Source of the DNA: Flavihumibacter petaseus NBRC 106054
GTDB taxonomy: Bacteria; Bacteroidota; Bacteroidia; Chitinophagales; Chitinophagaceae
Assembly: GCF_000974785.1 (NCBI RefSeq)
Contig: NZ_BBWV01000001.1
Span: forward strand, 868,001-932,000
Direction: 5' to 3'
Length of the DNA stretch: 64,000 nt
Numbering within the stretch: the first letter of the stretch is position 1; every line of letters begins with the position of its first letter. Positions 1 to 64,000 of the stretch are shown here, in pieces. The position numbers and the translations under genes are program-made. The notes under the pieces were generated by a model. The model worked only from the letters and a program-made list of their open reading frames with translations, was not told the origin of the DNA and did no database searches.

Positions 1-1037
1 ATATCCAGCCGGCGGGCAAATTGCCGTGGTGGAAACACAGCCAGGCTTTCCAGCAGGTACCCGCATTCCCAGCTGAATTTCGTCCACCATAACGACAGTG
101 CTACCTGCGGCGAAAAGGTTTTACCTACTATGATGGCCTTTATATAATTCACCAGGAGCTCAGCCATTAATACTGCTCCCATGAAGAGCATGACCAACAG
201 GGCGCTGTCGTTCATGGCTGCTACCGGCAGAACGAGCAACAGCAGCAATAAAGTTTCGGGGGTATTTGTAAAATCAAGGTAGGTGTACCGGTTTAACGGA
301 TTTTTGCGGGCTACCTGGCAGGCACCCCGGCCGTAGCGGAAGAGGCGACCCGTCTGCAGCTGACCATTATTCCACCACGGGTGATGAACGATCGCTCCCG
401 GAACTGAATGATATTTCTCCTGCAGTGCCAGGCTGTTGCGTACCAGGAAATCCATGTCCTCGCCACTCCATCGGAGTGCAGTATCAAATTGCCTGTTCTG
501 CAGTTTTTCACGGTTCAGGAGGAGATTGGCTGTAGGTGCCCATCGTTGTAATGGTTGATGTAACGCGGCAAGGAAGTGACCTGTGGTGCCGTTGATCTCC
601 AGCGCACGGGTGACGGCATTGAATGATTCCGGAAAGTCAGTAACACCGGCAAAACCGATCGCATCAGGATGTTGCATGATGGCAGCCGCGTAAGCAAAAA
701 GCAAATCTTTTTCAGGAATGATGTCATCGTCAAGAAAGAGCAGCCATTTACCATTTCCCGATTCCAGCGCAGTGTTGCGGGCGGCCCCTATGCCCAGGTT
801 CCTGGGATGAATGATCAGGTCGATCGTGTCAGCATCCCTGAGCCGGAATATCGATTCAGGAATGTCAACATCCGGGTTATCTGATATAACGCATACCCTT
901 GATCGGAATGGCGAAGGAGTTTCAAGCGCAGCAATGGCAAGTAACACCCGCTCATCGAGGCGGAAAGAAGGAACGGCGATATCGATCAGTAAAGCGTCAG
1001 GCACGGCAGCAAATATAGCGCTAACTTCGGGCTGCAT
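1..1037 (-). CDS. Family 2 glycosyltransferase, C-terminus beyond window edge
   Basis: An open minus-strand frame runs from an ATG at 1037 off the window edge. Near the start it has IDIAVPSFRLDERVL, the usual first strand of a GT-A glycosyltransferase. It then has NLGIGAARNTALE and the metal-binding LFLDDDIIPE, and further on SGEDMDF and HHPWWNNGQLQTGRLFRYGRG-like segments. A hydrophobic C-terminal part (LLLLLLVLPVAAM and following) suggests membrane anchoring after the catalytic domain. It probably transfers a sugar from an activated nucleotide donor to a cell-surface glycan; donor and acceptor cannot be told. The start codon overlaps that of the divergent methyltransferase by two bases (CATG). 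No stop codon is seen, so the C-terminus is missing. Confidence 0.85.
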   Translation of the reverse strand, partial: MQPEVSAIFAAVPDALLIDIAVPSFRLDERVLLAIAALETPSPFRSRVCVISDNPDVDIPESIFRLRDADTIDLIIHPRNLGIGAARNTALESGNGKWLLFLDDDIIPEKDLLFAYAAAIMQHPDAIGFAGVTDFPESFNAVTRALEINGTTGHFLAALHQPLQRWAPTANLLLNREKLQNRQFDTALRWSGEDMDFLVRNSLALQEKYHSVPGAIVHHPWWNNGQLQTGRLFRYGRGACQVARKNPLNRYTYLDFTNTPETLLLLLLVLPVAAMNDSALLVMLFMGAVLMAELLVNYIKAIIVGKTFSPQVALSLWWTKFSWECGYLLESLAVFPPRQFARRLD

Positions 1038-1563
1038 GACAAGCGAAGCAGCTATTAGCCTGTTACAACATGAAGGTCGCGGTATCAGCCACGGGAGCAA
1101 TTGGATTGAACTGGGTGCGGGAAATGGTGTATTCACCAGGGCACTGGCAAACTGCCTGAAAGGAAACAGCAAGATACTGGCGATTGACCGGTCGATTTCC
1201 GGAGCGCTGCGTGAGATTCAGCAGCACGGTGTAGCGATAGAAACGTTGCAGGGCGATTTCAATACCATGTCACTTCCGGAAATGGCTGCTGACGGTATTC
1301 TCATTGCCAATGCCATTCATTATGTAGTTGACAAGAAAGGTTTTCTGAGCAGGTGGGCGGACTGCCTGCAGCCCGGTGGTGTTTTCTGCCTGGTGGAATA
1401 TGACACCTCACTGGCGAACCAGTGGGTGCCATATCCGGTACCGGCAGCAGACATAGGAAAGGTTTTCGAAGGCATAGGGTTCGGTAAAACCGATTTTATC
1501 AACAGGGTAGCTTCAAGATATCATAAGGGTGGAATCTATTCAGTACTGGCCAGGCGCGGCTGA
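1036..1563 (+). CDS. Class I SAM-dependent methyltransferase
   Basis: About 175 residues from ATG 1036. The SAM-binding motif I is WIELGAGNGVFTRALA near residue 24. A second acidic motif (ILAIDRS), a post-I segment (GDFNTM) and the ILIANAIHYV strand follow, a normal order for a small Rossmann methyltransferase. The frame is open further upstream to 811, but that part is antisense to the glycosyltransferase and looks like low-quality protein, so I chose the start at MTSEAAISLL. It diverges from the glycosyltransferase with overlapping start codons and its last 28 bases overlap the end of the convergent CreD gene. The substrate is unknown. Confidence 0.75.
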   Translation: MTSEAAISLLQHEGRGISHGSNWIELGAGNGVFTRALANCLKGNSKILAIDRSISGALREIQQHGVAIETLQGDFNTMSLPEMAADGILIANAIHYVVDKKGFLSRWADCLQPGGVFCLVEYDTSLANQWVPYPVPAADIGKVFEGIGFGKTDFINRVASRYHKGGIYSVLARRG

Positions 1564-3368
1564 TCCTGCTGCTGTTCATTTCCGTACCAGTTAACCTTTC
1601 TGCTTCCGTACATCGCCAGGCCAAGAATCAGGAAGAGTCCGATGCTGCCGATCAGTAATGCCGTGTCTTCAAGGCGGACCAGCACAAAGATGAATCCATA
1701 CAGCATCGTGATAACCGCTCCAAGTAATGCGGCCGTCCGGAAAGATTTGAAATGTCCCCTGACATACCAGGTAATCAGAACGATCGTTGCAGTTGCAGCG
1801 ATGAGATAGGCCCAGTCAAAAAACAGGAATTCGCTGATCGACAATAGCAGTGTATAAAATATTGTCAGGGCAAGTCCGATCAATACATATTGCACAGGGT
1901 GAACAGGTTTTTTCAGGATCTGTTCCATGATGAAAAATAAGGAGAACGTGAGACCTATTACCAGGATCGCGTACTTGACACTTCTTTCTGTTTTGGCGTA
2001 CTGATCGGCAGGCTGAACCATTGTAATACCAAATCCGAATTTACCGGCGTCAAATTTTGTATCCGATAAGTAGGTATTGAAAGGAAGGTTCGCCTTGCTG
2101 AAAGACCATTTGGCCTGGAAGCCGGAATCTGATACTTCCCTGGTTCCCGGCAGGTAACTGCCGTCAAAAGAAGGACTGGGCCAGGGTGAGGAAATCGTAA
2201 AAATGCTGTTTCCGGCAAGGGGAAGGAAATGCAACTGCTCACTGCCTTTCAGCCTGAGCACAGATTCGAAGCTAACAGGACCGTTTATGACTTCTGCTAC
2301 TGATGCAAGCGGCAGGGAAAGCCCGGAGTTGCCAAAGCCGGTTTCGGGAGTGCCGGGTTGCATTTCATATTGCTGATCCTGCAGTTTCACCAGTACCTTT
2401 TCTTCAATCCCTTTGATATCGCTGATATTAAGGCATAATCTGGCATCCTGCCATTTCACCAGGGAAAGATTAAAATCCCCCTGGGGTGCGATCCGGAACT
2501 GACCGCGAAAAACGTTGCGGCTTTTATACAACAACACCTTGTAGATGGATCTTGGTCGCACTTCCGGTTCCATAACCGATTGCACATTGGCTTCTTCCGG
2601 AAGAACAATGAGTTGTTTTTCTATCCTGTAAGGCTTACCGCTATCTGTTGTACCTGAGACCACATAGGGCAGGTACAGGTAGAAACCGCTGAGGGTTTGC
2701 CCGGCAGCCCATCTACTGCTTACTTCATGCACCACTTCCGCCTGACGGCTTTTTCTTTCCTGGACCAGGTTCTGGATAAAGACGGAAGGGATAAGCAGCA
2801 ACAGGATCAGTAATGCAGTGATAATCGCTTTGTAAAGGACTTTGTTTGTCTGTTCCATGTAGGATTTTTTTAAGGTTCTATTTTGCTCTTGATGAATAGC
2901 AGCGGGTGTTGGGCGGGCTTCTGCGGTGGGATGTGGCTTTACGTGGAAATATGCCATAATAACTGAATGCTGGGTGATGCAGCCAATAAAGAAGGCGGCA
3001 TTGAGCAGGGCAAATCCTGTCAGAAAGCCCGTTACCGATTGCTGCCAGAGTACAACCAGCACCAGGCCGGCTGCCAGCCCGTAACCGCATCCCAACACGA
3101 CGATCACCCACCGGAGGCGGTCGAGCCGCGACCGGACGTTCAGGCGCGAGGATGCCAGCAGCCCCAATGCGATGCGAAGGATAAGCCAGGCAGGTAACCC
3201 CAGGAACGCGCTGATCAGGGGTACATAATACACCACCGTGATGTCTGGCAGCACATCCACCTGCATCAGCAATGCGGTCACCAGGGTAGAAAAGACCAAC
3301 TGGGTGATGCCCCATATCCTGAAGGAAAGGCCAAGGGGAGATATAGACTTTTCAAAAGCACTTTGCAT
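1536..3368 (-). CDS. creD: CreD family inner-membrane protein with extra N-terminal membrane domain
   Basis: 610 residues. From about residue 171 the protein matches the CreD family: an N-terminal membrane helix (YKAIITALLILLLLIPSVFI), a periplasmic domain with GFYLYLPYVVSGTT, and a C-terminal block of about six helices beginning near VKYAILVIGLTFSLFF. CreD is an inner-membrane protein linked to envelope integrity; its molecular role is poorly understood. Residues 1-170 form an additional domain of about four helices not usual for CreD. An internal ATG at 2858 (MEQTNKVLYK) sits where the canonical CreD start would be. The gene lies 25 bp downstream of a winged-helix regulator and behind a membrane protein, so the three probably form one operon. 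Confidence 0.85.
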   Translation of the reverse strand: MQSAFEKSISPLGLSFRIWGITQLVFSTLVTALLMQVDVLPDITVVYYVPLISAFLGLPAWLILRIALGLLASSRLNVRSRLDRLRWVIVVLGCGYGLAAGLVLVVLWQQSVTGFLTGFALLNAAFFIGCITQHSVIMAYFHVKPHPTAEARPTPAAIHQEQNRTLKKSYMEQTNKVLYKAIITALLILLLLIPSVFIQNLVQERKSRQAEVVHEVSSRWAAGQTLSGFYLYLPYVVSGTTDSGKPYRIEKQLIVLPEEANVQSVMEPEVRPRSIYKVLLYKSRNVFRGQFRIAPQGDFNLSLVKWQDARLCLNISDIKGIEEKVLVKLQDQQYEMQPGTPETGFGNSGLSLPLASVAEVINGPVSFESVLRLKGSEQLHFLPLAGNSIFTISSPWPSPSFDGSYLPGTREVSDSGFQAKWSFSKANLPFNTYLSDTKFDAGKFGFGITMVQPADQYAKTERSVKYAILVIGLTFSLFFIMEQILKKPVHPVQYVLIGLALTIFYTLLLSISEFLFFDWAYLIAATATIVLITWYVRGHFKSFRTAALLGAVITMLYGFIFVLVRLEDTALLIGSIGLFLILGLAMYGSRKVNWYGNEQQQDQPRLASTE

Positions 3369-3393
3369 TTCAAAGTATTTTTACAAAAAAAAT

Positions 3394-3693
3394 TCACCCT
3401 ATTGACCGGATCATTTTTTCAAGCGCTTCCAGGTGAATCTTGAAGGCTTTCTCGCCGGCTTTGGTGACAGAATAGACGGTATTGGTCTTTCTTCCGATAA
3501 ATCCTTTCTGCACCTTGATAAAATGATGCTCTTCAAGGGTTTTAAGGTGGGTAGCCAGGTTACCGTCGGTAGCGTCGATCAGTTCTTTCAATTCATTAAA
3601 GTTGACGGATTCGTTCACCATGAGGGCGCTCATGATCCCCAGCCGGATCCGGCTGTCAAATACTTTGTTGAGATGTTCAATGGGATTCTTCAT
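3394..3693 (-). CDS. Winged-helix transcriptional regulator (ArsR/MarR-like)
   Basis: 99 residues with a winged helix-turn-helix fold. RIRLGIMSALMVNESVNFNE is followed by a recognition-helix segment DGNLATHLKTLEEHHFIKVQ and a wing with GRKTNTVYSVTKAGEKAF. This matches the small one-domain HTH_34-type regulators. Its start overlaps the end of the upstream membrane gene by 4 bp and CreD follows, so it probably autoregulates this three-gene unit. No metal-binding cysteines are visible, so the signal is unknown. Confidence 0.85.
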   Translation of the reverse strand: MKNPIEHLNKVFDSRIRLGIMSALMVNESVNFNELKELIDATDGNLATHLKTLEEHHFIKVQKGFIGRKTNTVYSVTKAGEKAFKIHLEALEKMIRSIG

Positions 3694-4331
3694 GATATTA
3701 CGCGCACGGGAATTCTTTCATATTTCCACCACATACTGATGCCATAAATGATATGCAGTATGCCAAAACTGAATGCCCAAAAATAAAGTGTTTCACCCGG
3801 AAACCATGTACTGATCAGGCCAAGGATCAAAAATGAGTACCCAAGGTAACGGACTTCTCCCAGCGTATACCGGCTACCGTTAATCAGTGCGAGTCCGTAA
3901 AAGATCATGGAAACGGGTCCGATCAACAGGTACATTTTCAGGGAAATCAGCCGCAGCACCAGCACACCTCCTGCAGCCATGGGAATCGCGGTATTCCACA
4001 GCAAGCGGCGGGCTGCACTGCCCCAGAAGGCTACTCCCTCCCGTCTGCTGCGAAACCAGGTAAACAGGAATGCTGAAACCAGGGCAGTGATAAAGACGAT
4101 GACGGCAATCCTGATCAGCGTCTGCGCCAGACAATCGGCACAGCCCGCTCCACCTGCATCATAGTTATGATAATAGTCTGCAATAGCCTTGCGGGCGAAA
4201 AAAGCGCCTGCCAGCGCAGATGTACCGGCAGCAACCCCACTCCAGCCACTAAGGCTGATAAACCTGCTGCTTCTTTCCATCATTTTCCGGATATCCTGTA
4301 AGGTTTCCAGGCCCGTATTTTCGCTTACCAT
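3690..4331 (-). CDS. Multi-pass membrane protein of unknown function
   Basis: 213 residues with about five or six hydrophobic helices (for example SGVAAGTSALAGAFFARKA, LIRIAVIVFITALVSAFLF, YLLIGPVSMIFYGLALI and LYFWAFSFGILHIIYGISMW). A soluble N-terminal stretch of about 25 residues (LETLQDIRKMMERSSRFI) looks like a short amphipathic segment. It is the first gene of the unit with the winged-helix regulator (4-bp overlap) and CreD. I recognise no named domain. The arrangement suggests a membrane component that works with, or is sensed together with, CreD; this is inference from order only. Confidence 0.7.
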   Translation of the reverse strand: MVSENTGLETLQDIRKMMERSSRFISLSGWSGVAAGTSALAGAFFARKAIADYYHNYDAGGAGCADCLAQTLIRIAVIVFITALVSAFLFTWFRSRREGVAFWGSAARRLLWNTAIPMAAGGVLVLRLISLKMYLLIGPVSMIFYGLALINGSRYTLGEVRYLGYSFLILGLISTWFPGETLYFWAFSFGILHIIYGISMWWKYERIPVRVIS

Positions 4332-4433
4332 AAAAGTACTTTGTATGCCAAAGCAACAGAATTTCCACTACTCGTCAAAATTTTTTCGGCAGACACAACT
4401 GTTAAAGTATTCTAAGCGTTAGTGGACATATAG

Positions 4434-4441
4434 TATTTTTG
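4434..4441 (+). promoter_or_regulatory. Candidate -7 box for the DUF5686 gene
   Basis: TATTTTTG matches the Bacteroidota -7 consensus TAnnTTTG and ends seven bases before ATG 4449. That would make the transcript nearly leaderless. No TTTG -33 box is seen at the usual distance, so this is weak. Confidence 0.3.
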
Positions 4442-4448
4442 GATTTCT

Positions 4449-6974
4449 ATGGGATGGAGACTGTTTTGCAAGTGTATTATTCTTTTACTGCTGGGATTGT
4501 TGATCGAACACAGGGCAAATGCCCAGGAAAAGATCATCCGGGGTTATGTCAAAGATAAACTCAGCGACGAACGCATCCCTTTCGCTTCCCTCAAATTGAA
4601 GATTGCCCAGACCGGCAGCCTGTCTGACAGCTCCGGCGGTTTTATCGTGCGGGTGCCCAACTGGTCAGCCGACACGCTGGAAATCACCTATGTGGGATAT
4701 GAAGACCTCCGCATCCCCATCAATCCCTCCGTGATTAGCCAGTTTTCAAAGGATGGCGGCAAATCCATAGACCTCATTCTGTCCATGGTACGCGGCAAAA
4801 CCACCGCCGAAGTTGTCGTAAAACGGAAGATCGACAAGGGTTACCTCATGTGGAAGCGGATTGTAAAACGGAAACCTTTCAATGACCGTTATCGTTTTAC
4901 AGCGTTTAAATATGAACTGTACAACAAACTGGAGCTGGACCTAAACCGGCTCAAAAAGGACAGGCTGAAAGATATGGGGTTGCTGAAACCTTTCGGCTTT
5001 ATCCTGGAAAATATAGATACTACCGAAGGGCAGCCTTTTTTGCCTATCTATCTCACGGAGACAATTTCAGACTACTATTACCAGAAATCGCCGTGGCGTA
5101 CGAGGGAGATCATCAAAGCTGTCAAAACCATCGGGATCAATAACGAGAGTGTCAGCAAACTACTTGGCGGGACGGATCAAAACGTTAACGTCTACAACAA
5201 TTTCATTCCCGTATTTGACAAACAGTTTGTAAGCCCCATCAGTGACAACGGCGACGCCTATTACCATTATAAGGTACTGGACAGCCAGTTTGTGGCAGGC
5301 CGCCGTCTTATCCACATGAGCTTTACCCCGAAACGGAAAGGTGAAAACACTTTTATGGGTGACTGCTGGGTGCATGACAGCACCTGGGCGATCCAGAAAA
5401 TGACACTGGCGCTCAGCAAAGAAGCCAATATCAACTTTGTCGATAAGCTGAGCCTGATCCAGGAATACAAGCTGGTGAATGACAGTGTCTGGTTTCTCGT
5501 AAAAGACAAATTTGTTGCGGATATCGCACCTATTGGTAAATCAGGGTTCGGGGTGATCGGAAGAAAGACAACTACCTACCGGGACATTGTAGTAAATGAA
5601 CAATATATCCGGGACAGTATCGCCCGGAATAAAGTACAGTCTGAAATACTTTTTGCTGCCGGTGCGATGCAGAAGGCCGACAGTTTCTGGGATGGCTCCC
5701 GGCATGAACAACTCAGCAAAAATGAAGCAGCCATTTATGCCATGATCGATACGCTTCAGAAAATGCCCATTTTCAAAAAATATGTGACAACCATCAATTT
5801 CCTGGCGACCGGCTACCGGAACGTCGGAAATTTTGAGATCGGTCCCTGGTTCAACTGGTTTACGGGCAACTCCTGGGAGGGATTCCGGATGCGTTTCGAT
5901 CTTGGCACCAATCCCCGGTTCAACAAAGATCTTTACCTCCATGGCTACCTGGCCTATGGATTTGGCGATAAGGCATTCAAGGGAAAGGTGGAAGCAAAAT
6001 ACCTCTTCAGCAGGTCACCGCGATCGTATATTCATGGCAGTTATACGAAAGACCTTGACAACGGACAGGTTTACTATGATGAGATCGGAACGGATAACAT
6101 TTTCGCACTCGCTATCCGGAAGAACAAGATTCCGCTGAAGTTCATGCAGATCCAGGAAAGCAAACTGGAATATTTTACAGAATGGTCGCCTGGTATTTCC
6201 GCAACCTTTTTGGGCGTACACAAGGTATTCGAACCTTTGCAGAATCTTCCACCCAAGGAATTGTTTGAGACCAGCAATGGAAAGGGGGAAGCGCTTACAA
6301 ATTTCGAACTGGGCGTGCGGGTTCGCTTTGGTTACAATGAAAAATTCCTGGAAACCAACTTTAACCGGTTCAGCCTGGGAAGTCCCTACCCGATCGTCGA
6401 ATTCATGTATGCCCGTGGCATTCCCGGCGTGTTCCATAGCAATTACAAATATGACAAGGTATACCTCAGCGTATCCGACTACCTGAAAATCGCACCTTAT
6501 GGCAGCCTCTATTACAATTTCTTTGGCGGTGGCGTAACCGGAACGCTTCCCTATATGATGCTCAATGTAATTCCCGGTAATGAGATCTACTATTACAACA
6601 AATATGCTTTCAACCTGATGGCGAGATGGGAGTATATAGGTGACCGTTATGCCGGATTCAACATAGAACATAATTTTGGCAATGGACTGTTCCGTTTCAT
6701 CCCGCTGACCAGGAAACTAAAATTCCGGCAATTCTGGAGTGCAAAAGGGATTACGACCAGTATCAGTCCGGCCAACAAGGAACTCAACTTCAATAATCCC
6801 TATAATAACTTCAAAGACCTTGACGGCAAGCTTTACCTTGAACTGGGTACAGGTGTCGACAATATCTTCAAAGTTTTCCGGCTGGACTTTGTATGGCGCG
6901 TGTTGCCGCAACCATTGCCGGCAGACAGGGTCAGCCGCTTTGGGATTTTCGGAAGTTTCCGGCTGGCGTTCTGA
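4449..6974 (+). CDS. Outer-membrane protein, CarboxypepD_reg-like plus DUF5686
   Basis: 841 residues. A signal peptide ([22 protein letters not shown]) precedes a carboxypeptidase-regulatory-like beta-sandwich at about residues 28-115 ([20 protein letters not shown] through [11 protein letters not shown]). The rest is the long DUF5686 region. Its second half is rich in alternating aromatic strands such as [20 protein letters not shown] and [17 protein letters not shown], and it ends in a terminal aromatic (FGSFRLAF), as expected for an outer-membrane beta-barrel. This architecture is typical of Bacteroidota and its function is not known; a surface or export role is likely. It stands alone on the plus strand, 83 bp before glpK. 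Confidence 0.88.
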
Positions 6975-7057
6975 CAGGAACGATTAAGTTAATTCCTCTT
7001 TCCGAACTGCAGAATCAAACTGTTTTTACTTATCTTTTATCGTCAAAAACGTTCTGC

Positions 7058-8560
7058 ATGCCGGAGAAGTATATCCTTGCCCTTGATCAGGGTACCACCA
7101 GTTCAAGAGCAATTCTGTTTGACAGGAACGGTCAGATCAGTCAGCTCGCACAAAAGGAATTTCCACAATACTATCCCCAATCGGGGTGGGTGGAACATGA
7201 TCCGGAAGAGATCTGGGCGACTCAGTTTTCAGTAATGGCCGAATGCCTTGCCAAAAGCGGGCTGACCACAAATGAGATCGCTGCCCTCGGCATCACCAAT
7301 CAGCGCGAGACTACTATAGTTTGGGAAAAAAGTTCCTCCCGCCCTATCTATCGTGCAATCGTCTGGCAGGACCGGAGAACTTCCGCATATTGTGATCAGT
7401 TGAAAGCGGAAGGCTGGTCAGCACGGATCCAGGAAAAAACCGGATTGATCATCGATGCCTATTTTTCTGCTACAAAACTGAAGTGGATCCTTGATAATGT
7501 CAGCGGTGCGCGGGAACAGGCGGTAAAGGGAGAACTGGCATTTGGTACGGTCGACACCTGGCTGTCATGGAAGCTGACTAACGGCAAGGTGCACGTGACC
7601 GACCTGTCAAACGCATCCCGTACAATGTTGCTGAATATCCATACCGGTGAATGGGATGAGGAATTGCTGAAACTGTTTGATATCCCCGCATCAATGCTGC
7701 CGGAGCTCATTCCCAGTTCAAAAGTTTATGCGGTTACGGAGAGCATTGTGAAAACCGCCAACATTCCCATGGCGGGCATAGCCGGCGATCAGCAGGCTGC
7801 GCTTTTCGGGCAGCAATGCATTAACCCCGGGATGGTGAAGAATACTTACGGCACGGGATGTTTTATGCTGATGAATACCGGTGAGCAGCCGGTAATGAGC
7901 CGGAACAATCTGTTATCAACTATCGCATGGAAACTGAACAACAGGATTACCTACGCAATGGAGGGAAGTATATTCATAGGCGGGGCGGTAGTACAATGGT
8001 TGCGCGACGGCCTTCAGATGATCAGGAAATCATCTGAAATCGAAACACTCGCTGCCTCCGTCAGTACTACGGAAAACGTGTTCATGGTACCCGCCTTTGC
8101 CGGGCTTGGTGCGCCACACTGGAACCAGCATGCGCGGGGAACCTGTTTTGGAATCACGAGGGGAACCACCAAGGCCCACCTTGCGAGAGCTGCGTTGGAA
8201 AGCATTGCCTTCCAGGTGATGGATGTGTTGAAAGCCATGGAAGCAGATGCAGGACTTCCTATCAGTGAACTGCGGGTAGATGGTGGCGCTACAACCAACA
8301 ATTTATTAATGCAGATTCAAAGCAATGTTTTACAGGTACCTGTTGTAAGGCCAACCGTTTATGAAACCACCGCACTCGGCGCAGCCTACCTCGCCGGGCT
8401 CGGAGTAGGATACTGGGAAGATGTTCATGTCATACAGCAGCAATGGCAGGCTGATCAGCACTTTTATCCATCCTGTGCAGCCTCAGAAATAGCCCCATTG
8501 ATACGTGGATGGAAACGAGCAGTCAATGCAAGCATTGCCTGGGCAAATGACGAAAGTTAA
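7058..8560 (+). CDS. glpK: Glycerol kinase
   Basis: 500 residues, the normal length for GlpK, a FGGY-family kinase that phosphorylates glycerol to sn-glycerol 3-phosphate with ATP. Phosphate-binding motif 1 is [12 protein letters not shown] at residues 8-19, then [27 protein letters not shown] and the C-terminal [12 protein letters not shown] and [12 protein letters not shown] segments, all characteristic of glycerol kinase. I chose ATG 7058 ([10 protein letters not shown]) because the longer frame back to 6893 overlaps the DUF5686 gene and has no family match. First gene of glpK-glpD-glpF, so it traps glycerol entering through GlpF and feeds GlpD. No regulator gene lies nearby. Confidence 0.97.
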
Positions 8561-8561
8561 T

Positions 8562-10118
8562 ATGGAGAGATCAGCAATGCTGCGCCGGCTTTCGGCAGAA
8601 AAAAAATGGGACTGCATCATCGTCGGCGGAGGTGCTACCGGTCTGGGCATCGCCGTTGATGCTGCTTCCCGGGGCTATTCAACACTACTCCTGGAGGCCG
8701 CAGATTTTGCCAAAGGGACCTCATCAAGATCAACCAAACTGGTGCATGGCGGTGTACGGTATCTTCAACAGGGAAACGTGCGGCTCGTTATGGAGGCGTT
8801 ACGGGAAAGAGGTTTACTTCGGCAGAATGCCCCGCACCTGGTAAAAGACCAGTCTTTTGTACTGCCGAATTACAAGTGGTGGGAAGGCCCTTTTTATGGC
8901 ATTGGTCTGAAGATATATGACTGGATGGCCGGAAGACTGGGCCTGGGCCCATCTACATTGTTATCGCGGGAAGAAACGCTGGAACTCGTACCCACGCTGG
9001 ATCCTGAAGGCTTACGGGGAGGTGTGGTGTATCATGACGGGCAGTTCGACGATGCAAGACTTGCCATAAATCTTGCCCAAACGGCAGTTGAGCACGGGGC
9101 ATGCCTTATCAACTACTGCAGGGTGGAGAGTTTACTGAAACGGCATCAAAAAATTGCCGGTGTAAGGATAACGGATACCTTATCCGGAGAGACCTTTGAA
9201 CCTGAATCTTCCTGTGTTTTTAACGCCACCGGCGTCTTCTCCGACCGTCTCAGGCAGAATGACCAGCCCGGCAAGCCCACACTACTGGCACTCAGTCAGG
9301 GCACCCATCTTGTAGTTGACAAATCATTTTTGCAGAGCGATACCGCCATGCTCATCCCTGAGACTTCCGACGGAAGGGTATTGTTCGCGGTTCCCTGGCA
9401 TCAGAAACTGCTGATCGGCACAACTGATATTCCGGTTGCTGAAGCCAGCGCTGAACCAATACCTACTGCTGAAGAAATCGGATTCCTGATAAAGAACATT
9501 GGTCGTTACCTGAGCCGGGACCCGGGCATAAACGATATCCTGTCTGTGTTCTCCGGACTGAGACCACTGGTCAGGGGGAACGGCGGCAATACGGCCGGTC
9601 TTTCCCGTGATCATTTCATTGAATGCAGCGACAGTGGCCTGATAACCATCACAGGAGGTAAATGGACCACTTATCGTAAGATGGCTGAAGATGCCGTCAA
9701 TGCAGCTATCCGCGCAGAATTGTTAACAGACAGTCCCTGTATCACCTCAACATTGCCTGTTCATGGTGCTTTGCAAAACACAGATTTCACTGCAGCACGC
9801 TATTACTACGGAAGTGACCGGGAGGCGCTTGAGCAATTGGAACTGGTGAACCCGGAATTATCTGGGATGCTGCATCCGCGACTACCCTATCGCCATACTG
9901 AAATTCACTGGGCGGCGCGAAAGGAAATGTGCATGACAGTTGAAGATGCGTTATCCAGGAGAACCCGGGCCCTGCTGCTGGATGCACGTGCAGCCATCGA
10001 AGCTGCTCCGGCAGTCGCTGCAATCCTGGCCAACGAACATGGCTATCCCAAAAGCTGGGAGATTACCCAGGTAGAATCCTTCACACAAACCGCCAGGCAT
10101 TATCTGCCGCCTCAATGA
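8562..10118 (+). CDS. glpD: Glycerol-3-phosphate dehydrogenase (FAD-dependent)
   Basis: About 518 residues. The dinucleotide-binding motif is IIVGGGATGLGIAVDAASRG at residues 19-38, followed by the family motif GTSSRSTKLVHGGVRYLQQG that contacts FAD and substrate. The substrate domain has GLRPLVRGNG and GKWTTYRKMAEDA, and the C-terminal helical cap domain begins near residue 390. It oxidises glycerol 3-phosphate to dihydroxyacetone phosphate and passes electrons to quinone at the membrane. The start is ambiguous: ATG 8562 lies just after the glpK stop and ATG 8547 lies inside glpK. I prefer 8562. It sits between glpK and glpF in one operon. Confidence 0.95.
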   Translation: MERSAMLRRLSAEKKWDCIIVGGGATGLGIAVDAASRGYSTLLLEAADFAKGTSSRSTKLVHGGVRYLQQGNVRLVMEALRERGLLRQNAPHLVKDQSFVLPNYKWWEGPFYGIGLKIYDWMAGRLGLGPSTLLSREETLELVPTLDPEGLRGGVVYHDGQFDDARLAINLAQTAVEHGACLINYCRVESLLKRHQKIAGVRITDTLSGETFEPESSCVFNATGVFSDRLRQNDQPGKPTLLALSQGTHLVVDKSFLQSDTAMLIPETSDGRVLFAVPWHQKLLIGTTDIPVAEASAEPIPTAEEIGFLIKNIGRYLSRDPGINDILSVFSGLRPLVRGNGGNTAGLSRDHFIECSDSGLITITGGKWTTYRKMAEDAVNAAIRAELLTDSPCITSTLPVHGALQNTDFTAARYYYGSDREALEQLELVNPELSGMLHPRLPYRHTEIHWAARKEMCMTVEDALSRRTRALLLDARAAIEAAPAVAAILANEHGYPKSWEITQVESFTQTARHYLPPQ

Positions 10119-10146
10119 TCAATATATTAAACCAAAACAATAGCAT

Positions 10147-10857
10147 ATGATGCATCCTTACCTGGCAGAATTTATCGGCACCTGCTTCCTGATTTGTCTG
10201 GGCAATGGTGTGGTGGCAAATGTACTGTTACAACATTCCAAAGGAAAAGAAGGGGGATGGATCGTGATCGCTTTTGGTTGGGCGATGGCTGTATTTGTGG
10301 GTGTTTACAGTGTTGCTGCTTCCAGTGGTGCGCACCTTAATCCGGCAGTAAGTATCTGCCTGGCAATTACCGGCAAGTTCAGCTGGACGCTGGTACCAGG
10401 TTATATCGCTGCACAGGTTGCAGGCGCCTATGCGGGTGCATCGCTGGTATGGCTCATTTACAACAGGCATTACGCGGCAACAGAAAACACGGGAGCAAAG
10501 CTGGCCACTTTCTGTACAGGACCGGCCATTCGTTCGCCGTTCTTTAACCTGCTCACAGAAACGCTGGCAACCATGGTATTCCTGCTGGCAGTGTTGTTTA
10601 TCACCGCACCCAAAACCGGGCTGGGGTCACTGGACGCACTACCAGTAGCGCTGCTGGTTCTGGCCATCGGACTTTCTTTAGGGGGGCCAACCGGGTACGC
10701 TATCAATCCCGCCCGCGATCTCGGACCCAGGATGGCGCATGCCACCTTACCCATCCCAGGCAAGGGCACAAGCGATTGGGGATATGCCTGGATCCCTGTT
10801 GCCGGTCCGGTAATAGGCGCTATCCTGGCTGCCCTGATTTTCCTGTCACTGCAGTGA
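10147..10857 (+). CDS. glpF: Glycerol uptake facilitator, aquaglyceroporin family
   Basis: 236 residues with six predicted membrane helices and the two half-helix signatures of the MIP family: HLNPAVS (NPA at 65-67) and AINPARD (NPA at 187-189). The Asp after NPAR (residue 191) is characteristic of glycerol-conducting members rather than strict water channels. It lets glycerol diffuse across the inner membrane, where GlpK traps it. It is 28 bp downstream of glpD and completes the operon. Its last 38 bases overlap the end of the convergent aminotransferase gene. Confidence 0.95.
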   Translation: MMHPYLAEFIGTCFLICLGNGVVANVLLQHSKGKEGGWIVIAFGWAMAVFVGVYSVAASSGAHLNPAVSICLAITGKFSWTLVPGYIAAQVAGAYAGASLVWLIYNRHYAATENTGAKLATFCTGPAIRSPFFNLLTETLATMVFLLAVLFITAPKTGLGSLDALPVALLVLAIGLSLGGPTGYAINPARDLGPRMAHATLPIPGKGTSDWGYAWIPVAGPVIGAILAALIFLSLQ

Positions 10858-12025
10858 TGGCATCTGTCAGTATGGTACAGGCCTGTCGTATTTCTTTTTT
10901 GGTGATACTCAGCGGAGGTGCTATCCGGAGGCAATGCGGCGCAAACAGGAACCAGTCTGTCAGTAACCCGTTTTCTATGCAATGATCAATGATCTTCTTG
11001 TTGGTTTCAAAATCTGCAAAGGCAATAGCCATCAGCAAACCTTTACTTCTGACTGCCTCAATTGCGGGGTGCTGAAGCATTGATCTGAAAAGTATTTCCT
11101 TTTCCTGGACCTTTTCCAAATACCTGTTTTCAAGCAATACTTCTGTTGCGGCCAATCCGGCTGCACAACTCACAGGATGCCCGCCGAAAGTAGTGATATG
11201 CCCCAGCACCGGGTTTTCCGTAAAAACATCCATCAGCTGCTTATCGGCCACCAATGCGCCTAACGGCATACCTCCCCCAAGTGCTTTTCCGAGCAAAACA
11301 GCATCAGGAACCACATCACCCCATTCAAATCCCCAGAGTTTCCCCGTACGGCCGAACCCCGTCTGAATTTCATCCATAACCAGCAATGCGCCTGTTTCTG
11401 AACAGCGCCTGCGAAGGGCAGCCAGCCATTCCCGGTTGGGCGTAAATACTCCTCGTTCCGCCTGCACTGATTCCAGTATAACCGCAGCTGTCTGGTTATT
11501 AATCAGGTTCAGCAGTCCGGGATCATTGTAGGAGGCATGATGTATTCCCGGCAACAGTGGCCGGAATGCATTGCGCCAGTATTCATCGCCGATGATGCTG
11601 AGCGCCCCCTGGGTGGATCCATGATAGGATTGGTTGAATGCAATGATCTGCGTTTTACCCGTAACCCGCTTTGCCAGTTTCATTGCTGCTTCAGTAGCTT
11701 CAGCGCCACTATTGGTAAAGTAAACACTGTTAAGCGTGACGGGAAGCAGACTGGTCAGCAGTTTGGCATATGCTACCTGCGGTTGTTCCACGAATTCACC
11801 ATACACCATCAAGTGCAGGTATTTCTCTGCCTGCTTGCGGATCGCCTTCACCACCTGCGGGTGACAGTGACCTATATTACAAACACTGATCCCCGCTATA
11901 AGGTCAAGGTATTTTTTGCCATCCTTTCCTTCCAGCCAGGTGCCTCTGGCTTTCACGATCTCCAGTGCCAGCGGCGCCGGAGATGTCTGTGCAACATGCC
12001 GGAGAAATACCTGCCGGTGATTCAT
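10820..12025 (-). CDS. Class III PLP-dependent aminotransferase
   Basis: 401 residues from ATG 12025. Class III signatures are present: NSGAEATEAAMKLAKR near 105-120, SYHGSTQGAL, VMDEIQTGFGRTG with the PLP-contacting Asp218, and LLGKALGGGMPLGA with the Schiff-base Lys247. It transfers an amino group between an amine-bearing substrate and an oxo-acid. Family members include acetylornithine, ornithine and 4-aminobutyrate aminotransferases. No arginine-biosynthesis neighbours help choose, so I leave the substrate open. It diverges from the carbonic-anhydrase gene across 38 bp and overlaps the glpF 3' end. Confidence 0.92.
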   Translation of the reverse strand: MNHRQVFLRHVAQTSPAPLALEIVKARGTWLEGKDGKKYLDLIAGISVCNIGHCHPQVVKAIRKQAEKYLHLMVYGEFVEQPQVAYAKLLTSLLPVTLNSVYFTNSGAEATEAAMKLAKRVTGKTQIIAFNQSYHGSTQGALSIIGDEYWRNAFRPLLPGIHHASYNDPGLLNLINNQTAAVILESVQAERGVFTPNREWLAALRRRCSETGALLVMDEIQTGFGRTGKLWGFEWGDVVPDAVLLGKALGGGMPLGALVADKQLMDVFTENPVLGHITTFGGHPVSCAAGLAATEVLLENRYLEKVQEKEILFRSMLQHPAIEAVRSKGLLMAIAFADFETNKKIIDHCIENGLLTDWFLFAPHCLRIAPPLSITKKEIRQACTILTDAITAVTGKSGQPG

Positions 12026-12063
12026 AATACCACGTTTTGAACAAAGATGATGATATTTGCGGT

Positions 12064-12588
12064 ATGGCACTGATCTTACCTGTTAATGGCATTTATCCCC
12101 AGTTCGGCAAAGACAATTTTATTGCTCCAAATGCTACCATCGTAGGCGATGTTGTTGCCGGAGACCAGTGTTCTTTCTGGTTCAATGCCGTGATCCGCGG
12201 CGATGTGAATTCGATCCGCATGGGCAATAAGGTCAATGTTCAGGATAATGCTGTTATCCACGCAACCCTCCAGCGGAGTAAGACCGTTATTGGAGATAAT
12301 GTATCTATCGGCCACAACGCTATCGTTCACGGTTGCCAGATCCACGATGACGTGCTGATTGGTATGGGTTCAATCGTCATGGATAATGCTGTGGTGCACA
12401 GCAATACTATCATTGCAGCCGGGGCAGTTGTACTGGAAGGCACCATTTGTGAATCCTGCAGTGTTTATGCAGGCGTACCCGCCAAAAAGGTAAAAGATAT
12501 TTCCGAGGAACTCATCCATAATGAGATTGGCCGCATTGCGAACAATTATATCCGGATTTCCGGATGGTTTCGCGGAGAAGTTTCCTGA
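12064..12588 (+). CDS. Gamma-class carbonic anhydrase-like protein
   Basis: 174 residues forming a left-handed beta-helix, shown by hexapeptide-like repeats from APNATIVGDV through IIAAGAVVLEG. The three zinc-binding histidines of the gamma class are at 66 (AVIHAT), 84 and 89 (SIGHNAIVHGC). The C-terminus VYAGVPAKKVKDI is typical of the family. It may hydrate CO2, though many bacterial members have not been shown to be active. ATG 12064 (MALILPVNG) was chosen over the longer frame because the family begins there. Confidence 0.9.
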   Translation: MALILPVNGIYPQFGKDNFIAPNATIVGDVVAGDQCSFWFNAVIRGDVNSIRMGNKVNVQDNAVIHATLQRSKTVIGDNVSIGHNAIVHGCQIHDDVLIGMGSIVMDNAVVHSNTIIAAGAVVLEGTICESCSVYAGVPAKKVKDISEELIHNEIGRIANNYIRISGWFRGEVS

Positions 12589-12609
12589 TAACCGCAAAAT
12601 ATTTTCCCC

Positions 12610-12810
12610 ATGATGCCGTTATACAGTAAATATCTTATGAGCGCCACCCGTTTAGGTTCGGTAATTTTCTTTGCCCTGACCGTAGTATTTACTTCCTCCT
12701 GTGCTCTGACACGCCCGAAAACAGGTTGTCCGAACAGTGGAGCGAATGTGGGAGCTGAAAGGATTCTGAGTGGGGAGAAAGTTCCGAAAGCGAAGAAGTT
12801 CAAAGCCTGA
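12610..12810 (+). CDS. Small putative lipoprotein
   Basis: 66 residues. A hydrophobic N-terminal segment (GSVIFFALTVVFTSSC) ends in a lipobox-like TSSC with Cys31, followed by a short basic tail that ends KVPKAKKFKA. A later start at ATG 12637 would give a more normal lipoprotein signal of 22 residues. It sits 21 bp after the carbonic-anhydrase gene and just before the next small gene. I recognise no function. Confidence 0.6.
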   Translation: MMPLYSKYLMSATRLGSVIFFALTVVFTSSCALTRPKTGCPNSGANVGAERILSGEKVPKAKKFKA

Positions 12811-12844
12811 ACAATTTTTGACCCAGGAACTAAATCCTACCCAT

Positions 12845-13177
12845 ATGTGCCCCGTTCTACACACGCATGACGGTTTCACTGAAGCCGTAATTGACGAAGA
12901 TGGTGGTCTGAAACGTTTTTATGAAGTTGCCAATCTGCTGACAGAGGGACTAAAAGTTCGTTTCAGCAGCAAGCTGGATGATTTCGACTCGCTGATCTGG
13001 GATTTCAAATACAAAGGGCAACCCCTCATTCTCCATTACAATATTTACACCGGCATCTGCCTTTACCCGAAACAGGCGAAAAAAGCGATTGAACGCGATA
13101 ATAAAGCCGTTGAAGAAGTAGCAGGTTACCTGGAATCCCGGCTGCTGATCAATACAGCAAGAAAATTTATTTCCTGA
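12845..13177 (+). CDS. Uncharacterised cytosolic protein, ~110 residues
   Basis: I chose ATG 12845 (MCPVLHTHDGFTE), giving 110 residues. The longer frame from 12770 adds a lysine/arginine-rich segment that overlaps the preceding gene. The protein has mixed alpha/beta character (LKVRFSSKLDDFDSLIWDF, QPLILHYNIYTGICLYP) and no signal peptide or membrane helix. I recognise no domain. It overlaps the 3' end of rsgA by 11 bp on the opposite strand. Confidence 0.65.
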   Translation: MCPVLHTHDGFTEAVIDEDGGLKRFYEVANLLTEGLKVRFSSKLDDFDSLIWDFKYKGQPLILHYNIYTGICLYPKQAKKAIERDNKAVEEVAGYLESRLLINTARKFIS

Positions 13178-14084
13178 TTTCTTCCAGCAGGGTACAGTAG
13201 CTGACGTACCGGTCCACGTGGATCCGCCCGTCATTTACAGCCTGTTTAATGGCACAACCCGGTTCGTTCTGATGAAGGCAGTTGTTGAACTGACACTCCT
13301 GCAATAAAGCACGCATTTCCGGAAAATAATGGGAAAGCTCCTGCCTGCTGAAATCTACCAGGCCCAGCTCCCGTATTCCCGGTGTATCTATAATACTACC
13401 ACCTTCCGGCAGATCAAACATCTCCGCAAATGTTGTAGTGTGCAGGCCTTTGCCGCTCCAGTCACTTACTTCCTGTGTTTTCAGCTGGAAGCCTGGAAAA
13501 ACTGCATTGATAAAACTTGACTTCCCCACCCCAGAATGACCACTCAGCAAAGTAGTCCGGTTGTTCAGCAATGTCTTTACGGCGTCAATTCCCTGGCCTG
13601 TCTTCGTACTTACCAACAGCACGGTATAACCGATCTCCTGGTACATATCCTCCCATTCCGCATATTTCTCCAGGTCTTTTTCCCGGTAAACATCAGCCTT
13701 GTTGAAAACCAGGATGGCAGGAATATGATATGCTTCCGCCGAGATCAGAAAACGGTCAATAAAACCCTGAGATGTTCTTGGTTCGCGAATGGTGGCGAAA
13801 AGGATCGCCTGATCAAGATTTGATGCAATAATATGATGTTGTGCTTTGCGGTGAGGGGAAGTGCGGGTGATATAATTATGGCGGTCATCGATACTGCTGA
13901 TCAGCACGGTGCCCGCAACAACATCTTCTTCTTCAATCACCACCCAGTCGCCAACGGCAACCGGATTGGTGCTTGTGATCCCTCCGATCTTCAGCACGCC
14001 TTTGATGCGCCCTCTGCAAAATCGGCCGGCTTCGTCCTTCAACCAATACCAGCTGCCGGTTGATTTATATACCCTTGCCTTCAT
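13167..14084 (-). CDS. rsgA: Ribosome small-subunit-dependent GTPase A
   Basis: 305 residues with the three parts of RsgA: an N-terminal OB-fold (residues 1-70), a circularly permuted GTPase with G4 NKAD (128-131) before the P-loop GHSGVGKS (182-189) and G3 DTPG (233-236), and a C-terminal zinc knuckle with Cys264, Cys269, His271 and Cys277. It acts late in 30S subunit maturation. Its ATG shares one base with the batA stop codon (TGATG), so it appears to be the last gene of the moxR/bat run, an unusual partner for it. Confidence 0.96.
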   Translation of the reverse strand: MKARVYKSTGSWYWLKDEAGRFCRGRIKGVLKIGGITSTNPVAVGDWVVIEEEDVVAGTVLISSIDDRHNYITRTSPHRKAQHHIIASNLDQAILFATIREPRTSQGFIDRFLISAEAYHIPAILVFNKADVYREKDLEKYAEWEDMYQEIGYTVLLVSTKTGQGIDAVKTLLNNRTTLLSGHSGVGKSSFINAVFPGFQLKTQEVSDWSGKGLHTTTFAEMFDLPEGGSIIDTPGIRELGLVDFSRQELSHYFPEMRALLQECQFNNCLHQNEPGCAIKQAVNDGRIHVDRYVSYCTLLEEIRK

Positions 14085-15094
14085 CAGGGGAACTTTTTAA
14101 GGATGGTAAAGCGCATGAGCCATTCGATTGCCAGCAATGCAATGGCCATAAGAACCAGGGGAAGATATCTTTCAGTATAACGGCGCAGCGCACTCACTTC
14201 AAAACGTGACTTTTCCAATTGATCAATCTCGGTATAAATCCTTTCCAGACCTTCATTGTCTTTTGCACGAAAATATTTCCCCCCTGTCTCCCGGGCAATT
14301 TCTGTCAGCAATTTTTCATCGATATTCACTTTTTCCCGCTGCATGATCACCGCACCGGATTCAGATTGCACCGGTATGGGAGCGTATCCTTCAGAACCAA
14401 CACCGATCGTATACACGCGGATCCCGAGTTTCTTGGCTATTTCTTTTGCCGTAACCGGAGGTATCTGACCACCATTGTTCTCTCCATCCGTCAGGAGGAT
14501 CACTACCTTGCTCGCCGCCTTGCTGGTACGCAGTCTGTCGGCACTCGTGGCGAGTCCTGATCCGATTGCAGTACCATCTTCAAGCAGACCACTCTGAATA
14601 TTGAATATCTGCGATTTTAGCACCGCCTTATCTGTTGTAATGGGACATAAAGTGAAGCTTTCCCCTGAAAAAATCACCACCCCGATACGATCGGTCTTCC
14701 GCGTATCCACAAAATTGGCGGCCACCTCCTTGGCGGCTTCAAGGCGATTAGGCGTAAAATCCTGCGCAAGCATCGAACCGCTGACATCAATACAAAGAAC
14801 AATGTCAACTCCTTCACCACTTACCTGTTCTTCATCAAACCTGGTCTGTGGCCTTGCCAATGCCATTATCAGAAGCGTGAGGGCAAACAACCTCAGTATG
14901 AAGGGTACATGCACCAACCTGGACTTCCAGGTACGGGGTACCTGCCTGTACAATGCCGTATCAGAAACCAGTAATGCCGCTTTTCTTCCCTGCCTTTTTT
15001 TCCAGTACCAATAAGCGAGTACCGGGATCAGTACCAGGAACCAGAGCACAAAAGGCCATGCGAAAAATATACTATCGAAGTACCGTGTTATCAA
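14084..15094 (-). CDS. batA: BatA-like von Willebrand factor A membrane protein
   Basis: 336 residues. Two N-terminal hydrophobic segments (FAWPFVLWFLVLIPVLAYWY and FILRLFALTLLIMALA) are followed by a VWA domain whose MIDAS motif is DVSGS at 103-107, with the second metal-site segment LLTDGENNGG and a Thr/Asp region downstream. A last membrane helix near the C-terminus (LPLVLMAIALLAIEWL) completes the BatA topology. In Bacteroidota, Bat proteins are linked with aerotolerance and envelope stress and probably work with the MoxR ATPase. The start overlaps the end of the upstream gene by 23 bp. Confidence 0.9.
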   Translation of the reverse strand: MITRYFDSIFFAWPFVLWFLVLIPVLAYWYWKKRQGRKAALLVSDTALYRQVPRTWKSRLVHVPFILRLFALTLLIMALARPQTRFDEEQVSGEGVDIVLCIDVSGSMLAQDFTPNRLEAAKEVAANFVDTRKTDRIGVVIFSGESFTLCPITTDKAVLKSQIFNIQSGLLEDGTAIGSGLATSADRLRTSKAASKVVILLTDGENNGGQIPPVTAKEIAKKLGIRVYTIGVGSEGYAPIPVQSESGAVIMQREKVNIDEKLLTEIARETGGKYFRAKDNEGLERIYTEIDQLEKSRFEVSALRRYTERYLPLVLMAIALLAIEWLMRFTILKKFP

Positions 15095-15989
15095 TTTTTT
15101 CCAGTTTTTCTATGGACAGTCTGACTGCTTCGAGCGCCTGACCATGGGTTTGGGCATCGGGCTGGTATTTCGCAAATTTAGCCGCATCAGCCAGTTGCAG
15201 CGCATGCTCCAGCTGATGAGCAGTATCGCTGTCCAGCTGGGGTCTGACTGTAAGCAGGAGTTCCCGGTTACCCGCATCCTGCGTATTTACAAAACGTTTG
15301 TCTTTCAGGTATTGCCGGAGGATATCATTCAACTGAACATAATAGCGTTTGATACTTTCGCCGGCAGGCGTGCCTGCAGCTTTCAGTTCCTGGATAGCAC
15401 CCATAGCCCGTTCAAACGGATTCTGGGAGGATGCTTTAACCACAGGCTGTTCCTGCGGCTTTTTCTTTTTCCGCCAGAGCAGATATGCCGCAACCGCAAT
15501 GGCAATAAGCGTTACTACTGCGATGATGTAATTGATATACAGCGGCTCTGCTTCAGGTACCTCTATGATCTCCTTAATATCGTGATAAGGCTGGTTGGGG
15601 TCAGTTGGCGTGTACCCCACCTCAATGCTCACGGAATCAGTAAGGTAGCGGTTATTATTCACAGTGAGTGACAACATCGGGATTGTCCAGCTGCCACTAT
15701 CGAAAGAAGTAATTGTCAGCACCTGTTTGAAAAAATCGCCATCCACACCGGTAGCGGTATCAATTTTCCCAGCCTCAATGATTTCAAAATGGGGAAGGCT
15801 GTCCGTTCTGAACCAGTCATGCGTGCTGCCCTGGGGAGCAGATAATTCCAACTGTAGCAGGACAGGTTCACCGATCAGGATTTTATCCCTGTTCACCGAT
15901 GCCTTCAGGTGGATATGTTGCGCCGATGCCTGACGCACAGTCAGGAGGGCGCCGGCAAACAGGCATATTTGAATTATTCTTCTGATCAT
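15072..15989 (-). CDS. BatD/DUF4381-like membrane-anchored protein
   Basis: 305 residues. A signal peptide (MIRRIIQICLFAGALLTVRQ, with cleavage after ASA) leads into a beta-rich extracytoplasmic domain with VNRDKILIGEPVLLQLELS, as in the BatD oxygen-tolerance family. A single membrane helix lies near residues 150-170 (YIIAVVTLIAIAVAAYLLW). A cytoplasmic helical tail follows that resembles the DUF4381 C-terminal region. The position between the DUF58 and batA genes is typical. It is likely to bridge the periplasmic and cytoplasmic parts of the Bat complex; this is inference. Confidence 0.8.
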   Translation of the reverse strand: MIRRIIQICLFAGALLTVRQASAQHIHLKASVNRDKILIGEPVLLQLELSAPQGSTHDWFRTDSLPHFEIIEAGKIDTATGVDGDFFKQVLTITSFDSGSWTIPMLSLTVNNNRYLTDSVSIEVGYTPTDPNQPYHDIKEIIEVPEAEPLYINYIIAVVTLIAIAVAAYLLWRKKKKPQEQPVVKASSQNPFERAMGAIQELKAAGTPAGESIKRYYVQLNDILRQYLKDKRFVNTQDAGNRELLLTVRPQLDSDTAHQLEHALQLADAAKFAKYQPDAQTHGQALEAVRLSIEKLEKIDNTVLR

Positions 15990-15996
15990 GTCCGTT

Positions 15997-16866
15997 CTAG
16001 GTTCTGCCGATGAAAAACTTCTGCAGCACTTTTACATAGTCTTCTTTGGTGGAAATATGCAGCAAGTCGCAACCCGCTTTGGTGAATGCCTGTTTGCACC
16101 ATTCGGAGTGGCTGAAAAATGCTTCCTGGTAGGCCTTACGGACCTGGTAGCCGCTGCTGTCGAGGTATCTTTCCTCACCGGTTTCGGCATCTTCCACAAG
16201 CAGCATGCCGGCATCAGGCAATTGCATGTCCATCGGGTCATACACCTTTATGCCGATCACATCATGCTTTTTTCCGGCTACCCGCAGGCCTTCAGAAAAC
16301 CGTGGGTCAAGGAAGTCACTTAAAACGAACACAATAGACTTTTGCCGGGTGGTATTGTTCAGGTAACGCAACGCCTGTGTGATATCAGTTCCTTTTTTCT
16401 TTGATTCGCGGGTGAGCAGTTCCCGGGTAATATAAAGGCCGTGATCACGCCCCTTTTTTGGCGGAATATATTTTTCGATGCCTTCGCTGAACAGTATTGC
16501 ACCTGCCTTATCGTTATTGCTGATGGCAGAGAAAGCCAGTACGGCACCAATCTCCGTCACCAGATCTTTTTTCCGGGCATGTACAGTACCGAACAATGAA
16601 CTGGCGCTGATATCAACCAGCAGCATCATCGTCAGTTCACGTTCCTCCTCGAATAGCTTACTGTAAGGATGATTGAATCTCGCGGATACGTTCCAATCGA
16701 TAAAGCGGACGTCATCTCCGGCAGTGTATTCACGTACCTCCTTGAACGACATGCCGCGCCCCTTGAATGCGCTATGGTATTCACCGGTGAAAAGATGCTG
16801 TGTCAACCGCTTGCTCTTGATCTCCAGCTCCTTTACTTTCTTTAATATGTCTGCAGTGCTCAGCAC
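15997..16866 (-). CDS. DUF58 domain protein (VWA-like), Bat operon
   Basis: 289 residues. It starts with the DUF58 hallmark region LFTGEYHSAFKGRGMSFKEV and REYTAGDDVRFIDWNVSAR, followed by a VWA-like core with a variant MIDAS (LLVDISASSLFG) and VFVLSDFLD. It has no signal peptide or membrane helix and should act in the cytoplasm next to the MoxR ATPase. It is 9 bp downstream of moxR and 7 bp upstream of the BatD-like gene. Confidence 0.92.
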   Translation of the reverse strand: MLSTADILKKVKELEIKSKRLTQHLFTGEYHSAFKGRGMSFKEVREYTAGDDVRFIDWNVSARFNHPYSKLFEEERELTMMLLVDISASSLFGTVHARKKDLVTEIGAVLAFSAISNNDKAGAILFSEGIEKYIPPKKGRDHGLYITRELLTRESKKKGTDITQALRYLNNTTRQKSIVFVLSDFLDPRFSEGLRVAGKKHDVIGIKVYDPMDMQLPDAGMLLVEDAETGEERYLDSSGYQVRKAYQEAFFSHSEWCKQAFTKAGCDLLHISTKEDYVKVLQKFFIGRT

Positions 16867-16875
16867 ATCGCAAGA

Positions 16876-17877
16876 TTAAGGTACAGCAATCGTTTTAAGT
16901 ATCTCTTCAATCACCTGTTCCACGCTCACGTTTTCAGCTTCCGCCTCATAGGTCAGTCCAAGGCGGTGACGCAATACATCGCGCGCAATCGCCTTGACGT
17001 CATCAGGAATTACAAAAGCCCGCTTCGACAGGTATGCATAGGCTTTCGCAGCTAGAGCCAGGTTGATACTGGCACGCGGTGATCCGCCATAGGAAAGCAA
17101 AGGCTTCAGCCTGGAAAGATTATACTGATCAGGCTGCCTGGTCGCAAATACAATGTCAAGTATATACTGTTCAACTTTCTCATCCATATAGATCTGCCGC
17201 GTCAGTTCCTTTGCCTCCAGCAGGTCCTGCACGCTGACCACAGGCCTTACCTTCTCCCCTTTTACATCCATCACGTTCTGGCGGATAATCAGCTGTTCCT
17301 CCTGTTTGCTGGGATACCCCACGATCACCTTCATGATGAAGCGGTCTACCTGCGCCTCCGGAAGCGGATAGGTCCCCTCCTGTTCCAACGGGTTCTGAGT
17401 AGCCAGTACAAGGAAAGGTTCTTCCAGCTTATAGGTACTGTCGCCGATGGTCACCTGCCGTTCCTGCATGGCTTCCAGCAATGCACTCTGAACTTTTGCC
17501 GGCGCCCTGTTGATCTCATCCGCAAGGATGAAATTGGCGAAGATGGGACCTTTGCGAACCACAAATTCGTTTTTCTGCTGTTGGTAGATCATGGTCCCGA
17601 TCACATCTGCCGGGAGCAGGTCAGGGGTGAACTGTATCCTGCTGAACCGGGCCTGCACAGCCTGGGCAAGCGATTTGATGGTCAGTGTTTTTGCCAGGCC
17701 GGGAACCCCTTCCAGCAATACGTGTCCATTACTCAACAAACCAATCAGCAAACGATCAAGCATATGGTGCTGACCGACGATCACTCTTCCCACCACTTCT
17801 CTTAACCTGTCGGTAAATGCACCCTGATACTGGATTTTTTCATTTAATTGACGGATATCCTCCGATGTCGGCAACAT
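16876..17877 (-). CDS. moxR: MoxR family AAA+ ATPase
   Basis: 333 residues of the MoxR AAA+ type. Walker A is GVPGLAKT (57-64), Walker B is ILADEINRAP (116-125), sensor 1 is ATQNP (158-162), and the arginine-containing segment PLPEAQVDRFIMK follows. The C-terminal lid has SYGGSPRASINLALAAKAYA and ends with HRLGLTYEAEAENV. MoxR ATPases are thought to act as chaperones that insert cofactors or assemble VWA-containing complexes. It is the first gene of the moxR/bat run. Confidence 0.95.
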   Translation of the reverse strand: MLPTSEDIRQLNEKIQYQGAFTDRLREVVGRVIVGQHHMLDRLLIGLLSNGHVLLEGVPGLAKTLTIKSLAQAVQARFSRIQFTPDLLPADVIGTMIYQQQKNEFVVRKGPIFANFILADEINRAPAKVQSALLEAMQERQVTIGDSTYKLEEPFLVLATQNPLEQEGTYPLPEAQVDRFIMKVIVGYPSKQEEQLIIRQNVMDVKGEKVRPVVSVQDLLEAKELTRQIYMDEKVEQYILDIVFATRQPDQYNLSRLKPLLSYGGSPRASINLALAAKAYAYLSKRAFVIPDDVKAIARDVLRHRLGLTYEAEAENVSVEQVIEEILKTIAVP

Positions 17878-17964
17878 ATATGAAATTTAGTTATGCAAAA
17901 TACTACTCAAAGATTGCAATTCTTCTGCCAAGTTGAGGATTTCAAGTTTGAACGGCAATAATTT

Positions 17965-17996
17965 TTTGGACGCACAATAAAACTCGCACATTTTTG
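17965..17996 (+). promoter_or_regulatory. Candidate promoter of the lipocalin-like lipoprotein gene
   Basis: TTTG at 17965-17968 is followed after 20 bases by CATTTTTG (17989-17996), one mismatch from the Bacteroidota -33/-7 pair TTTG and TAnnTTTG. It lies 20 bases before ATG 18017. This is the best-spaced promoter pair I found in the window. Confidence 0.4.
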
Positions 17997-18016
17997 TTTT
18001 AATATAAATCCACCTT

Positions 18017-18487
18017 ATGACAAAAGGCTTCCGGCAAATTCTGCTTTACTCCAGTCTGGCACTAACGGCCACCGGATTTGCTTCCTGTTCTAAGGATAAG
18101 GATGATCCCGCTACATCAAAAACTTCACTGCTGACTTCAAAATCCTGGAAAATCGAAAGTGTTGGCATTGACATCAATAAAGATGGCGTAGTTGATCAAA
18201 CGCTTCCCATTGATGATTGTTCCCTCGACAACACAGTGACTTTTCACACGGATGGTACAGGTGTGTATAATGAAGGCGCCAACGTTTGCGACGGGGAAGA
18301 TGCAGGTGATCAGACATTTAACTGGACCTTCAAGGAAAATGAAACAGTCCTCAGTTTTTCCATCCCGAGCCTGATCGATCAGGATGGTCAGATCAGAATA
18401 CTTAACGAAAATACACTTGAAGTGTATACCGTGGAAGATGCCGGTGGAGGAATCACTGTTCACCAGGTACTCAAACTCAAACACTAA
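18017..18487 (+). CDS. Lipocalin-like lipoprotein
   Basis: 156 residues with a lipoprotein signal ending in the lipobox FASC (Cys24), followed by an acidic and charged linker (SKDKDDPATSKT). The mature part reads KSWKIESVGIDINKDG, then NTVTFHTDGTGVYNEG and LEVYTV, the strand pattern of the lipocalin-like domain common in Bacteroidota lipoproteins. It probably sits on the outer-membrane inner leaflet. The ligand is unknown. A strong hairpin terminator follows the gene. Confidence 0.75.
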   Translation: MTKGFRQILLYSSLALTATGFASCSKDKDDPATSKTSLLTSKSWKIESVGIDINKDGVVDQTLPIDDCSLDNTVTFHTDGTGVYNEGANVCDGEDAGDQTFNWTFKENETVLSFSIPSLIDQDGQIRILNENTLEVYTVEDAGGGITVHQVLKLKH

Positions 18488-18531
18488 TTCCCGCAGGAAT
18501 ATCTTTTTTTATCTGCTGATTTCATAAACAG

Positions 18532-18567
18532 AGCCCCTGTATGTCTATACTGGGGGCTTTTCTTTTA
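18532..18567 (+). terminator. Rho-independent terminator, probably bidirectional
   Basis: AGCCCC(T)GTAT and ATAC(TG)GGGGCT arms around a GTCT loop at 18532-18558 are followed on the plus strand by TTTTCTTTT. It lies between the convergent lipocalin-like gene and nadE. On the minus strand it lies directly after the nadE stop, with a weaker T-rich tail. Confidence 0.75.
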
Positions 18568-20277
18568 ACTCAGGTACTTCCCAACGATCGGCATCCTTCT
18601 GCCCACACCAAATGCTTTTGCGCTGACCCGTATAATGGGACAGAACTGGTTCCGCTTGTACTCATTCGAATTGACCAGTTTCAGTACACGGTTCACCAAC
18701 GCGGCATCAATACCCATGGCGATGATCTCCTGCGGCCCCTGGTGTTTTTCAATATACTGATACAGCACTTTATCCAACAGGTCATAGGGCGGCAGACTGT
18801 CACTGTCTTTCTGCCCCGGACGCAGTTCTGCAGAAGGCGGCTTGACAATTATATTTTCAGGGATAATCTCGCCATTGCGATTAATATAGCGTGCCATCGC
18901 AAATACCTGCATTTTATACAGGTCACCTAAAACCCCCAGTCCGCCCGCCATATCACCATACAACGTACCATATCCCGTAGACAGCTCACTCTTGTTGGAA
19001 GTGTTGAGTAGAATATATCCAAACTTGTTGGCGATCGCCATCAGCAGGTTACCACGGGTACGGCTTTGAATATTTTCTTCGGCAATACCAAAGGGCAGGT
19101 CTTTGAATATCGGTGAAAGGGTGCTGAGAAATGCATCGTAAACCGGAGCAATCGGAATGATGTCGTAGGGATTACCAAGGTTTCTGCTCAGCTGAACAGC
19201 GTCATCAACGGAATGCGAAGTGGAATAACCGGATGGCATCAGCACCGCCCGCACGTTCTCTTTACCCAGCGCTTCACAGGCAATGGCAAGCGTCACTGCA
19301 GAATCAATGCCACCACTGCTGCCAAGGATCGCTTTGGAAAAGCCCATCTTTTCGAAATAATCGCGGATTCCCAATACCAATGCCGCATGGATCTGCCGCA
19401 TATTATTCGGATCGGTGAGATAGGGAATGATCATCTCCGGATCTTTCACTTTAGACACCCGCATTTCCTTATCCAGCTTCCGGGCAACAACACTTGAACC
19501 ACCGGTCAGAAACATGCTGTCATCAAGATCGACAATGGCGAAATCCTCTTCAAAATATTTCAATTCACGTACGAGTTCACCAGACGCATTATACACCAGG
19601 CTTCCTCCGTCAAATACAACTTCGGTCTGCGATCCGACGGCGTTGCAATAGACCATAGGTAACTTATAGGCGAGCACGTTCGCCCGTACTACCTCCTTCC
19701 GGTCTTCATCATGATCGTAGTCAAATGGCGAAGCCGAAATATTGATCATCAGATCAGGACCCGCTTTGATAAGCTCATCCATGGGGCAAACACGGTATAG
19801 CGGATTTTCGTCAAGCGCCCAGATGTCCTCGCAGATCGTCAGGGCAATTTTTCTGCCCTTAAAGGGTATTACGTTCCATTCAAATGCGGGCTCGAAATAG
19901 CGGTATTCGTCGAATACATCATAAGTAGGCAGGCAGGTCTTTTGAGCAACCGCTTTCACCCTTCCCTTTTCAAGCAGCCAGGCGGCATTAAAAAGGTCTT
20001 TACCTTCCTTTCGCGGGTTCCGCTGAGGGCAACCTATGATTACCGCTACTTTATCCGTATGCTGGCAAAGCGTATCAACAGCCGCATAACATTGGCGGAT
20101 AAAATCTTCAAATTCCAGGAAATCCCTGGCCGGATATCCGCAGACGCTCAGTTCGGAAAAGACCAGCAGATCCACCCCGGCAGCCTCTGCCTGCCGGATA
20201 GCCCCGATCATTTTTTCGATATTGGCGGAAAAATTGCCGATATGGTAATTCTGTTGCGATATCGCTATTTTCAACAT
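18565..20277 (-). CDS. nadE: Glutamine-dependent NAD+ synthetase
   Basis: 570 residues in two domains. The N-terminal nitrilase-type glutaminase has the triad Glu42 (FSELSVCG), Lys113 (AQKTCLPTYD) and Cys149 (ALTICEDIW). The C-terminal ATP-pyrophosphatase synthetase has the P-loop SGGIDS at 321-326. It converts deamido-NAD+ to NAD+ using ammonia from glutamine that is channelled between the domains. It is a single gene that diverges from gldB across 75 bp. Confidence 0.97.
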   Translation of the reverse strand: MLKIAISQQNYHIGNFSANIEKMIGAIRQAEAAGVDLLVFSELSVCGYPARDFLEFEDFIRQCYAAVDTLCQHTDKVAVIIGCPQRNPRKEGKDLFNAAWLLEKGRVKAVAQKTCLPTYDVFDEYRYFEPAFEWNVIPFKGRKIALTICEDIWALDENPLYRVCPMDELIKAGPDLMINISASPFDYDHDEDRKEVVRANVLAYKLPMVYCNAVGSQTEVVFDGGSLVYNASGELVRELKYFEEDFAIVDLDDSMFLTGGSSVVARKLDKEMRVSKVKDPEMIIPYLTDPNNMRQIHAALVLGIRDYFEKMGFSKAILGSSGGIDSAVTLAIACEALGKENVRAVLMPSGYSTSHSVDDAVQLSRNLGNPYDIIPIAPVYDAFLSTLSPIFKDLPFGIAEENIQSRTRGNLLMAIANKFGYILLNTSNKSELSTGYGTLYGDMAGGLGVLGDLYKMQVFAMARYINRNGEIIPENIIVKPPSAELRPGQKDSDSLPPYDLLDKVLYQYIEKHQGPQEIIAMGIDAALVNRVLKLVNSNEYKRNQFCPIIRVSAKAFGVGRRMPIVGKYLS

Positions 20278-20352
20278 ATTGGAAGTAATTTCGAGCTCCG
20301 AATGTACGGACTACTTACAACAACAAAACTCAGGCAGAAACGTTTCAATCCG

Positions 20353-21372
20353 ATGAAAGGCAGTTATTGCATGTTCCTGGCAGTGATTTTTTTCCTCTCC
20401 TGTGGTGACAGAAAATCACAAAAACCAGACATTTCCAATATTGCCGTAAAGGCAGAAATTCAGCGCTTTGACCGTGACTATTTTGCACAGGATTCCAACC
20501 ACCTGCCGGAAGGGTTGTTAAAGCTTCAGCAACAATACCCGGTTTTCATCAACGACTTTACCGCCAATATCCTGGGGGCAGGCATCATCGGTGATTCCAA
20601 TAAAGTGCTGCCGGTTGCCAATCGCCATTTCTTCACCAGCTACGCCGCTGCCTACGATCAGGTAAAAGGCCGGTTTTCCGATCTGTCAGCTACCGAACGT
20701 TCCCTGCAACAGGCTTTCCAGTATGTAAAAGCTTATTTTCCTGCTTATAAAGTACCCGTGTTCATCAGCTATTTCGGGCCATTTGACGGGCCGGGCGCCG
20801 CGATCACGGAAAATGCCATAGTCATCGGTCTTCATCTTTACGCAGGTGCCGACTATCCCTATTATACTTCACCAGAGGGTCAGCAATTGTACCCGACATA
20901 TATCTCCCGGCGATTCGATAAAGCTTACATCCCGGTCAACTGTATCAAAGCTGTGGAAGAGGATTTATTCCCCGATAAAAGTCAGGGTATGGCGCTGGTC
21001 GACCAGATGATCGAAAAAGGAAAATACTGGTGGCTTGCCAAACAGTTTCTGCCCGATTCACCAGACAGCCTGATCACCGGCTTTTCAAAAGAGCAGCTTG
21101 ATTGGTGCGAAAGCAATGAAGGTATTATCTGGAACCTCATGCTGCAGAACGACCAGATCTATACTACAGATCCGTCCATGATCCAGAATTTTATCGGCGA
21201 GGCGCCCGGGACCCAGGGTTTTCCGCCTGCAGCACCAGGTAACCTGGGGCAATGGATAGGGATGAAAATCGTGGAAACCTACATCGACAAAAACAAGGCT
21301 ACGACACCAGGACAGCTCATGCTGCTCAAGCCGCGCACTATTCTTGAAAGCGCGAAATACAAACCCCGGTGA
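20353..21372 (+). CDS. gldB: Gliding-motility lipoprotein GldB-like
   Basis: 339 residues from ATG 20353 (MKGSYCMFLAVIFFLSCGD). The N-terminus is a lipoprotein signal with Cys17 in FLSC. The rest matches the GldB family: RFDRDYFAQD, an ISYFGPFDGPGAAI segment, the YISRRFDKAYIPVNCIKAV block and the C-terminal GEAPGTQGFPPAAPGNLGQW. GldB is needed for gliding in Flavobacterium and is found widely in Bacteroidota, including non-gliders. The longer frame upstream to 19942 is antisense to nadE and was rejected. Its TGA directly abuts the stop of the convergent YcxB-like gene. Confidence 0.88.
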   Translation: MKGSYCMFLAVIFFLSCGDRKSQKPDISNIAVKAEIQRFDRDYFAQDSNHLPEGLLKLQQQYPVFINDFTANILGAGIIGDSNKVLPVANRHFFTSYAAAYDQVKGRFSDLSATERSLQQAFQYVKAYFPAYKVPVFISYFGPFDGPGAAITENAIVIGLHLYAGADYPYYTSPEGQQLYPTYISRRFDKAYIPVNCIKAVEEDLFPDKSQGMALVDQMIEKGKYWWLAKQFLPDSPDSLITGFSKEQLDWCESNEGIIWNLMLQNDQIYTTDPSMIQNFIGEAPGTQGFPPAAPGNLGQWIGMKIVETYIDKNKATTPGQLMLLKPRTILESAKYKPR

Positions 21373-21852
21373 TCATTTACCGCCAATGTGACGGCGCAAC
21401 AATTCGCGTACCAGCTGCTGGTCGCCGCTGTCTCCGATCGCATCCTTAGGTAGCAGAAAAAATGAATTCGGTGTAAAATAGAGATGGAAGAAAAAAGGTG
21501 TCTCAAGGTATTTGCTGAACCGGTTCCAATGCCACGACTGTGTGCCTCTGCCGGTTTGGAGTACCACCCCGGTATCGTCAAGATGCATCAGGAAGGAATC
21601 CCTGAAAGTTTCAGAGCGCTTGTAGATACTGTTGGGCATGATCTGCCAGACCACCAGCATTACAAGCATCCACAACGTGGAAAATATCAGGAATGTAAAA
21701 GGAGTTACCCGTTTAAAATAGAGCAAAATGGCGGCCACGATGGTAAACAGGTTAATGCCTATCACCAATAACCGGATCTCAGGCTTTGTAAAAAAATGAT
21801 ACCGCAATGCCTGGATCACCTGTTTGCGGTCATACCGGAAAGAAATATTCAT
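21373..21852 (-). CDS. YcxB-like membrane protein
   Basis: About 159 residues if started at ATG 21852 (MNISFRYDRKQVIQALRY); an alternative ATG at 21873 adds seven residues. Two adjacent membrane helices (IRLLVIGINLFTIVAAILLYF and FLIFSTLWMLVMLVVW) are followed by a soluble C-terminal domain with WHWNRFSKYLETPFFFHLYF and a LLPKDAI motif. This is the layout of the YcxB-like domain family, a PH-like fold of unknown role. Confidence 0.8.
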   Translation of the reverse strand: MNISFRYDRKQVIQALRYHFFTKPEIRLLVIGINLFTIVAAILLYFKRVTPFTFLIFSTLWMLVMLVVWQIMPNSIYKRSETFRDSFLMHLDDTGVVLQTGRGTQSWHWNRFSKYLETPFFFHLYFTPNSFFLLPKDAIGDSGDQQLVRELLRRHIGGK

Positions 21853-21875
21853 AATCTGCTGATCGCTAAACAAAC

Positions 21876-21903
21876 CACCCCGGAGCCTCGCGGAACCGGG
21901 GTG
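21876..21903 (-). terminator. Hairpin downstream of the 38-residue lipoprotein
   Basis: Perfect 8-bp arms CACCCCGG and CCGGGGTG enclose a 12-base loop. On the minus strand it lies 27 bp after the small-lipoprotein stop and is followed by GGTTTGTTT. It probably ends that transcript before the YcxB-like gene. Confidence 0.6.
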
Positions 21904-21930
21904 ACTTTGTCAATTCATTTACCAATCATT

Positions 21931-22047
21931 CTAGCGGATAGGCCGGCAATGCTTGTACTTGTTGTTGGCTGCCTCGCTCGGCGTTACAGCCCGGTTACAA
22001 CTTGCCAGTAATATCCCCAGAAAAGCAATGGCCAATAGTTTACGCAT
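21931..22047 (-). CDS. 38-residue putative lipoprotein
   Basis: A short frame from ATG 22047 encodes MRKLLAIAFLGILLASC, a textbook lipoprotein signal with Cys17 in the lipobox LASC. A 21-residue mature tail follows that contains NRAVTPSEAANNKYKHC and ends in an RPIR terminus. The signal peptide and the downstream hairpin argue for a real gene despite its size. Function unknown; many Bacteroidota carry such tiny lipoproteins. Confidence 0.6.
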   Translation of the reverse strand: MRKLLAIAFLGILLASCNRAVTPSEAANNKYKHCRPIR

Positions 22048-22167
22048 ACGGTCGGGATTTTAGGTTACGGATCAATTAACGCATTACTTAATACGAAAGA
22101 TATGCCAAAGCCAGTAAAAAATCATCCATTCGTCTAAATTTTAAGGTCGAAGTTGCCGGAAATGGAA

Positions 22168-22195
22168 AGGGCCCCCTGTAAAAACAGGCGGCCCT
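22168..22195 (-). terminator. Terminator downstream of nrdJ
   Basis: A 12-bp stem with one mismatch (AGGGCCCCCTGT against ACAGGCGGCCCT) and an AAAA loop on the plus strand lies 30 bp past the nrdJ stop. The minus-strand tail CCCTTTCCATTTCC is only moderately T-rich. Confidence 0.65.
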
Positions 22196-22225
22196 GGTTC
22201 TATTGAAACCGTCCATATTAACGAA

Positions 22226-25200
22226 TTAACTGCAACCCAGACTGTTACCGCAGTTCAGGCATTTATAGCAGGTGCCGCTCCTGATGGTCAGGTGGCCGCA
22301 AACATTGCAGGCCGGGGCATCACTTTGCATTGATTTATTGGCTGCACTGAGTGCATCATAGTTGCCCTCCGTGGTGGCTTTCATGGCCGTGGATTTGGGT
22401 GCCTTTACCGCCGCAACGATCCGCACATCACTCAATTCGGGTGTTTTCTTTTCGGGTTCAGCAGCGGGTTCATCCCAGTCTTCATCACCCATATTCATCA
22501 GCTCGGGCTTGTCCAGCACATGCACCAGGTCTGACCGGTCGAGGTACTCGTAGGCCAGTGATCTGAAAATAAAATCAACGATTGACGTGGTGCTCTTGAT
22601 GTTGGGATGATCAACCATACCCGCAGGCTCAAACCTGGTGAAGACAAACTTTTCTACAAACTCTTCCAGCGGAACACCATACTGGAGACCAATGGAAACG
22701 GCAATGGCGAAACAGTTCAGCATGCTGCGCATGGTCGCTCCTTCCTTGGCCATATCAATAAAGATTTCACCCAGCGTACCATCATTATATTCTCCTGTCC
22801 GGACGAACAGGGCCTGTCCGGCGATCTTTGCCTTCTGCGTATATCCCCTGCGTTTGGCCGGCAACGTCCGCCTTTCAACGATCATAGCAAGACGGCGTTT
22901 AAGCTTGGTATCCGGTGATGCCTGAACGCGCTTCTGAACTTCTTCCAGCAGTTCATCGATCGTCAGCTTCCCGAGATCAATGATATTGGAAGCTGGTGCC
23001 GGTGCCGGTTCAGCTTTAGCTGCACTGTCTTCAGTTTTTTTCTTTTTATCACTCTTGTTGCTGAGCGGCTGGCTCAGCTTTGATCCATCGCGATAAAGCG
23101 CATTGGCTTTCAGACCAAGTTTCCAGCTCAGCATATAACAATCTGCGATCTCCTCTACCCTGGCTTCATTAGGGAGGTTAATGGTTTTGGAGATGGCGCC
23201 GCTGATAAAGGGCTGAACAGCAGCCATCATGCGGATGTGGCCGTGGGCATGGATATACCGCTCGCCTTTCTTGCCGCACTTGTTCGCGCAGTCGAACACA
23301 GCAAGGTGTTCAGTCTTGAGGTAAGGCGCACCTTCAACAGTCATGGTGCCGCACACATAGTCATTCGCTGCTTCAATTTCTGATTCAGTATATCCTAGGG
23401 CCTCAAGCAGGCTGAAATTCCAGTCATTGTATTGATCTGCAGTGAAACCAAGGCGCTCCAGGCAGGCTTCACCCAGGGTAAACCTGTTAAACACAAAACC
23501 AATTTCGAATGCGCTTTTAACAGCATCGTCCAGTTTGCGGATCTCGTCGGCGATAAAGCCTTTTTCACTAAGGGACTGGTGATTGATAAACGGTGCACCC
23601 GAAAAGCTGGCGGAACCGACAGCAAACTTGATGATGGCATCCTTTTCCTTTTCAGTATATCCCAGGTTATCCAATGCTGCGGGAACTGACTGATTGATGA
23701 TCTTGAAATAACCGCCCCCGCTGAGTTTCTTGAATTTCACCAGGGCAAAATCCGGCTCAACACCGGTGGTATCGCAATCCATCACCAGGCCAATGGTTCC
23801 GGTTGGTGCAATTACTGTTGTCTGCGCATTCCGGTAGCCGAATTTTTCACCCAGCTGCACTGCTTCATCCCAGGCACGGGTAGCTGCTTTCAACAGGTAG
23901 TCCGGGCAGTATTTTGCCTGGATTCCCTGTGGCGCCACGGAAAGGCCTTCATAGGCATCCCCTGCATCATAGGCAGCAGCACGATGATTGCGCATCACCC
24001 GCAGCATATGCTCCCGGTTGGCATCATATCGGGGGAAGGGTCCGAGGATCTCTGCCAGTTCGGCGGAGGTTTTATAGGCAATGCCAGTCATGATCGCGGA
24101 GATAGCACCTGCTATACCACGGGCTTCTTCACTGTCATAGGGTATTCCGCTGACCATCAGCATGGTACCGAGATTGGCATAACCCAATCCAAGCGTACGG
24201 TAGTCAAATGAAAGTTGTGCTACTTCTTTCGATGGGAATTGCGCCATCAGCACGGAGATCTCCAGCACCACCGTCCACAACCGGCAGGAATAACTGTATC
24301 CCTCCACATCAAATGTATTCGTCGCCGTGTCAAAGAACCGCATCAGGTTGGCAGACGCCAGGTTACAGGCGGTATTGTCCAGGAACATGTATTCCGAACA
24401 GGGATTAGAAGCATTGATACGACCGCCCTCAGGACAGGTATGCCATTCATTGATGGTGGAATCATACTGAAGCCCCGGATCAGCACAACGCCAGGCTGCG
24501 TAGGCAATCTTGTTCCACAGTTCCCGGGCGGGAACCTTCTTCATGATACGACCATCACTTCTTGCTTTTAATTCCCAGTCTTCATTGTTTTCCAGTTTAT
24601 CAAAAAACGCATTCGGGATCCGGACGGAGTTATTGGAATTCTGTCCACTTACCGTACGGTAAGCTTCACCTTCATAGTCGCTGGAATAACCGGCTGCAAT
24701 GAGGGCGCCCACTTTCTTTTCTTCTTCTACTTTCCAGTCGATAAAATCCACGATCTCGGGATGGTCCAGGTCAAGGCAAACCATCTTGGCCGCACGGCGG
24801 GTAGTGCCACCGCTTTTGATAGCACCTGCCGCACGATCACCAATTTTCAGGAAGCTCATCAGTCCGGAGGACGTTCCGCCACCACTCAACTTTTCTCCTT
24901 CACCACGGATATGGGAAAAATTGGTGCCAACGCCGGAACCATATTTAAAAATGCGGGCTTCCCTTACCCAAAGATCCATAATACCACCCTCATTCACGAG
25001 GTCATCATCAACACTTAAAATAAAACAGGCGTGCGGTTGTGGACGCTCATAGGCCGACGTGGATTTCTTCAACACGCCGTCATGCTGATCCACGAAATAA
25101 TGGCCCTGTGGCTTGCCCGTGATGCCATAGCATTCGAACAAACCGGAATTGAACCACTGCGGACTATTCGGCACACAAGCCTGGTTGAGGATAGAATAAA

Positions 25201-25567
25201 CCAGCTCTTCGTAGAATACCTGAGCGTCTTTTTCTGAAGCAAAATAGCCGTAACGTTCACCCCATACCCGCCAGCAATGCGCCATCCTGTGAGCAACCTG
25301 CTTTGAGGACGTTTCACGTCCAAGGCTTCCATCCGCCTGCGGCACACCAGCCTTCCGGAAATATTTCTGCGCCAGGATATCCGTGGCGATCTGGCTCCAG
25401 GTTTTTGGCACTTCCACATTATTCATTTCAAACACCACCTCCCCATTGGGGTTGCGAATCACCGAGCTTCTGTAATCATACTCAAACAGGTCAAAGACCG
25501 GAACTCCCTCTTTCGTGAAGCGGCGGCTGAAGGACAGCCCTTTTGCGGCGGTTTTTCTGGTTGCCAT
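22226..25567 (-). CDS. nrdJ: Adenosylcobalamin-dependent (class II) ribonucleotide reductase
   Basis: About 1113 residues from ATG 25567 (MATRKTAAKGLSFSRRF). It has the large-subunit core: QACVPNSPQWFNSGL, RRAAKMVCLDLDHPEIVDFI, NNSVRIPNAFFD, NASNPCSEYMFLDNTACN with an active-site Cys, and GTIGLVMDCDTTG. It ends in cysteine pairs (CNVCGHL, CYKCLNCGNSLGCS) that form the re-reducing and zinc-ribbon tail. This length and tail match the vitamin-B12-dependent NrdJ type, which makes deoxyribonucleotides using adenosylcobalamin and needs no oxygen. The frame continues 66 codons upstream but without family features. A perfect palindrome lies 98 bp upstream of the start; I see no clear cobalamin riboswitch. 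Confidence 0.95.
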   Translation of the reverse strand: MATRKTAAKGLSFSRRFTKEGVPVFDLFEYDYRSSVIRNPNGEVVFEMNNVEVPKTWSQIATDILAQKYFRKAGVPQADGSLGRETSSKQVAHRMAHCWRVWGERYGYFASEKDAQVFYEELVYSILNQACVPNSPQWFNSGLFECYGITGKPQGHYFVDQHDGVLKKSTSAYERPQPHACFILSVDDDLVNEGGIMDLWVREARIFKYGSGVGTNFSHIRGEGEKLSGGGTSSGLMSFLKIGDRAAGAIKSGGTTRRAAKMVCLDLDHPEIVDFIDWKVEEEKKVGALIAAGYSSDYEGEAYRTVSGQNSNNSVRIPNAFFDKLENNEDWELKARSDGRIMKKVPARELWNKIAYAAWRCADPGLQYDSTINEWHTCPEGGRINASNPCSEYMFLDNTACNLASANLMRFFDTATNTFDVEGYSYSCRLWTVVLEISVLMAQFPSKEVAQLSFDYRTLGLGYANLGTMLMVSGIPYDSEEARGIAGAISAIMTGIAYKTSAELAEILGPFPRYDANREHMLRVMRNHRAAAYDAGDAYEGLSVAPQGIQAKYCPDYLLKAATRAWDEAVQLGEKFGYRNAQTTVIAPTGTIGLVMDCDTTGVEPDFALVKFKKLSGGGYFKIINQSVPAALDNLGYTEKEKDAIIKFAVGSASFSGAPFINHQSLSEKGFIADEIRKLDDAVKSAFEIGFVFNRFTLGEACLERLGFTADQYNDWNFSLLEALGYTESEIEAANDYVCGTMTVEGAPYLKTEHLAVFDCANKCGKKGERYIHAHGHIRMMAAVQPFISGAISKTINLPNEARVEEIADCYMLSWKLGLKANALYRDGSKLSQPLSNKSDKKKKTEDSAAKAEPAPAPASNIIDLGKLTIDELLEEVQKRVQASPDTKLKRRLAMIVERRTLPAKRRGYTQKAKIAGQALFVRTGEYNDGTLGEIFIDMAKEGATMRSMLNCFAIAVSIGLQYGVPLEEFVEKFVFTRFEPAGMVDHPNIKSTTSIVDFIFRSLAYEYLDRSDLVHVLDKPELMNMGDEDWDEPAAEPEKKTPELSDVRIVAAVKAPKSTAMKATTEGNYDALSAANKSMQSDAPACNVCGHLTIRSGTCYKCLNCGNSLGCS

Positions 25568-25664
25568 ACAATATTTTGATGGGTTGAAAAATGAAGAAAT
25601 CGTCAATTTCTGCGGTACGGGTGGAAACGAAAGTAACAGGCGGCCTTCTAAAATCATACCCGGA

Positions 25665-25686
25665 AATATCCACCAATGTGGATATT
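25665..25686. promoter_or_regulatory. Perfect 9-4-9 palindrome upstream of nrdJ
   Basis: AATATCCAC, spacer CAAT, GTGGATATT. The arms are perfectly complementary and the site lies between nrdJ (minus) and the DUF2490 gene (plus), nearer nrdJ. It may be a dimeric repressor operator. It does not match the NrdR-box consensus I know. Confidence 0.45.
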
Positions 25687-25823
25687 CAATGGGGAAAAAT
25701 GGGAATAACCCGATAGGCCTTGATTTGAAGCATTTTGAGTAAAAAAGATTAAAAATCCATGACAAAACTCGTCATTTTCCCCTATTGACCGATTTAATGC
25801 GGCAGGTTGCTTTTATTTGCGCT

Positions 25824-26546
25824 ATGAAGCGTTTAATTCTTACCTGCGGGGTGGTTCTGTTGTTTATGCTGCCCGCTGTTTCACAAACCACTCACACAGG
25901 ATGGCTGGCTACTTTCTATTCCGTCGATTTCAATAAAAAATCCGGCTTGATCGGAGATGTCCAATTTCGCTCCGGCGACGATTTTAATCATATGCAGACT
26001 TTAATGCTGCGCGCCGGTTATCAATATAAGCTCAAACCCTGGATGACGGCAACTGTGGGTTATGCCCTGGTGCAGCATCGCCGTACCATTAACGGATTCA
26101 GTGGATATGGACCGGAACACCGCATCTGGGAGCAGCTGATATTACTGCAGAAAGTGAAATTCATCAATATCCAGCATCGTTTCCGCCTGGAGCAACGATT
26201 TATCAGCAAATCATATGAAGACGACGGTTCGATCAGGCATGACGGTAATATCTATTCCAACCGCTTCCGGTATTTCTTCCGGTCAGTGATACCCTTTGGC
26301 GGCCAGAAGGATTTCAGCCGCGGCGCATTCGGTGCTGTACAGGATGAGGTGATGCTGCAGTTCGGCGACAAATCCGGAACGAACGGCAAGGTATTTGACC
26401 AGAACCGGCTTTACCTGGCGCTGGGTTACCGGTTCAGCAAAAAAGTTGACCTGGAAGCCGGCTACATGAATCAGTATGTGGAAGGAAGGCAGGATAATTT
26501 TGTCAACAACCACGTGATTCAGCTGGCAACTTACCTGCGCTTCTAA
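25824..26546 (+). CDS. DUF2490 family protein, probable outer-membrane barrel
   Basis: 240 residues from ATG 25824. A signal peptide (LILTCGVVLLFMLPAVSQ) is followed by alternating aromatic strands (GWLATFYSVDFN, MLRAGYQYKLKPWMTATVGY, HRFRLEQRFISKSY, LYLALGYRFSKKVDLEAGY) that end YLRF. This is the pattern of DUF2490 proteins, thought to be small beta-barrels. Function unknown. It diverges from nrdJ across 256 bp and is followed by the GGGPS-family gene after 59 bp. Confidence 0.8.
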   Translation: MKRLILTCGVVLLFMLPAVSQTTHTGWLATFYSVDFNKKSGLIGDVQFRSGDDFNHMQTLMLRAGYQYKLKPWMTATVGYALVQHRRTINGFSGYGPEHRIWEQLILLQKVKFINIQHRFRLEQRFISKSYEDDGSIRHDGNIYSNRFRYFFRSVIPFGGQKDFSRGAFGAVQDEVMLQFGDKSGTNGKVFDQNRLYLALGYRFSKKVDLEAGYMNQYVEGRQDNFVNNHVIQLATYLRF

Positions 26547-26576
26547 GCAGGATTGTGCCATACCAGCATTTTTTTG

Positions 26577-26584
26577 CATTTTTG
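26577..26584 (+). promoter_or_regulatory. Candidate -7 box before the GGGPS-family gene
   Basis: CATTTTTG, one mismatch from TAnnTTTG, 21 bases before ATG 26606. A TTG lies 21 bases upstream (26553-26555). Weak support for a separate promoter. Confidence 0.25.
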
Positions 26585-26605
26585 TTTCACAGCATGACCT
26601 TTTGA

Positions 26606-27364
26606 ATGCAGCAAGGAATTTACCAATATATCAGGGACAAGAAGAAAGCAAGGCAGAAATCATTCGCCATGCTGGTCGATCCGGACAAAGTGACCCCGCA
26701 ATCTGTCGGCAAACTCACACGACAGGCAACCGCCGCGAAAGTGGACTACCTGCTGGTGGGCGGAAGCCTCGTGATCTCCAACCATCTCGATTCCTGCATT
26801 ACCGCAATTAAGGACCAGTGCGATATTCCGGTAGTGCTGTTCCCGGGAAGTCCATCTCAGATCTCAAGACATGCAGACGCATTGCTTTACCTGTCGCTAA
26901 TCTCCGGCAGAAATCCTGAGCTGCTGATAGGACAGCACGTCATCAGTGCCCCTTTTGTAAAGCAGAGCGGACTGGAAATCATCAGTACGGGGTATATGGT
27001 GATTGACGGCGGCGCTCCTACAACTGTGTCGTATATCAGTAATGCCAGCCCCATCCCGTCAGACAAGAATGAAATCGCACTTTGTACAGCACTGGCTGGT
27101 GAAATGCTGGGAATGAAACTGATCTATATGGATGCCGGCAGTGGTGCCCAAAAAGCCATTTCGGAAGAAATGATCAGCGCAGTGGCTGAACAGATCACTG
27201 TTCCGCTGATCGTAGGCGGTGGTATTAAAGATCCAGAGAAAGCTTATCTCAATTGTAAAGCAGGTGCTGATATCATTGTGGTGGGCAATGCAATTGAAAA
27301 GGATCAGTCACTGATCAGCGAGATGGCCGCTGCCGTGCATGCGTCAGCCAGGATCGGTCTATAA
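26606..27364 (+). CDS. Geranylgeranylglyceryl/heptaprenylglyceryl phosphate synthase family protein
   Basis: 252 residues of the PcrB/GGGPS TIM-barrel family. SFAMLVDPDKVT holds the first Asp ligand, then come DYLLVGGSLV, VLFPGSPSQIS, ISTGYMVIDGG, IYMDAGSGA, PLIVGGGIKDPEKA with the phosphate-binding glycines, and ADIIVVGNAIE. Family members join sn-glycerol 1-phosphate to a polyprenyl diphosphate, the first ether bond of archaeal lipids. Bacteroidota homologues belong to the larger-length group, but the product in these bacteria is unsettled. It overlaps the TPR gene by 6 bp at the 3' end. Confidence 0.93.
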   Translation: MQQGIYQYIRDKKKARQKSFAMLVDPDKVTPQSVGKLTRQATAAKVDYLLVGGSLVISNHLDSCITAIKDQCDIPVVLFPGSPSQISRHADALLYLSLISGRNPELLIGQHVISAPFVKQSGLEIISTGYMVIDGGAPTTVSYISNASPIPSDKNEIALCTALAGEMLGMKLIYMDAGSGAQKAISEEMISAVAEQITVPLIVGGGIKDPEKAYLNCKAGADIIVVGNAIEKDQSLISEMAAAVHASARIGL

Positions 27365-30166
27365 CCTTACCGACTGCTGCTTTTCAAGCAGGGCAGCCAG
27401 TTTAACCTGATCTCCCGACTGCTTATACCTTTTAACCAGCTCCTCCACTGCATCAGTATCATAAGGATTCAGCGAAACGGATTTTTCAAGATCTGCCATA
27501 AGCTGATCGCTGCTTTCGGTCATAACAGTTGCCCTGGTAAAATAGTACGCCGATGCGTCAAGGGTAGTTTTCCCCGGAACAACCTTTGCCAGCAGCACTT
27601 CAGCTTTGTTATGGTCGCCGCTGTGCTGCAGTATCCTGATGAAACGCAATTGTTCCAGGGCGTCAAGATCAGTTTTGTCCTTCAGCTGATGCACATAATG
27701 CGCCAATGAGTCAGTAAGCCCTTTCTGGTCATATGCCTCAGCCAGCCGCAGGCTAAAATCAGCGCGCGTATTTCCGGCGGCCGCCATAATGCGCTGCGCA
27801 TATTTCAGCACCGCGATCGCCGAATCCGGCTGATGCTGCCGCATCAGGGCATCTGCATACAGCAACCGGTATTCATAGTTTTGGGGTTTGCGCGAAACCA
27901 GGTCAGCCAGCGTTGCCAATGACTCCCGGGATCCCGAATTTGCGCGGATCGATGCGGCAATCGCCGCAACATCATCCTTACGGTCACGCAGGTAAGTTGA
28001 TAAGGATGACCCTGTTGTCTGATAATGATCAGCGGTGGTTACAGCTTCGGCCATACGGGCATACTGCTGGTACAAACGGGTCAGCCGGAGATGCAGCGAA
28101 GCGAGTTCCTGCAGATCGGTCTCTAGCGTTATGGCCTTCTTCAGGGTGACGATTGCGGTATCTGAATGCTGCTGCAGCAGCGACTGGGCTGCATAAACTG
28201 GGGCATACAAGGAATCTATGGTCAAAGCCTTGTTCAGCCATTGCCATGCTCCGGCTGTATCGCGCTGTGCTGCTTTCAGCCTTGCATAGCTGGTATAGGC
28301 AGGAAGATACCGGGAATCAAAGGACAGTGCGGTATCCAGTAATGCCGCTGCCTTATTCCACTCCCCTTCCCTGACCTGCTGGCTCAGGTTGCAATAAACC
28401 TGCGCCCAGTTACTGGCCATCGCCTGGCGGTCTCCCGCGAGGTAAGCCTTTTCCTTCTTAACAAGGCTGTCGAGGAATGCGAACATCTGCGGATCCTTTC
28501 TTTGCAGCTCCGCCCGTGTATTCATGGACTTAAAATCAAGCGGATGAACTTTTACCGGCTCAAAATATGCGGGGTAGGTCTGCGCAAAATATTCGTGTTC
28601 GTTGTTTTGTGAATAATAATCCAGTGTTCGCCCTTCCTGCATAGCAGTATAATAATGCCGGCGAATTGCACGGTTCTCTGCTTCCGTCAATACATCACTG
28701 TGAAAAAGATGAACGTACTCGTGTAAAACTACATTTCGTTCCAGGAAGGCTCCCCTTTCCACATATTCAATGGCAGCTGCACCGCTTCCAACCCCACGGA
28801 TATCCATCCACTGCCTGTTGTCAAATGTGGTCATGATCCTGAAATACGGTGCCTGCATGCAGGTTGCCAGGTCAATATGCAAAGGGGGAATTTTGAAGGC
28901 GTCATTCTGGCGGCTCAGGAAAGGGAAATAGACCACCGCAGTGTACAACTGCTGCCATACCATCGCACTGGCAAAGTCACCGGAATAATAATCCAGGTCA
29001 TCAAAAACAGCATAGAAGTTTTTGGGATCTGCAATCTTTGTATGATGCAACACCTGCATGATAGAATCATAAGCCTGCAGGTATGGGATCCGTTTTGATT
29101 TGATCACTGCAGAGAGGCCGTTGTGTGCCGGGCCATAGTGCGACTTCCTGGCGAGCACACGCAAAAACAAAGCCTGCGCTGAATCCAGCCGCATGTTTCT
29201 GTTCAGGTCAAATGCCGAATAATATATCGATCCCCGATGCAATAATGGGATGACAGATCCCGGAAAGTCTTTTTCGACTTTTCGGGTAATAGTTATGGCT
29301 GCATTGACCTGGTCAAGGCGTATCAGGCTATCCGCCGCCTTCAGCTGAAGACGAACCTTGTCATCATCCGGTGCTGCATAATCAGCATAAGTAAGCGGCG
29401 TGTGGCCATTGCCCCAGTGCCAGTGCGTCTGATAATGCAGGGGATTGACGGCCAATGCGAGTTCCCATTGTGCGGCCATGGCAGGTAGTTGCCTCGCATC
29501 GATCCTTCTCCATATAGCATATCCATAGGCAAACCGGGCATCAGCATTATAGGGATCCAGTTCCAACGCGCGCCGAAGCGGCGCTTCCGCTTTTTCCGGG
29601 TGCTGATTCCAGAACTGAATATCGGCCAGCAGCAGGTAGGCAGCTGCATTTGCCGGATCTGCCTGAATCACTTTTTCAGCACAGGACAGTGCTGCATCAT
29701 ATTGCTTCTGTAACAACAACACACGCCCCTTCTGCAACAATGCACCAGCATTACCCGGATGCGCCCGCAACACTTTGTCGGCATATTTTGTTGCTTCATT
29801 CAGCCGCCATGCCTGCATCTCAAGGTTTGCTTTCAACACATTGGCAGCAGTTGCTTCCGGTTGCTTTCTGATGACTCCATCCACGATCTGCTGTGCTTTA
29901 GGAAACTCATTGTTCAGGATAGCCAATTCAGCCCGGAATACCTTTACGCTGTCTGCTTCAGGAGAAAGCCGTGCAATCAGCAATTCCGCATCCCGCCAGC
30001 AACCCAACCGGATAAGCTCCCGGATACTTCCATTTTTCTTCGCCGTTTCCTGCAAAACAACCAGCTGCTTTTTCGCCAATACTGTACTATCTGCCGGTAT
30101 AAACTGCGCACCGCCGGAAAGTGCCCAGCAGGTAATCAGAAAAAAGAGTATAATAAGCTTCTTCAT
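27359..30166 (-). CDS. Secreted TPR protein with peptidase-MA-like core
   Basis: 935 residues. A signal peptide (LIILFFLITCWALSGGAQ) is followed by many TPR-like repeats at about residues 60-230 (ANVLKANLEMQAWRLNEATK, AAYLLLADIQFWNQHPEKAE) and again after about residue 590. Between them is a HEYVH motif (His482 to His486), followed about 50 residues later by NNEHEYFAQTYPAYF, which could supply the third zinc ligand. This is the layout of the gluzincin peptidase-MA family. It is the last gene of the kinase/regulator/M28/M28 run, one base after the second M28 gene. Proteolytic activity is not proven. Confidence 0.8.
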   Translation of the reverse strand: MKKLIILFFLITCWALSGGAQFIPADSTVLAKKQLVVLQETAKKNGSIRELIRLGCWRDAELLIARLSPEADSVKVFRAELAILNNEFPKAQQIVDGVIRKQPEATAANVLKANLEMQAWRLNEATKYADKVLRAHPGNAGALLQKGRVLLLQKQYDAALSCAEKVIQADPANAAAYLLLADIQFWNQHPEKAEAPLRRALELDPYNADARFAYGYAIWRRIDARQLPAMAAQWELALAVNPLHYQTHWHWGNGHTPLTYADYAAPDDDKVRLQLKAADSLIRLDQVNAAITITRKVEKDFPGSVIPLLHRGSIYYSAFDLNRNMRLDSAQALFLRVLARKSHYGPAHNGLSAVIKSKRIPYLQAYDSIMQVLHHTKIADPKNFYAVFDDLDYYSGDFASAMVWQQLYTAVVYFPFLSRQNDAFKIPPLHIDLATCMQAPYFRIMTTFDNRQWMDIRGVGSGAAAIEYVERGAFLERNVVLHEYVHLFHSDVLTEAENRAIRRHYYTAMQEGRTLDYYSQNNEHEYFAQTYPAYFEPVKVHPLDFKSMNTRAELQRKDPQMFAFLDSLVKKEKAYLAGDRQAMASNWAQVYCNLSQQVREGEWNKAAALLDTALSFDSRYLPAYTSYARLKAAQRDTAGAWQWLNKALTIDSLYAPVYAAQSLLQQHSDTAIVTLKKAITLETDLQELASLHLRLTRLYQQYARMAEAVTTADHYQTTGSSLSTYLRDRKDDVAAIAASIRANSGSRESLATLADLVSRKPQNYEYRLLYADALMRQHQPDSAIAVLKYAQRIMAAAGNTRADFSLRLAEAYDQKGLTDSLAHYVHQLKDKTDLDALEQLRFIRILQHSGDHNKAEVLLAKVVPGKTTLDASAYYFTRATVMTESSDQLMADLEKSVSLNPYDTDAVEELVKRYKQSGDQVKLAALLEKQQSVRL

Positions 30167-30167
30167 G

Positions 30168-31088
30168 TCAATTTTTTTTGGTCAGTACCGGCGTTTCCGT
30201 TCCTGCAGCCAGTGGCCGAAAGGCTTTAAAAATGGCATTGACGATAAGGGCCATATTTTTCAGGTCGAGATTTCCGATATCATCACAGGGGCGGTGGTAA
30301 CAACGTGAAAAATCAGTAGCTGCCATCAGGGTATGCGCAGGAGTGCCCTGAAGATAAAAAGGATAGTTGTCTGACCTCATAAAGAGATCACCTTTCTCTT
30401 TGGCCAGCGAAACACCAGTACCCGCGAGTCCCTTCCGCAGCAAAGCTGCCAGATCAGAAAACCTGGTTCCTGTCATAAAAAACTGCGCTTTCCTTTTTTG
30501 TGGTATGCCCAGCATTTCCAGGTTGATCACTGCCACTCTTTTCTCCGCATAAGAGACGTCAGCAAAATGAGTAGACCCCACCAGTCCCCTTTCCTCCATA
30601 TTGAAGGCACAGAAAACGATGGTTCTTTCTGCCCCGCCCTGTTCTGCAAAACAACGCAACAGCGCGAGCATTGCCGCCACGCCGGAAGCATTGTCGTTAG
30701 CGCCATTGTAAACCTGGCCGTTCTTTTCGGGAACATGATCAAAGTGTGCACTGATCAGGAGGTGTTCTTCCGGACGGCTTTTACCTGGCAATACGCCGAT
30801 CACATTACAGGAAGGGTACAGGTCGCCGGAAAACTGCGGTATAGTATCATAATAATTCCCCGAAGGCAGTGGCTGCAGATGATATAAGGCAAACTGTGCA
30901 GCAATATACCCAGCCGCAATAATATTCTCTTGTGTCCCCGCGGCGCGGCCCTTCAGCTTGTCGCTGGCAAGAAATGAAACATGCGCCGATAACTCTTCGG
31001 CCGAAACATCGGGAATGCTGTCGCCGGCCTTCAGGTAACTGGTGGTTATACAAGCGAACAAGAAGAGGAGGATACGGCTGCGCATCAA
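30168..31088 (-). CDS. Secreted M28 family zinc peptidase (second copy)
   Basis: 306 residues with an N-terminal signal segment (ILLFLFACITTSYLKAG). M28 metal ligands and catalytic residues are seen in order: SAHFDH, VYNGANDNASGVAA, NMEERGLVGS, VINLEMLG and CYHRPCDD. These enzymes are co-catalytic di-zinc aminopeptidases. The start overlaps the end of the other M28 gene by 4 bp (ATGA), and the TPR gene follows after one base. The two M28 proteins are related but diverged; this one is shorter. Confidence 0.9.
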   Translation of the reverse strand: MMRSRILLFLFACITTSYLKAGDSIPDVSAEELSAHVSFLASDKLKGRAAGTQENIIAAGYIAAQFALYHLQPLPSGNYYDTIPQFSGDLYPSCNVIGVLPGKSRPEEHLLISAHFDHVPEKNGQVYNGANDNASGVAAMLALLRCFAEQGGAERTIVFCAFNMEERGLVGSTHFADVSYAEKRVAVINLEMLGIPQKRKAQFFMTGTRFSDLAALLRKGLAGTGVSLAKEKGDLFMRSDNYPFYLQGTPAHTLMAATDFSRCYHRPCDDIGNLDLKNMALIVNAIFKAFRPLAAGTETPVLTKKN

Positions 31089-32368
31089 CGAAGTGCGTTG
31101 GTATCCACCCTGCTGGGCGTATCCGTACCGGCAACAATGGAGGTAGAACTCAACGCGATCGCTTTGATGATCTCGGTCATGTTCTTCATATCCAGTGTTT
31201 CAAATTCATCATCTGCTGTATGATAGAATTTCTCACTATCCATCTTTGATGTGGAGATCGTATGTGCAGGTACGCCCAGGCGCGCCAGTGTAGCGTTGTC
31301 ACTCCTGTAAAACAATTGCTGGTCCGGATAAGGATCCGGAAAGAATTTGAATACGGAGCCCTGGAGATTCTTTTCCAGGATCTTTCCCATATCGGATTTC
31401 TCATAACCGGTGATATAGGCAGAGTTAGTACCCCATTTGCTTTCCGTACCGATCATTTCAATGTTGAACATTGCCTTGACTTTCGCAGGTTCAAATTGCA
31501 TGGAGAAATACCTTGAGCCGAATCCACCTGTCTCTTCCGCTGTAAAAGCCGCAAATATGATCGTCCGCTCATTGTTGTTGAGTGCTTTGAAATACTTCGC
31601 CAGCATCACCACTGCGGTCGTTCCTGCAGCGTCGTCGTTAGCGCCATTGTAAATGGAATCACCATTCAACGGTTTGCCGATTCCCAGGTGGTCATAGTGT
31701 CCTGAGAAGATCACGAATTCGTCCTTTTTTGATTTTCCCGGAAGTATACCCACCACATTGCTCAGCGTTGACTTGGTGATCTCGTGTTTCGCCCTGATCT
31801 CGAAAGTGGACGGCACTTCATCTGCGAGGAGGAATACGGTATTGCTTTTTGCTTCCAGTAATTCTCTTTTAAAGTAAGTAAGGCGCTGAAAGTTCTTACT
31901 GAATGACGTGTCCACCAGTACCAGCTTGTTTTTCCCTGAACTGACGATTCCAAATGCATCTGCAAAGAGTTGCGTGCCCTTGCCGATCCGTACGATTTCA
32001 TAACCGGATTTCTCATTAATGGAAAAATCAGGTTCACCCGTTATCACCACTACATTCTTTTCATCAAATGCTTTACCGTTTACTGTCGCTGATCCGCCCA
32101 GGTATTTCGGTTTTAGTACCGTGAAAGTCTGCAGATACCCATCACCTTTAGGGGGTGTTTGCAATCCTGCTTTCCTGAACTCATCGGCAATAAATGCAGC
32201 AGCTTTTCCAATGCCGGCAGAGAACACCGCCCGTCCCTCCATATCATCAGCTGACAAGGTTTTTTCAATTCGGGACACTTCGTTGATGTTGATCACATCA
32301 CCGGCAATCTGTGCAAAGGCACCCGGACAAATGCCGGCTGCAAACAAAAGGGAAAATATTTTTCGCAT
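31085..32368 (-). CDS. Secreted M28 family zinc peptidase (first copy)
   Basis: 427 residues with a signal peptide (KIFSLLFAAGICPGAFAQ). The M28 core has FSGHYDHLGIG, IYNGANDDAAGTTAVV, FTAEETGGFGS, MFNIEMIG and FYHTADDEFETLD, which give the two-zinc site. The extra residues 90-215 before the core could be an inserted, PA-like lid. It probably trims N-terminal residues from extracellular or periplasmic peptides. It lies 9 bp after the LytTR regulator. Confidence 0.92.
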   Translation of the reverse strand: MRKIFSLLFAAGICPGAFAQIAGDVININEVSRIEKTLSADDMEGRAVFSAGIGKAAAFIADEFRKAGLQTPPKGDGYLQTFTVLKPKYLGGSATVNGKAFDEKNVVVITGEPDFSINEKSGYEIVRIGKGTQLFADAFGIVSSGKNKLVLVDTSFSKNFQRLTYFKRELLEAKSNTVFLLADEVPSTFEIRAKHEITKSTLSNVVGILPGKSKKDEFVIFSGHYDHLGIGKPLNGDSIYNGANDDAAGTTAVVMLAKYFKALNNNERTIIFAAFTAEETGGFGSRYFSMQFEPAKVKAMFNIEMIGTESKWGTNSAYITGYEKSDMGKILEKNLQGSVFKFFPDPYPDQQLFYRSDNATLARLGVPAHTISTSKMDSEKFYHTADDEFETLDMKNMTEIIKAIALSSTSIVAGTDTPSRVDTNALR

Positions 32369-32377
32369 GAATTGGTA

Positions 32378-33109
32378 TTAAAGGCTCATCATTTCTTTGA
32401 ACTTAACGGTTTGCCTGCGGCTCACTTCGATCTTTTCTCCGCCTTTAAGTTCAAGCAGCAGTCCGCCATTGAAATAGGGCTCTATCTTTTCGATCAGCCG
32501 GAGATTGACAATATGCTTGCGGTTGGCCCGGAAAAAAACTTTTTCGTCCAGCCTTTCTTCAAGTGCGTTAAGTGATTTCAGAATGAGTGGCTTGTTTGGT
32601 CCGAAAAACACCTTGGCATAATTGCCGACACTTTCAAACAGGCGGATATCGCTGAGTTTCACAAACCAACAACGTTCGCCATCTTTTACAAAAACCTGGT
32701 CATTCTCGTTCAGCAGGCTCCGGTTGATGCCGATAGCCGGCGCCATGGCTTCTTTTTCTTCGGCAATATGCAGTTTGTGGATAGCGTCCGCGAGTCTTTT
32801 GGGTTCAACGGGTTTCAGCAGGTAATCCAGTGCGTTGACTTCAAAAGCCTTCAGGGCGTATTCGTCATAAGCGGTGGTGAAAATAACATGGGGAGCTTTT
32901 TCCAGCTCGCTGAGCATTTCGAAACCTGTTTTTCCGGGCATCTGGATATCCAGGAAGACCAGGTCAGGCTGGAGGTTTTCAATTGCATCTATCCCTTCAC
33001 TTGCATTGGCGGCTTCTCCAACCACTTCAATTTCGGGAAAGTCCGATAACAGTTTCTTCAGTTCCGTGCGGGCCAATCTTTCATCGTCGATGAGTATTGC
33101 CTTTATCAT
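32378..33109 (-). CDS. LytTR family response regulator
   Basis: 243 residues from ATG 33109 (MIKAILIDDERLARTELKK). The receiver domain has phospho-acceptor Asp54 in LVFLDIQMPGKTG and the acidic pair DDE at the start. The C-terminal LytTR DNA-binding domain spans about residues 145-243, with VFFRANRKHIVNL and GEKIEVSRRQTVKFKEMM. It is 10 bp downstream of the histidine kinase and 9 bp upstream of the first M28 gene, so it may regulate the peptidases it is transcribed with. Confidence 0.93.
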   Translation of the reverse strand: MIKAILIDDERLARTELKKLLSDFPEIEVVGEAANASEGIDAIENLQPDLVFLDIQMPGKTGFEMLSELEKAPHVIFTTAYDEYALKAFEVNALDYLLKPVEPKRLADAIHKLHIAEEKEAMAPAIGINRSLLNENDQVFVKDGERCWFVKLSDIRLFESVGNYAKVFFGPNKPLILKSLNALEERLDEKVFFRANRKHIVNLRLIEKIEPYFNGGLLLELKGGEKIEVSRRQTVKFKEMMSL

Positions 33110-33119
33110 GTGTGTGTGT

Positions 33120-34199
33120 TTAGACAGGTATCGATACAGGGATCTTGACACAAGCCTCTACCATATTTCCATTTGACTCCCTGATACTGAAATCGGCCCG
33201 GGTACCAAACAACAAATGGAGGCGATTCCTCGTACTGCTGATGCCGAAGCCGTCTGTATATTGATCAGAACCGTTAACCGGTCCGTTCAGTCTTCCCGTG
33301 TTCTGTACCATTAGTTCATGGTAGTTGTCTTTAAAATCGGAGATGATCCTGACCACACCACCCCGCATCTGCCTCCCAATGCCGTGTTTAATGGCATTTT
33401 CCACCAGGGTCTGCAACATCATCGGTGGTACCGGCTGGTCCAGGGTATCCTCGTCTACCTCGTATTCCACCCTGAGTCGGTCCTCAAAACGTATATGTTC
33501 CAGCGCCAGGTAGTCCCTAACAATGTTCAGTTCCTTCTCCAGCGGTACCGTTTCGGATTTTTCCGACTGCATGCTGCTGCGAAGAATATTGCTCAATTCT
33601 GTAATGGCCGTTCTGGCCCTCTCCGGATTCTCATCAATGAGTGCCCGGATGCTGTTTAACGCATTGAAAATGAAGTGCGGATTGATATGCGCCTTGATCG
33701 TTTTCAGCTCCAGTTCCTTTACCAGCGCCTCCAGCTTCAGGGTATCCACCTCCTGCTTCCGGCTTTTCGCCACATAATGATAGATATAATAGATAAGGGT
33801 CCAGGGAATGATAAAAAGCCCGATATCGAGGGTGGAAGCCAGGAGTTTGGTAGAGAAATCGATCCGGCGGGGGGTGTCTGACTGAACATTGAAAGTTATG
33901 ATCAGTGCCAGGTACAGCAGGCTACAGGCGAGACTGGTAACGATGATGGCCATAATCATCCGGGGAATGACCTTTTCCACCGGCAGCAACATCCAGTTGC
34001 TCCGTTTGATAAAGTACCGCAGGATATGGGTACTGGTAATACCGGAAACGAAGATCATGAGGGATCGGACGAAAAATTTCTCATCTATGCGGGATGGTGA
34101 AAAGGAATACACCATGATCAGCATCGACAAAACAACAAAAGTCCAACCTAAAACCTGACAGAGCCAATAGTATTTGTAACCACGTGGGAGCATAGGCAA
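33120..34199 (-). CDS. LytS-type sensor histidine kinase
   Basis: 359 residues (353 if started at ATG 34193, MLPRGYKYYW). Four membrane helices lie in the first 140 residues. The His_kinase domain follows, with the phospho-acceptor His175 in HINPHFIFNALNS, and the ATPase part has PPMMLQTLVENAIKHGI and a short GFGISSTRNRL G-box. There is no large sensor domain, so signals are probably sensed in the membrane. It is the partner of the LytTR regulator downstream. TAGATTTG at 34204-34197 (minus strand) lies just before the start at 34193. Confidence 0.92.
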   Translation of the reverse strand: MPMLPRGYKYYWLCQVLGWTFVVLSMLIMVYSFSPSRIDEKFFVRSLMIFVSGITSTHILRYFIKRSNWMLLPVEKVIPRMIMAIIVTSLACSLLYLALIITFNVQSDTPRRIDFSTKLLASTLDIGLFIIPWTLIYYIYHYVAKSRKQEVDTLKLEALVKELELKTIKAHINPHFIFNALNSIRALIDENPERARTAITELSNILRSSMQSEKSETVPLEKELNIVRDYLALEHIRFEDRLRVEYEVDEDTLDQPVPPMMLQTLVENAIKHGIGRQMRGGVVRIISDFKDNYHELMVQNTGRLNGPVNGSDQYTDGFGISSTRNRLHLLFGTRADFSIRESNGNMVEACVKIPVSIPV

Positions 34200-34284
34200 A
34201 TCTAGCTTTTTGCTACTCCGCTAATATACTGATTTGTATAATTGGCCAAATAGGTGGAAAACCGGTCCAATTCCACCCATTCCG

Positions 34285-34292
34285 TATCTTTG
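34285..34292 (+). promoter_or_regulatory. Candidate -7 box for dxs
   Basis: TATCTTTG is a perfect TAnnTTTG match, 18 bases before ATG 34311. I found no good -33 box, so support comes from the -7 box only. Confidence 0.35.
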
Positions 34293-34310
34293 AAAATATA
34301 TCTGACACGT

Positions 34311-36239
34311 ATGGAAATCAAACCCGGGCCGCTGCTGCAACAAATTCAGTCTCCCGCTGATTTGAAAAAGCTGGGCAAAGAACAACTCCATCAGGTTTGC
34401 GACGAACTGAGGCAATATATTATTGATGTCGTCAGCGTACATGGTGGTCATTTCGCGGCCAGCCTGGGCGTTGTGGAATTGACCACAGCGCTTCATTACG
34501 TGTACAATACACCTTATGACCAGTTGGTATGGGACGTCGGTCACCAGGCTTACGGGCATAAGATCCTGACCGGAAGGCAGGAGGAATTTCCCACCAACCG
34601 TAAATACGGCGGACTCAGCGGGTTTCCCAAAAGGTCTGAAAGTGAATACGACACCTTCGGAGTCGGGCACTCGAGCACGTCAATTTCAGCGGCGCTCGGA
34701 ATGGCCATTGCCGCTAAATACAAAGGAGAAGACCGTAAATCCGTGGCCGTCATCGGTGATGGGTCAATGACGGCGGGGATGGCGTTTGAAGCCATGAATC
34801 ATGCCGGTGTGGCGGATGCTGACATGCTGGTTATCCTGAACGACAACTGTATGAGCATCGACCCCAATGTCGGCGCCCTGAAGGAATATCTCACAGATAT
34901 CACTACCTCCCAGGCCTATAATAAGCTGAAGGATGACGTATGGAACGCACTGGGAAAACTGCCCGTGGGTAAGAAATTCACCCGGGAAATCGCTTCCAAG
35001 CTCGAACATTCCATCAAAGGCATGGTGAGCAAAAGCAGCAACCTGTTCGAATCCCTGAACATCCGTTATTTCGGCCCGATCGACGGTCACAATATCACGA
35101 AACTGGTGGATACCCTCCAGGACCTTAAGAACATACCCGGCCCCAAGATCCTCCATATCATTACCGTCAAGGGCAAAGGATACGCACTCGCTGAGAAAGA
35201 CCAGACCAAATGGCACGCCCCCGGCCTGTTCGACAAGATCACCGGTGAAATTTTCAAAAAGAAATACGATACACCGCAACCACCCAAATACCAGGACGTC
35301 TTCGGCCATACCATCCTGGAACTGGCTGAATCCAATCCCGCCATCTTTGGGATCACTCCGGCAATGCCATCAGGCTCGTCGCTGAAGATCATGATGGACA
35401 AAATGCCAGACCGTGCGATTGACGTCGGCATCTGTGAACAACATGCCGTAACGGTTAGTGCGGGAATGGCTACACAGGGATTGAAAGTTTTCTGTAATAT
35501 CTATTCTTCCTTCATGCAGCGGGCCTATGACCAGGTGGTGCATGATGTCGCTATCCAGAAACTGCCGGTGGTCTTTTGCCTCGACCGCGCCGGACTGGTG
35601 GGGGAAGATGGCCCGACGCACCACGGTGCTTATGATATTGCCTTTATGCGTTGTATTCCCAATATGGTAGTCAGCGCACCGATGAATGAATCAGAGCTGA
35701 GAAATCTCATGTATACCGCCCAGTTGCCGCAAACGCAGGCCCCGCTGGTGATCCGGTATCCCAGGGGAGAAGGTGTAATGCCGGAATGGCGCACCCCATT
35801 TGAAGAGATCAGCATCGGCACCGGCAGGAAACTGCGGGAAGGGGAAGATATCGCCATACTGTCACTTGGCCACCCGGGCAATTTCGCTGCTGCCGCAATC
35901 CGCGATGTCAGGCAATATGGCATCAACGCCGGTCATTATGATATGCGCTTTGTCAAACCACTTGATACGAACTTGTTGCATGAGGTTTTACGGCGCTATT
36001 CAAAAATAATTACCGTGGAAGATGGAACAGTTACCGGTGGTTTCGGCGCAGCAGTCCTCGAGTTCATGCAGCAGCACGGCTACAAGGCTGAGGTACGCAT
36101 CCTTGGCATTCCTGACAGGATAGTAGAACACGGCACACTGAAGGAATTGCACCGGGAATGTGGATATGACGCTACAGCCATCGCGGATACCCTGAAAGAA
36201 ATGATGGCTGAAAAAGTTAAAGTCCATTTGTTGCAATAG
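34311..36239 (+). CDS. dxs: 1-deoxy-D-xylulose-5-phosphate synthase
   Basis: 642 residues from ATG 34311. The thiamine-diphosphate motif is GDGSMTAGMAFEAMNHAG starting at 149 and ending in LNDNCMSI. The N-terminal HGGHFAASLGVVELTTALHY and WDVGHQAYGHKILTGR segments are characteristic of DXS. The C-terminal transketolase-like half has the VGICEQHAVTVSAGMA catalytic Glu region and the DRAGLVGEDGPTHHGAYD segment. It makes DXP from pyruvate and glyceraldehyde 3-phosphate, the first step of the MEP isoprenoid pathway, which could supply prenyl diphosphates for the GGGPS-family protein. Confidence 0.97.
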   Translation: MEIKPGPLLQQIQSPADLKKLGKEQLHQVCDELRQYIIDVVSVHGGHFAASLGVVELTTALHYVYNTPYDQLVWDVGHQAYGHKILTGRQEEFPTNRKYGGLSGFPKRSESEYDTFGVGHSSTSISAALGMAIAAKYKGEDRKSVAVIGDGSMTAGMAFEAMNHAGVADADMLVILNDNCMSIDPNVGALKEYLTDITTSQAYNKLKDDVWNALGKLPVGKKFTREIASKLEHSIKGMVSKSSNLFESLNIRYFGPIDGHNITKLVDTLQDLKNIPGPKILHIITVKGKGYALAEKDQTKWHAPGLFDKITGEIFKKKYDTPQPPKYQDVFGHTILELAESNPAIFGITPAMPSGSSLKIMMDKMPDRAIDVGICEQHAVTVSAGMATQGLKVFCNIYSSFMQRAYDQVVHDVAIQKLPVVFCLDRAGLVGEDGPTHHGAYDIAFMRCIPNMVVSAPMNESELRNLMYTAQLPQTQAPLVIRYPRGEGVMPEWRTPFEEISIGTGRKLREGEDIAILSLGHPGNFAAAAIRDVRQYGINAGHYDMRFVKPLDTNLLHEVLRRYSKIITVEDGTVTGGFGAAVLEFMQQHGYKAEVRILGIPDRIVEHGTLKELHRECGYDATAIADTLKEMMAEKVKVHLLQ

Positions 36240-36301
36240 TTTTAACATACGCTGAAGACGGAAAAAAGCGTTTTTACTATCTATAGGAAAACTCTTTCGT
36301 T

Positions 36302-36943
36302 ATGCAGCGTACCTCCCACGGCCGGCTGGCCGTTTTCCTTATCATAGCTTTGACGGGCATTGGTTTATATGCCAGCGCCGGCTATCTGAAAAGGAAATTT
36401 GCTGCACCTCCTCCTTTATCGCCCGAAGCAATGGAAATGGCTGCACTTCGGTCAAAAATTCCCAACCTGCAGCAATACGCCCGGATCAGGGGCATGGAAA
36501 GCAACCTGTTTTTCCTGGTGGACATGAGTCTGTCATCCGGCAGAAACCGGTTTTTCGTTTTTGACGCTGCGAAGGATTCCGTGATCATGAGCGGCCTGGT
36601 CACCCATGGCAGGTGTAACGAAGGCTGGCTGGCGGGAAGGAAATATTCCAATGTGCTGGGAAGCGGTTGTACGTCACTGGGACGATTTAAGATCGGCGGC
36701 TACTATCAGGGTAGATTCGGACTGGCGTATAAGTTATACGGACTCGATGAGAGCAATAGCAATGCCTATAAGCGCTCCGTGGTGCTGCACGCACACAAGG
36801 CTGTTCCCGAAAAGGAAGTGGATCCCTTACAGATCTGCCAGAGCGATGGTTGTCCGACTGTTTCACCGGGTTTCCTGAAAAAACTGGACCGCCTGCTCAA
36901 AGAGCAAAAGCGGCCCATATTGATGTATATCTTCGAAAGTTAA
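36302..36943 (+). CDS. Murein L,D-transpeptidase-like protein (YkuD_2)
   Basis: 213 residues. An N-terminal hydrophobic segment (LAVFLIIALTGIGLYASAGYL) serves as signal or anchor. The catalytic domain has FFVFDAAKD, VLGSGCTSLGRFKIG, the His in VVLHAHKAV, and the nucleophile Cys in QSDGCPTVSPGFL, matching the Ser-x-Gly-Cys signature. It probably remodels peptidoglycan cross-links in the periplasm. It is a single plus-strand gene 62 bp after dxs that converges with the pirin pair. Confidence 0.85.
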   Translation: MQRTSHGRLAVFLIIALTGIGLYASAGYLKRKFAAPPPLSPEAMEMAALRSKIPNLQQYARIRGMESNLFFLVDMSLSSGRNRFFVFDAAKDSVIMSGLVTHGRCNEGWLAGRKYSNVLGSGCTSLGRFKIGGYYQGRFGLAYKLYGLDESNSNAYKRSVVLHAHKAVPEKEVDPLQICQSDGCPTVSPGFLKKLDRLLKEQKRPILMYIFES

Positions 36944-36957
36944 GCAGTACCGATAGA

Positions 36958-37809
36958 TCAGCTTTCCAGCATCCCCATTTTCCCGCGTTCAAAATCCATG
37001 ATCTTTTCCTGGATCTCGTCAAAGCTGTTCATTACAAACGGTCCATAACTCACCACCTTTTCACCGATGGGTTCTCCGCCAAAGGCAATAAACCTGGCTT
37101 TTTCTGTAGCGCGCAGGGCAACCTGGTTGCCGTTCGCTTCGAAAGTAACGAGCTGGCGTTTGCTAACCGGTTGCCCTGTCACCTGCAATCCACCTGACAT
37201 CAGGTAAATACCTGCAGTAAAATTTTCCGGAACCGGCATCAGCCATACGTCACCAGCTTCCAGGGTAACGTCATAATAATACATCGGCGTTTGTGTGATA
37301 ACGGGAGATTTCTTTCCTTTCAGTTCTCCTACCAGCACTTTCACTGCTGCTGCACCGTCCTTTACCACCGGCAAATCGGCTGATGCATAGTGGTGGAAAT
37401 CAGGTTCCATTCCCTTTTTACTGGCAGGAAGGTTGATCCAGACCTGCATCAGTTCCATCCCACCACCTTCGCGGATAAAGTCAGCTGTAGGACCTTCTGA
37501 ATGGACAATCCCTTTTCCGGAAGTCATCCAGTTCAGGTCACCCGCGCGGGCAATCTGGTCATGGCCGGCGCTGTCGCGATGAAAGAATTCTCCCTCCAGC
37601 AGGTATGTCACCACCTCGAATCCGGCATGGGGGTGCGGCGGTATCCGCATTTCTTCACCCGGGGCCAGCTGGCGTTTTTCCATATGATCAATAAATATAA
37701 AAGGGTCAACCTGTTTCAGTTGCCGGTGCGGCAATGGCCGCAATACTTTATGGGGTCCCACAAACTCAACTGATGCGTCGAGCTGTTGGGCAATTGTTCT
37801 TGTAGACAT
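36958..37809 (-). CDS. Pirin family protein (second of pair)
   Basis: 283 residues with the bicupin pirin fold. The N-terminal cupin has the metal-binding cluster PHPHAGFEVVTYLLEG and a HRDS segment, and IVHSEGP follows. The C-terminal cupin is also present (VLVGELKGKKSPVI, MYYYDVTLEAGDVWLMPVP). Pirins bind iron; some have quercetinase activity. The gene lies 18 bp after the other pirin gene on the same strand, so the two are probably co-transcribed. Confidence 0.9.
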   Translation of the reverse strand: MSTRTIAQQLDASVEFVGPHKVLRPLPHRQLKQVDPFIFIDHMEKRQLAPGEEMRIPPHPHAGFEVVTYLLEGEFFHRDSAGHDQIARAGDLNWMTSGKGIVHSEGPTADFIREGGGMELMQVWINLPASKKGMEPDFHHYASADLPVVKDGAAAVKVLVGELKGKKSPVITQTPMYYYDVTLEAGDVWLMPVPENFTAGIYLMSGGLQVTGQPVSKRQLVTFEANGNQVALRATEKARFIAFGGEPIGEKVVSYGPFVMNSFDEIQEKIMDFERGKMGMLES

Positions 37810-37827
37810 AATTTTTCCTTTTAACGG

Positions 37828-38556
37828 TTAATTCAAATCGGCTTCAGTGAGCATCGGTACTTCGATAGCAAGCACCTTTGCTGCTGTACCGGCTGTAACG
37901 GTGATGTCATCGGTGTTCCATACGCCAAACCCGTCACGGCGTTGTAATTCCTGGCCATTGATGTTTACTGTCCCTTCCAGCAGGAAAAAATACACACCAT
38001 TGTTTTCAAAATGCTTTTGATATTTCAGGCTTGTTCCGGCTTCCAGGGCAGCCAGGGAAAACACAGCGTCCTGGTTGATGGAAACCCCGGTGCTATCGGC
38101 ATCCGGACTCACCACTACCTGCCATTGTTGTTTGCGGCCGGCTTCGTCAAAAGATTTTTGTGCATAACGGGGTTTGATATCCGCAAGTTTTGGATATACC
38201 CAGATCTGCAGGAATTCCACTGCGTCGGTCTTGGAACCATTGTATTCAGAATGTTCTATGCCAGAACCGGCGCTCATGATCTGAACATCACCTGTCTGGA
38301 TCAATCCATCTGTTCCGGTACTGTCGCGGTGCTTCAGGAAACCACTCAACGGAATGGAAACAATCTCCATATTGTCATGGGGATGGGTTCCGAACCCGGC
38401 ACCAGCCCTTACGGTATCATCATTCAACACCCGGAGGGCACCGAAGTGAATCTTGCCGGGATCATACCACCTGCCAAAACTGAAGGAATGATGACTGTCA
38501 AGCCAGCCAAAGTTTGCATGACCTCTTTCGCCGGCGGGATGGAAGATGCTTTTCAT
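37828..38556 (-). CDS. Pirin family protein (first of pair)
   Basis: 242 residues of the shorter pirin subgroup. It opens with HANFGWLDSHHSFSFGRWYD, has the metal-binding GTHPHDNMEIVSIPLSG, HRDSTGTD and GIEHSEYN, and a cupin-like C-terminal half that includes VYFFLLEGTVNINGQ. Such proteins are often annotated as quercetin 2,3-dioxygenase-like, but activity is unproven. It clearly differs from its neighbour and is not a recent copy. Confidence 0.9.
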   Translation of the reverse strand: MKSIFHPAGERGHANFGWLDSHHSFSFGRWYDPGKIHFGALRVLNDDTVRAGAGFGTHPHDNMEIVSIPLSGFLKHRDSTGTDGLIQTGDVQIMSAGSGIEHSEYNGSKTDAVEFLQIWVYPKLADIKPRYAQKSFDEAGRKQQWQVVVSPDADSTGVSINQDAVFSLAALEAGTSLKYQKHFENNGVYFFLLEGTVNINGQELQRRDGFGVWNTDDITVTAGTAAKVLAIEVPMLTEADLN

Positions 38557-38633
38557 ATGTGCTCCTTTTTGATGTTATAACATCAATATAAGTGCCATAT
38601 CGTGAAAATGCCAATATGTCCTGCGGAAAAGGG

Positions 38634-39419
38634 TTATTCCAGCAAAAAGTCAGTAGTATCCGGCTCGCGTTCTTCATTCCATTCCACAATGAAATTGTTA
38701 CGCCCTTCACCGGTCATAATGCGCATAAAACGGGCTTGCACCAGTTCCAGCATGCTGAGGAAGGTAAAAATGGCATGGATCCGGTTCTCGCAGTGCTCAA
38801 ACAACTTCTCGAAAGACAGCGTTTTCTTTACCCGGGCAATGTCGAGAACAGTTTCCCGGCTTTGTTCCATCGTATAATTGTACTGCACTACAGTATGGAC
38901 CGGCTTGTTATTCCGCTCATACACGCGTTGCATTACTTTCTCGAAGGATTTCATCAGCTTGAACAACGTAATCTGCTGGATTTCAGAGCCTTCAGAGGCC
39001 TCTTCGCCAATTCCGCCAAGCTCCCGGTTGATATTGCCGCGTTTCACCATCAGCATCCGCACGGCCTCCATTTCAGCCAGTTCGGCAGATGCCTGCTTAT
39101 ATTTCTTGTATTCCAGGATCTTATCTACCAGTTCCTGCCGTGGATCGATCTCATTCCCCTGCGCATCCAGTTCCTTCCGGGGCAACAGCATTTTCGCCTT
39201 GATCCGCATTAAGGTGCTGATAAACAGGATGAATTCTGAAGAAAGTTCAATATTCAGCTGCTCCTGGCTATGGATATAATCCAGGAAATCATTGGTTATC
39301 CTGGTGATGGGAATATTGTAAATATCCAGCTCATCCCGCTCAATGAAGAACAACAACAGGTCAAAGGGTCCCTCAAACTGGGGAAGCCGGATCTGGTAAG
39401 AAGTCTGGTTGGCTGCCAT
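38634..39419 (-). CDS. scpA: Segregation and condensation protein A
   Basis: 261 residues of the kleisin ScpA family. The N-terminal hallmark is FEGPFDLLLFFIERDELDIY followed by NIPITRITNDFLDYI, and the middle has FILFISTLMRIKAKMLLPRK. The C-terminal winged-helix half, TIFTFLSMLELVQARFMRI, should contact Smc. ScpA bridges the Smc dimer heads in the bacterial condensin. scpB is not in this window. It follows DUF3078 by 38 bp on the same strand. Confidence 0.93.
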   Translation of the reverse strand: MAANQTSYQIRLPQFEGPFDLLLFFIERDELDIYNIPITRITNDFLDYIHSQEQLNIELSSEFILFISTLMRIKAKMLLPRKELDAQGNEIDPRQELVDKILEYKKYKQASAELAEMEAVRMLMVKRGNINRELGGIGEEASEGSEIQQITLFKLMKSFEKVMQRVYERNNKPVHTVVQYNYTMEQSRETVLDIARVKKTLSFEKLFEHCENRIHAIFTFLSMLELVQARFMRIMTGEGRNNFIVEWNEEREPDTTDFLLE

Positions 39420-39457
39420 GGGGCAAATGTAAGGATTCAGCTACGATCCGACCCTGC

Positions 39458-40498
39458 CTATAATTTGGTTGCCAGTCCCACTCCCAGGAGCGACCGCACC
39501 TGAGTACCGGGAGAATCCATGTTCGGTCCGAACTGCTTCACATCGTCATCATAAATCAGGTCAAAGTTATACGTCACGCCCAGCCATTTATTGATCTTCA
39601 TGACAATGGTGTTGGTCCAGAAAACATCCACGTTCTTGGGTTTGGCTGCAATTTTCTCATCCGTAATCGGATCATGCGTTTTCATGTAGTTGGAAAAGAG
39701 GTCAAGCCTGGACTTATACACCACATTCTTCAAAATCTCCTTATTAAAGGAAGCAGAAAGATAGGCACCTGCCTGAAAAGCAACTTTACGGGCCGCATTC
39801 ACACCATACAATGCTGCGAGGGGCTTCTCCGGCTCAAGGTTGTCCGGATCCACGCCGCCTTCATAATAGTAACTGTAAGGGTCATTGGTCACCAGTACCC
39901 AGCGGGCAGAAATGGGTGAGAACAACACGTTGAAATAAGGTTTCGGTTTCCATTCAATACCCGGAGAAATCAGCAGGTACGCGGGAGCGAAAATACCCGA
40001 AGTACGTCGCTTCAACCCTTTGCCGAGGTAATCATAATCGAAGCCATCAGAAAACTGTGTCCTTAGATTGACTACACCCGCAATCGCCCAGGTGGGACTG
40101 ATATCTTTTCCGACCTTACTGTAAAAGTCAATTTTATCATCTGTCTTCCGGGTGCCCTGAGAACTGGTCCGCTGCATCGCATAACTCAGGTCCAGTGAAT
40201 TGTTCCAGAAAAAATCCCCTTTCTTTTTGTTGGCAAAAAGCGTTGCTAGCCCTGCAACAGAAAAGGATGACTTCTCCGCACCGGCAGCCCAGTTACTGCT
40301 GTTTCCCTGAGCCAGGCTCAGGGAAACAATACCACCCTTACGCCAGCCCTTTGCATTATAATGATAAGATGTATCGTCGTAACCGCTCTTTCCGGCACCC
40401 GCCTTCATATCGCCTACCACTTTATCCTGTGCTTTCAGCTCCAGCACACCTACGATCAGCACCACCACGCAGGATAACAATTTCAATTGACGTCTCAT
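39458..40498 (-). CDS. DUF3078 outer-membrane-like protein
   Basis: 346 residues. A signal peptide (LLSCVVVLIVGVLELKAQ) is followed by a stretch with GGIVSLSLAQGNSSNWAAGA and FFWNNSLDLSYAMQRTSSQG, the start of the DUF3078 domain. Repeated amphipathic strands (FNVLFSPISARWVLV, VDVFWTNTIVMKINKWLGVT) and a short C-terminus follow. This Bacteroidota family is predicted to be an outer-membrane barrel of unknown function. It lies between mscL and scpA. Confidence 0.85.
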   Translation of the reverse strand: MRRQLKLLSCVVVLIVGVLELKAQDKVVGDMKAGAGKSGYDDTSYHYNAKGWRKGGIVSLSLAQGNSSNWAAGAEKSSFSVAGLATLFANKKKGDFFWNNSLDLSYAMQRTSSQGTRKTDDKIDFYSKVGKDISPTWAIAGVVNLRTQFSDGFDYDYLGKGLKRRTSGIFAPAYLLISPGIEWKPKPYFNVLFSPISARWVLVTNDPYSYYYEGGVDPDNLEPEKPLAALYGVNAARKVAFQAGAYLSASFNKEILKNVVYKSRLDLFSNYMKTHDPITDEKIAAKPKNVDVFWTNTIVMKINKWLGVTYNFDLIYDDDVKQFGPNMDSPGTQVRSLLGVGLATKL

Positions 40499-40543
40499 AT
40501 CAAAAGTTTACGTGTATAAACGAAAAAATGGAAAAAAATTGCC

Positions 40544-40945
40544 CTATTTTTTCCTCAACTCATCACGAATTTCAGTGAGCAATTGCTCGGTTGGTGTAGG
40601 CCCTGCCTTCGCATTGGGATCCTTCCGCAATACCGCTTTGATGAACAGGTAACAAACCAGGGCCACTATGATAAAATCGAGAGTTGAAGTCAGGAATGCA
40701 CCATATTTAAAGGTGATGGCCTCCGATGTAACATTGTTATTGGCATCCAACTGCGCGCCTTTCAGCGTCCACGACAACTTTGAGAAATCCTTTCCGCCCG
40801 TCAGTAAACCGAGTATCGGCGCAACCAGTCCTTCTGTAAAACTGCCAACCAGTTTGGTAAAAGCGGTACCCATGAGGAAACCGATAGCAACATCAACCAG
40901 GTTGCCTTTGGTGGCGAACGCTTTGAAATCGGCTAAGAATCCCAT
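40544..40945 (-). CDS. mscL: Large-conductance mechanosensitive channel
   Basis: 133 residues with the MscL layout: FKAFATKGNLVDVAIGFLMG (pore helix TM1, glycine-rich), GSFTEGLVAPILGLLTGG, TM2 TLDFIIVALVCYLFIKAV, and a short charged C-terminal helix with PTEQLLTEIRDELRKK. It opens under membrane tension and releases solutes during hypo-osmotic shock. First gene of the mscL-DUF3078-scpA run, divergent from the EamA gene across 68 AT-rich bases. Confidence 0.96.
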   Translation of the reverse strand: MGFLADFKAFATKGNLVDVAIGFLMGTAFTKLVGSFTEGLVAPILGLLTGGKDFSKLSWTLKGAQLDANNNVTSEAITFKYGAFLTSTLDFIIVALVCYLFIKAVLRKDPNAKAGPTPTEQLLTEIRDELRKK

Positions 40946-41013
40946 ATGAATAGTTTTTTCAATAGTACGACAATTTTATTTTTTTAGATATATCTATTTC
41001 TCACATTTGCACA

Positions 41014-41901
41014 ATGACAACTGCGAACAGCTGGGAAAACTCCCTTCTTTTTCTCCTGCTGTCACTGATCTGGGGCAGTTCATTTATATTGATGAAATGG
41101 GGATTATCACAGTTATCCCCATACGAAGTTGCATCCATGCGCATGCTGAGCGGCGGCATCCTCCTGCTACCGGTTCTGTTCACGCGCAGCGAACAAAATA
41201 CCAACAAACCATCAGGTCTGATCCTGCTGTCAGGATTACTCGGCAGCTTTTTTCCGGCTTACCTATTTTGTATTGCAGAAACAAAGATCGACAGCGCACT
41301 CGCAGGCACTTTAAACGCACTCACCCCGCTGTTTACCCTGATCCTGGGATCGCTGTTTTTTCATAAAAAGATCGCACTGGTGAAATGGATTGGTGTGATC
41401 ATCGGATTTGCCGGTATGTGCCTGCTGCTCGCCAGGAACAGCCGCATCGATACCACCGCCCTGTATTACGCGCTGCTGATCGTGCTCGCTACCTTCTGTT
41501 ACGGATTGAATGTAAACCTCGTCGCTACCAGACTACAGGGCATCTCCCCGCTCCGGCTGGCGGCATTAGCATTTGCTTACCTGATCCCGCCATCACTGCT
41601 GATCCTCTGGAGACTGGGATTTTTCCGTCATGATTTTTCTGATTCCGGAACGCTGAAAGCCGTCGGCGCATCGGTGCTCCTTGGCTTTGGCGGAACGGCA
41701 ATCGCATCGGTATTGTATTACCGGCTCATCAAACAGGCGGGCACGCTGTATGCCTCCCTTGTTACCTATGGCATTCCATTCGTTGCCATTGGCTGGGGCT
41801 TACTGGCAGGTGAACAATTCACGCTGCTCGACGCGGGGTGTCTGTTGATTATTCTTGGTGGAGTATGGCTGACGCGGAAAGGCCCGGTTAAACAGACATG
41901 A
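41014..41901 (+). CDS. EamA/DMT family transporter
   Basis: 295 residues with about ten membrane helices as two EamA repeats. The first starts LFLLLSLIWGSSFILMKWGL, a typical DMT N-terminus, and has the ETKIDSALAGTLNALTPLFT segment. The second half has VLLGFGGTAIASVLYYRLIK and the matching YASLVTYGIPFVAIGWGLLA. Substrate is unknown; family members export amino acids or other metabolites. The 3' end overlaps the convergent frr gene by 14 bp. Confidence 0.9.
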   Translation: MTTANSWENSLLFLLLSLIWGSSFILMKWGLSQLSPYEVASMRMLSGGILLLPVLFTRSEQNTNKPSGLILLSGLLGSFFPAYLFCIAETKIDSALAGTLNALTPLFTLILGSLFFHKKIALVKWIGVIIGFAGMCLLLARNSRIDTTALYYALLIVLATFCYGLNVNLVATRLQGISPLRLAALAFAYLIPPSLLILWRLGFFRHDFSDSGTLKAVGASVLLGFGGTAIASVLYYRLIKQAGTLYASLVTYGIPFVAIGWGLLAGEQFTLLDAGCLLIILGGVWLTRKGPVKQT

Positions 41902-42451
41902 TCTCTTTTTCCTTCGAGCTGAGGTGCTTTTCTACCAGGCTGATATTGGCATCAGTGAGATCCTGCACATCTTTTTCAGCATCTTTGGAAACATCCTCGC
42001 TCAGTCCGTCCTTCTGCAATTTCTTAATCTGTTCAATCGCCTCTCTGCGGATATTGCGTATGGCAACCTTGCTTTGTTCTCCTTCACCATTGCAACGTTT
42101 CACCAGTTCTTTTCGGCGTTCTTCAGTCATCGGGGGAAGAAACATCCGGATCATCACACCATCATTCTGCGGATTGATCCCGATATTGGAGTTGATGATT
42201 GCGCGCTCAATCGGTTGAAGCATATTCTTCTCCCAGGGCTGAACAGTGATGGTCCTTGCATCAATCGCGGAAACGTTTGCTACCTGGTTAAGGGGTGTAG
42301 GACTGCCATAGTAATCCACCATAATACCATCCAGCATTTGGGGACTGGCTTTTCCAGCTCTGATTTTTTGCAATTCGGCTTCCAGGTGATTGATGGCTTT
42401 CTTCATGGAATCACCGGCATCATCCAGTATCAAGGAGAGTTCTTCTGACAT
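41888..42451 (-). CDS. frr: Ribosome recycling factor
   Basis: 187 residues, the normal RRF length. Conserved segments include ELQKIRAGKASPQMLDGIMV, VDYYGSPTPLNQVANVSAID, ITVQPWEKNM, RMFLPPMTEERRKELVK and the helical C-terminus. With EF-G it splits post-termination ribosomes. It follows the WecA-type gene by 41 bp and may be co-transcribed with it. Confidence 0.97.
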   Translation of the reverse strand: MSEELSLILDDAGDSMKKAINHLEAELQKIRAGKASPQMLDGIMVDYYGSPTPLNQVANVSAIDARTITVQPWEKNMLQPIERAIINSNIGINPQNDGVMIRMFLPPMTEERRKELVKRCNGEGEQSKVAIRNIRREAIEQIKKLQKDGLSEDVSKDAEKDVQDLTDANISLVEKHLSSKEKEIMSV

Positions 42452-42492
42452 TACGCTTTAGCTTTAATCGGGCCAAAACTACAAAAATGCCG

Positions 42493-43623
42493 TTATTTCT
42501 GCTGTAAAACAGAATCTTCTGTCAGGGGAACAAACTTCGTGGTGGATTTTGTTTTGGCAACCTGGTCAACCGGTGTAACAAAAAGGCGGGGCCTTCTTCT
42601 CCGGTTATAGTACATAACTCCGATCACCGCATAGAAAATTCCGAAGAGCAGTCCCATCAGCCACGTGCAGCCTGAATTGCGCATCATAAAGCAAATGGCT
42701 ATGGCAATGGCGTTCAGCGTCAATAAAAGGATCGCAATCGTACGATGGGAAAACCCGTGGTCAAGGAAAAGGTGATGGATGTGATTTCGATCGGGCGAAA
42801 ACGGGGAACGGCGCTGGAACATGCGGATGGCAAACACCCGAAGCGTATCCAGCAAAGGCACCATCAGGATGCCAAAGCCTACCGCAGGTGCGGCCGAAAT
42901 GGGGAAAGAAACCCCCGGATGCCCCGCTACGTTGATAAATTTGATCACCAGGATCGCATTGATCAATCCCAGTAACAGCGAACCGGTATCGCCCATGAAT
43001 ATGCGCGCCGGCTGAAAATTGAAGATCAGGAAGGCCAGGATGGCGCCGGCTAGTGAAAATGCCAGTACAGCATCTGTTGTATTGCCAATGCTGACAAAAT
43101 AGATCCCGAAAACACTGGTTGACAATAACCCCAGGCTGCCGGCCAACCCGTCAATACCATCAATCAGGTTAAAAGAATTAATGATCACGATTACTGTCAG
43201 ATAGGTAAACAGCAGGCTGAAAGTTTCCGGCAATTCATAAATGCCCAGGAATCCGTGCATGCTGTTGATCTGCAGGTTACCATAATAAATGATGATAAAT
43301 GCAGCCAGTACCTGTCCGATAAACTTTTTAATGGGGGAAATCACGATGATATCATCCTTGAGGCCGAGATAAAAGATCACCACGGATGCTGCAAGGAAAT
43401 ACTGAATATCCCTGGATTGCTGAAAATTTGCGATAAGCAAAGCGGCAAAGCAGAATCCCGCAAAGATACCCAGACCCCCAAGTGCGGGTATGGGTGCCTG
43501 ATGTACCTTCCTTTCATCAGGAAGATCATAAAGCTTCTTCAGGGCCGCTACGCGGATGATCACCGGTATAGCCAAAAAAGAAACTGCGAAAGAAATTGTT
43601 AGTGCGAGTATTACATCAAACAT
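42493..43623 (-). CDS. WecA/MraY-type undecaprenyl-phosphate glycosyl-1-phosphate transferase
   Basis: 376 residues from ATG 43623 (MFDVILALTISFAVSF) with about 11 membrane helices. Family motifs are present: PALGGLGIFAGF, the acidic GLKDDIIVISP, NSFNLIDGIDGLAGSLG, RIFMGDTGSLLLG and the cytosolic HIHH in RNHIHHLFLDHG. It moves a sugar-1-phosphate, most likely GlcNAc-1-P, from a UDP-sugar to undecaprenyl phosphate to start a surface glycan. The longer frame up to 43686 has no support. Confidence 0.9.
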   Translation of the reverse strand: MFDVILALTISFAVSFLAIPVIIRVAALKKLYDLPDERKVHQAPIPALGGLGIFAGFCFAALLIANFQQSRDIQYFLAASVVIFYLGLKDDIIVISPIKKFIGQVLAAFIIIYYGNLQINSMHGFLGIYELPETFSLLFTYLTVIVIINSFNLIDGIDGLAGSLGLLSTSVFGIYFVSIGNTTDAVLAFSLAGAILAFLIFNFQPARIFMGDTGSLLLGLINAILVIKFINVAGHPGVSFPISAAPAVGFGILMVPLLDTLRVFAIRMFQRRSPFSPDRNHIHHLFLDHGFSHRTIAILLLTLNAIAIAICFMMRNSGCTWLMGLLFGIFYAVIGVMYYNRRRRPRLFVTPVDQVAKTKSTTKFVPLTEDSVLQQK

Positions 43624-43768
43624 GTAGGCTGCTTTTTCGAACCACAAAAATAGTTTCAAATGCCGCAATCGCCTTAACGGCGCCAAGATAATTCAATAAA
43701 CAATATAAAAAATCAGGCCTTTACCGTGTTAGAACGATTTTGTGGGCCGGTTTAGTCTGAAAATGGAT

Positions 43769-43780
43769 AGGGATATCCCT
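43769..43780. promoter_or_regulatory. 12-bp palindrome upstream of the transketolase half
   Basis: AGGGATATCCCT reads identically on both strands. It sits 10 bases upstream of the TAGATTTG box, about where a -33 element would lie. It could be a repressor operator or chance. Confidence 0.3.
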
Positions 43781-43790
43781 CCAAATAAGT

Positions 43791-43798
43791 TAGATTTG
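43791..43798 (+). promoter_or_regulatory. Candidate -7 box for the transketolase half
   Basis: TAGATTTG is a perfect TAnnTTTG match, 17 bases before ATG 43816. No -33 box is seen at normal spacing; the palindrome above occupies that position. Confidence 0.35.
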
Positions 43799-43815
43799 CT
43801 CCACAAAATTCATAT

Positions 43816-44652
43816 ATGGCTAGTTTACAGGAGATTGCTTCTCAGATCCGCCGGGATATCGTAAGAATGGTTCATGGAGTGGCCAGCGGCCATCCGGGTG
43901 GCTCCCTGGGCTGTACCGATTATTTTACAGCCTTATATTTCAAGGTAATGAAGCATGATCCCGCTTTCCATATGGATGGTATTGGTGAAGATGTTTTCTT
44001 CCTGTCCAATGGGCATATTTCCCCGGTATTCTATTCCACACTGGCTCGCGCCGGCTATTTCGATATTAAAGAACTTTCCACCTTCAGAAGGCTGAACAGC
44101 CGCCTGCAGGGCCACCCCGCTACCCATGAACACCTCCCGGGTATTCGTGTAGCAAGCGGTTCTCTCGGACAGGGCATGAGTGTTGCCATTGGTGCCGCAC
44201 TTGCCAAAAAACTCAACGGCGACAAAAACCTCGTCTTTTCCCTGCACGGTGACGGAGAACTGGACGAAGGCCAGAACTGGGAAGCCGCCATGTTTGCCGC
44301 CCACCATAAAGTAGACAACCTGATCTCAACTGTGGACTGGAATGGCCAGCAGATCGATGGTCCCACTGCCAAAGTCATGAACCTGGGAAACCTGGATGCC
44401 AAATTCGCAGCCTTCGGCTGGGAAGTCATTCACCTGGAAAATGGAAATGATGTTGACGCTGTAGCCGCTGCCCTCGAGCATGCAAAGACCTTTGTCGGCA
44501 AAGGAAAACCCATTGTCATCCTGATGAAAACCGTCATGGGTAAAGGCGTTGATTTCATGGAAGGCAGCCACGAATGGCACGGTATTGCTCCCAACGATGA
44601 GCAGCTTGCCAAAGCACTGGCCCAACTCCCCGAGACACTCGGCGATTATTGA
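43816..44652 (+). CDS. Transketolase, N-terminal (TPP-binding) half
   Basis: 278 residues that cover only the thiamine-diphosphate domain. The motif GDGELDEGQNWEAAMFAAHH leads to DWNGQQIDG, and SGHPGGSLGCTDYFTALYF and GSLGQGMSVAIGAALAKK are classic transketolase segments. Split transketolases have a separate C-terminal gene of about 310 residues, usually adjacent. Here the next gene is on the other strand and is unrelated, so the partner must lie elsewhere. It transfers two-carbon units in the pentose-phosphate pathway if paired. Confidence 0.93.
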   Translation: MASLQEIASQIRRDIVRMVHGVASGHPGGSLGCTDYFTALYFKVMKHDPAFHMDGIGEDVFFLSNGHISPVFYSTLARAGYFDIKELSTFRRLNSRLQGHPATHEHLPGIRVASGSLGQGMSVAIGAALAKKLNGDKNLVFSLHGDGELDEGQNWEAAMFAAHHKVDNLISTVDWNGQQIDGPTAKVMNLGNLDAKFAAFGWEVIHLENGNDVDAVAAALEHAKTFVGKGKPIVILMKTVMGKGVDFMEGSHEWHGIAPNDEQLAKALAQLPETLGDY

Positions 44653-44673
44653 TCGGGAAGTTTCCGGAATTGC

Positions 44674-45900
44674 TTACTGGCTTTTCAGCATGACCTGTTC
44701 CGAGGCTGCTTTACGCGCCGGGAACCAGGATGCCAGGAAGGCAACAAGACACACTGTTCCCCATACCAGGATAAAATCTTTTACCAGAAATTTTACCGGG
44801 TAATAGTCAATAACAAAACTGCTGCCTTCCAGGGCCACCAACTTGTATTTCACCTGGAGCCAGCCAATCAGTATTGCCAGCAAACTTCCGGAAAGGGCAC
44901 CAATCCCGGCCAGCAAAAATCCCTCACCGATAAAAATGGATTGTATCCTGCCATTGGTCGCACCCAATGCCTTTAATACCTGTATATCTTTCTGCTTTTC
45001 CAGGATCAGCATGGTCAGCGACCCGATCATGGTAAATGCAGCCACCACCAGGATCAGGGAAAGCAAACCATAGATCACCCACTTTTCCAGTGTCATGATG
45101 CTGTAGAGGCTCTGGTTCTGTTCATAACGGCTGAGCACCTTGTAGTTGCCGCCCATTAAAGCAGACAACTGCTTTTGTATGGCTGCACCATCATCAGGAT
45201 TACGCAATGCGATCTCCAGTCCGCCATATTCATCCTGCTTCAGGTCAAGCAGGCGTTTAATAAAATCCAGGTTCGTCAGCACATACTGATTGTCGAAATC
45301 CTGTTGTATCGCAAAAGCGCCGGCGGTATAAATATTCTCTGCACGGAGCGACTGCATGGGATCGGCCAGGTTCATCGAAGCGCCCCTCCGGGGCATGTAT
45401 ACCGTTAATGGCAACAGTTCCCTGTCGCTCCACAGGCCAAGCGCATTCTCTATGCCCACCCCCAGCACGGCAGCAGGTTTATCGGCATCGCCAAGGTTGA
45501 ATTCACCCACTTTTACGGCCTTGTCCACCGTAGTGACCTGGGTATAGGAACTGTCCACCCCTTTCAGGAATACAATTGTCTGCACCTCCCCGTTCTGCAG
45601 GAGCGCCTTTTCCTCAGCTACACGGGAGAATGATTTTACACCCGGAACTGCAGCAATCTGCTTTAATTGTTCCGGCGTCAGCGAAATGGTCTTTCCCTTG
45701 GCCGGAACGATCTTGAGATCCGTATAAAAACTGGCGTAAAGCGATTTCACCAGGTCTTCGAAGCCATTGAATACACTCAATACCACGATCAGTGAAGCGG
45801 TTCCCACGATAATGGCAGCCACACTGACCCAGGCGATGATATTGATCGCGTTGGTAGATTTTTTTGATTTGAAATAGCGCCAGGCGAAAAGAAAATTCAC
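44674..45900 (-). CDS. LolC/FtsX-type ABC transporter permease
   Basis: 408 residues. The N-terminal helix INIIAWVSVAAIIVGTASLIVVLSVFNGFE is the MacB/LolC-type start. A periplasmic domain of about 220 residues follows. Three C-terminal helices (WVIYGLLSLILVVAAFTMIG, GFLLAGIGALSGSLLAILIG, DFILVWGTVCLVAFLASWF) make up the FtsX domain. The layout fits the lipoprotein-releasing LolC/E type, though no ATPase (LolD) is adjacent. The start overlaps rbfA by 4 bp. Confidence 0.88.
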   Translation of the reverse strand: MNFLFAWRYFKSKKSTNAINIIAWVSVAAIIVGTASLIVVLSVFNGFEDLVKSLYASFYTDLKIVPAKGKTISLTPEQLKQIAAVPGVKSFSRVAEEKALLQNGEVQTIVFLKGVDSSYTQVTTVDKAVKVGEFNLGDADKPAAVLGVGIENALGLWSDRELLPLTVYMPRRGASMNLADPMQSLRAENIYTAGAFAIQQDFDNQYVLTNLDFIKRLLDLKQDEYGGLEIALRNPDDGAAIQKQLSALMGGNYKVLSRYEQNQSLYSIMTLEKWVIYGLLSLILVVAAFTMIGSLTMLILEKQKDIQVLKALGATNGRIQSIFIGEGFLLAGIGALSGSLLAILIGWLQVKYKLVALEGSSFVIDYYPVKFLVKDFILVWGTVCLVAFLASWFPARKAASEQVMLKSQ

Positions 45901-46307
45901 GCGCCGGGATTTATGGAGTCATCGCTTTCGCCGGTACCTGCCTGGTCTTTGTCCTCCAGTTTTATCTTACGGAAGACTTCTTCCATTTTATATACATGGT
46001 CAAGCGTCTCGTCGAGGTAGAATTGCAATTGCGGGATGCGGCGTACCTGGTGCTTGATGGATGCCGCCAGTTCTTTTTTGATTTCCCAGGCCCTTTCCTC
46101 CAGCTTTTTCATAGCGGCATTCCGGTCATTTACCTGGAAGAGGCTGATATACACCCGCGCTTCCAGCAGGTCAGGAGTCATTTTTACCGATGAGATCGAC
46201 AACATGCCGCCATCGATCATGGTGAGACCCAGCCTTTGAAATATATCGTTCAGCACTTCCTGTACTTCCCCCGCTACCTGTTTCTGTCTTTTGCTCTCCT
46301 GTATCAT
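45897..46307 (-). CDS. rbfA: Ribosome-binding factor A
   Basis: 136 residues from ATG 46307 (MIQESKRQKQVAGEVQEVLN). The KH-like RbfA core has ISSVKMTPDLLEARVYISLF, EERAWEIKKELAASIKHQV and RRIPQLQFYLDETLDHVYKM. It helps 30S maturation at low temperature. The longer frame up to 46424 overlaps the divergent ABC gene and was rejected. It is the first gene of the unit with the LolC-type permease. Confidence 0.94.
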   Translation of the reverse strand: MIQESKRQKQVAGEVQEVLNDIFQRLGLTMIDGGMLSISSVKMTPDLLEARVYISLFQVNDRNAAMKKLEERAWEIKKELAASIKHQVRRIPQLQFYLDETLDHVYKMEEVFRKIKLEDKDQAGTGESDDSINPGA

Positions 46308-46355
46308 ACCCCTTATTTCCAGCAAAGATGCAAAGAGTTTCACGAAATTTGGCCG

Positions 46356-46363
46356 TAGGTTTG
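46356..46363 (+). promoter_or_regulatory. Candidate -7 box for the ABC exporter run
   Basis: TAGGTTTG is a perfect TAnnTTTG match, 20 bases before ATG 46384. No clear -33 box is visible. Confidence 0.35.
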
Positions 46364-46383
46364 TCCTTCTTATCATTCCCAGC

Positions 46384-48204
46384 ATGAAGAATTTCTCCAG
46401 GATCCTGAAATACCTTTCCAACAAAAAGGGTCAGATCGCCCTGTATTTCGCCTGTAACCTGTTGTCGATCGTATTTTCCCTGGTCTCCCTGGCCATGCTG
46501 GCGCCATTTCTGCAGCTGCTGTTCGGCAATGAAAAACCAGCAACCACACCACCACCGGCACTCACCTTCTCCGCAAAAAGCCTGCTGGAGAACATGAAAT
46601 ATCAGTTCGGCCAGATGATCCTCGAGCACGACAAACTTTATGCCCTCTCCGTCATTTGTATCGTCATCGTTCTCGCCATATTCCTGAAGAATTTTTTCCT
46701 CTATTTCTCCTACAGGATCCAATCCCCCCTTCGCAACTATGTGCTGACGCGACTACGCTCCGAACTCTACGCCAAAATACTGATCCTCCCCATCGGTTTT
46801 TTCACCGAACAACGCAAGGGGGATATCATCAGCCGGATGAGCAACGATGCCAATGAAATTGAATGGAGCGTTATTTCCGCCCTGGAGTCATTACTCAAGG
46901 AACCGCTTACCATCATCGTGATCCTGGTATCACTGGTCATGCTCAGCCCGGCACTCTCCCTTTTCCTGCTGGTGCTGCTGCCTGTAGCCGGTTTTATCAT
47001 CGGACGCGTTGGCCGTTCCCTGAAAAAGCAGTCCAACGTGGCACAGGAACAGCAAGGCCTGATGCTCTCCGTACTGGATGAAACCCTTGGTGGACTACGG
47101 GTGATCAAGGCCTTCAATGCTGAGGGGCTGATCGGCAAACGTTTTGAAGGCATCAATAAACACCTCAACAATATCCGGAACGCCATGAATTTCAGGAGAG
47201 ACCTGGCTTCCCCGATGTCTGAATTTCTCGGGGTGATCGTGGTCGCCATCCTCCTTTGGTTTGGCGGCAGAATGGTGCTCAAATACGGTATGCTCAGTAG
47301 CGACACCTTTATTACCTATATCGTGTTCTTCACACAGATCATCAACCCGGCGAAATCATTCTCCAATGCATTTTATAACGTGCAGCGGGGCAGTGCCGCC
47401 ATCCTGCGTATAGAAGAAATACTCGCAGCACCCGTACTCGTGGAAGACAAACCAGGCGCCAGGGAGCTGGTCAGCTTTAATCACCGCATCGAATTCCGGA
47501 ATGTTTACTTTTCGTACGATGAGAAAACCGTGCTGGAAGACATCAACCTGGTGATCGAAAAGGGGAAAACGGTGGCACTCGTTGGTTCTTCAGGTTCCGG
47601 AAAATCGACACTGGCCGACCTGATCCCGCGTTTCCACGATGTCACCAAAGGAGAGATCCTGATTGATGGCGTCAACATCAAAGATTACACCCTCCATTCC
47701 CTGCGAAAGCAGATGAGCATTGTAACCCAGGAACCGATCCTGTTCAACGATTCCATCTACAACAATATAGCGGTTGCCAACCCTGAGGCCTCCCTGCAAG
47801 ACATAGAACTGGCCGCCAAAGTGGCCAACGCTCATAATTTTATTACAAAAAAAGAAGAAGGCTACCAGACCAATATCGGGGACCGCGGCAGCAAACTGAG
47901 CGGCGGTGAGAGACAGCGCCTCACCATTGCCCGCGCCGTTCTGAAAAACCCGCCGATCCTCATTCTTGACGAGGCTACTTCATCACTTGATACTGAAAGC
48001 GAGCGTCTTGTACAGGAAGCAATTGATAATATGATGCAGGCGCGCACCAGCCTCGTGATCGCTCACCGGCTCAGCACGATCCGCCACGCCGACGAAATCA
48101 TCGTCATGCAGCAGGGCCGCATCGTGGAACGCGGCAACCACGACGCTCTCATCGAAAACCCGGGATTTTATAAACGGTTGGTGGATATGCAGGAAGTGAA
48201 ATAG
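46384..48204 (+). CDS. MsbA-like ABC exporter (fused membrane and ATPase domains)
   Basis: 606 residues from ATG 46384 (MKNFSRILKYLSNKKG). Six membrane helices at about 18-320 are followed by an ATPase domain with Walker A ALVGSSGSGKST, signature LSGGERQRLTIARAV, Walker B PILILDEATSSLD and switch VIAHRLSTI. This is the type IV half-transporter layout that works as a homodimer; the closest named function is lipid or lipid-linked export (MsbA). First gene of the run with the S9 peptidase, serine hydrolase and GNAT genes. Substrate unproven. Confidence 0.92.
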   Translation: MKNFSRILKYLSNKKGQIALYFACNLLSIVFSLVSLAMLAPFLQLLFGNEKPATTPPPALTFSAKSLLENMKYQFGQMILEHDKLYALSVICIVIVLAIFLKNFFLYFSYRIQSPLRNYVLTRLRSELYAKILILPIGFFTEQRKGDIISRMSNDANEIEWSVISALESLLKEPLTIIVILVSLVMLSPALSLFLLVLLPVAGFIIGRVGRSLKKQSNVAQEQQGLMLSVLDETLGGLRVIKAFNAEGLIGKRFEGINKHLNNIRNAMNFRRDLASPMSEFLGVIVVAILLWFGGRMVLKYGMLSSDTFITYIVFFTQIINPAKSFSNAFYNVQRGSAAILRIEEILAAPVLVEDKPGARELVSFNHRIEFRNVYFSYDEKTVLEDINLVIEKGKTVALVGSSGSGKSTLADLIPRFHDVTKGEILIDGVNIKDYTLHSLRKQMSIVTQEPILFNDSIYNNIAVANPEASLQDIELAAKVANAHNFITKKEEGYQTNIGDRGSKLSGGERQRLTIARAVLKNPPILILDEATSSLDTESERLVQEAIDNMMQARTSLVIAHRLSTIRHADEIIVMQQGRIVERGNHDALIENPGFYKRLVDMQEVK

Positions 48205-48231
48205 ATTTGGGGGATACACACCAATGGAAAC

Positions 48232-50322
48232 ATGAGAAAACTTTTCTATCTGGCGGCACTCGCATGCAGTACCGCAACCCAGGCTCAACAACAGGACGTA
48301 ACCCTCGAACAGGCCTTCAAAGGCGCACCGATACAACTCGTGCAGCCACTTCCCGAAGTAGTAAAATGGATCGACAACGACCACTACCTCGAATCCCGCA
48401 AATCACCGGAAGGAACATGGCAGCAGTATTCAGTTGATATCAAAACCGGCAACTCCTCTATAGTAGAATCACCGGCCAAAACAAAGTCCACCCCCATCGC
48501 CGGCGCTCGTAACCAGACCACTTCTCCCGATGGCAAATTCGTCGCCTACACCCGTACCGATAACAACCTCTATGTTACCGAAATCGCAACGGGAAAGGAA
48601 TCCAGGCTCACACAGGACGGCAACGATTCTCTCCTGAATGGTTATGCTTCCTGGATCTATTACGAAGAAATTCTCGGCCGCGCGAGTCGTTATAAAGCAT
48701 TCTGGTGGAGTGACGACAGCCGTCACCTTGCCTTCATGCGTTTTGACGAAACCGGTGTACCTGTATTTCCCATCTATGTGGCAGATAACCAGCATGGTTA
48801 CCTGGAACAGGAACGTTATCCCAAACCGGGCGACAAAAACCCGAACGTTAAGATCGGCATCGTTTCCCTCGACAATAACCAGACCACCTGGGCGGATTTC
48901 AACGAAAAAGACGACCAGTATTTTGCCGCGCCGGTATGGGCGCCCGATGGAAAACTCTGGGTGCAATGGATGAACCGCGGACAGGATAACCTGAAGGTTT
49001 TCAGTGTCGGTAACGACGGCAGCAAAAAGCTGGTATACGAAGAGCAACAGAAAACATGGATCGACCTCGATGACTATGATCGCATCGAATTCCTGTCCAG
49101 CGGCAAAGGCTTCATCCTGAAATCCGATGCCAGCGGCTGGCGTCATCTCAGCCTCTATGATATCACCGGCAAGAAACTCGCGCAGCTGACCGATGGACAA
49201 TTCACTGTTGGCGATATCCATGAAATAGATGAGAAAGGCAAAAAAGTATATTTCAGTGCCAGGAAAGAAAACAGTGCACGCTGGGATCTCTACAGTGTAG
49301 GATTCGACGGCAAACAGATGAACCGCCTGTCTTTCGGCGACTACAGCTTTACCAGCATGCGGATCTCCCCCGACCACAAACACTTCCTGACTACCTACAG
49401 CAACCTGCAGTCGGTACCCACACTGGCCCTGGTGGACAGCAAGGGAAAACTGGTAAAGACCATCGCGACAGCAAAAGGAAAAGATTTCAGCAACTACACC
49501 TTGCCGAAAAAAGAGATCATCCGCGTGAAATCAACCGATGGACTGTTCGACCTTCCGGTGCAGATTACCTATCCGCTCAACTTTGATCCCAACAAAAAAT
49601 ACCCTGTGCTCGTAAGCATTTACGGTGGCCCGAATGCCGGTACGGTTTACGATCAGTTCCGCTACAGCGCACAGGAACTCTGGTGGGCAAAAGAAGGCAT
49701 GGTACAGGTGGCATTTGATAACCGCAGCAGCGGCCATTTCGGCAAGTATGGCATGAATTTCATCCACCGCCAGCTGGGACTGTATGAGATCCAGGATTTC
49801 ATGGCCTGCGCGAAACACCTGAAGACCCTGCCCTGGGTAAATCCCTCCAAAGTAGCCATCACCGGCGGAAGCTTCGGCGGCTACATGACCTGCATGGCCC
49901 TTACCTATGGCGCCGATGTATTTGACTATGGTGTAGCCAATGCCTCTGTGACCGACTGGAAACTGTATGACACACACTACACGGAAAGATTCATGGATAC
50001 CCCCGCAGAAAATCCGGAAGGTTATAAGAACACTTCGGTGATGACCTATGTCGCGAAATACAAGGGCCTGCTGCGGATCGTACATGGCACCACTGACGAC
50101 AATGTGCATATGCAGAACAGCATCCAGCTGATTGATGCCATGGAAGACCTCGGCAAACATTTCGAAATGATGGTGTATCCCAACGAAAGGCACGGCATTG
50201 GCGCCAACAAGGCGACCAAACGATACCACAACAACTTTGAGGCAGCAGCATTTTATTATCGCAACCTCCTGGAGAAGCCATTGCCTGCCGGTCTCTGGAA
50301 ACAGGAAACCAAAGGATTTTGA
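48232..50322 (+). CDS. S9 family dipeptidyl peptidase IV-like
   Basis: 696 residues with a signal peptide (MRKLFYLAALACSTATQAQ). The N-terminal beta-propeller (DPPIV_N) spans about 90-440 and contains YEEILGRASRYKAFWWSDD. The C-terminal alpha/beta hydrolase has nucleophile Ser547 in GGSFGGYM, Asp622 in TTDDNVH and His654 in ERHGIG. It should remove X-Pro dipeptides from secreted peptides in the periplasm. It follows the exporter gene by 27 bp and overlaps the serine-hydrolase gene by 4 bp. Confidence 0.94.
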   Translation: MRKLFYLAALACSTATQAQQQDVTLEQAFKGAPIQLVQPLPEVVKWIDNDHYLESRKSPEGTWQQYSVDIKTGNSSIVESPAKTKSTPIAGARNQTTSPDGKFVAYTRTDNNLYVTEIATGKESRLTQDGNDSLLNGYASWIYYEEILGRASRYKAFWWSDDSRHLAFMRFDETGVPVFPIYVADNQHGYLEQERYPKPGDKNPNVKIGIVSLDNNQTTWADFNEKDDQYFAAPVWAPDGKLWVQWMNRGQDNLKVFSVGNDGSKKLVYEEQQKTWIDLDDYDRIEFLSSGKGFILKSDASGWRHLSLYDITGKKLAQLTDGQFTVGDIHEIDEKGKKVYFSARKENSARWDLYSVGFDGKQMNRLSFGDYSFTSMRISPDHKHFLTTYSNLQSVPTLALVDSKGKLVKTIATAKGKDFSNYTLPKKEIIRVKSTDGLFDLPVQITYPLNFDPNKKYPVLVSIYGGPNAGTVYDQFRYSAQELWWAKEGMVQVAFDNRSSGHFGKYGMNFIHRQLGLYEIQDFMACAKHLKTLPWVNPSKVAITGGSFGGYMTCMALTYGADVFDYGVANASVTDWKLYDTHYTERFMDTPAENPEGYKNTSVMTYVAKYKGLLRIVHGTTDDNVHMQNSIQLIDAMEDLGKHFEMMVYPNERHGIGANKATKRYHNNFEAAAFYYRNLLEKPLPAGLWKQETKGF

Positions 50323-51407
50323 GTATACGGATCGTCATAACCGTATTGTTCGGATGGCTGCTGACCAGCGCTTCCGCACAAACGAAAAAAACACTGCAGC
50401 AGGCAGACAGCCTGTTGCTGGCAAACTATCCCAAAAATGAACCCGGTGTGGCCGTCGCAATGATCAGCGGCGGCCACATTGTTTTTTCAAAGGGCTATGG
50501 ACTGGCGTCATTGGAAACCCGGCAACCCATTGACCCGAAAACCGTCTTTAATATCGCCTCGCTGACCAAGGAATTCACGGCAACCGCTATCCGAAAACTG
50601 GCAGCTGAAGGAAAACTCCGGCTCGAAGACACCATCGGCCGCTATATCAGCGGACTTGCCCCGGCCATCGGCAGCCAGGTTACCATTAAAGCCATGCTCT
50701 CTCATGGTTCCGGTATGACAGATCATTATGGGTTTGTAGATACCACCGGCATCAAACATGCTACTGATGCTGATGTGCTCGCGGCAGTTAAGAAAACAGA
50801 CAGCCTGTATTTCTCTCCGGGTACGGCTTTCCGTTACAGCAATACGGCCTATTGCCTGCTTGCCCTGGTGGTAGAAAAAGTTACCGGGCAATCATTTGCC
50901 GGTTATATGCAGCAAGCGCTGTTGTTACCTGCAGGCATGAAACACAGTTTTGTCTGGCAGCCTGGCAGCCAGCTCAACCCTGCTGCGACCGGATATGATC
51001 TTTCAGAAAATAAGACATGGGTACCCTCCGGGCCGCAGGAAAACCGCTTCTTTAGTACAGAAGGCGACGGCGGTCTATATACCAACACAGAAGATTATGC
51101 GCAATGGTTTGAGCATACCATACGCCGGCAACCCATCGCCATCCAGCAACCTATTACTGCAAAACCTCACATGGGTTATGGTTTCGGCTGGTTTATAGAT
51201 GAGCGCGATAAACCCGTCAGCATCTATCACAGCGGTTCAAACGGTGGTTTCAGGAGTTATGTTTTTGCCCAACCGGACGCCGGCTTTATGCTGGTATTGT
51301 TTTCCAACCGGGCAGACAAGGATATTGAGCAGACCGCGTTTGGCTTACTGAAGCTGGTGCTGTCCGCTAAAAAAGACCTCGTTCCGATTCAGTATCTAAC
51401 CAATTAA
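50319..51407 (+). CDS. Beta-lactamase class C-like serine hydrolase
   Basis: 362 residues. The signal peptide RIVITVLFGWLLTSASAQ only fits a TTG start at 50319, which overlaps the S9 stop codon as TTGA. Catalytic motifs are Ser81-x-x-Lys84 in SLTKEF, Tyr173-x-Asn175 in FRYSNTAYC, and HSGSNGG near the C-terminus. This fold includes D-aminopeptidases, esterases and class C beta-lactamases; there is no evidence for one in particular. GNAT follows after 4 bp. Confidence 0.88.
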   Translation: MSIRIVITVLFGWLLTSASAQTKKTLQQADSLLLANYPKNEPGVAVAMISGGHIVFSKGYGLASLETRQPIDPKTVFNIASLTKEFTATAIRKLAAEGKLRLEDTIGRYISGLAPAIGSQVTIKAMLSHGSGMTDHYGFVDTTGIKHATDADVLAAVKKTDSLYFSPGTAFRYSNTAYCLLALVVEKVTGQSFAGYMQQALLLPAGMKHSFVWQPGSQLNPAATGYDLSENKTWVPSGPQENRFFSTEGDGGLYTNTEDYAQWFEHTIRRQPIAIQQPITAKPHMGYGFGWFIDERDKPVSIYHSGSNGGFRSYVFAQPDAGFMLVLFSNRADKDIEQTAFGLLKLVLSAKKDLVPIQYLTN

Positions 51408-51411
51408 TCTT

Positions 51412-51924
51412 ATGGCAATACGGCCTGCAACCGACAACGATGTTCCAGCACTCGCAAGGCTGGTGAACAGCGCGTACCGGGGAGAATTCTCCAAAAAAGG
51501 GTGGACCAGTGAAGCTGACCTGCTGGTCGGAGGCGTCAGGATAGATGAAGAGGAGTTACTGGAGATGCTGCATCGTGAAAAGGATGCCATCCTGGTGGAG
51601 GAATCGGCAGGTGAAATCAGGGGCTGTGTGCACCTGGTGAATAAGGGAGAGCACGTTTACCTGGGTCTGCTGACGGTGAATCCCCTGTTGCAGGCAGGCG
51701 GCATCGGTAAAAACCTGATGACTGCTGCAGAAGCATGGACCCGGCAGCAGCAACTCAAAAGCATTCAGCTGACTGTTATTACCGCCCGCATTGAACTGGT
51801 GGCCTGGTATGAACGCCGGGGATACCGGGACACAGGCACACGCAAACCCTATCCCTATCGGCCGGCAACGGGTGAGCCGAGCCAGCCAATAGTATTTATG
51901 TTAATGGAGAAAAGACTCGACTGA
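51412..51924 (+). CDS. GNAT family N-acetyltransferase
   Basis: 170 residues. It starts AIRPATDNDVPALARLVNSA, and the acetyl-CoA-binding motif A is YLGLLTVNPLLQAGGIGKNL followed by a conserved helix. The end has VAWYERRGYRDTGTR, typical of GNAT motif B. It transfers an acetyl group from acetyl-CoA to an amine; the acceptor is unknown. Last gene of the exporter/peptidase/hydrolase run. Confidence 0.88.
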   Translation: MAIRPATDNDVPALARLVNSAYRGEFSKKGWTSEADLLVGGVRIDEEELLEMLHREKDAILVEESAGEIRGCVHLVNKGEHVYLGLLTVNPLLQAGGIGKNLMTAAEAWTRQQQLKSIQLTVITARIELVAWYERRGYRDTGTRKPYPYRPATGEPSQPIVFMLMEKRLD

Positions 51925-51930
51925 TCGATC

Positions 51931-53025
51931 TTACTTGTTCATCGTGTTCTTGGCCTCGATGCTGAGCGTAGCGTGGGGCACAGCGCGCAGACGGGCTTTA
52001 TCGATGAGCTTACCGGTAACCCGGCAGATACCATAGGTCTTGTTCTCAATCCGCATGATCGCTTTCTCAAGGTGATCGATGAAGGTGATCTGGCGGCTGG
52101 CCATCTGCGCCAGTTGTTCCCTTTCCATACTCACGCTACCATCTTCCATGGTCATATAACGGCTTTCGCTTTCGTCACCTCCCATTTCGTCTTTGCGGGT
52201 AATCAATCCCTGCAGGTACGCCAACTCTTTTTTGGCTGCATCAAGCTTTTTATTGATCAATTCTCTGAACTCCTGTAATTCGTTGTCACTGTATCGCATA
52301 GTCGGGCCTGGATTTGCAGCGGCATTCTGATCAAGCACGCTTTTGGTAAAATCTGGATTGTATGGTTGAACCGTCTTCGTCTTGATCTCGGGCATCACCA
52401 CTTTTGTGGGACGTTTTTCCGGAGGCGGAGCCGGTTTCTTAATCGGAATCGGTGTGGTCTGCTTGGAATCATCTTTCACAGCAGGCTTCGGCGGCATGGG
52501 TTTGAGACCTTGCCGGATGATTTTCTTCACGGGCTCTTTCTTCACTTTTTCTTTGGGTTGTTTTACCGCGACAGGCTCCTCCGCCTTAGGGGCAGGTGCA
52601 GCTTTCGATGCTGGAGCGGGTGCAGCTGCTTTCGCAGGTGCCGGCACAGGCGCAGCGGGTTTTGCCGGAACAGATTTAGCCGGAGCAGGAGCAGCGGCTT
52701 TTTGAGCTGGTTTGGCAGCAGCCTTCACAGGGGCCGGTTTGGCAGCAGCTTTCGCCGGTGCTTTTGCCGGAACTGGTTTGGCAGCAGCTTTCACGGGCGC
52801 TCCTTTAGGGGCAGCTTTGGCAGGAACAGATTTAGGGGCAGGCGCTTTTGAAGCCGGCTTTGCAGCGGGTTTAGCAGCCTTTACAGGCGCTGCTTTCGCA
52901 GGGGCTTTTTTGGCCGGGGCGGATTTAGCAGCTGCTTTCGCAGGGGCTTTTTTGGCAGGCACCGCTTTTTTTGCCGGAGCAACTTTTTTGGCGGCGGGTT
53001 TAGCAGCCTTCTTCTTTGTTGCCAT
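51931..53025 (-). CDS. TraR/DksA-like protein with histone H1-like Lys/Ala/Pro-rich N-terminal tail
   Basis: 364 residues. The first 150-160 are a low-complexity, highly basic tail of AKAAPAK-type repeats. A short linker with KKPAPPPEKRPTKVV and KTVQPYNPDF follows. The C-terminal 120 residues are DksA-like: MRYSDNELQEFRELINKKLD leads a coiled-coil and YGICRVTGKLIDKARLRAVP is the zinc-finger region. Only one Cys of the usual C4 finger remains, so zinc binding is unlikely. The tail could bind DNA like the histone H1 C-terminus. It follows ileS on the same strand. Confidence 0.88.
   Translation of the reverse strand: MATKKKAAKPAAKKVAPAKKAVPAKKAPAKAAAKSAPAKKAPAKAAPVKAAKPAAKPASKAPAPKSVPAKAAPKGAPVKAAAKPVPAKAPAKAAAKPAPVKAAAKPAQKAAAPAPAKSVPAKPAAPVPAPAKAAAPAPASKAAPAPKAEEPVAVKQPKEKVKKEPVKKIIRQGLKPMPPKPAVKDDSKQTTPIPIKKPAPPPEKRPTKVVMPEIKTKTVQPYNPDFTKSVLDQNAAANPGPTMRYSDNELQEFRELINKKLDAAKKELAYLQGLITRKDEMGGDESESRYMTMEDGSVSMEREQLAQMASRQITFIDHLEKAIMRIENKTYGICRVTGKLIDKARLRAVPHATLSIEAKNTMNK
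52560..53020. repeat. Low-complexity Ala/Pro/Lys codon repeats in the DksA-like gene
   Basis: Imperfect repeats built on GCX-CCX-AAR codons (for example GGCTTTGGCAGGAACAGATT and GCTTTCGCAGGGGCTTTTTT on the plus strand) encode the basic tail. They give long antisense frames that are not genes. Length of this tract is likely to vary between strains. Confidence 0.7.
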
Positions 53026-53060
53026 AGATGATTCCTTTTATCCGGTGATGAATATCTGTT

Positions 53061-56000
53061 TTATTGGGATTGGGGCGACCGATCGACCCAAACGGTTACT
53101 GGTTGATCATTCACTTCAATTGCCATTCCATCCTGCAGGGAATCCACCACTTCCAGCTCATCTGCCAGCACTTCCGCCTTAATATAAGGCGCAAATTGCC
53201 GGAAGGAAGCCTCCAGCGGACCCGCCTGACCGAGCCGCACCAGGATCCTGTCGGTCAGCTCGTAGCCATTGTCCTTCCTGATCTTCTGAATCCTGTTCAC
53301 CAGCTCCCTGGCATTCCCCTCCTGTTCCAGTTCCGGACTAACCGTAACATCGAGGGCAACCGTGAGGGCCCCTTTCGAACTTACCATCCATCCAGGGATA
53401 TCCTCACTGGTGATTTCAACCTCATGGATTTGTAATATTAAGGGTTCGCTATCAATTTCCAAAGAATATGAACCTTCTTTTTCCAGCTGTGAAATATCGG
53501 CCTGATTAAAGTTTCCGATAGCCGCTGAAACCGCTTTCATTTTGCTTCCCACGCGCTTTCCAAGTGCCTGAAAATTAGGCCTGATCTTCTTCTTGATGAA
53601 ACCATCCGCATCTGTCAGATACTGGATTTCCTTCACATTTACTTCCGACAGTATCAGGTCTTCCACCTTGTCGATCTGGGTCTTCATCGCCGGATCCAGC
53701 ACAGGGATCAATATGCGCTGCAGCGGCTGCCGCACTTTAATGTTGACCTTCTTCCGGAGCGACAACACCAGCGAAGAGGCATCCTGCGCCAGTTGCATCC
53801 TTTCCTCCAGCCCCTTGTCGATCAGGCTTTCGTCAGCCTTCGGATACAGCACATGGTGAACGGATTCCAACGCATGCTTCCCGGTAACACTGTTCAGGTT
53901 GCCGAACAGCCAGTCCGAAAAGAAAGGCGTCACCGGTGCCGCCAGCCGCGCAATCGTCTCGAGGCAGGTATACAGGGTCTGGTAAGCACTGATCTTATCG
54001 GTACTGTACTCTCCTTTCCAGAACCGCCTGCGGCAAAGGCGTACATACCAGTTGCTGAGCTGCTCATCCACGAATTCGTCGATCAGCCGGCCGGCCGTGG
54101 TCGGCTCGTAATCATCAAAAGCAGCGGTCACCTCTTTTACCAGGCTCTGCAGGCTGCTCAGGATCCACTGGTCGATTTCAGGCCTTTCCTGCACCGGGAT
54201 GGGGGCTTCGCGGAAAGCAAAACCGTCCACATTCGCATACAGGGCAAAGAACTGGTAGGTATTATATAAGGTACCAAAGAACTTGCGCTGCACTTCTTTG
54301 ATGCCTTCGAGGTCAAACTTGAGACTATCCCAGGGCGACGCATTGGTGATCAGGTACCAGCGGGTAGCATCCGCACCAAACTTCTCGATGGTGGAAAACG
54401 GGTCCACCACGTTGCCGAGGCGTTTGCTCATCTTGTTGCCGTTCCGGTCCAGCACGAGACCGTTAGACACCACTGTCTTGTACGCAACATTATCATACAA
54501 CAAGGCGCCGAGGGCGTGTAGCGTATAGAACCAGCCGCGGGTCTGGTCAACGCCTTCCGCAATGAAATCAGCCGGGAAATTCTGGCCGAAGGGCGCTTTA
54601 AAAGGACGATCCTCTCCCCTTTCGAGTTTTTCCTGGTCAAGTCCCCACTGGGCATAGGGCATGGCCCCGCTGTCGAACCACACATCGATCAGGTCCGGTT
54701 CGCGGCGCATGGGCTTACCACTTTCGCTTACGAGAACCACTTCGTCCACATAAGGTTTATGCAGGTCGAGGATACCGTCGTGCAGGTAGTGGTGGTTGAT
54801 ATCACCGCCCAGTACTTCGTTGGCTTTCCGGATTTCGGCATTGAGCTCAGCGATGGAGCCGATGCATTTTTCTTCACTGCCATCTTCCGTGCGCCAGATG
54901 GGCAGCGGGGTTCCCCAGAAGCGGCTGCGGCTGAGGTTCCAGTCCACCATGTTCTCCAGCCAGTTGCCGAAACGGCCTTCGCCGGTAGCTTTCGGTTTCC
55001 AGTTGATGGTCTTGTTCAGTTCCACCATGCGGTCTTTGATCGCGGTGGTTTTGATGAACCACGCATCGAGGGGATAGTACAACACGGGTTTGTCTGTCCG
55101 CCAGCAATGGGGGTAACTGTGTTCGTATTTTTCGACCTTGAAGGCCCGGTTCTCTTTTTTGAGTTTTACGCTGATGTCAACATTCACATCCACGTAATCG
55201 GGCTGGTCTTTATAATTTTTTACATAACGGCCGGAGAATTCGCCGAGGCCATCCACGAATTTGCCTTCGCGGTCTACCAGGGTGAGGATGCCGATGCCGT
55301 ACTTCTTCCCTACCTTATAGTCATCTGCACCGAAAGCCGGGGCGGTATGCACGATACCGGTACCATCTTCGGTGGTCACAAAATTGTCGATCAGCAGCCG
55401 GAAGGGGTCGCCGCCGGATTTTTCGGCGGTATTGGCCGGGTAAGGCAGCAGCTGCTCATAACGGAGATGTTCGAGCGCCTTGCCCTTGAATTCGGCCAGG
55501 ATGCTCCAGGGGAGTGCTTTTCCGGCAGGGTCATAGGCGGCGAAATCGCCGTTTTCGTGTTCGGGTTTGAAGTATTTGTGCAGGAGTGCTTTTGCCAGTA
55601 CAACGTTCACGGGCAGGTGCGTATAGGGGTTGAACGTGCGCACCAGTACATAGTCGATATTGGCGCCAACCGTCAGACCGAGGTTGGAGGGTAGCGTCCA
55701 GGGCGTGGTGGTCCAGGCCATGAAGTACACTTCTGCTCCCGCGCCTTCCGCTTTTTCGGCGGCATTATACAGGAAAGCGCTTTCCGCATTTCGGACAGCC
55801 TTGAACATGGCGACGGCACTGGTATCCTTTACATCCTTATAGGTACCGGGTTGGTTGAGTTCGTGGGAGCTCAGGCCGGTTCCTGCTGCGGGGGAATACG
55901 GCTGGATGGAAACACTCTTGTAGAGCAGGCCTTTTTTATAGAGGCGTTGCAGGCACCACCACAGCGTTTCGATATAGCTGTTGTCGAACGTGATATAAGG

Positions 56001-56444
56001 ATCATTGAGGTCAACCCAGTAACCCATTTTCTGGGTGAGATTGTCCCATTTGTCCTTGAAACGCAGCACGGCTTCGCGGCATTTCTGATTGTATTCCTCA
56101 ACCGTGATCTTTTTGCCGATGTCTTCCTTGGTGATGCCGAGTTCCTTTTCGACACCCAGTTCGATGGGGAGGCCGTGGGTATCCCAGCCGCCTTTGCGTT
56201 TCACCTGGAAGCCCTGCATGGTTTTATAGCGGCAGACGAGGTCTTTCAGGGCGCGGGAAATGACGTGGTGAATACCGGGCATTCCATTGGCGCTGGGCGG
56301 CCCTTCATAGAATACAAAGGGTGCGGCGCCTTCCCTGAGGGACACACTTTTTTCGAAAGCCTGTTCGCGGTTCCATTTTTCGAGGATCTCCGCTTCGATC
56401 GAAGGCAAATTCAACTGTTGAAATTCCCGGTACTTCGCTGCCAT
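53061..56444 (-). CDS. ileS: Isoleucyl-tRNA synthetase with GIHH signature
   Basis: 1127 residues of the long IleRS type. The class I HIGH position reads NGMPGIHHVISRALKD, so residues 57-60 are GIHH instead of HxGH. The editing domain has AWTTTPWTLPSNLGLTVGA with the Thr-rich motif. The KMSKS signature is KMSKR at 671-675, followed by the anticodon-binding domain and a C-terminal extension. It attaches Ile to tRNA(Ile) and hydrolyses mischarged Val. The dksA-like gene follows after 35 bp. Confidence 0.97.
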   Translation of the reverse strand: MAAKYREFQQLNLPSIEAEILEKWNREQAFEKSVSLREGAAPFVFYEGPPSANGMPGIHHVISRALKDLVCRYKTMQGFQVKRKGGWDTHGLPIELGVEKELGITKEDIGKKITVEEYNQKCREAVLRFKDKWDNLTQKMGYWVDLNDPYITFDNSYIETLWWCLQRLYKKGLLYKSVSIQPYSPAAGTGLSSHELNQPGTYKDVKDTSAVAMFKAVRNAESAFLYNAAEKAEGAGAEVYFMAWTTTPWTLPSNLGLTVGANIDYVLVRTFNPYTHLPVNVVLAKALLHKYFKPEHENGDFAAYDPAGKALPWSILAEFKGKALEHLRYEQLLPYPANTAEKSGGDPFRLLIDNFVTTEDGTGIVHTAPAFGADDYKVGKKYGIGILTLVDREGKFVDGLGEFSGRYVKNYKDQPDYVDVNVDISVKLKKENRAFKVEKYEHSYPHCWRTDKPVLYYPLDAWFIKTTAIKDRMVELNKTINWKPKATGEGRFGNWLENMVDWNLSRSRFWGTPLPIWRTEDGSEEKCIGSIAELNAEIRKANEVLGGDINHHYLHDGILDLHKPYVDEVVLVSESGKPMRREPDLIDVWFDSGAMPYAQWGLDQEKLERGEDRPFKAPFGQNFPADFIAEGVDQTRGWFYTLHALGALLYDNVAYKTVVSNGLVLDRNGNKMSKRLGNVVDPFSTIEKFGADATRWYLITNASPWDSLKFDLEGIKEVQRKFFGTLYNTYQFFALYANVDGFAFREAPIPVQERPEIDQWILSSLQSLVKEVTAAFDDYEPTTAGRLIDEFVDEQLSNWYVRLCRRRFWKGEYSTDKISAYQTLYTCLETIARLAAPVTPFFSDWLFGNLNSVTGKHALESVHHVLYPKADESLIDKGLEERMQLAQDASSLVLSLRKKVNIKVRQPLQRILIPVLDPAMKTQIDKVEDLILSEVNVKEIQYLTDADGFIKKKIRPNFQALGKRVGSKMKAVSAAIGNFNQADISQLEKEGSYSLEIDSEPLILQIHEVEITSEDIPGWMVSSKGALTVALDVTVSPELEQEGNARELVNRIQKIRKDNGYELTDRILVRLGQAGPLEASFRQFAPYIKAEVLADELEVVDSLQDGMAIEVNDQPVTVWVDRSPQSQ

Positions 56445-56725
56445 AAATATTAAAACAACCTGATAATTAATCGATTATACCTATCCAAAGAAACAAATAG
56501 ACGCAAAATTACGAAATATTAACGGCACCCACGCCGGAGATTGCCTTTATGCCCGATTGGCAGGGGTGCAGTTCTTGTCACCTTGATTGCATTTCAGTAT
56601 TATTAGATCGCGAAAGCGAAACCTTATCTATCCGGACCATCCCATGGTCTGTGAGTGAGGGAGCTAAGCATTGCCTGATGGCATGTAAAGCGGTAAAATC
56701 ATCACCGGAAATACCTTTCATTAAG

Positions 56726-57478
56726 ATGAAGCACATTGCATTTTTCCTATTCCTGTTATTTTCAGTATTGGCCACTGTTGTTGCAAAGGCCCAAGTGCCA
56801 GACGAAAAATTTTCTGTACGGATTGAAGCAGGTGCGTCTATCCCCCTTGGGCGATTTGCACATAAATCTTTTTCAGCCACTCCCCATGACACTTCGGGAA
56901 ATGCTGTGGTAGGTTTGTCCGCTGATGCTGTGTTTATGTATCAGTTAAAAAAATCGTTGGGTGTTTCTTTAATTATTGGCGGATCAATTAATAAACAAGA
57001 CGAAGAGTATTTAAGAAATGAAATCAAAAAGCATGGGTCGGATCAAATGATTGTAAATGTTAATTCAGACAACTGGAAAGTATTTAAAGTTATGCCCGGC
57101 GTATATTATTCTATTCCGTTCTCTTCTGCCTCCCGATGGGAGTTGACACCGATGATATCAATGGGTTTCTGTAAAACAAAAGTACCAGGGTTTTCCTATT
57201 CTTATTACTATCCAGGTTTATCCGGGCCGGCATCCGCATTCAGTAAAGGCAAAGAAAATTTGCCGGTGACATTTTGTTATAGCGCCTCGCTTGCAATAAA
57301 TTACCAGCTATCCAGGAGGCTTTTTGTACTAGCTAATGCCAATTATTTTGGAGCATCTCCTTCACAAGAATACAACTACTATGCCGACTGGCCCCAGACT
57401 ACAGAACTGGCGTCAGCAAAGAAGCACTATTCGCTGGCGTCTGCAAACCTCAAAATTGGCGCAGGAATTAGATTTTGA
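56726..57478 (+). CDS. Secreted protein, probable outer-membrane beta-barrel, unknown function
   Basis: 250 residues from ATG 56726 (MKHIAFFLFLLFSVLATVVA), with signal cleavage after KAQ. The mature part has strand-like segments with alternating hydrophobics (FSVRIEAGASIPLGRFAH, LGVSLIIGGSINKQ, WELTPMISMGFCKTK, LFVLANANYFGASP) and ends SANLKIGAGIRF, with a terminal Phe. This fits an outer-membrane barrel of the OmpA or porin-like sort, but I cannot name a family. The longer frame to 56549 has no support. It stands alone. Confidence 0.7.
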   Translation: MKHIAFFLFLLFSVLATVVAKAQVPDEKFSVRIEAGASIPLGRFAHKSFSATPHDTSGNAVVGLSADAVFMYQLKKSLGVSLIIGGSINKQDEEYLRNEIKKHGSDQMIVNVNSDNWKVFKVMPGVYYSIPFSSASRWELTPMISMGFCKTKVPGFSYSYYYPGLSGPASAFSKGKENLPVTFCYSASLAINYQLSRRLFVLANANYFGASPSQEYNYYADWPQTTELASAKKHYSLASANLKIGAGIRF

Positions 57479-57602
57479 TCGTGGCACTACTTGTCGCAAT
57501 TGTCGCAATCCACCCCAAAATTGTCGCTGAATCACCCGATAAATTCCCGGTTCATATAAATCTTTGTTATCATCAATCATGTAAACAAAATTGAACAATA
57601 AG

Positions 57603-58478
57603 ATGAAAAACTTACCGGGATTCAATCGTTTACTCATGGCGGTCTTCCTGGCTGCCATGTCGCTGGCGCTAACACCTCAAACTATGGCACAGAAAATTAA
57701 ACCTTCCAGTAGTGGCTATGCACCGGTTAATGGCATTAAAGTCTATTATGAAATATACGGCCAGGGACAGCCCATCGTTTTGTTGCATGGAGCTTTCTAT
57801 ACCATTGAAATGAACTGGGCGGAATTAATCCCCGGGTTATCAAAGACCCGAAAGGTTATAGCCATAGAATTGCAGGGCCATGGCCACAGCCCCTACGCTG
57901 AAAGGAAACTGGACCTTAAATCACTGGCAAGTGATGTAGAGCAGATCATGAACTACCTGAAGGTCGACAGCGCCGATGTTGCCGGATACAGCATGGGGGG
58001 TTCCGTAGCCTACCAGTTCGCTGTCCAATTTCCCAAACGGTTAAAGAAACTGGTAATCATCTCCTCTACCTATAAAAGCACTGGCTGGTTACCCGAAGTA
58101 AATAATGCGCTTAATGATTTCAAACCCGAATTCTTTGACGATTCGCCCCTGAAAACTGGATATGAAGCGGTTGCACCGGACAAAGCAAAATGGAGAAGTT
58201 TCCTGGACCAGATGATTGTTTTTGCAGGGGAAACCTTCGACATTGGTGACAGCAGTATTGCGCGTATTTCCTCCCCAGTGCTTTTGATTGCAGGCGACAA
58301 CGACGGACTGGACAAAGTTGAACTGATGAAGACCTACCAGTTGTTGGGTGGTGGTATTATCGGAGATATGGCCCCAATGCCAAAATCACAACTGGCCATC
58401 GTGCCTGCGCAGAACCATGTCAGCCTGATGACCCAGACAAAAACAATTCTAGACTACCTGAACAATTTTTTAAAATAA
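57603..58478 (+). CDS. Secreted alpha/beta-hydrolase
   Basis: 291 residues from ATG 57603. A signal peptide (LLMAVFLAAMSLALTPQTMAQ) is followed by an alpha/beta hydrolase fold. PIVLLHGAFY is the oxyanion strand, nucleophile Ser130 is in VAGYSMGGS, the acid is probably in LLIAGDNDGLD, and the His is in PAQNHVSLM. Substrate unknown. An upstream TTG (57591) could extend it four residues, but the ATG is more natural. A triple TTGTCGC repeat lies upstream. Confidence 0.87.
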   Translation: MKNLPGFNRLLMAVFLAAMSLALTPQTMAQKIKPSSSGYAPVNGIKVYYEIYGQGQPIVLLHGAFYTIEMNWAELIPGLSKTRKVIAIELQGHGHSPYAERKLDLKSLASDVEQIMNYLKVDSADVAGYSMGGSVAYQFAVQFPKRLKKLVIISSTYKSTGWLPEVNNALNDFKPEFFDDSPLKTGYEAVAPDKAKWRSFLDQMIVFAGETFDIGDSSIARISSPVLLIAGDNDGLDKVELMKTYQLLGGGIIGDMAPMPKSQLAIVPAQNHVSLMTQTKTILDYLNNFLK

Positions 58479-58524
58479 CCTGAACTTATCGGTACCTGTA
58501 GAAAAACAACAGCTAAACCAAACC

Positions 58525-59172
58525 ATGGGAATACTAGACATATTTAAGAAAAAGAAAACAGAACCGGAATTCCCGGTAAATGAACTGGAGAAATGCCTGA
58601 TGCAGGCAACATCAAGTGTATCAGCCCGTAAGGATTTCTACCAAAAACTATTATGGAACCAACTTTATGTATTAACTGGCGGCGTTTCTGATGCTGAACA
58701 GGGAAACAGGATTCTGGAAGCAGACACAACAGTTCAGCTTGTTGTATTTGAAACCGGCCACATCCCTGTCTTTACATCAACAAACAGAATTTTCGACAAC
58801 GGCATTGTTAAAAAGGAAGTAAATTATTTGAGCCTGAAAGGGCAGGATCTGTTTGACCTGGCTAAAGGGGCGACTTTCATGCTGAATCCCTATTCCGACT
58901 ATCGAAAAGAGTTAATCCCGGAGGAAATTGCGAGTCTCATGGATGGAACAATTTATGATCAAATAGACGATAGTGAAATCGCCACGCAGAAAAATGAACA
59001 ATTCAACAAAATATTCAGGAATGCCGGTGAAAAGCAGAAGGGCCTGATATATCTGGACGGATACAATAGGAAAGCCCTATCCAAATCTGAGAAGTTGCGT
59101 CTTGAAGAATCTATTGACGGATTTAAAGAATGTCTCGGCATGATTCCTGACCATTGGCAAGCATGGTTTTGA
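58525..59172 (+). CDS. SseB-like/TPR protein, 5' part of frameshifted gene
   Basis: 215 residues. It starts with a short basic segment (MGILDIFKKKKTEPEF) and the SseB N-terminal domain (VNELEKCLMQATSSVSARKD, VLTGGVSDAEQGNRIL, LSLKGQDLFDLAKGATFMLN). It ends inside a TPR, ESIDGFKECLGMIPDHWQAW, with a premature TGA at 59170. The reading continues in the next frame in the following entry. The full gene would be about 340 residues. It may be a natural loss or a base-calling error at a TTTT run. Confidence 0.75.
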   Translation: MGILDIFKKKKTEPEFPVNELEKCLMQATSSVSARKDFYQKLLWNQLYVLTGGVSDAEQGNRILEADTTVQLVVFETGHIPVFTSTNRIFDNGIVKKEVNYLSLKGQDLFDLAKGATFMLNPYSDYRKELIPEEIASLMDGTIYDQIDDSEIATQKNEQFNKIFRNAGEKQKGLIYLDGYNRKALSKSEKLRLEESIDGFKECLGMIPDHWQAWF

Positions 59173-59546
59173 TGGCCAAATCACTACAACGACTGGACAG
59201 ACATACCGAAGCATTTGAACAACTGGAATCAGCTTTCAAAATTGAATCGGAAAACTCCTCTATTCCGATGGAGGCTTCCCTGGAGGCGATGCATCTCAAA
59301 GACCTTGACAAAGCAATATACTATTCCGAAGAGTCCCTGAAAAGAAAACCACACGATGCTGCCATATTGGGCAATCATGCTATGAATTTATTACTGGCGG
59401 AGAAAGACAGTGAAGCGTTGGCTACCATTAATGAGGCGATCAGGATCCTTCCATCCGACTCCGTTAACAGGAATATAGAAGCAATTGTACGGGATGTTGT
59501 ATCCGGAAAACGAAAAAGACCAACTTTCGAGGATACAATAAAATAG
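59154..59546 (+). pseudogene. TPR-containing 3' part of frameshifted SseB-like gene
   Basis: 130 residues in the +1 frame relative to the upstream part. From about residue 7 it reads MAKSLQRLDRHTEAFEQLES and continues the broken TPR array: MEASLEAMHLKDLDKAIYYS, HDAAILGNHAMNLLLAEKDS, EALATINEAIRILPSD. The join sits at 59165-59172, TGGTTTTGATGG: one extra or two missing bases in the T run would restore one protein. No separate promoter or signal for this part is visible, so independent expression is unlikely. Confidence 0.65.
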
Positions 59547-59626
59547 CGTGTTGTGCGGGGTGCAGTGTCATTAACGGAAGAATACAGGGAGGTAAATAAT
59601 GAATAAGTAATAACCAAAACCAGGAT

Positions 59627-60178
59627 ATGAGAAAAGTAATTGCAGCAATAAATATGACTATTGATGGCAACTGCGACCACACAGCAGGGCTGCCGGACGA
59701 AGCAATCCATCAGCACTATACTGACTTGCTAAACAATGCCGACACCATCCTTTATGGAAGGATTACTTACCAACTCATGCAATACTGGCAGACACTGATC
59801 AAAAACCCATCCGGTGATAATACATACGACGAGTTTGCCCGGGCAATTGATAAAATTCATAAAATCGTCTTCTCAAAAAAGTTAAGTAATACTGACTGGA
59901 GCAGTGCGGTAATCGCAACTAAACCCGCCGACGAAATGGTAAAAGAACTGAAACAGCAACAAGGCAAAGACATTCTTGTAGGTAGTCGCAGTCTGATTAA
60001 TCAACTGTTGAACCTCAATTTAATTGACGAATACCAGCTTTGTGTACATCCTGTTATTGCCGGACACGGAATGCCACTATTTGACCAGGTAAATGACCGG
60101 ACTATTCTAAAACTGACAAATACCAAACTATTTCCTAACGGTGCAGTCATACTGCACTACGTCCCTTCAATCAAATGA
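59627..60178 (+). CDS. Dihydrofolate reductase-like (RibD C-terminal domain) protein
   Basis: 183 residues of the DHFR/RibD_C fold. It begins with RKVIAAINMTIDGNCDHTAG, has TILYGRITYQLMQYWQ in place of the common YGRxTYE motif, KDILVGSRSLINQLLNLNLI and DEYQLCVHPVIAGHGMPLF. These segments are typical of YyaP/YwjB-like reductases that probably use NADPH. Substrate unknown. It converges with the AraC gene with an inverted repeat between the two. Confidence 0.88.
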   Translation: MRKVIAAINMTIDGNCDHTAGLPDEAIHQHYTDLLNNADTILYGRITYQLMQYWQTLIKNPSGDNTYDEFARAIDKIHKIVFSKKLSNTDWSSAVIATKPADEMVKELKQQQGKDILVGSRSLINQLLNLNLIDEYQLCVHPVIAGHGMPLFDQVNDRTILKLTNTKLFPNGAVILHYVPSIK

Positions 60179-60244
60179 CTAGCAGCTCATCGGATCTGAA
60201 TCTCCACCAATCCACCTGTAACCGCTGAGTAAAGAATATCCATG

Positions 60245-61123
60245 TTACAGGGATACTTCTACTATTTTGCCTTCTTTTGTGCTGTTTATTTTTCTAAACT
60301 CTGTCGGGCTTACGCCTTTGAATTTCCTAAAAAGGCGATTGAGGTGGCTTTCGTCAGTAAAACTAAATTCCTCAGAAATTTCACTTATCCGCATATCGCT
60401 ATGCAGTAGCCTTGTCTCCACTAAACGCATTTTGAAATTGAAAATATAATTCTGAAGCGTATCCCCGGTTTGCTTCTTAAAATACCGGCCCAGATAGTTA
60501 AGCGAAATATTGAAATGCTCACTAAGTTTTTCAACTCTCAGGCGCTGGGGTTCAAATATGTTTTCCTGAATGTAATTCAGTATTTCTATAACGGGCTCGC
60601 CAGTTGTTTCTTTGATGTTCTTGGGTAGTTTCAGTGCTATATTCCTGGCCACAATGGTAATAATTGTATTTACCATCTGTTCCGAAACCCTTGTGTAATA
60701 TAATTGTTGGTTTATTTGCTCATTCAGGACTGAATTAACAAGTGACGCGATTAAAGGCTTGTCAGACTTATTTTTCAAAATGCAGCCAGGCCTGTGACTT
60801 GCATTTTTCAATATATACTCAACCTGTGTTATTGCATCATCGTCTTTCTTGATTCTATCTTTTACATACAATTCATTAAAACGGATAAAGAAGAAAGAAG
60901 TAGTTGTACTGATTTTGAATGAATATACATCCTGCGGAGTTAGTAAAAACAAATTGCCTTTGCGGTAATTGAAGTGGTTTTTGTTTACTGTCTGAGTGCC
61001 TGTGCCATCTATAATATAAATTAATTCAAAGAAATTGTTGCGCCTCGAAGGCTTATTGAAATGTTCAAGTTCTTTCCACTCTATTTCATATTGCCTGTAT
61101 AATACATTCCCCTTCATTGGCAT
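60245..61123 (-). CDS. AraC family transcriptional regulator
   Basis: About 292 residues from ATG 61123 (MPMKGNVLYRQYEIEWKEL). The N-terminal cupin-type sensor has NFFELIYIIDGTGTQTVN and GNLFLLTPQDVYSFKIS. The C-terminal AraC DNA-binding domain has RLRVEKLSEHFNISLNYLG (first HTH) and RISEISEEFSFTDESHLNR with FKGVSPTEFRK (second HTH). It diverges from the tautomerase gene and may regulate it. The longer frame to 61246 overlaps that gene and was rejected. Confidence 0.9.
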   Translation of the reverse strand: MPMKGNVLYRQYEIEWKELEHFNKPSRRNNFFELIYIIDGTGTQTVNKNHFNYRKGNLFLLTPQDVYSFKISTTTSFFFIRFNELYVKDRIKKDDDAITQVEYILKNASHRPGCILKNKSDKPLIASLVNSVLNEQINQQLYYTRVSEQMVNTIITIVARNIALKLPKNIKETTGEPVIEILNYIQENIFEPQRLRVEKLSEHFNISLNYLGRYFKKQTGDTLQNYIFNFKMRLVETRLLHSDMRISEISEEFSFTDESHLNRLFRKFKGVSPTEFRKINSTKEGKIVEVSL

Positions 61124-61211
61124 AAATGTACTGAACAAGTGTAAAATAGTACAATTTGAATCAGATTCTCCTTGGATAATTTTACTACAATTAAAAACTA
61201 AATTATAGAAT

Positions 61212-61562
61212 ATGCCACATTTCATTATTGATTGCTCCGCAAACATTTTAACTAAAGTGCAGGAACGGGAAATTTTAAAAACAATCTTTGAAGCAACCTT
61301 TTCAAGCGGTCTTTTTGAAAAAGCTGATATTAAGGTAAGGGTGAACCCCTATTCAAGGTATGAAGTTGGCGGAAAGCCAACAGACTTTATTCATGTCTTC
61401 GGTTATATCCTTGAAGGAAGAACTGATAAAGAAATAGCCGACTTATCGCAAAGTATTGTAAAGCCATTGGTTGATTTGTTTCCCGATGTAGAATTCATTG
61501 CATCAAGTATAGATGAGTTTACAAAGATCGGTTACAGTAACAGGAATTTGGTGGCAAAATAA
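61212..61562 (+). CDS. Tautomerase, 5-carboxymethyl-2-hydroxymuconate isomerase-like
   Basis: 116 residues. Met1 is followed by Pro2 (MPHFIIDCSANIL), and Met removal would give the catalytic N-terminal proline of tautomerases. The length and start fit the CHMI family, and VNPYSRYEVGGKPTDFIHVF is a conserved segment. No homoprotocatechuate pathway genes are nearby, so the natural substrate may differ. It diverges from AraC over 88 bp and is followed by the lipocalin-like gene after 24 bp. Confidence 0.82.
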   Translation: MPHFIIDCSANILTKVQEREILKTIFEATFSSGLFEKADIKVRVNPYSRYEVGGKPTDFIHVFGYILEGRTDKEIADLSQSIVKPLVDLFPDVEFIASSIDEFTKIGYSNRNLVAK

Positions 61563-61586
61563 TTCCATGTATAAAAATTTAAGATC

Positions 61587-62093
61587 ATGAAATACTCAAT
61601 GACTATCGTTAGTTTGTTGTTTTTCGTATCAATGCAAGCTCAGGATAACAAACCATCCAAAAAAGTAAGGAAACAATTTGCAGGCACATGGTCACTGGTC
61701 GCTGTTGAAAACACCAATGCCGACGGAAGTAAAACGCTACCCTATGGCGACAGCCCTGTGGGCCTGCTTGTTTTAACCAATGGAGGTGATTACGCTATTC
61801 AAATATTAAAGGCATTTCGCCCGAAAGTGGCAGCTAATGATAAAAACAAGGCTACCCCGGAAGAAAATAGTGCATTGGTACAAGGCAATAATTCTCACTT
61901 TGGCAGATATACGGTGGACTTGACGCAGCGTACAATTGCATTTAATGTACAACATGCATTTTATCCGAATTGGGAAAGTACAGTCCAGGTCCGTTCCTAC
62001 ACATTGGAAGAGAATACGTTAAGTTATATTGTCACCCAAACCACTAACGGCGGCTCAATAACAGCTAAAGTTGTCTGGAAGAAACAATACTAA
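61587..62093 (+). CDS. Secreted lipocalin-like protein
   Basis: 168 residues with a signal peptide (YSMTIVSLLFFVSMQAQ). The mature part has FAGTWSLVAVENTNADGSKT and PVGLLVLTNGGDYAIQILKA, the first strands of the lipocalin-like fold, followed by HFGRYTVDLTQRTIAFNVQH and ends LSYIVTQTTNGGSITAKVVW. It sits just after the tautomerase and could be co-transcribed with it. Ligand unknown. Confidence 0.82.
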   Translation: MKYSMTIVSLLFFVSMQAQDNKPSKKVRKQFAGTWSLVAVENTNADGSKTLPYGDSPVGLLVLTNGGDYAIQILKAFRPKVAANDKNKATPEENSALVQGNNSHFGRYTVDLTQRTIAFNVQHAFYPNWESTVQVRSYTLEENTLSYIVTQTTNGGSITAKVVWKKQY

Positions 62094-62117
62094 ATCTGAC
62101 AGAGAAGCACCATTGGG

Positions 62118-62345
62118 ATGGGTCTACGTAAAGACAAATACACCTACCACTGTAAAGATGCAATTCGATACGACACCTTGCTTTCCAACTATAGAGACTG
62201 CATTCCAAAAGAAAGAAGGTCAGTAATATTCAACGACAATGTAATTGCTTATATTGACGGGGAAAACCCGGAAGGACTGAATATCAGTAAACCAATCCCT
62301 GAATTATGGCAAATACTTTTTTACAGGCCGAGTGGAGAAAATTAG
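62118..62345 (+). CDS. Short hypothetical protein
   Basis: 75 residues (KDKYTYHCKDAIRYDTLLSN and after, ending ILFYRPSGEN). No signal peptide, membrane helix or recognised domain. Its end overlaps the DUF2071 gene by 40 bp, which is more than usual here. It may be a real small gene, a remnant of a larger one, or chance. Confidence 0.3.
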   Translation: MGLRKDKYTYHCKDAIRYDTLLSNYRDCIPKERRSVIFNDNVIAYIDGENPEGLNISKPIPELWQILFYRPSGEN

Positions 62346-63016
62346 CAATGGCTAATTACGCTGTTGACAAAAGCCTGCTTAACAGTTACCTGCCTCACCG
62401 GACTGAGCTGGATTTATGGAATAACACCTGTTATGTAAGCCTGGTCGGATTTCTGTTTACCAACACGAAACTCAAAGGATTCAGAATTCCCTTCCATACA
62501 AATTTTGAAGAAGTAAACCTGCGGTTTTATGTTCGCTATAATGACAGCGGAACCTGGAAGCGGGGAGTTGTATTTGTGAAAGAAATTGTCCCCAAACCAG
62601 CGTTGACATTGGTGGCCAATACTGTTTACAAAGAGAACTACGAAACCATGCCCATGGAGCATTCCTGGATCACCGCCAATCACACAATAACTGCCGAATA
62701 TAAATGGAAGAAAGGGCGATGGCACTCAATTAAAGTGAAAGCTGACCAGGTCTCCGTGCAAATTGCAGCGGGCAGTGAGGAAGAATTTATCACAGAACAC
62801 TATTGGGGATATACCCGGATAACAAGCACAAAAACTTCCGAATACCAGGTTGAACATCCGAAGTGGGATGTCTATCCAACCAAAGGCTATCATATTGATG
62901 TGGATTTCGGAAACATTTACGGGGAAGAGTTTGACTTTTTAAAGAACGAGAATCCCAAATCTGTATTTCTCGCGGAAGGTTCTCCGATAAAAGTCAACGC
63001 TGGAAAAATCATTTAA
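62306..63016 (+). CDS. DUF2071 (YqjF-like) family protein
   Basis: 236 residues. It opens with FLQAEWRKLAMANYAVDKSL and has LDLWNNTCYVSLVGFLFTNT, RIPFHTNFEEVNLRFYVRY and the C-terminal DVDFGNIYGEEFDFLKNE, all typical of the DUF2071 family, which resembles acetoacetate decarboxylase folds. Function unknown. It converges with the sigma-54 regulator over 6 bp. Confidence 0.88.
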   Translation: MANTFLQAEWRKLAMANYAVDKSLLNSYLPHRTELDLWNNTCYVSLVGFLFTNTKLKGFRIPFHTNFEEVNLRFYVRYNDSGTWKRGVVFVKEIVPKPALTLVANTVYKENYETMPMEHSWITANHTITAEYKWKKGRWHSIKVKADQVSVQIAAGSEEEFITEHYWGYTRITSTKTSEYQVEHPKWDVYPTKGYHIDVDFGNIYGEEFDFLKNENPKSVFLAEGSPIKVNAGKII

Positions 63017-63022
63017 GACCAG

Positions 63023-64000
63023 CTATCTGATATACTCCTTTTTTATTCCCAGTTTCTTCATTCTTGATTGCAATGTCTGAGGAGGAATGTTTAGAATCTC
63101 TGCTGCAGCTCCGGCGCCCCATATCCTGCCATTGCATTTGCGCAGAACGGACAAAATATGGTCCCGCTCATTTTCCTGGATCGTCTTTATTCGCAAAACT
63201 TCGTCACTATTACCATTTTCCTTCTTATCAATTTTTGGCAAAGGAAGATCCTGGATTATGTGACCTTTGGCCAGCAATACTCCCCGTTCAATCAGGTGTT
63301 CAAGTTCCCTTATGTTTCCCGGCCAATCATAACTATTCATACTGCTCAAAACCTTATCAGAAATTCCGCTTACTTTCAAACCTGCCTTCTGACTATAGAC
63401 ATTTATAAAGAATTGACATAATGCCGGTATATCTTCCTTACGATCACGAAGCGCAGGTAAACAAATTGGAAAAACGTTTAAGCGATAATATAAATCCAGC
63501 CGGAATCTTCCTTCCGCAACTTCTTTTTCCAAATTCCTGTTTGTCGCAGCGATAATACGTACATCAACTTTAATGGTATCTTTTCCACCAATCCTTTCAA
63601 TTTCCTTCTCCTGCAGTACTCTCAACAATTTTACCTGCAACTCCAGCGGCATTTCCCCAATCTCATCCAGGAAAATAGTTCCACCGTCTGCCTTCTCAAA
63701 TTTCCCGATCCTTTTCTCATGTGCTCCGGTAAATGCTCCTTTTTCATGACCGAATAACTCAGATTCTATCAATGTTGCAGGTAAAGCTGCGCAATTAATT
63801 TTGACAAAAGGCTTTCCTTTTCTTGAAGATGAATTATGAATGCAATCAGCGATCCTTTCTTTACCGGTTCCGCTCTCACCCAATAATAATACAGACGTAT
63901 TCTGTTTGGCGATCTGCGCTACCAGGTCCATCACACTCAATAATGCCGGACTTGTTCCAATGATACCGTCAAATCCAAAATCAGTTGAATGTTGCATCTC
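63023..64000 (-). CDS. Sigma-54-dependent transcriptional activator, N-terminus beyond window
   Basis: At least 325 residues are in frame up to the window edge; an ATG at 63997 is probably internal. The AAA+ core has Walker A LLGESGTGKE, the sigma-54-contacting GAFTGAHEKRIG and Walker B GTIFLDEIGEMP, then the sensor and arginine-finger regions in AATNRNLEKEV and FRLDLYYRLNVFPI. The C-terminal Fis-type helix-turn-helix includes AAAEILNIPPQTLQSRMKKL. The sensor domain (GAF, PAS or receiver) must lie past 64000. Confidence 0.93.
   Translation of the reverse strand, partial: EMQHSTDFGFDGIIGTSPALLSVMDLVAQIAKQNTSVLLLGESGTGKERIADCIHNSSSRKGKPFVKINCAALPATLIESELFGHEKGAFTGAHEKRIGKFEKADGGTIFLDEIGEMPLELQVKLLRVLQEKEIERIGGKDTIKVDVRIIAATNRNLEKEVAEGRFRLDLYYRLNVFPICLPALRDRKEDIPALCQFFINVYSQKAGLKVSGISDKVLSSMNSYDWPGNIRELEHLIERGVLLAKGHIIQDLPLPKIDKKENGNSDEVLRIKTIQENERDHILSVLRKCNGRIWGAGAAAEILNIPPQTLQSRMKKLGIKKEYIR

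Follow-up and report, generated by a model that had tools for sequence, protein, structure and literature searches.

Two forms of the first class I signature motif occur among the type 2 isoleucyl-tRNA synthetases (IleRS2), with 86 G/AXHH and 77 HXGH enzymes given in the Figure 2 legend of Brkic et al. (2023; PMC10485003), so that the exchange of the first and third motif positions has precedent in roughly half of the type 2 enzymes in that tree. The G/AXHH form has been tied to mupirocin hyper-resistance, and its third histidine has been reported to be able to replace the first histidine in catalysis and to clash with mupirocin (PMC10485003). The Deinococcus radiodurans enzyme (DrIleRS2), which naturally carries ALHH, has a mupirocin Ki of 6600 µM that falls 823-fold, to 8.1 µM, when the motif is changed to HVGH, while introduction of GVHH raises the Ki from 1.08 to 460 µM in Priestia megaterium IleRS2 (PmIleRS2) and from 0.20 to 35 µM in TtIleRS2 (PMC10485003 Table 1). 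Given the Ki of just 35 µM reached by the latter, the level of resistance is not set by the motif alone. The introduced swap furthermore cost activity in both of these canonical enzymes (PMC10485003).

A second motif, HYPFE, has been reported as typical of type 2 IleRS by Cvetesic et al. (2016; PMC4861432), where the Firmicutes, Actinobacteria, Chlamydiae, Spirochaetes and Deinococcales are named as holders of the type 2 enzyme. Bacteroidota are mentioned neither there nor in the passages of PMC9437257 or the main text of PMC10485003, the source-data tree of which may include them. No measurement of a Bacteroidota IleRS against mupirocin was recognised among the literature matches listed, nor was the fixation of GxHH in the apparently sole IleRS of the Bacteroidota found stated among them; the latter is apparently the new point of the present analysis.

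The ileS gene of Flavihumibacter petaseus and its product

The window analysed here, a 64,000-nucleotide stretch of the F. petaseus NBRC 106054 genome, carries on its minus strand a gene (ileS; 53061..56444) encoding a 1127 amino acid isoleucyl-tRNA synthetase. The translated product matches the TIGR00392 ileS model over its full length (Bitscore: 1000; cut-off: 621.4) and contains the Pfam domains tRNA-synt_1, Anticodon_1 and PF19302 (DUF5915), the last of which forms a C-terminal domain at residues 928-1122 (53079..53663, minus strand, computed from the ORF start; Bitscore: 186.6). Its best relatives of known structure are four PmIleRS2 chains (776-787 bits over residues 17-1118), whereas the IleRS1 chains 8c9f, 8c9e and 1ffy/1qu2 score 303-311 bits. 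With PmIleRS2 at 776-787 bits and IleRS1 at no more than 311 bits, the protein is therefore assigned to type 2 by whole-length similarity, and the affiliation proposed in the initial annotation held. The second class I signature, which had been described as normal, was confirmed as KMSKR at residues 671-675 (54420..54434, minus strand; position 671 taken from the translation and coordinates computed from the ORF start). It represents the sole KMSK in the protein and is of the KMSKS type.

The first signature is altered, as the initial annotation had claimed. Residues 57-60, encoded on the minus strand at 56265..56276 by GGTATTCACCAC, read GIHH in place of HxGH, with G at the first position and H at the third and fourth, in the manner of the G/AXHH enzymes. 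When the protein is aligned to the solved PmIleRS2 chains with phmmer, ngmpGIHH lies over NGLPGVHH of 8c8w and over NGLPHVGH of 8c8v and 8c8u, of which the first is a GVHH mutant and the latter two are wild-type enzymes (PMC10485003 data availability). In this alignment the swapped motif thus occupies the HIGH position, and it is invariant in all 13 aligned rows, made up of the window sequence and 12 loci from the phylum sample.

The HYPFE motif is absent, with GLDQEKLERGEDRPFKAPFGQ in its place at residues 599-626 (54567-54650, minus strand, by translation) in a region that reads QWGLDQEKLERGEDRPF. Scoring for H[YFH]PF[ED] covered the 35 of 56 rows of the tree described below that have a locatable region, 21 rows not being scorable, and the motif was found in 31 of the 35, the exceptions being the window and the loci L072, L092 and L096. 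The loci L021, L022 and L023 likewise lack it, while L024, L025, L026 and L098 keep HFPFE or HYPFE, and from these sequences the absence is read as a local loss within the clade. As HYPFE is lost locally, the type 2 label rests on whole-length similarity, and the surroundings in the window enzyme differ from those in the enzymes that have been tested.

Directly downstream of ileS, on the same strand and starting 35 bases past its stop codon, lies a gene for a dksA/traR zinc-finger protein (51931..53025, minus strand; PF01258, Bitscore: 33.2; cut-off: 24.9). This protein has a very long N-terminal extension rich in alanine, lysine and proline, and the opposite-strand open reading frames over its gene are probably by-products of this composition. 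A rough, uncalibrated dksA/traR pattern, to be taken as indicative, was found downstream of ileS in 9/12 loci (L021-L032) and, among the 80 loci L042-L121, in five (L059, L064, L078, L098 and L117); many of these 80 loci are truncated, belong to other phyla or lack a long ileS frame.

Copy number and distribution within the Bacteroidota

The gene had been suggested as a possible housekeeping copy, being the only ileS visible in the window, and a check for a second ileS in the genome bore this out: the F. petaseus genome (5.69 Mb, 99.74% complete) contains one match above the ileS cut-off. The remaining matches are weak, fall below this cut-off and are located in frames of 891, 971, 733 and 525 amino acids, which probably encode other class I synthetases. 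As the single IleRS found in the genome, the window enzyme is therefore the housekeeping enzyme. Exactly one match to the ileS model at E <= 1e-100 was likewise obtained in each of 148/148 phylum genomes of at least 90% completeness, for each of which five first-look candidates were scored. The model also matches all 14 control genomes, including Escherichia coli and Bacillus subtilis, and a type 1 enzyme would therefore be recognised if scored. In nine genomes near the window (G000, G007, G017, G033, G037, G064, G091, G115 and G126) the place of the GxHH pattern was checked by eye and falls inside the ileS match.

The motif in its context, NGxPGxHH, was found in 392/395 genomes of the phylum, representing 170/170 genera among them, and in all 371 of those with a completeness of 90% or more and contamination of no more than 5%; within the family it is present in 94/98 genomes and in 89/89 of the good ones. 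The seven misses are all 79-89% complete (three in the phylum sample, 81-88%; four in the family sample, 79-89%). Among the former, G291 has a gene fragment at a contig end, and in G338 and G354 (81% complete) no IleRS match was obtained by protein search. The background of the pattern is low: one or two extra matches occur in 12/395 genomes (three matches in G273 and two in each of the others), and the reversed control matched at least one genome, G206. Second IleRS copies were considered for these 12 genomes and rejected, since the protein search gave one full IleRS in each; a further match in G184 is not full-length (30% identity over query residues 622-926, in a frame of 879 amino acids).

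Because the motif recurs in context in 392 of the 395 genomes, GIHH is neither a chance occurrence nor a local error, and the swap is not special to F. petaseus but a normal trait of the group. The activation reaction of class I synthetases normally needs the first histidine of HxGH, as quoted in PMC10485003, on which grounds GIHH could mark a catalytically impaired enzyme, or else a sequencing error, with another synthetase performing the work. This is extremely improbable, however, in a 99.74% complete genome with a single IleRS and with a motif that is shared across the phylum, and IleRS2 enzymes with ALHH or GVHH have been found active in published work (PMC10485003).

The canonical counterpart of the pattern, NGxPHxGH, gave matches in 15 genomes of this 395-genome sample, and all 15 were translated. 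None is an IleRS: 13 are glutaminyl-tRNA synthetases (GlnRS; NCBIfam) and two, L006 and L007, are short frames of merely 75 and 157 amino acids. Stray matches are expected for this pattern, as its reversed control matched nine genomes by table count. Neither pattern would detect an IleRS whose motif is flanked by other residues.

Distribution beyond the phylum and phylogeny

Named genomes were also scanned for the two forms of the motif, which gave at least 80 loci from at least 120 stretches, and all 80 loci listed were read, 56 of them with GxHH and 24 with HxGH. Among these matches, no HxGH motif occurs in a locus titled as Bacteroidota, while GxHH is also present in Ignavibacteriota, Gemmatimonadota, Chloroflexota, Acidobacteriota and Planctomycetota, as well as in some Clostridia, proteobacterial MAGs and one Patescibacteria MAG. 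The HxGH rows among them include Bacillota and sequences of Patescibacteria type.

A tree of 56 rows was constructed from the window and the 55/80 loci with at least 830 amino acids from the motif context onwards, with 25/80 loci dropped as too short and the four motif columns excluded. The 27 Bacteroidota rows, the window included, form one clade in which all carry GxHH (SH-aLRT 100), and this clade adjoins GxHH rows of Ignavibacteriota and Acidobacteriota on a joint branch with an SH-aLRT of 98. The nearest named relative of the window enzyme in this tree is that of Terrimonas (78% identity), and the phylum name given to the genome sample rests on such named relatives. At least three changes of the motif are required on this tree, which was built by a quick method without bootstrap and rooted on two chosen rows, such that the direction of change is not readable from it.

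Elsewhere in the tree, L045 and L060 are sister rows on long branches (SH-aLRT 100) that differ in the state of the motif, the former having GIHH and the latter HIGH, and this pair is a possible place to study a motif switch. The Saccharibacteria MAG L065 and the MAG L067 harbor deep-branching IleRS enzymes with an HFGH signature, in which no second signature of KMSK or KMSR type was found by pattern.

Environmental Bacteroidota may encounter mupirocin producers, and the swap could accordingly be imagined as a recent resistance adaptation of a strain or lineage, for example one living beside mupirocin-producing pseudomonads. The tie between the motif and resistance in the published enzymes (PMC10485003) would fit such an origin. 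The occurrence of GxHH in 392/395 genomes and 170/170 genera and in a single clade of the tree argues against it, as does the finding that none of the canonical-pattern matches in these 395 genomes is an IleRS, and a recent adaptation is very improbable. As read from the tree, the swap would rather have been inherited, its fixation most likely predating the divergence of the sampled Bacteroidota.

Why the swap arose is a separate matter. Its fixation may have had a cause unrelated to mupirocin, either another natural inhibitor or drift in a permissive type 2 active site, with resistance as a by-product, and we regard such an origin as a serious possibility, though somewhat short of an even chance. 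The presence of the swap throughout the phylum and in several other phyla is as compatible with a neutral or entrenched change as with selection in the past. Furthermore, position 47, the E of YEGPP, is E in 40/40 GxHH rows versus 4/16 HxGH rows, the other 12 having D. E47 and several other residues were considered as an explanation for tolerance of the swap but were not retained as independent evidence, because the tree needs only three changes, and the association with GxHH can be explained by shared descent. Against a non-mupirocin origin, the 2023 authors prefer antibiotic selection (PMC10485003). Both origins can be reconciled with an inherited swap that confers resistance, differing solely in why the swap arose.

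Predicted activity and mupirocin resistance

By analogy with the published enzymes, H59, the third histidine of GIHH, would stand in for the first histidine of HxGH in catalysis. In the shifted active site of a type 2 enzyme, this residue may fit beside the adenine and yet clash with mupirocin, which would leave the enzyme active and strongly mupirocin-resistant. The literature to which the initial annotation referred for this link between the swapped IleRS2 motif and hyper-resistance is real (PMC10485003), and by family, as that annotation had also reasoned, the window IleRS is likely mupirocin hyper-resistant with catalysis retained. Mupirocin in culture media has been predicted to increase the diversity of Bacteroidaceae (PMC13085705), which is only weakly consistent with mupirocin resistance in Bacteroidota.

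We therefore consider it very probable that the window encodes the sole, housekeeping type 2 IleRS of a Bacteroidota bacterium, with an inherited swap of HxGH to GxHH, and that this enzyme would be active and strongly resistant to mupirocin. On a wider scale, HIGH was probably lost before the phylum radiated, from what is the sole IleRS in essentially all of its members, and no reversion occurs in the sample; this would render the Bacteroidota hyper-resistant to mupirocin at the target level by descent and the motif an entrenched housekeeping state rather than an emergency resistance device. In one large phylum, an essential enzyme thus apparently exists solely in the form with the published resistance-linked swap. 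If the predicted hyper-resistance holds, the target-level insensitivity of the Bacteroidota to mupirocin would be ancestral, and lists of resistance genes that include a Bacteroidota IleRS would be counting a housekeeping gene; IleRS has been counted among the resistance genes in a Flavobacteriaceae genome (PMC10835994).

Comparison with known systems

The window IleRS shares with the IleRS2 enzymes of Streptomyces griseus and D. radiodurans, both of the G/AXHH form (PMC10485003), its type 2 affiliation and the exchange of the first and third motif positions, and mupirocin hyper-resistance would be expected of it by family, as for the other G/AXHH enzymes. It carries GIHH, whereas the D. radiodurans enzyme carries ALHH, and it differs from the published G/AXHH enzymes in its origin from the Bacteroidota, in the absence of HYPFE and in being known here from its sequence. 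Among solved structures, the best-scoring relatives are those of P. megaterium IleRS2 (8c8u, 8c8v and the mutants 8c8w and 8c9d). The P. megaterium enzyme has a natural HVGH motif and coexists with an IleRS1, in contrast to the GIHH motif and sole-copy status of the window IleRS. MupA and MupB of staphylococci are homologous to the window IleRS over most of its length, with the models scoring 764 and 772 bits against cut-offs of 1900, such that it is not identified as either protein. These also represent an additional gene carried on a plasmid (the plasmid ileS2 in Staphylococcus aureus), whereas the window ileS encodes the sole IleRS of its genome.
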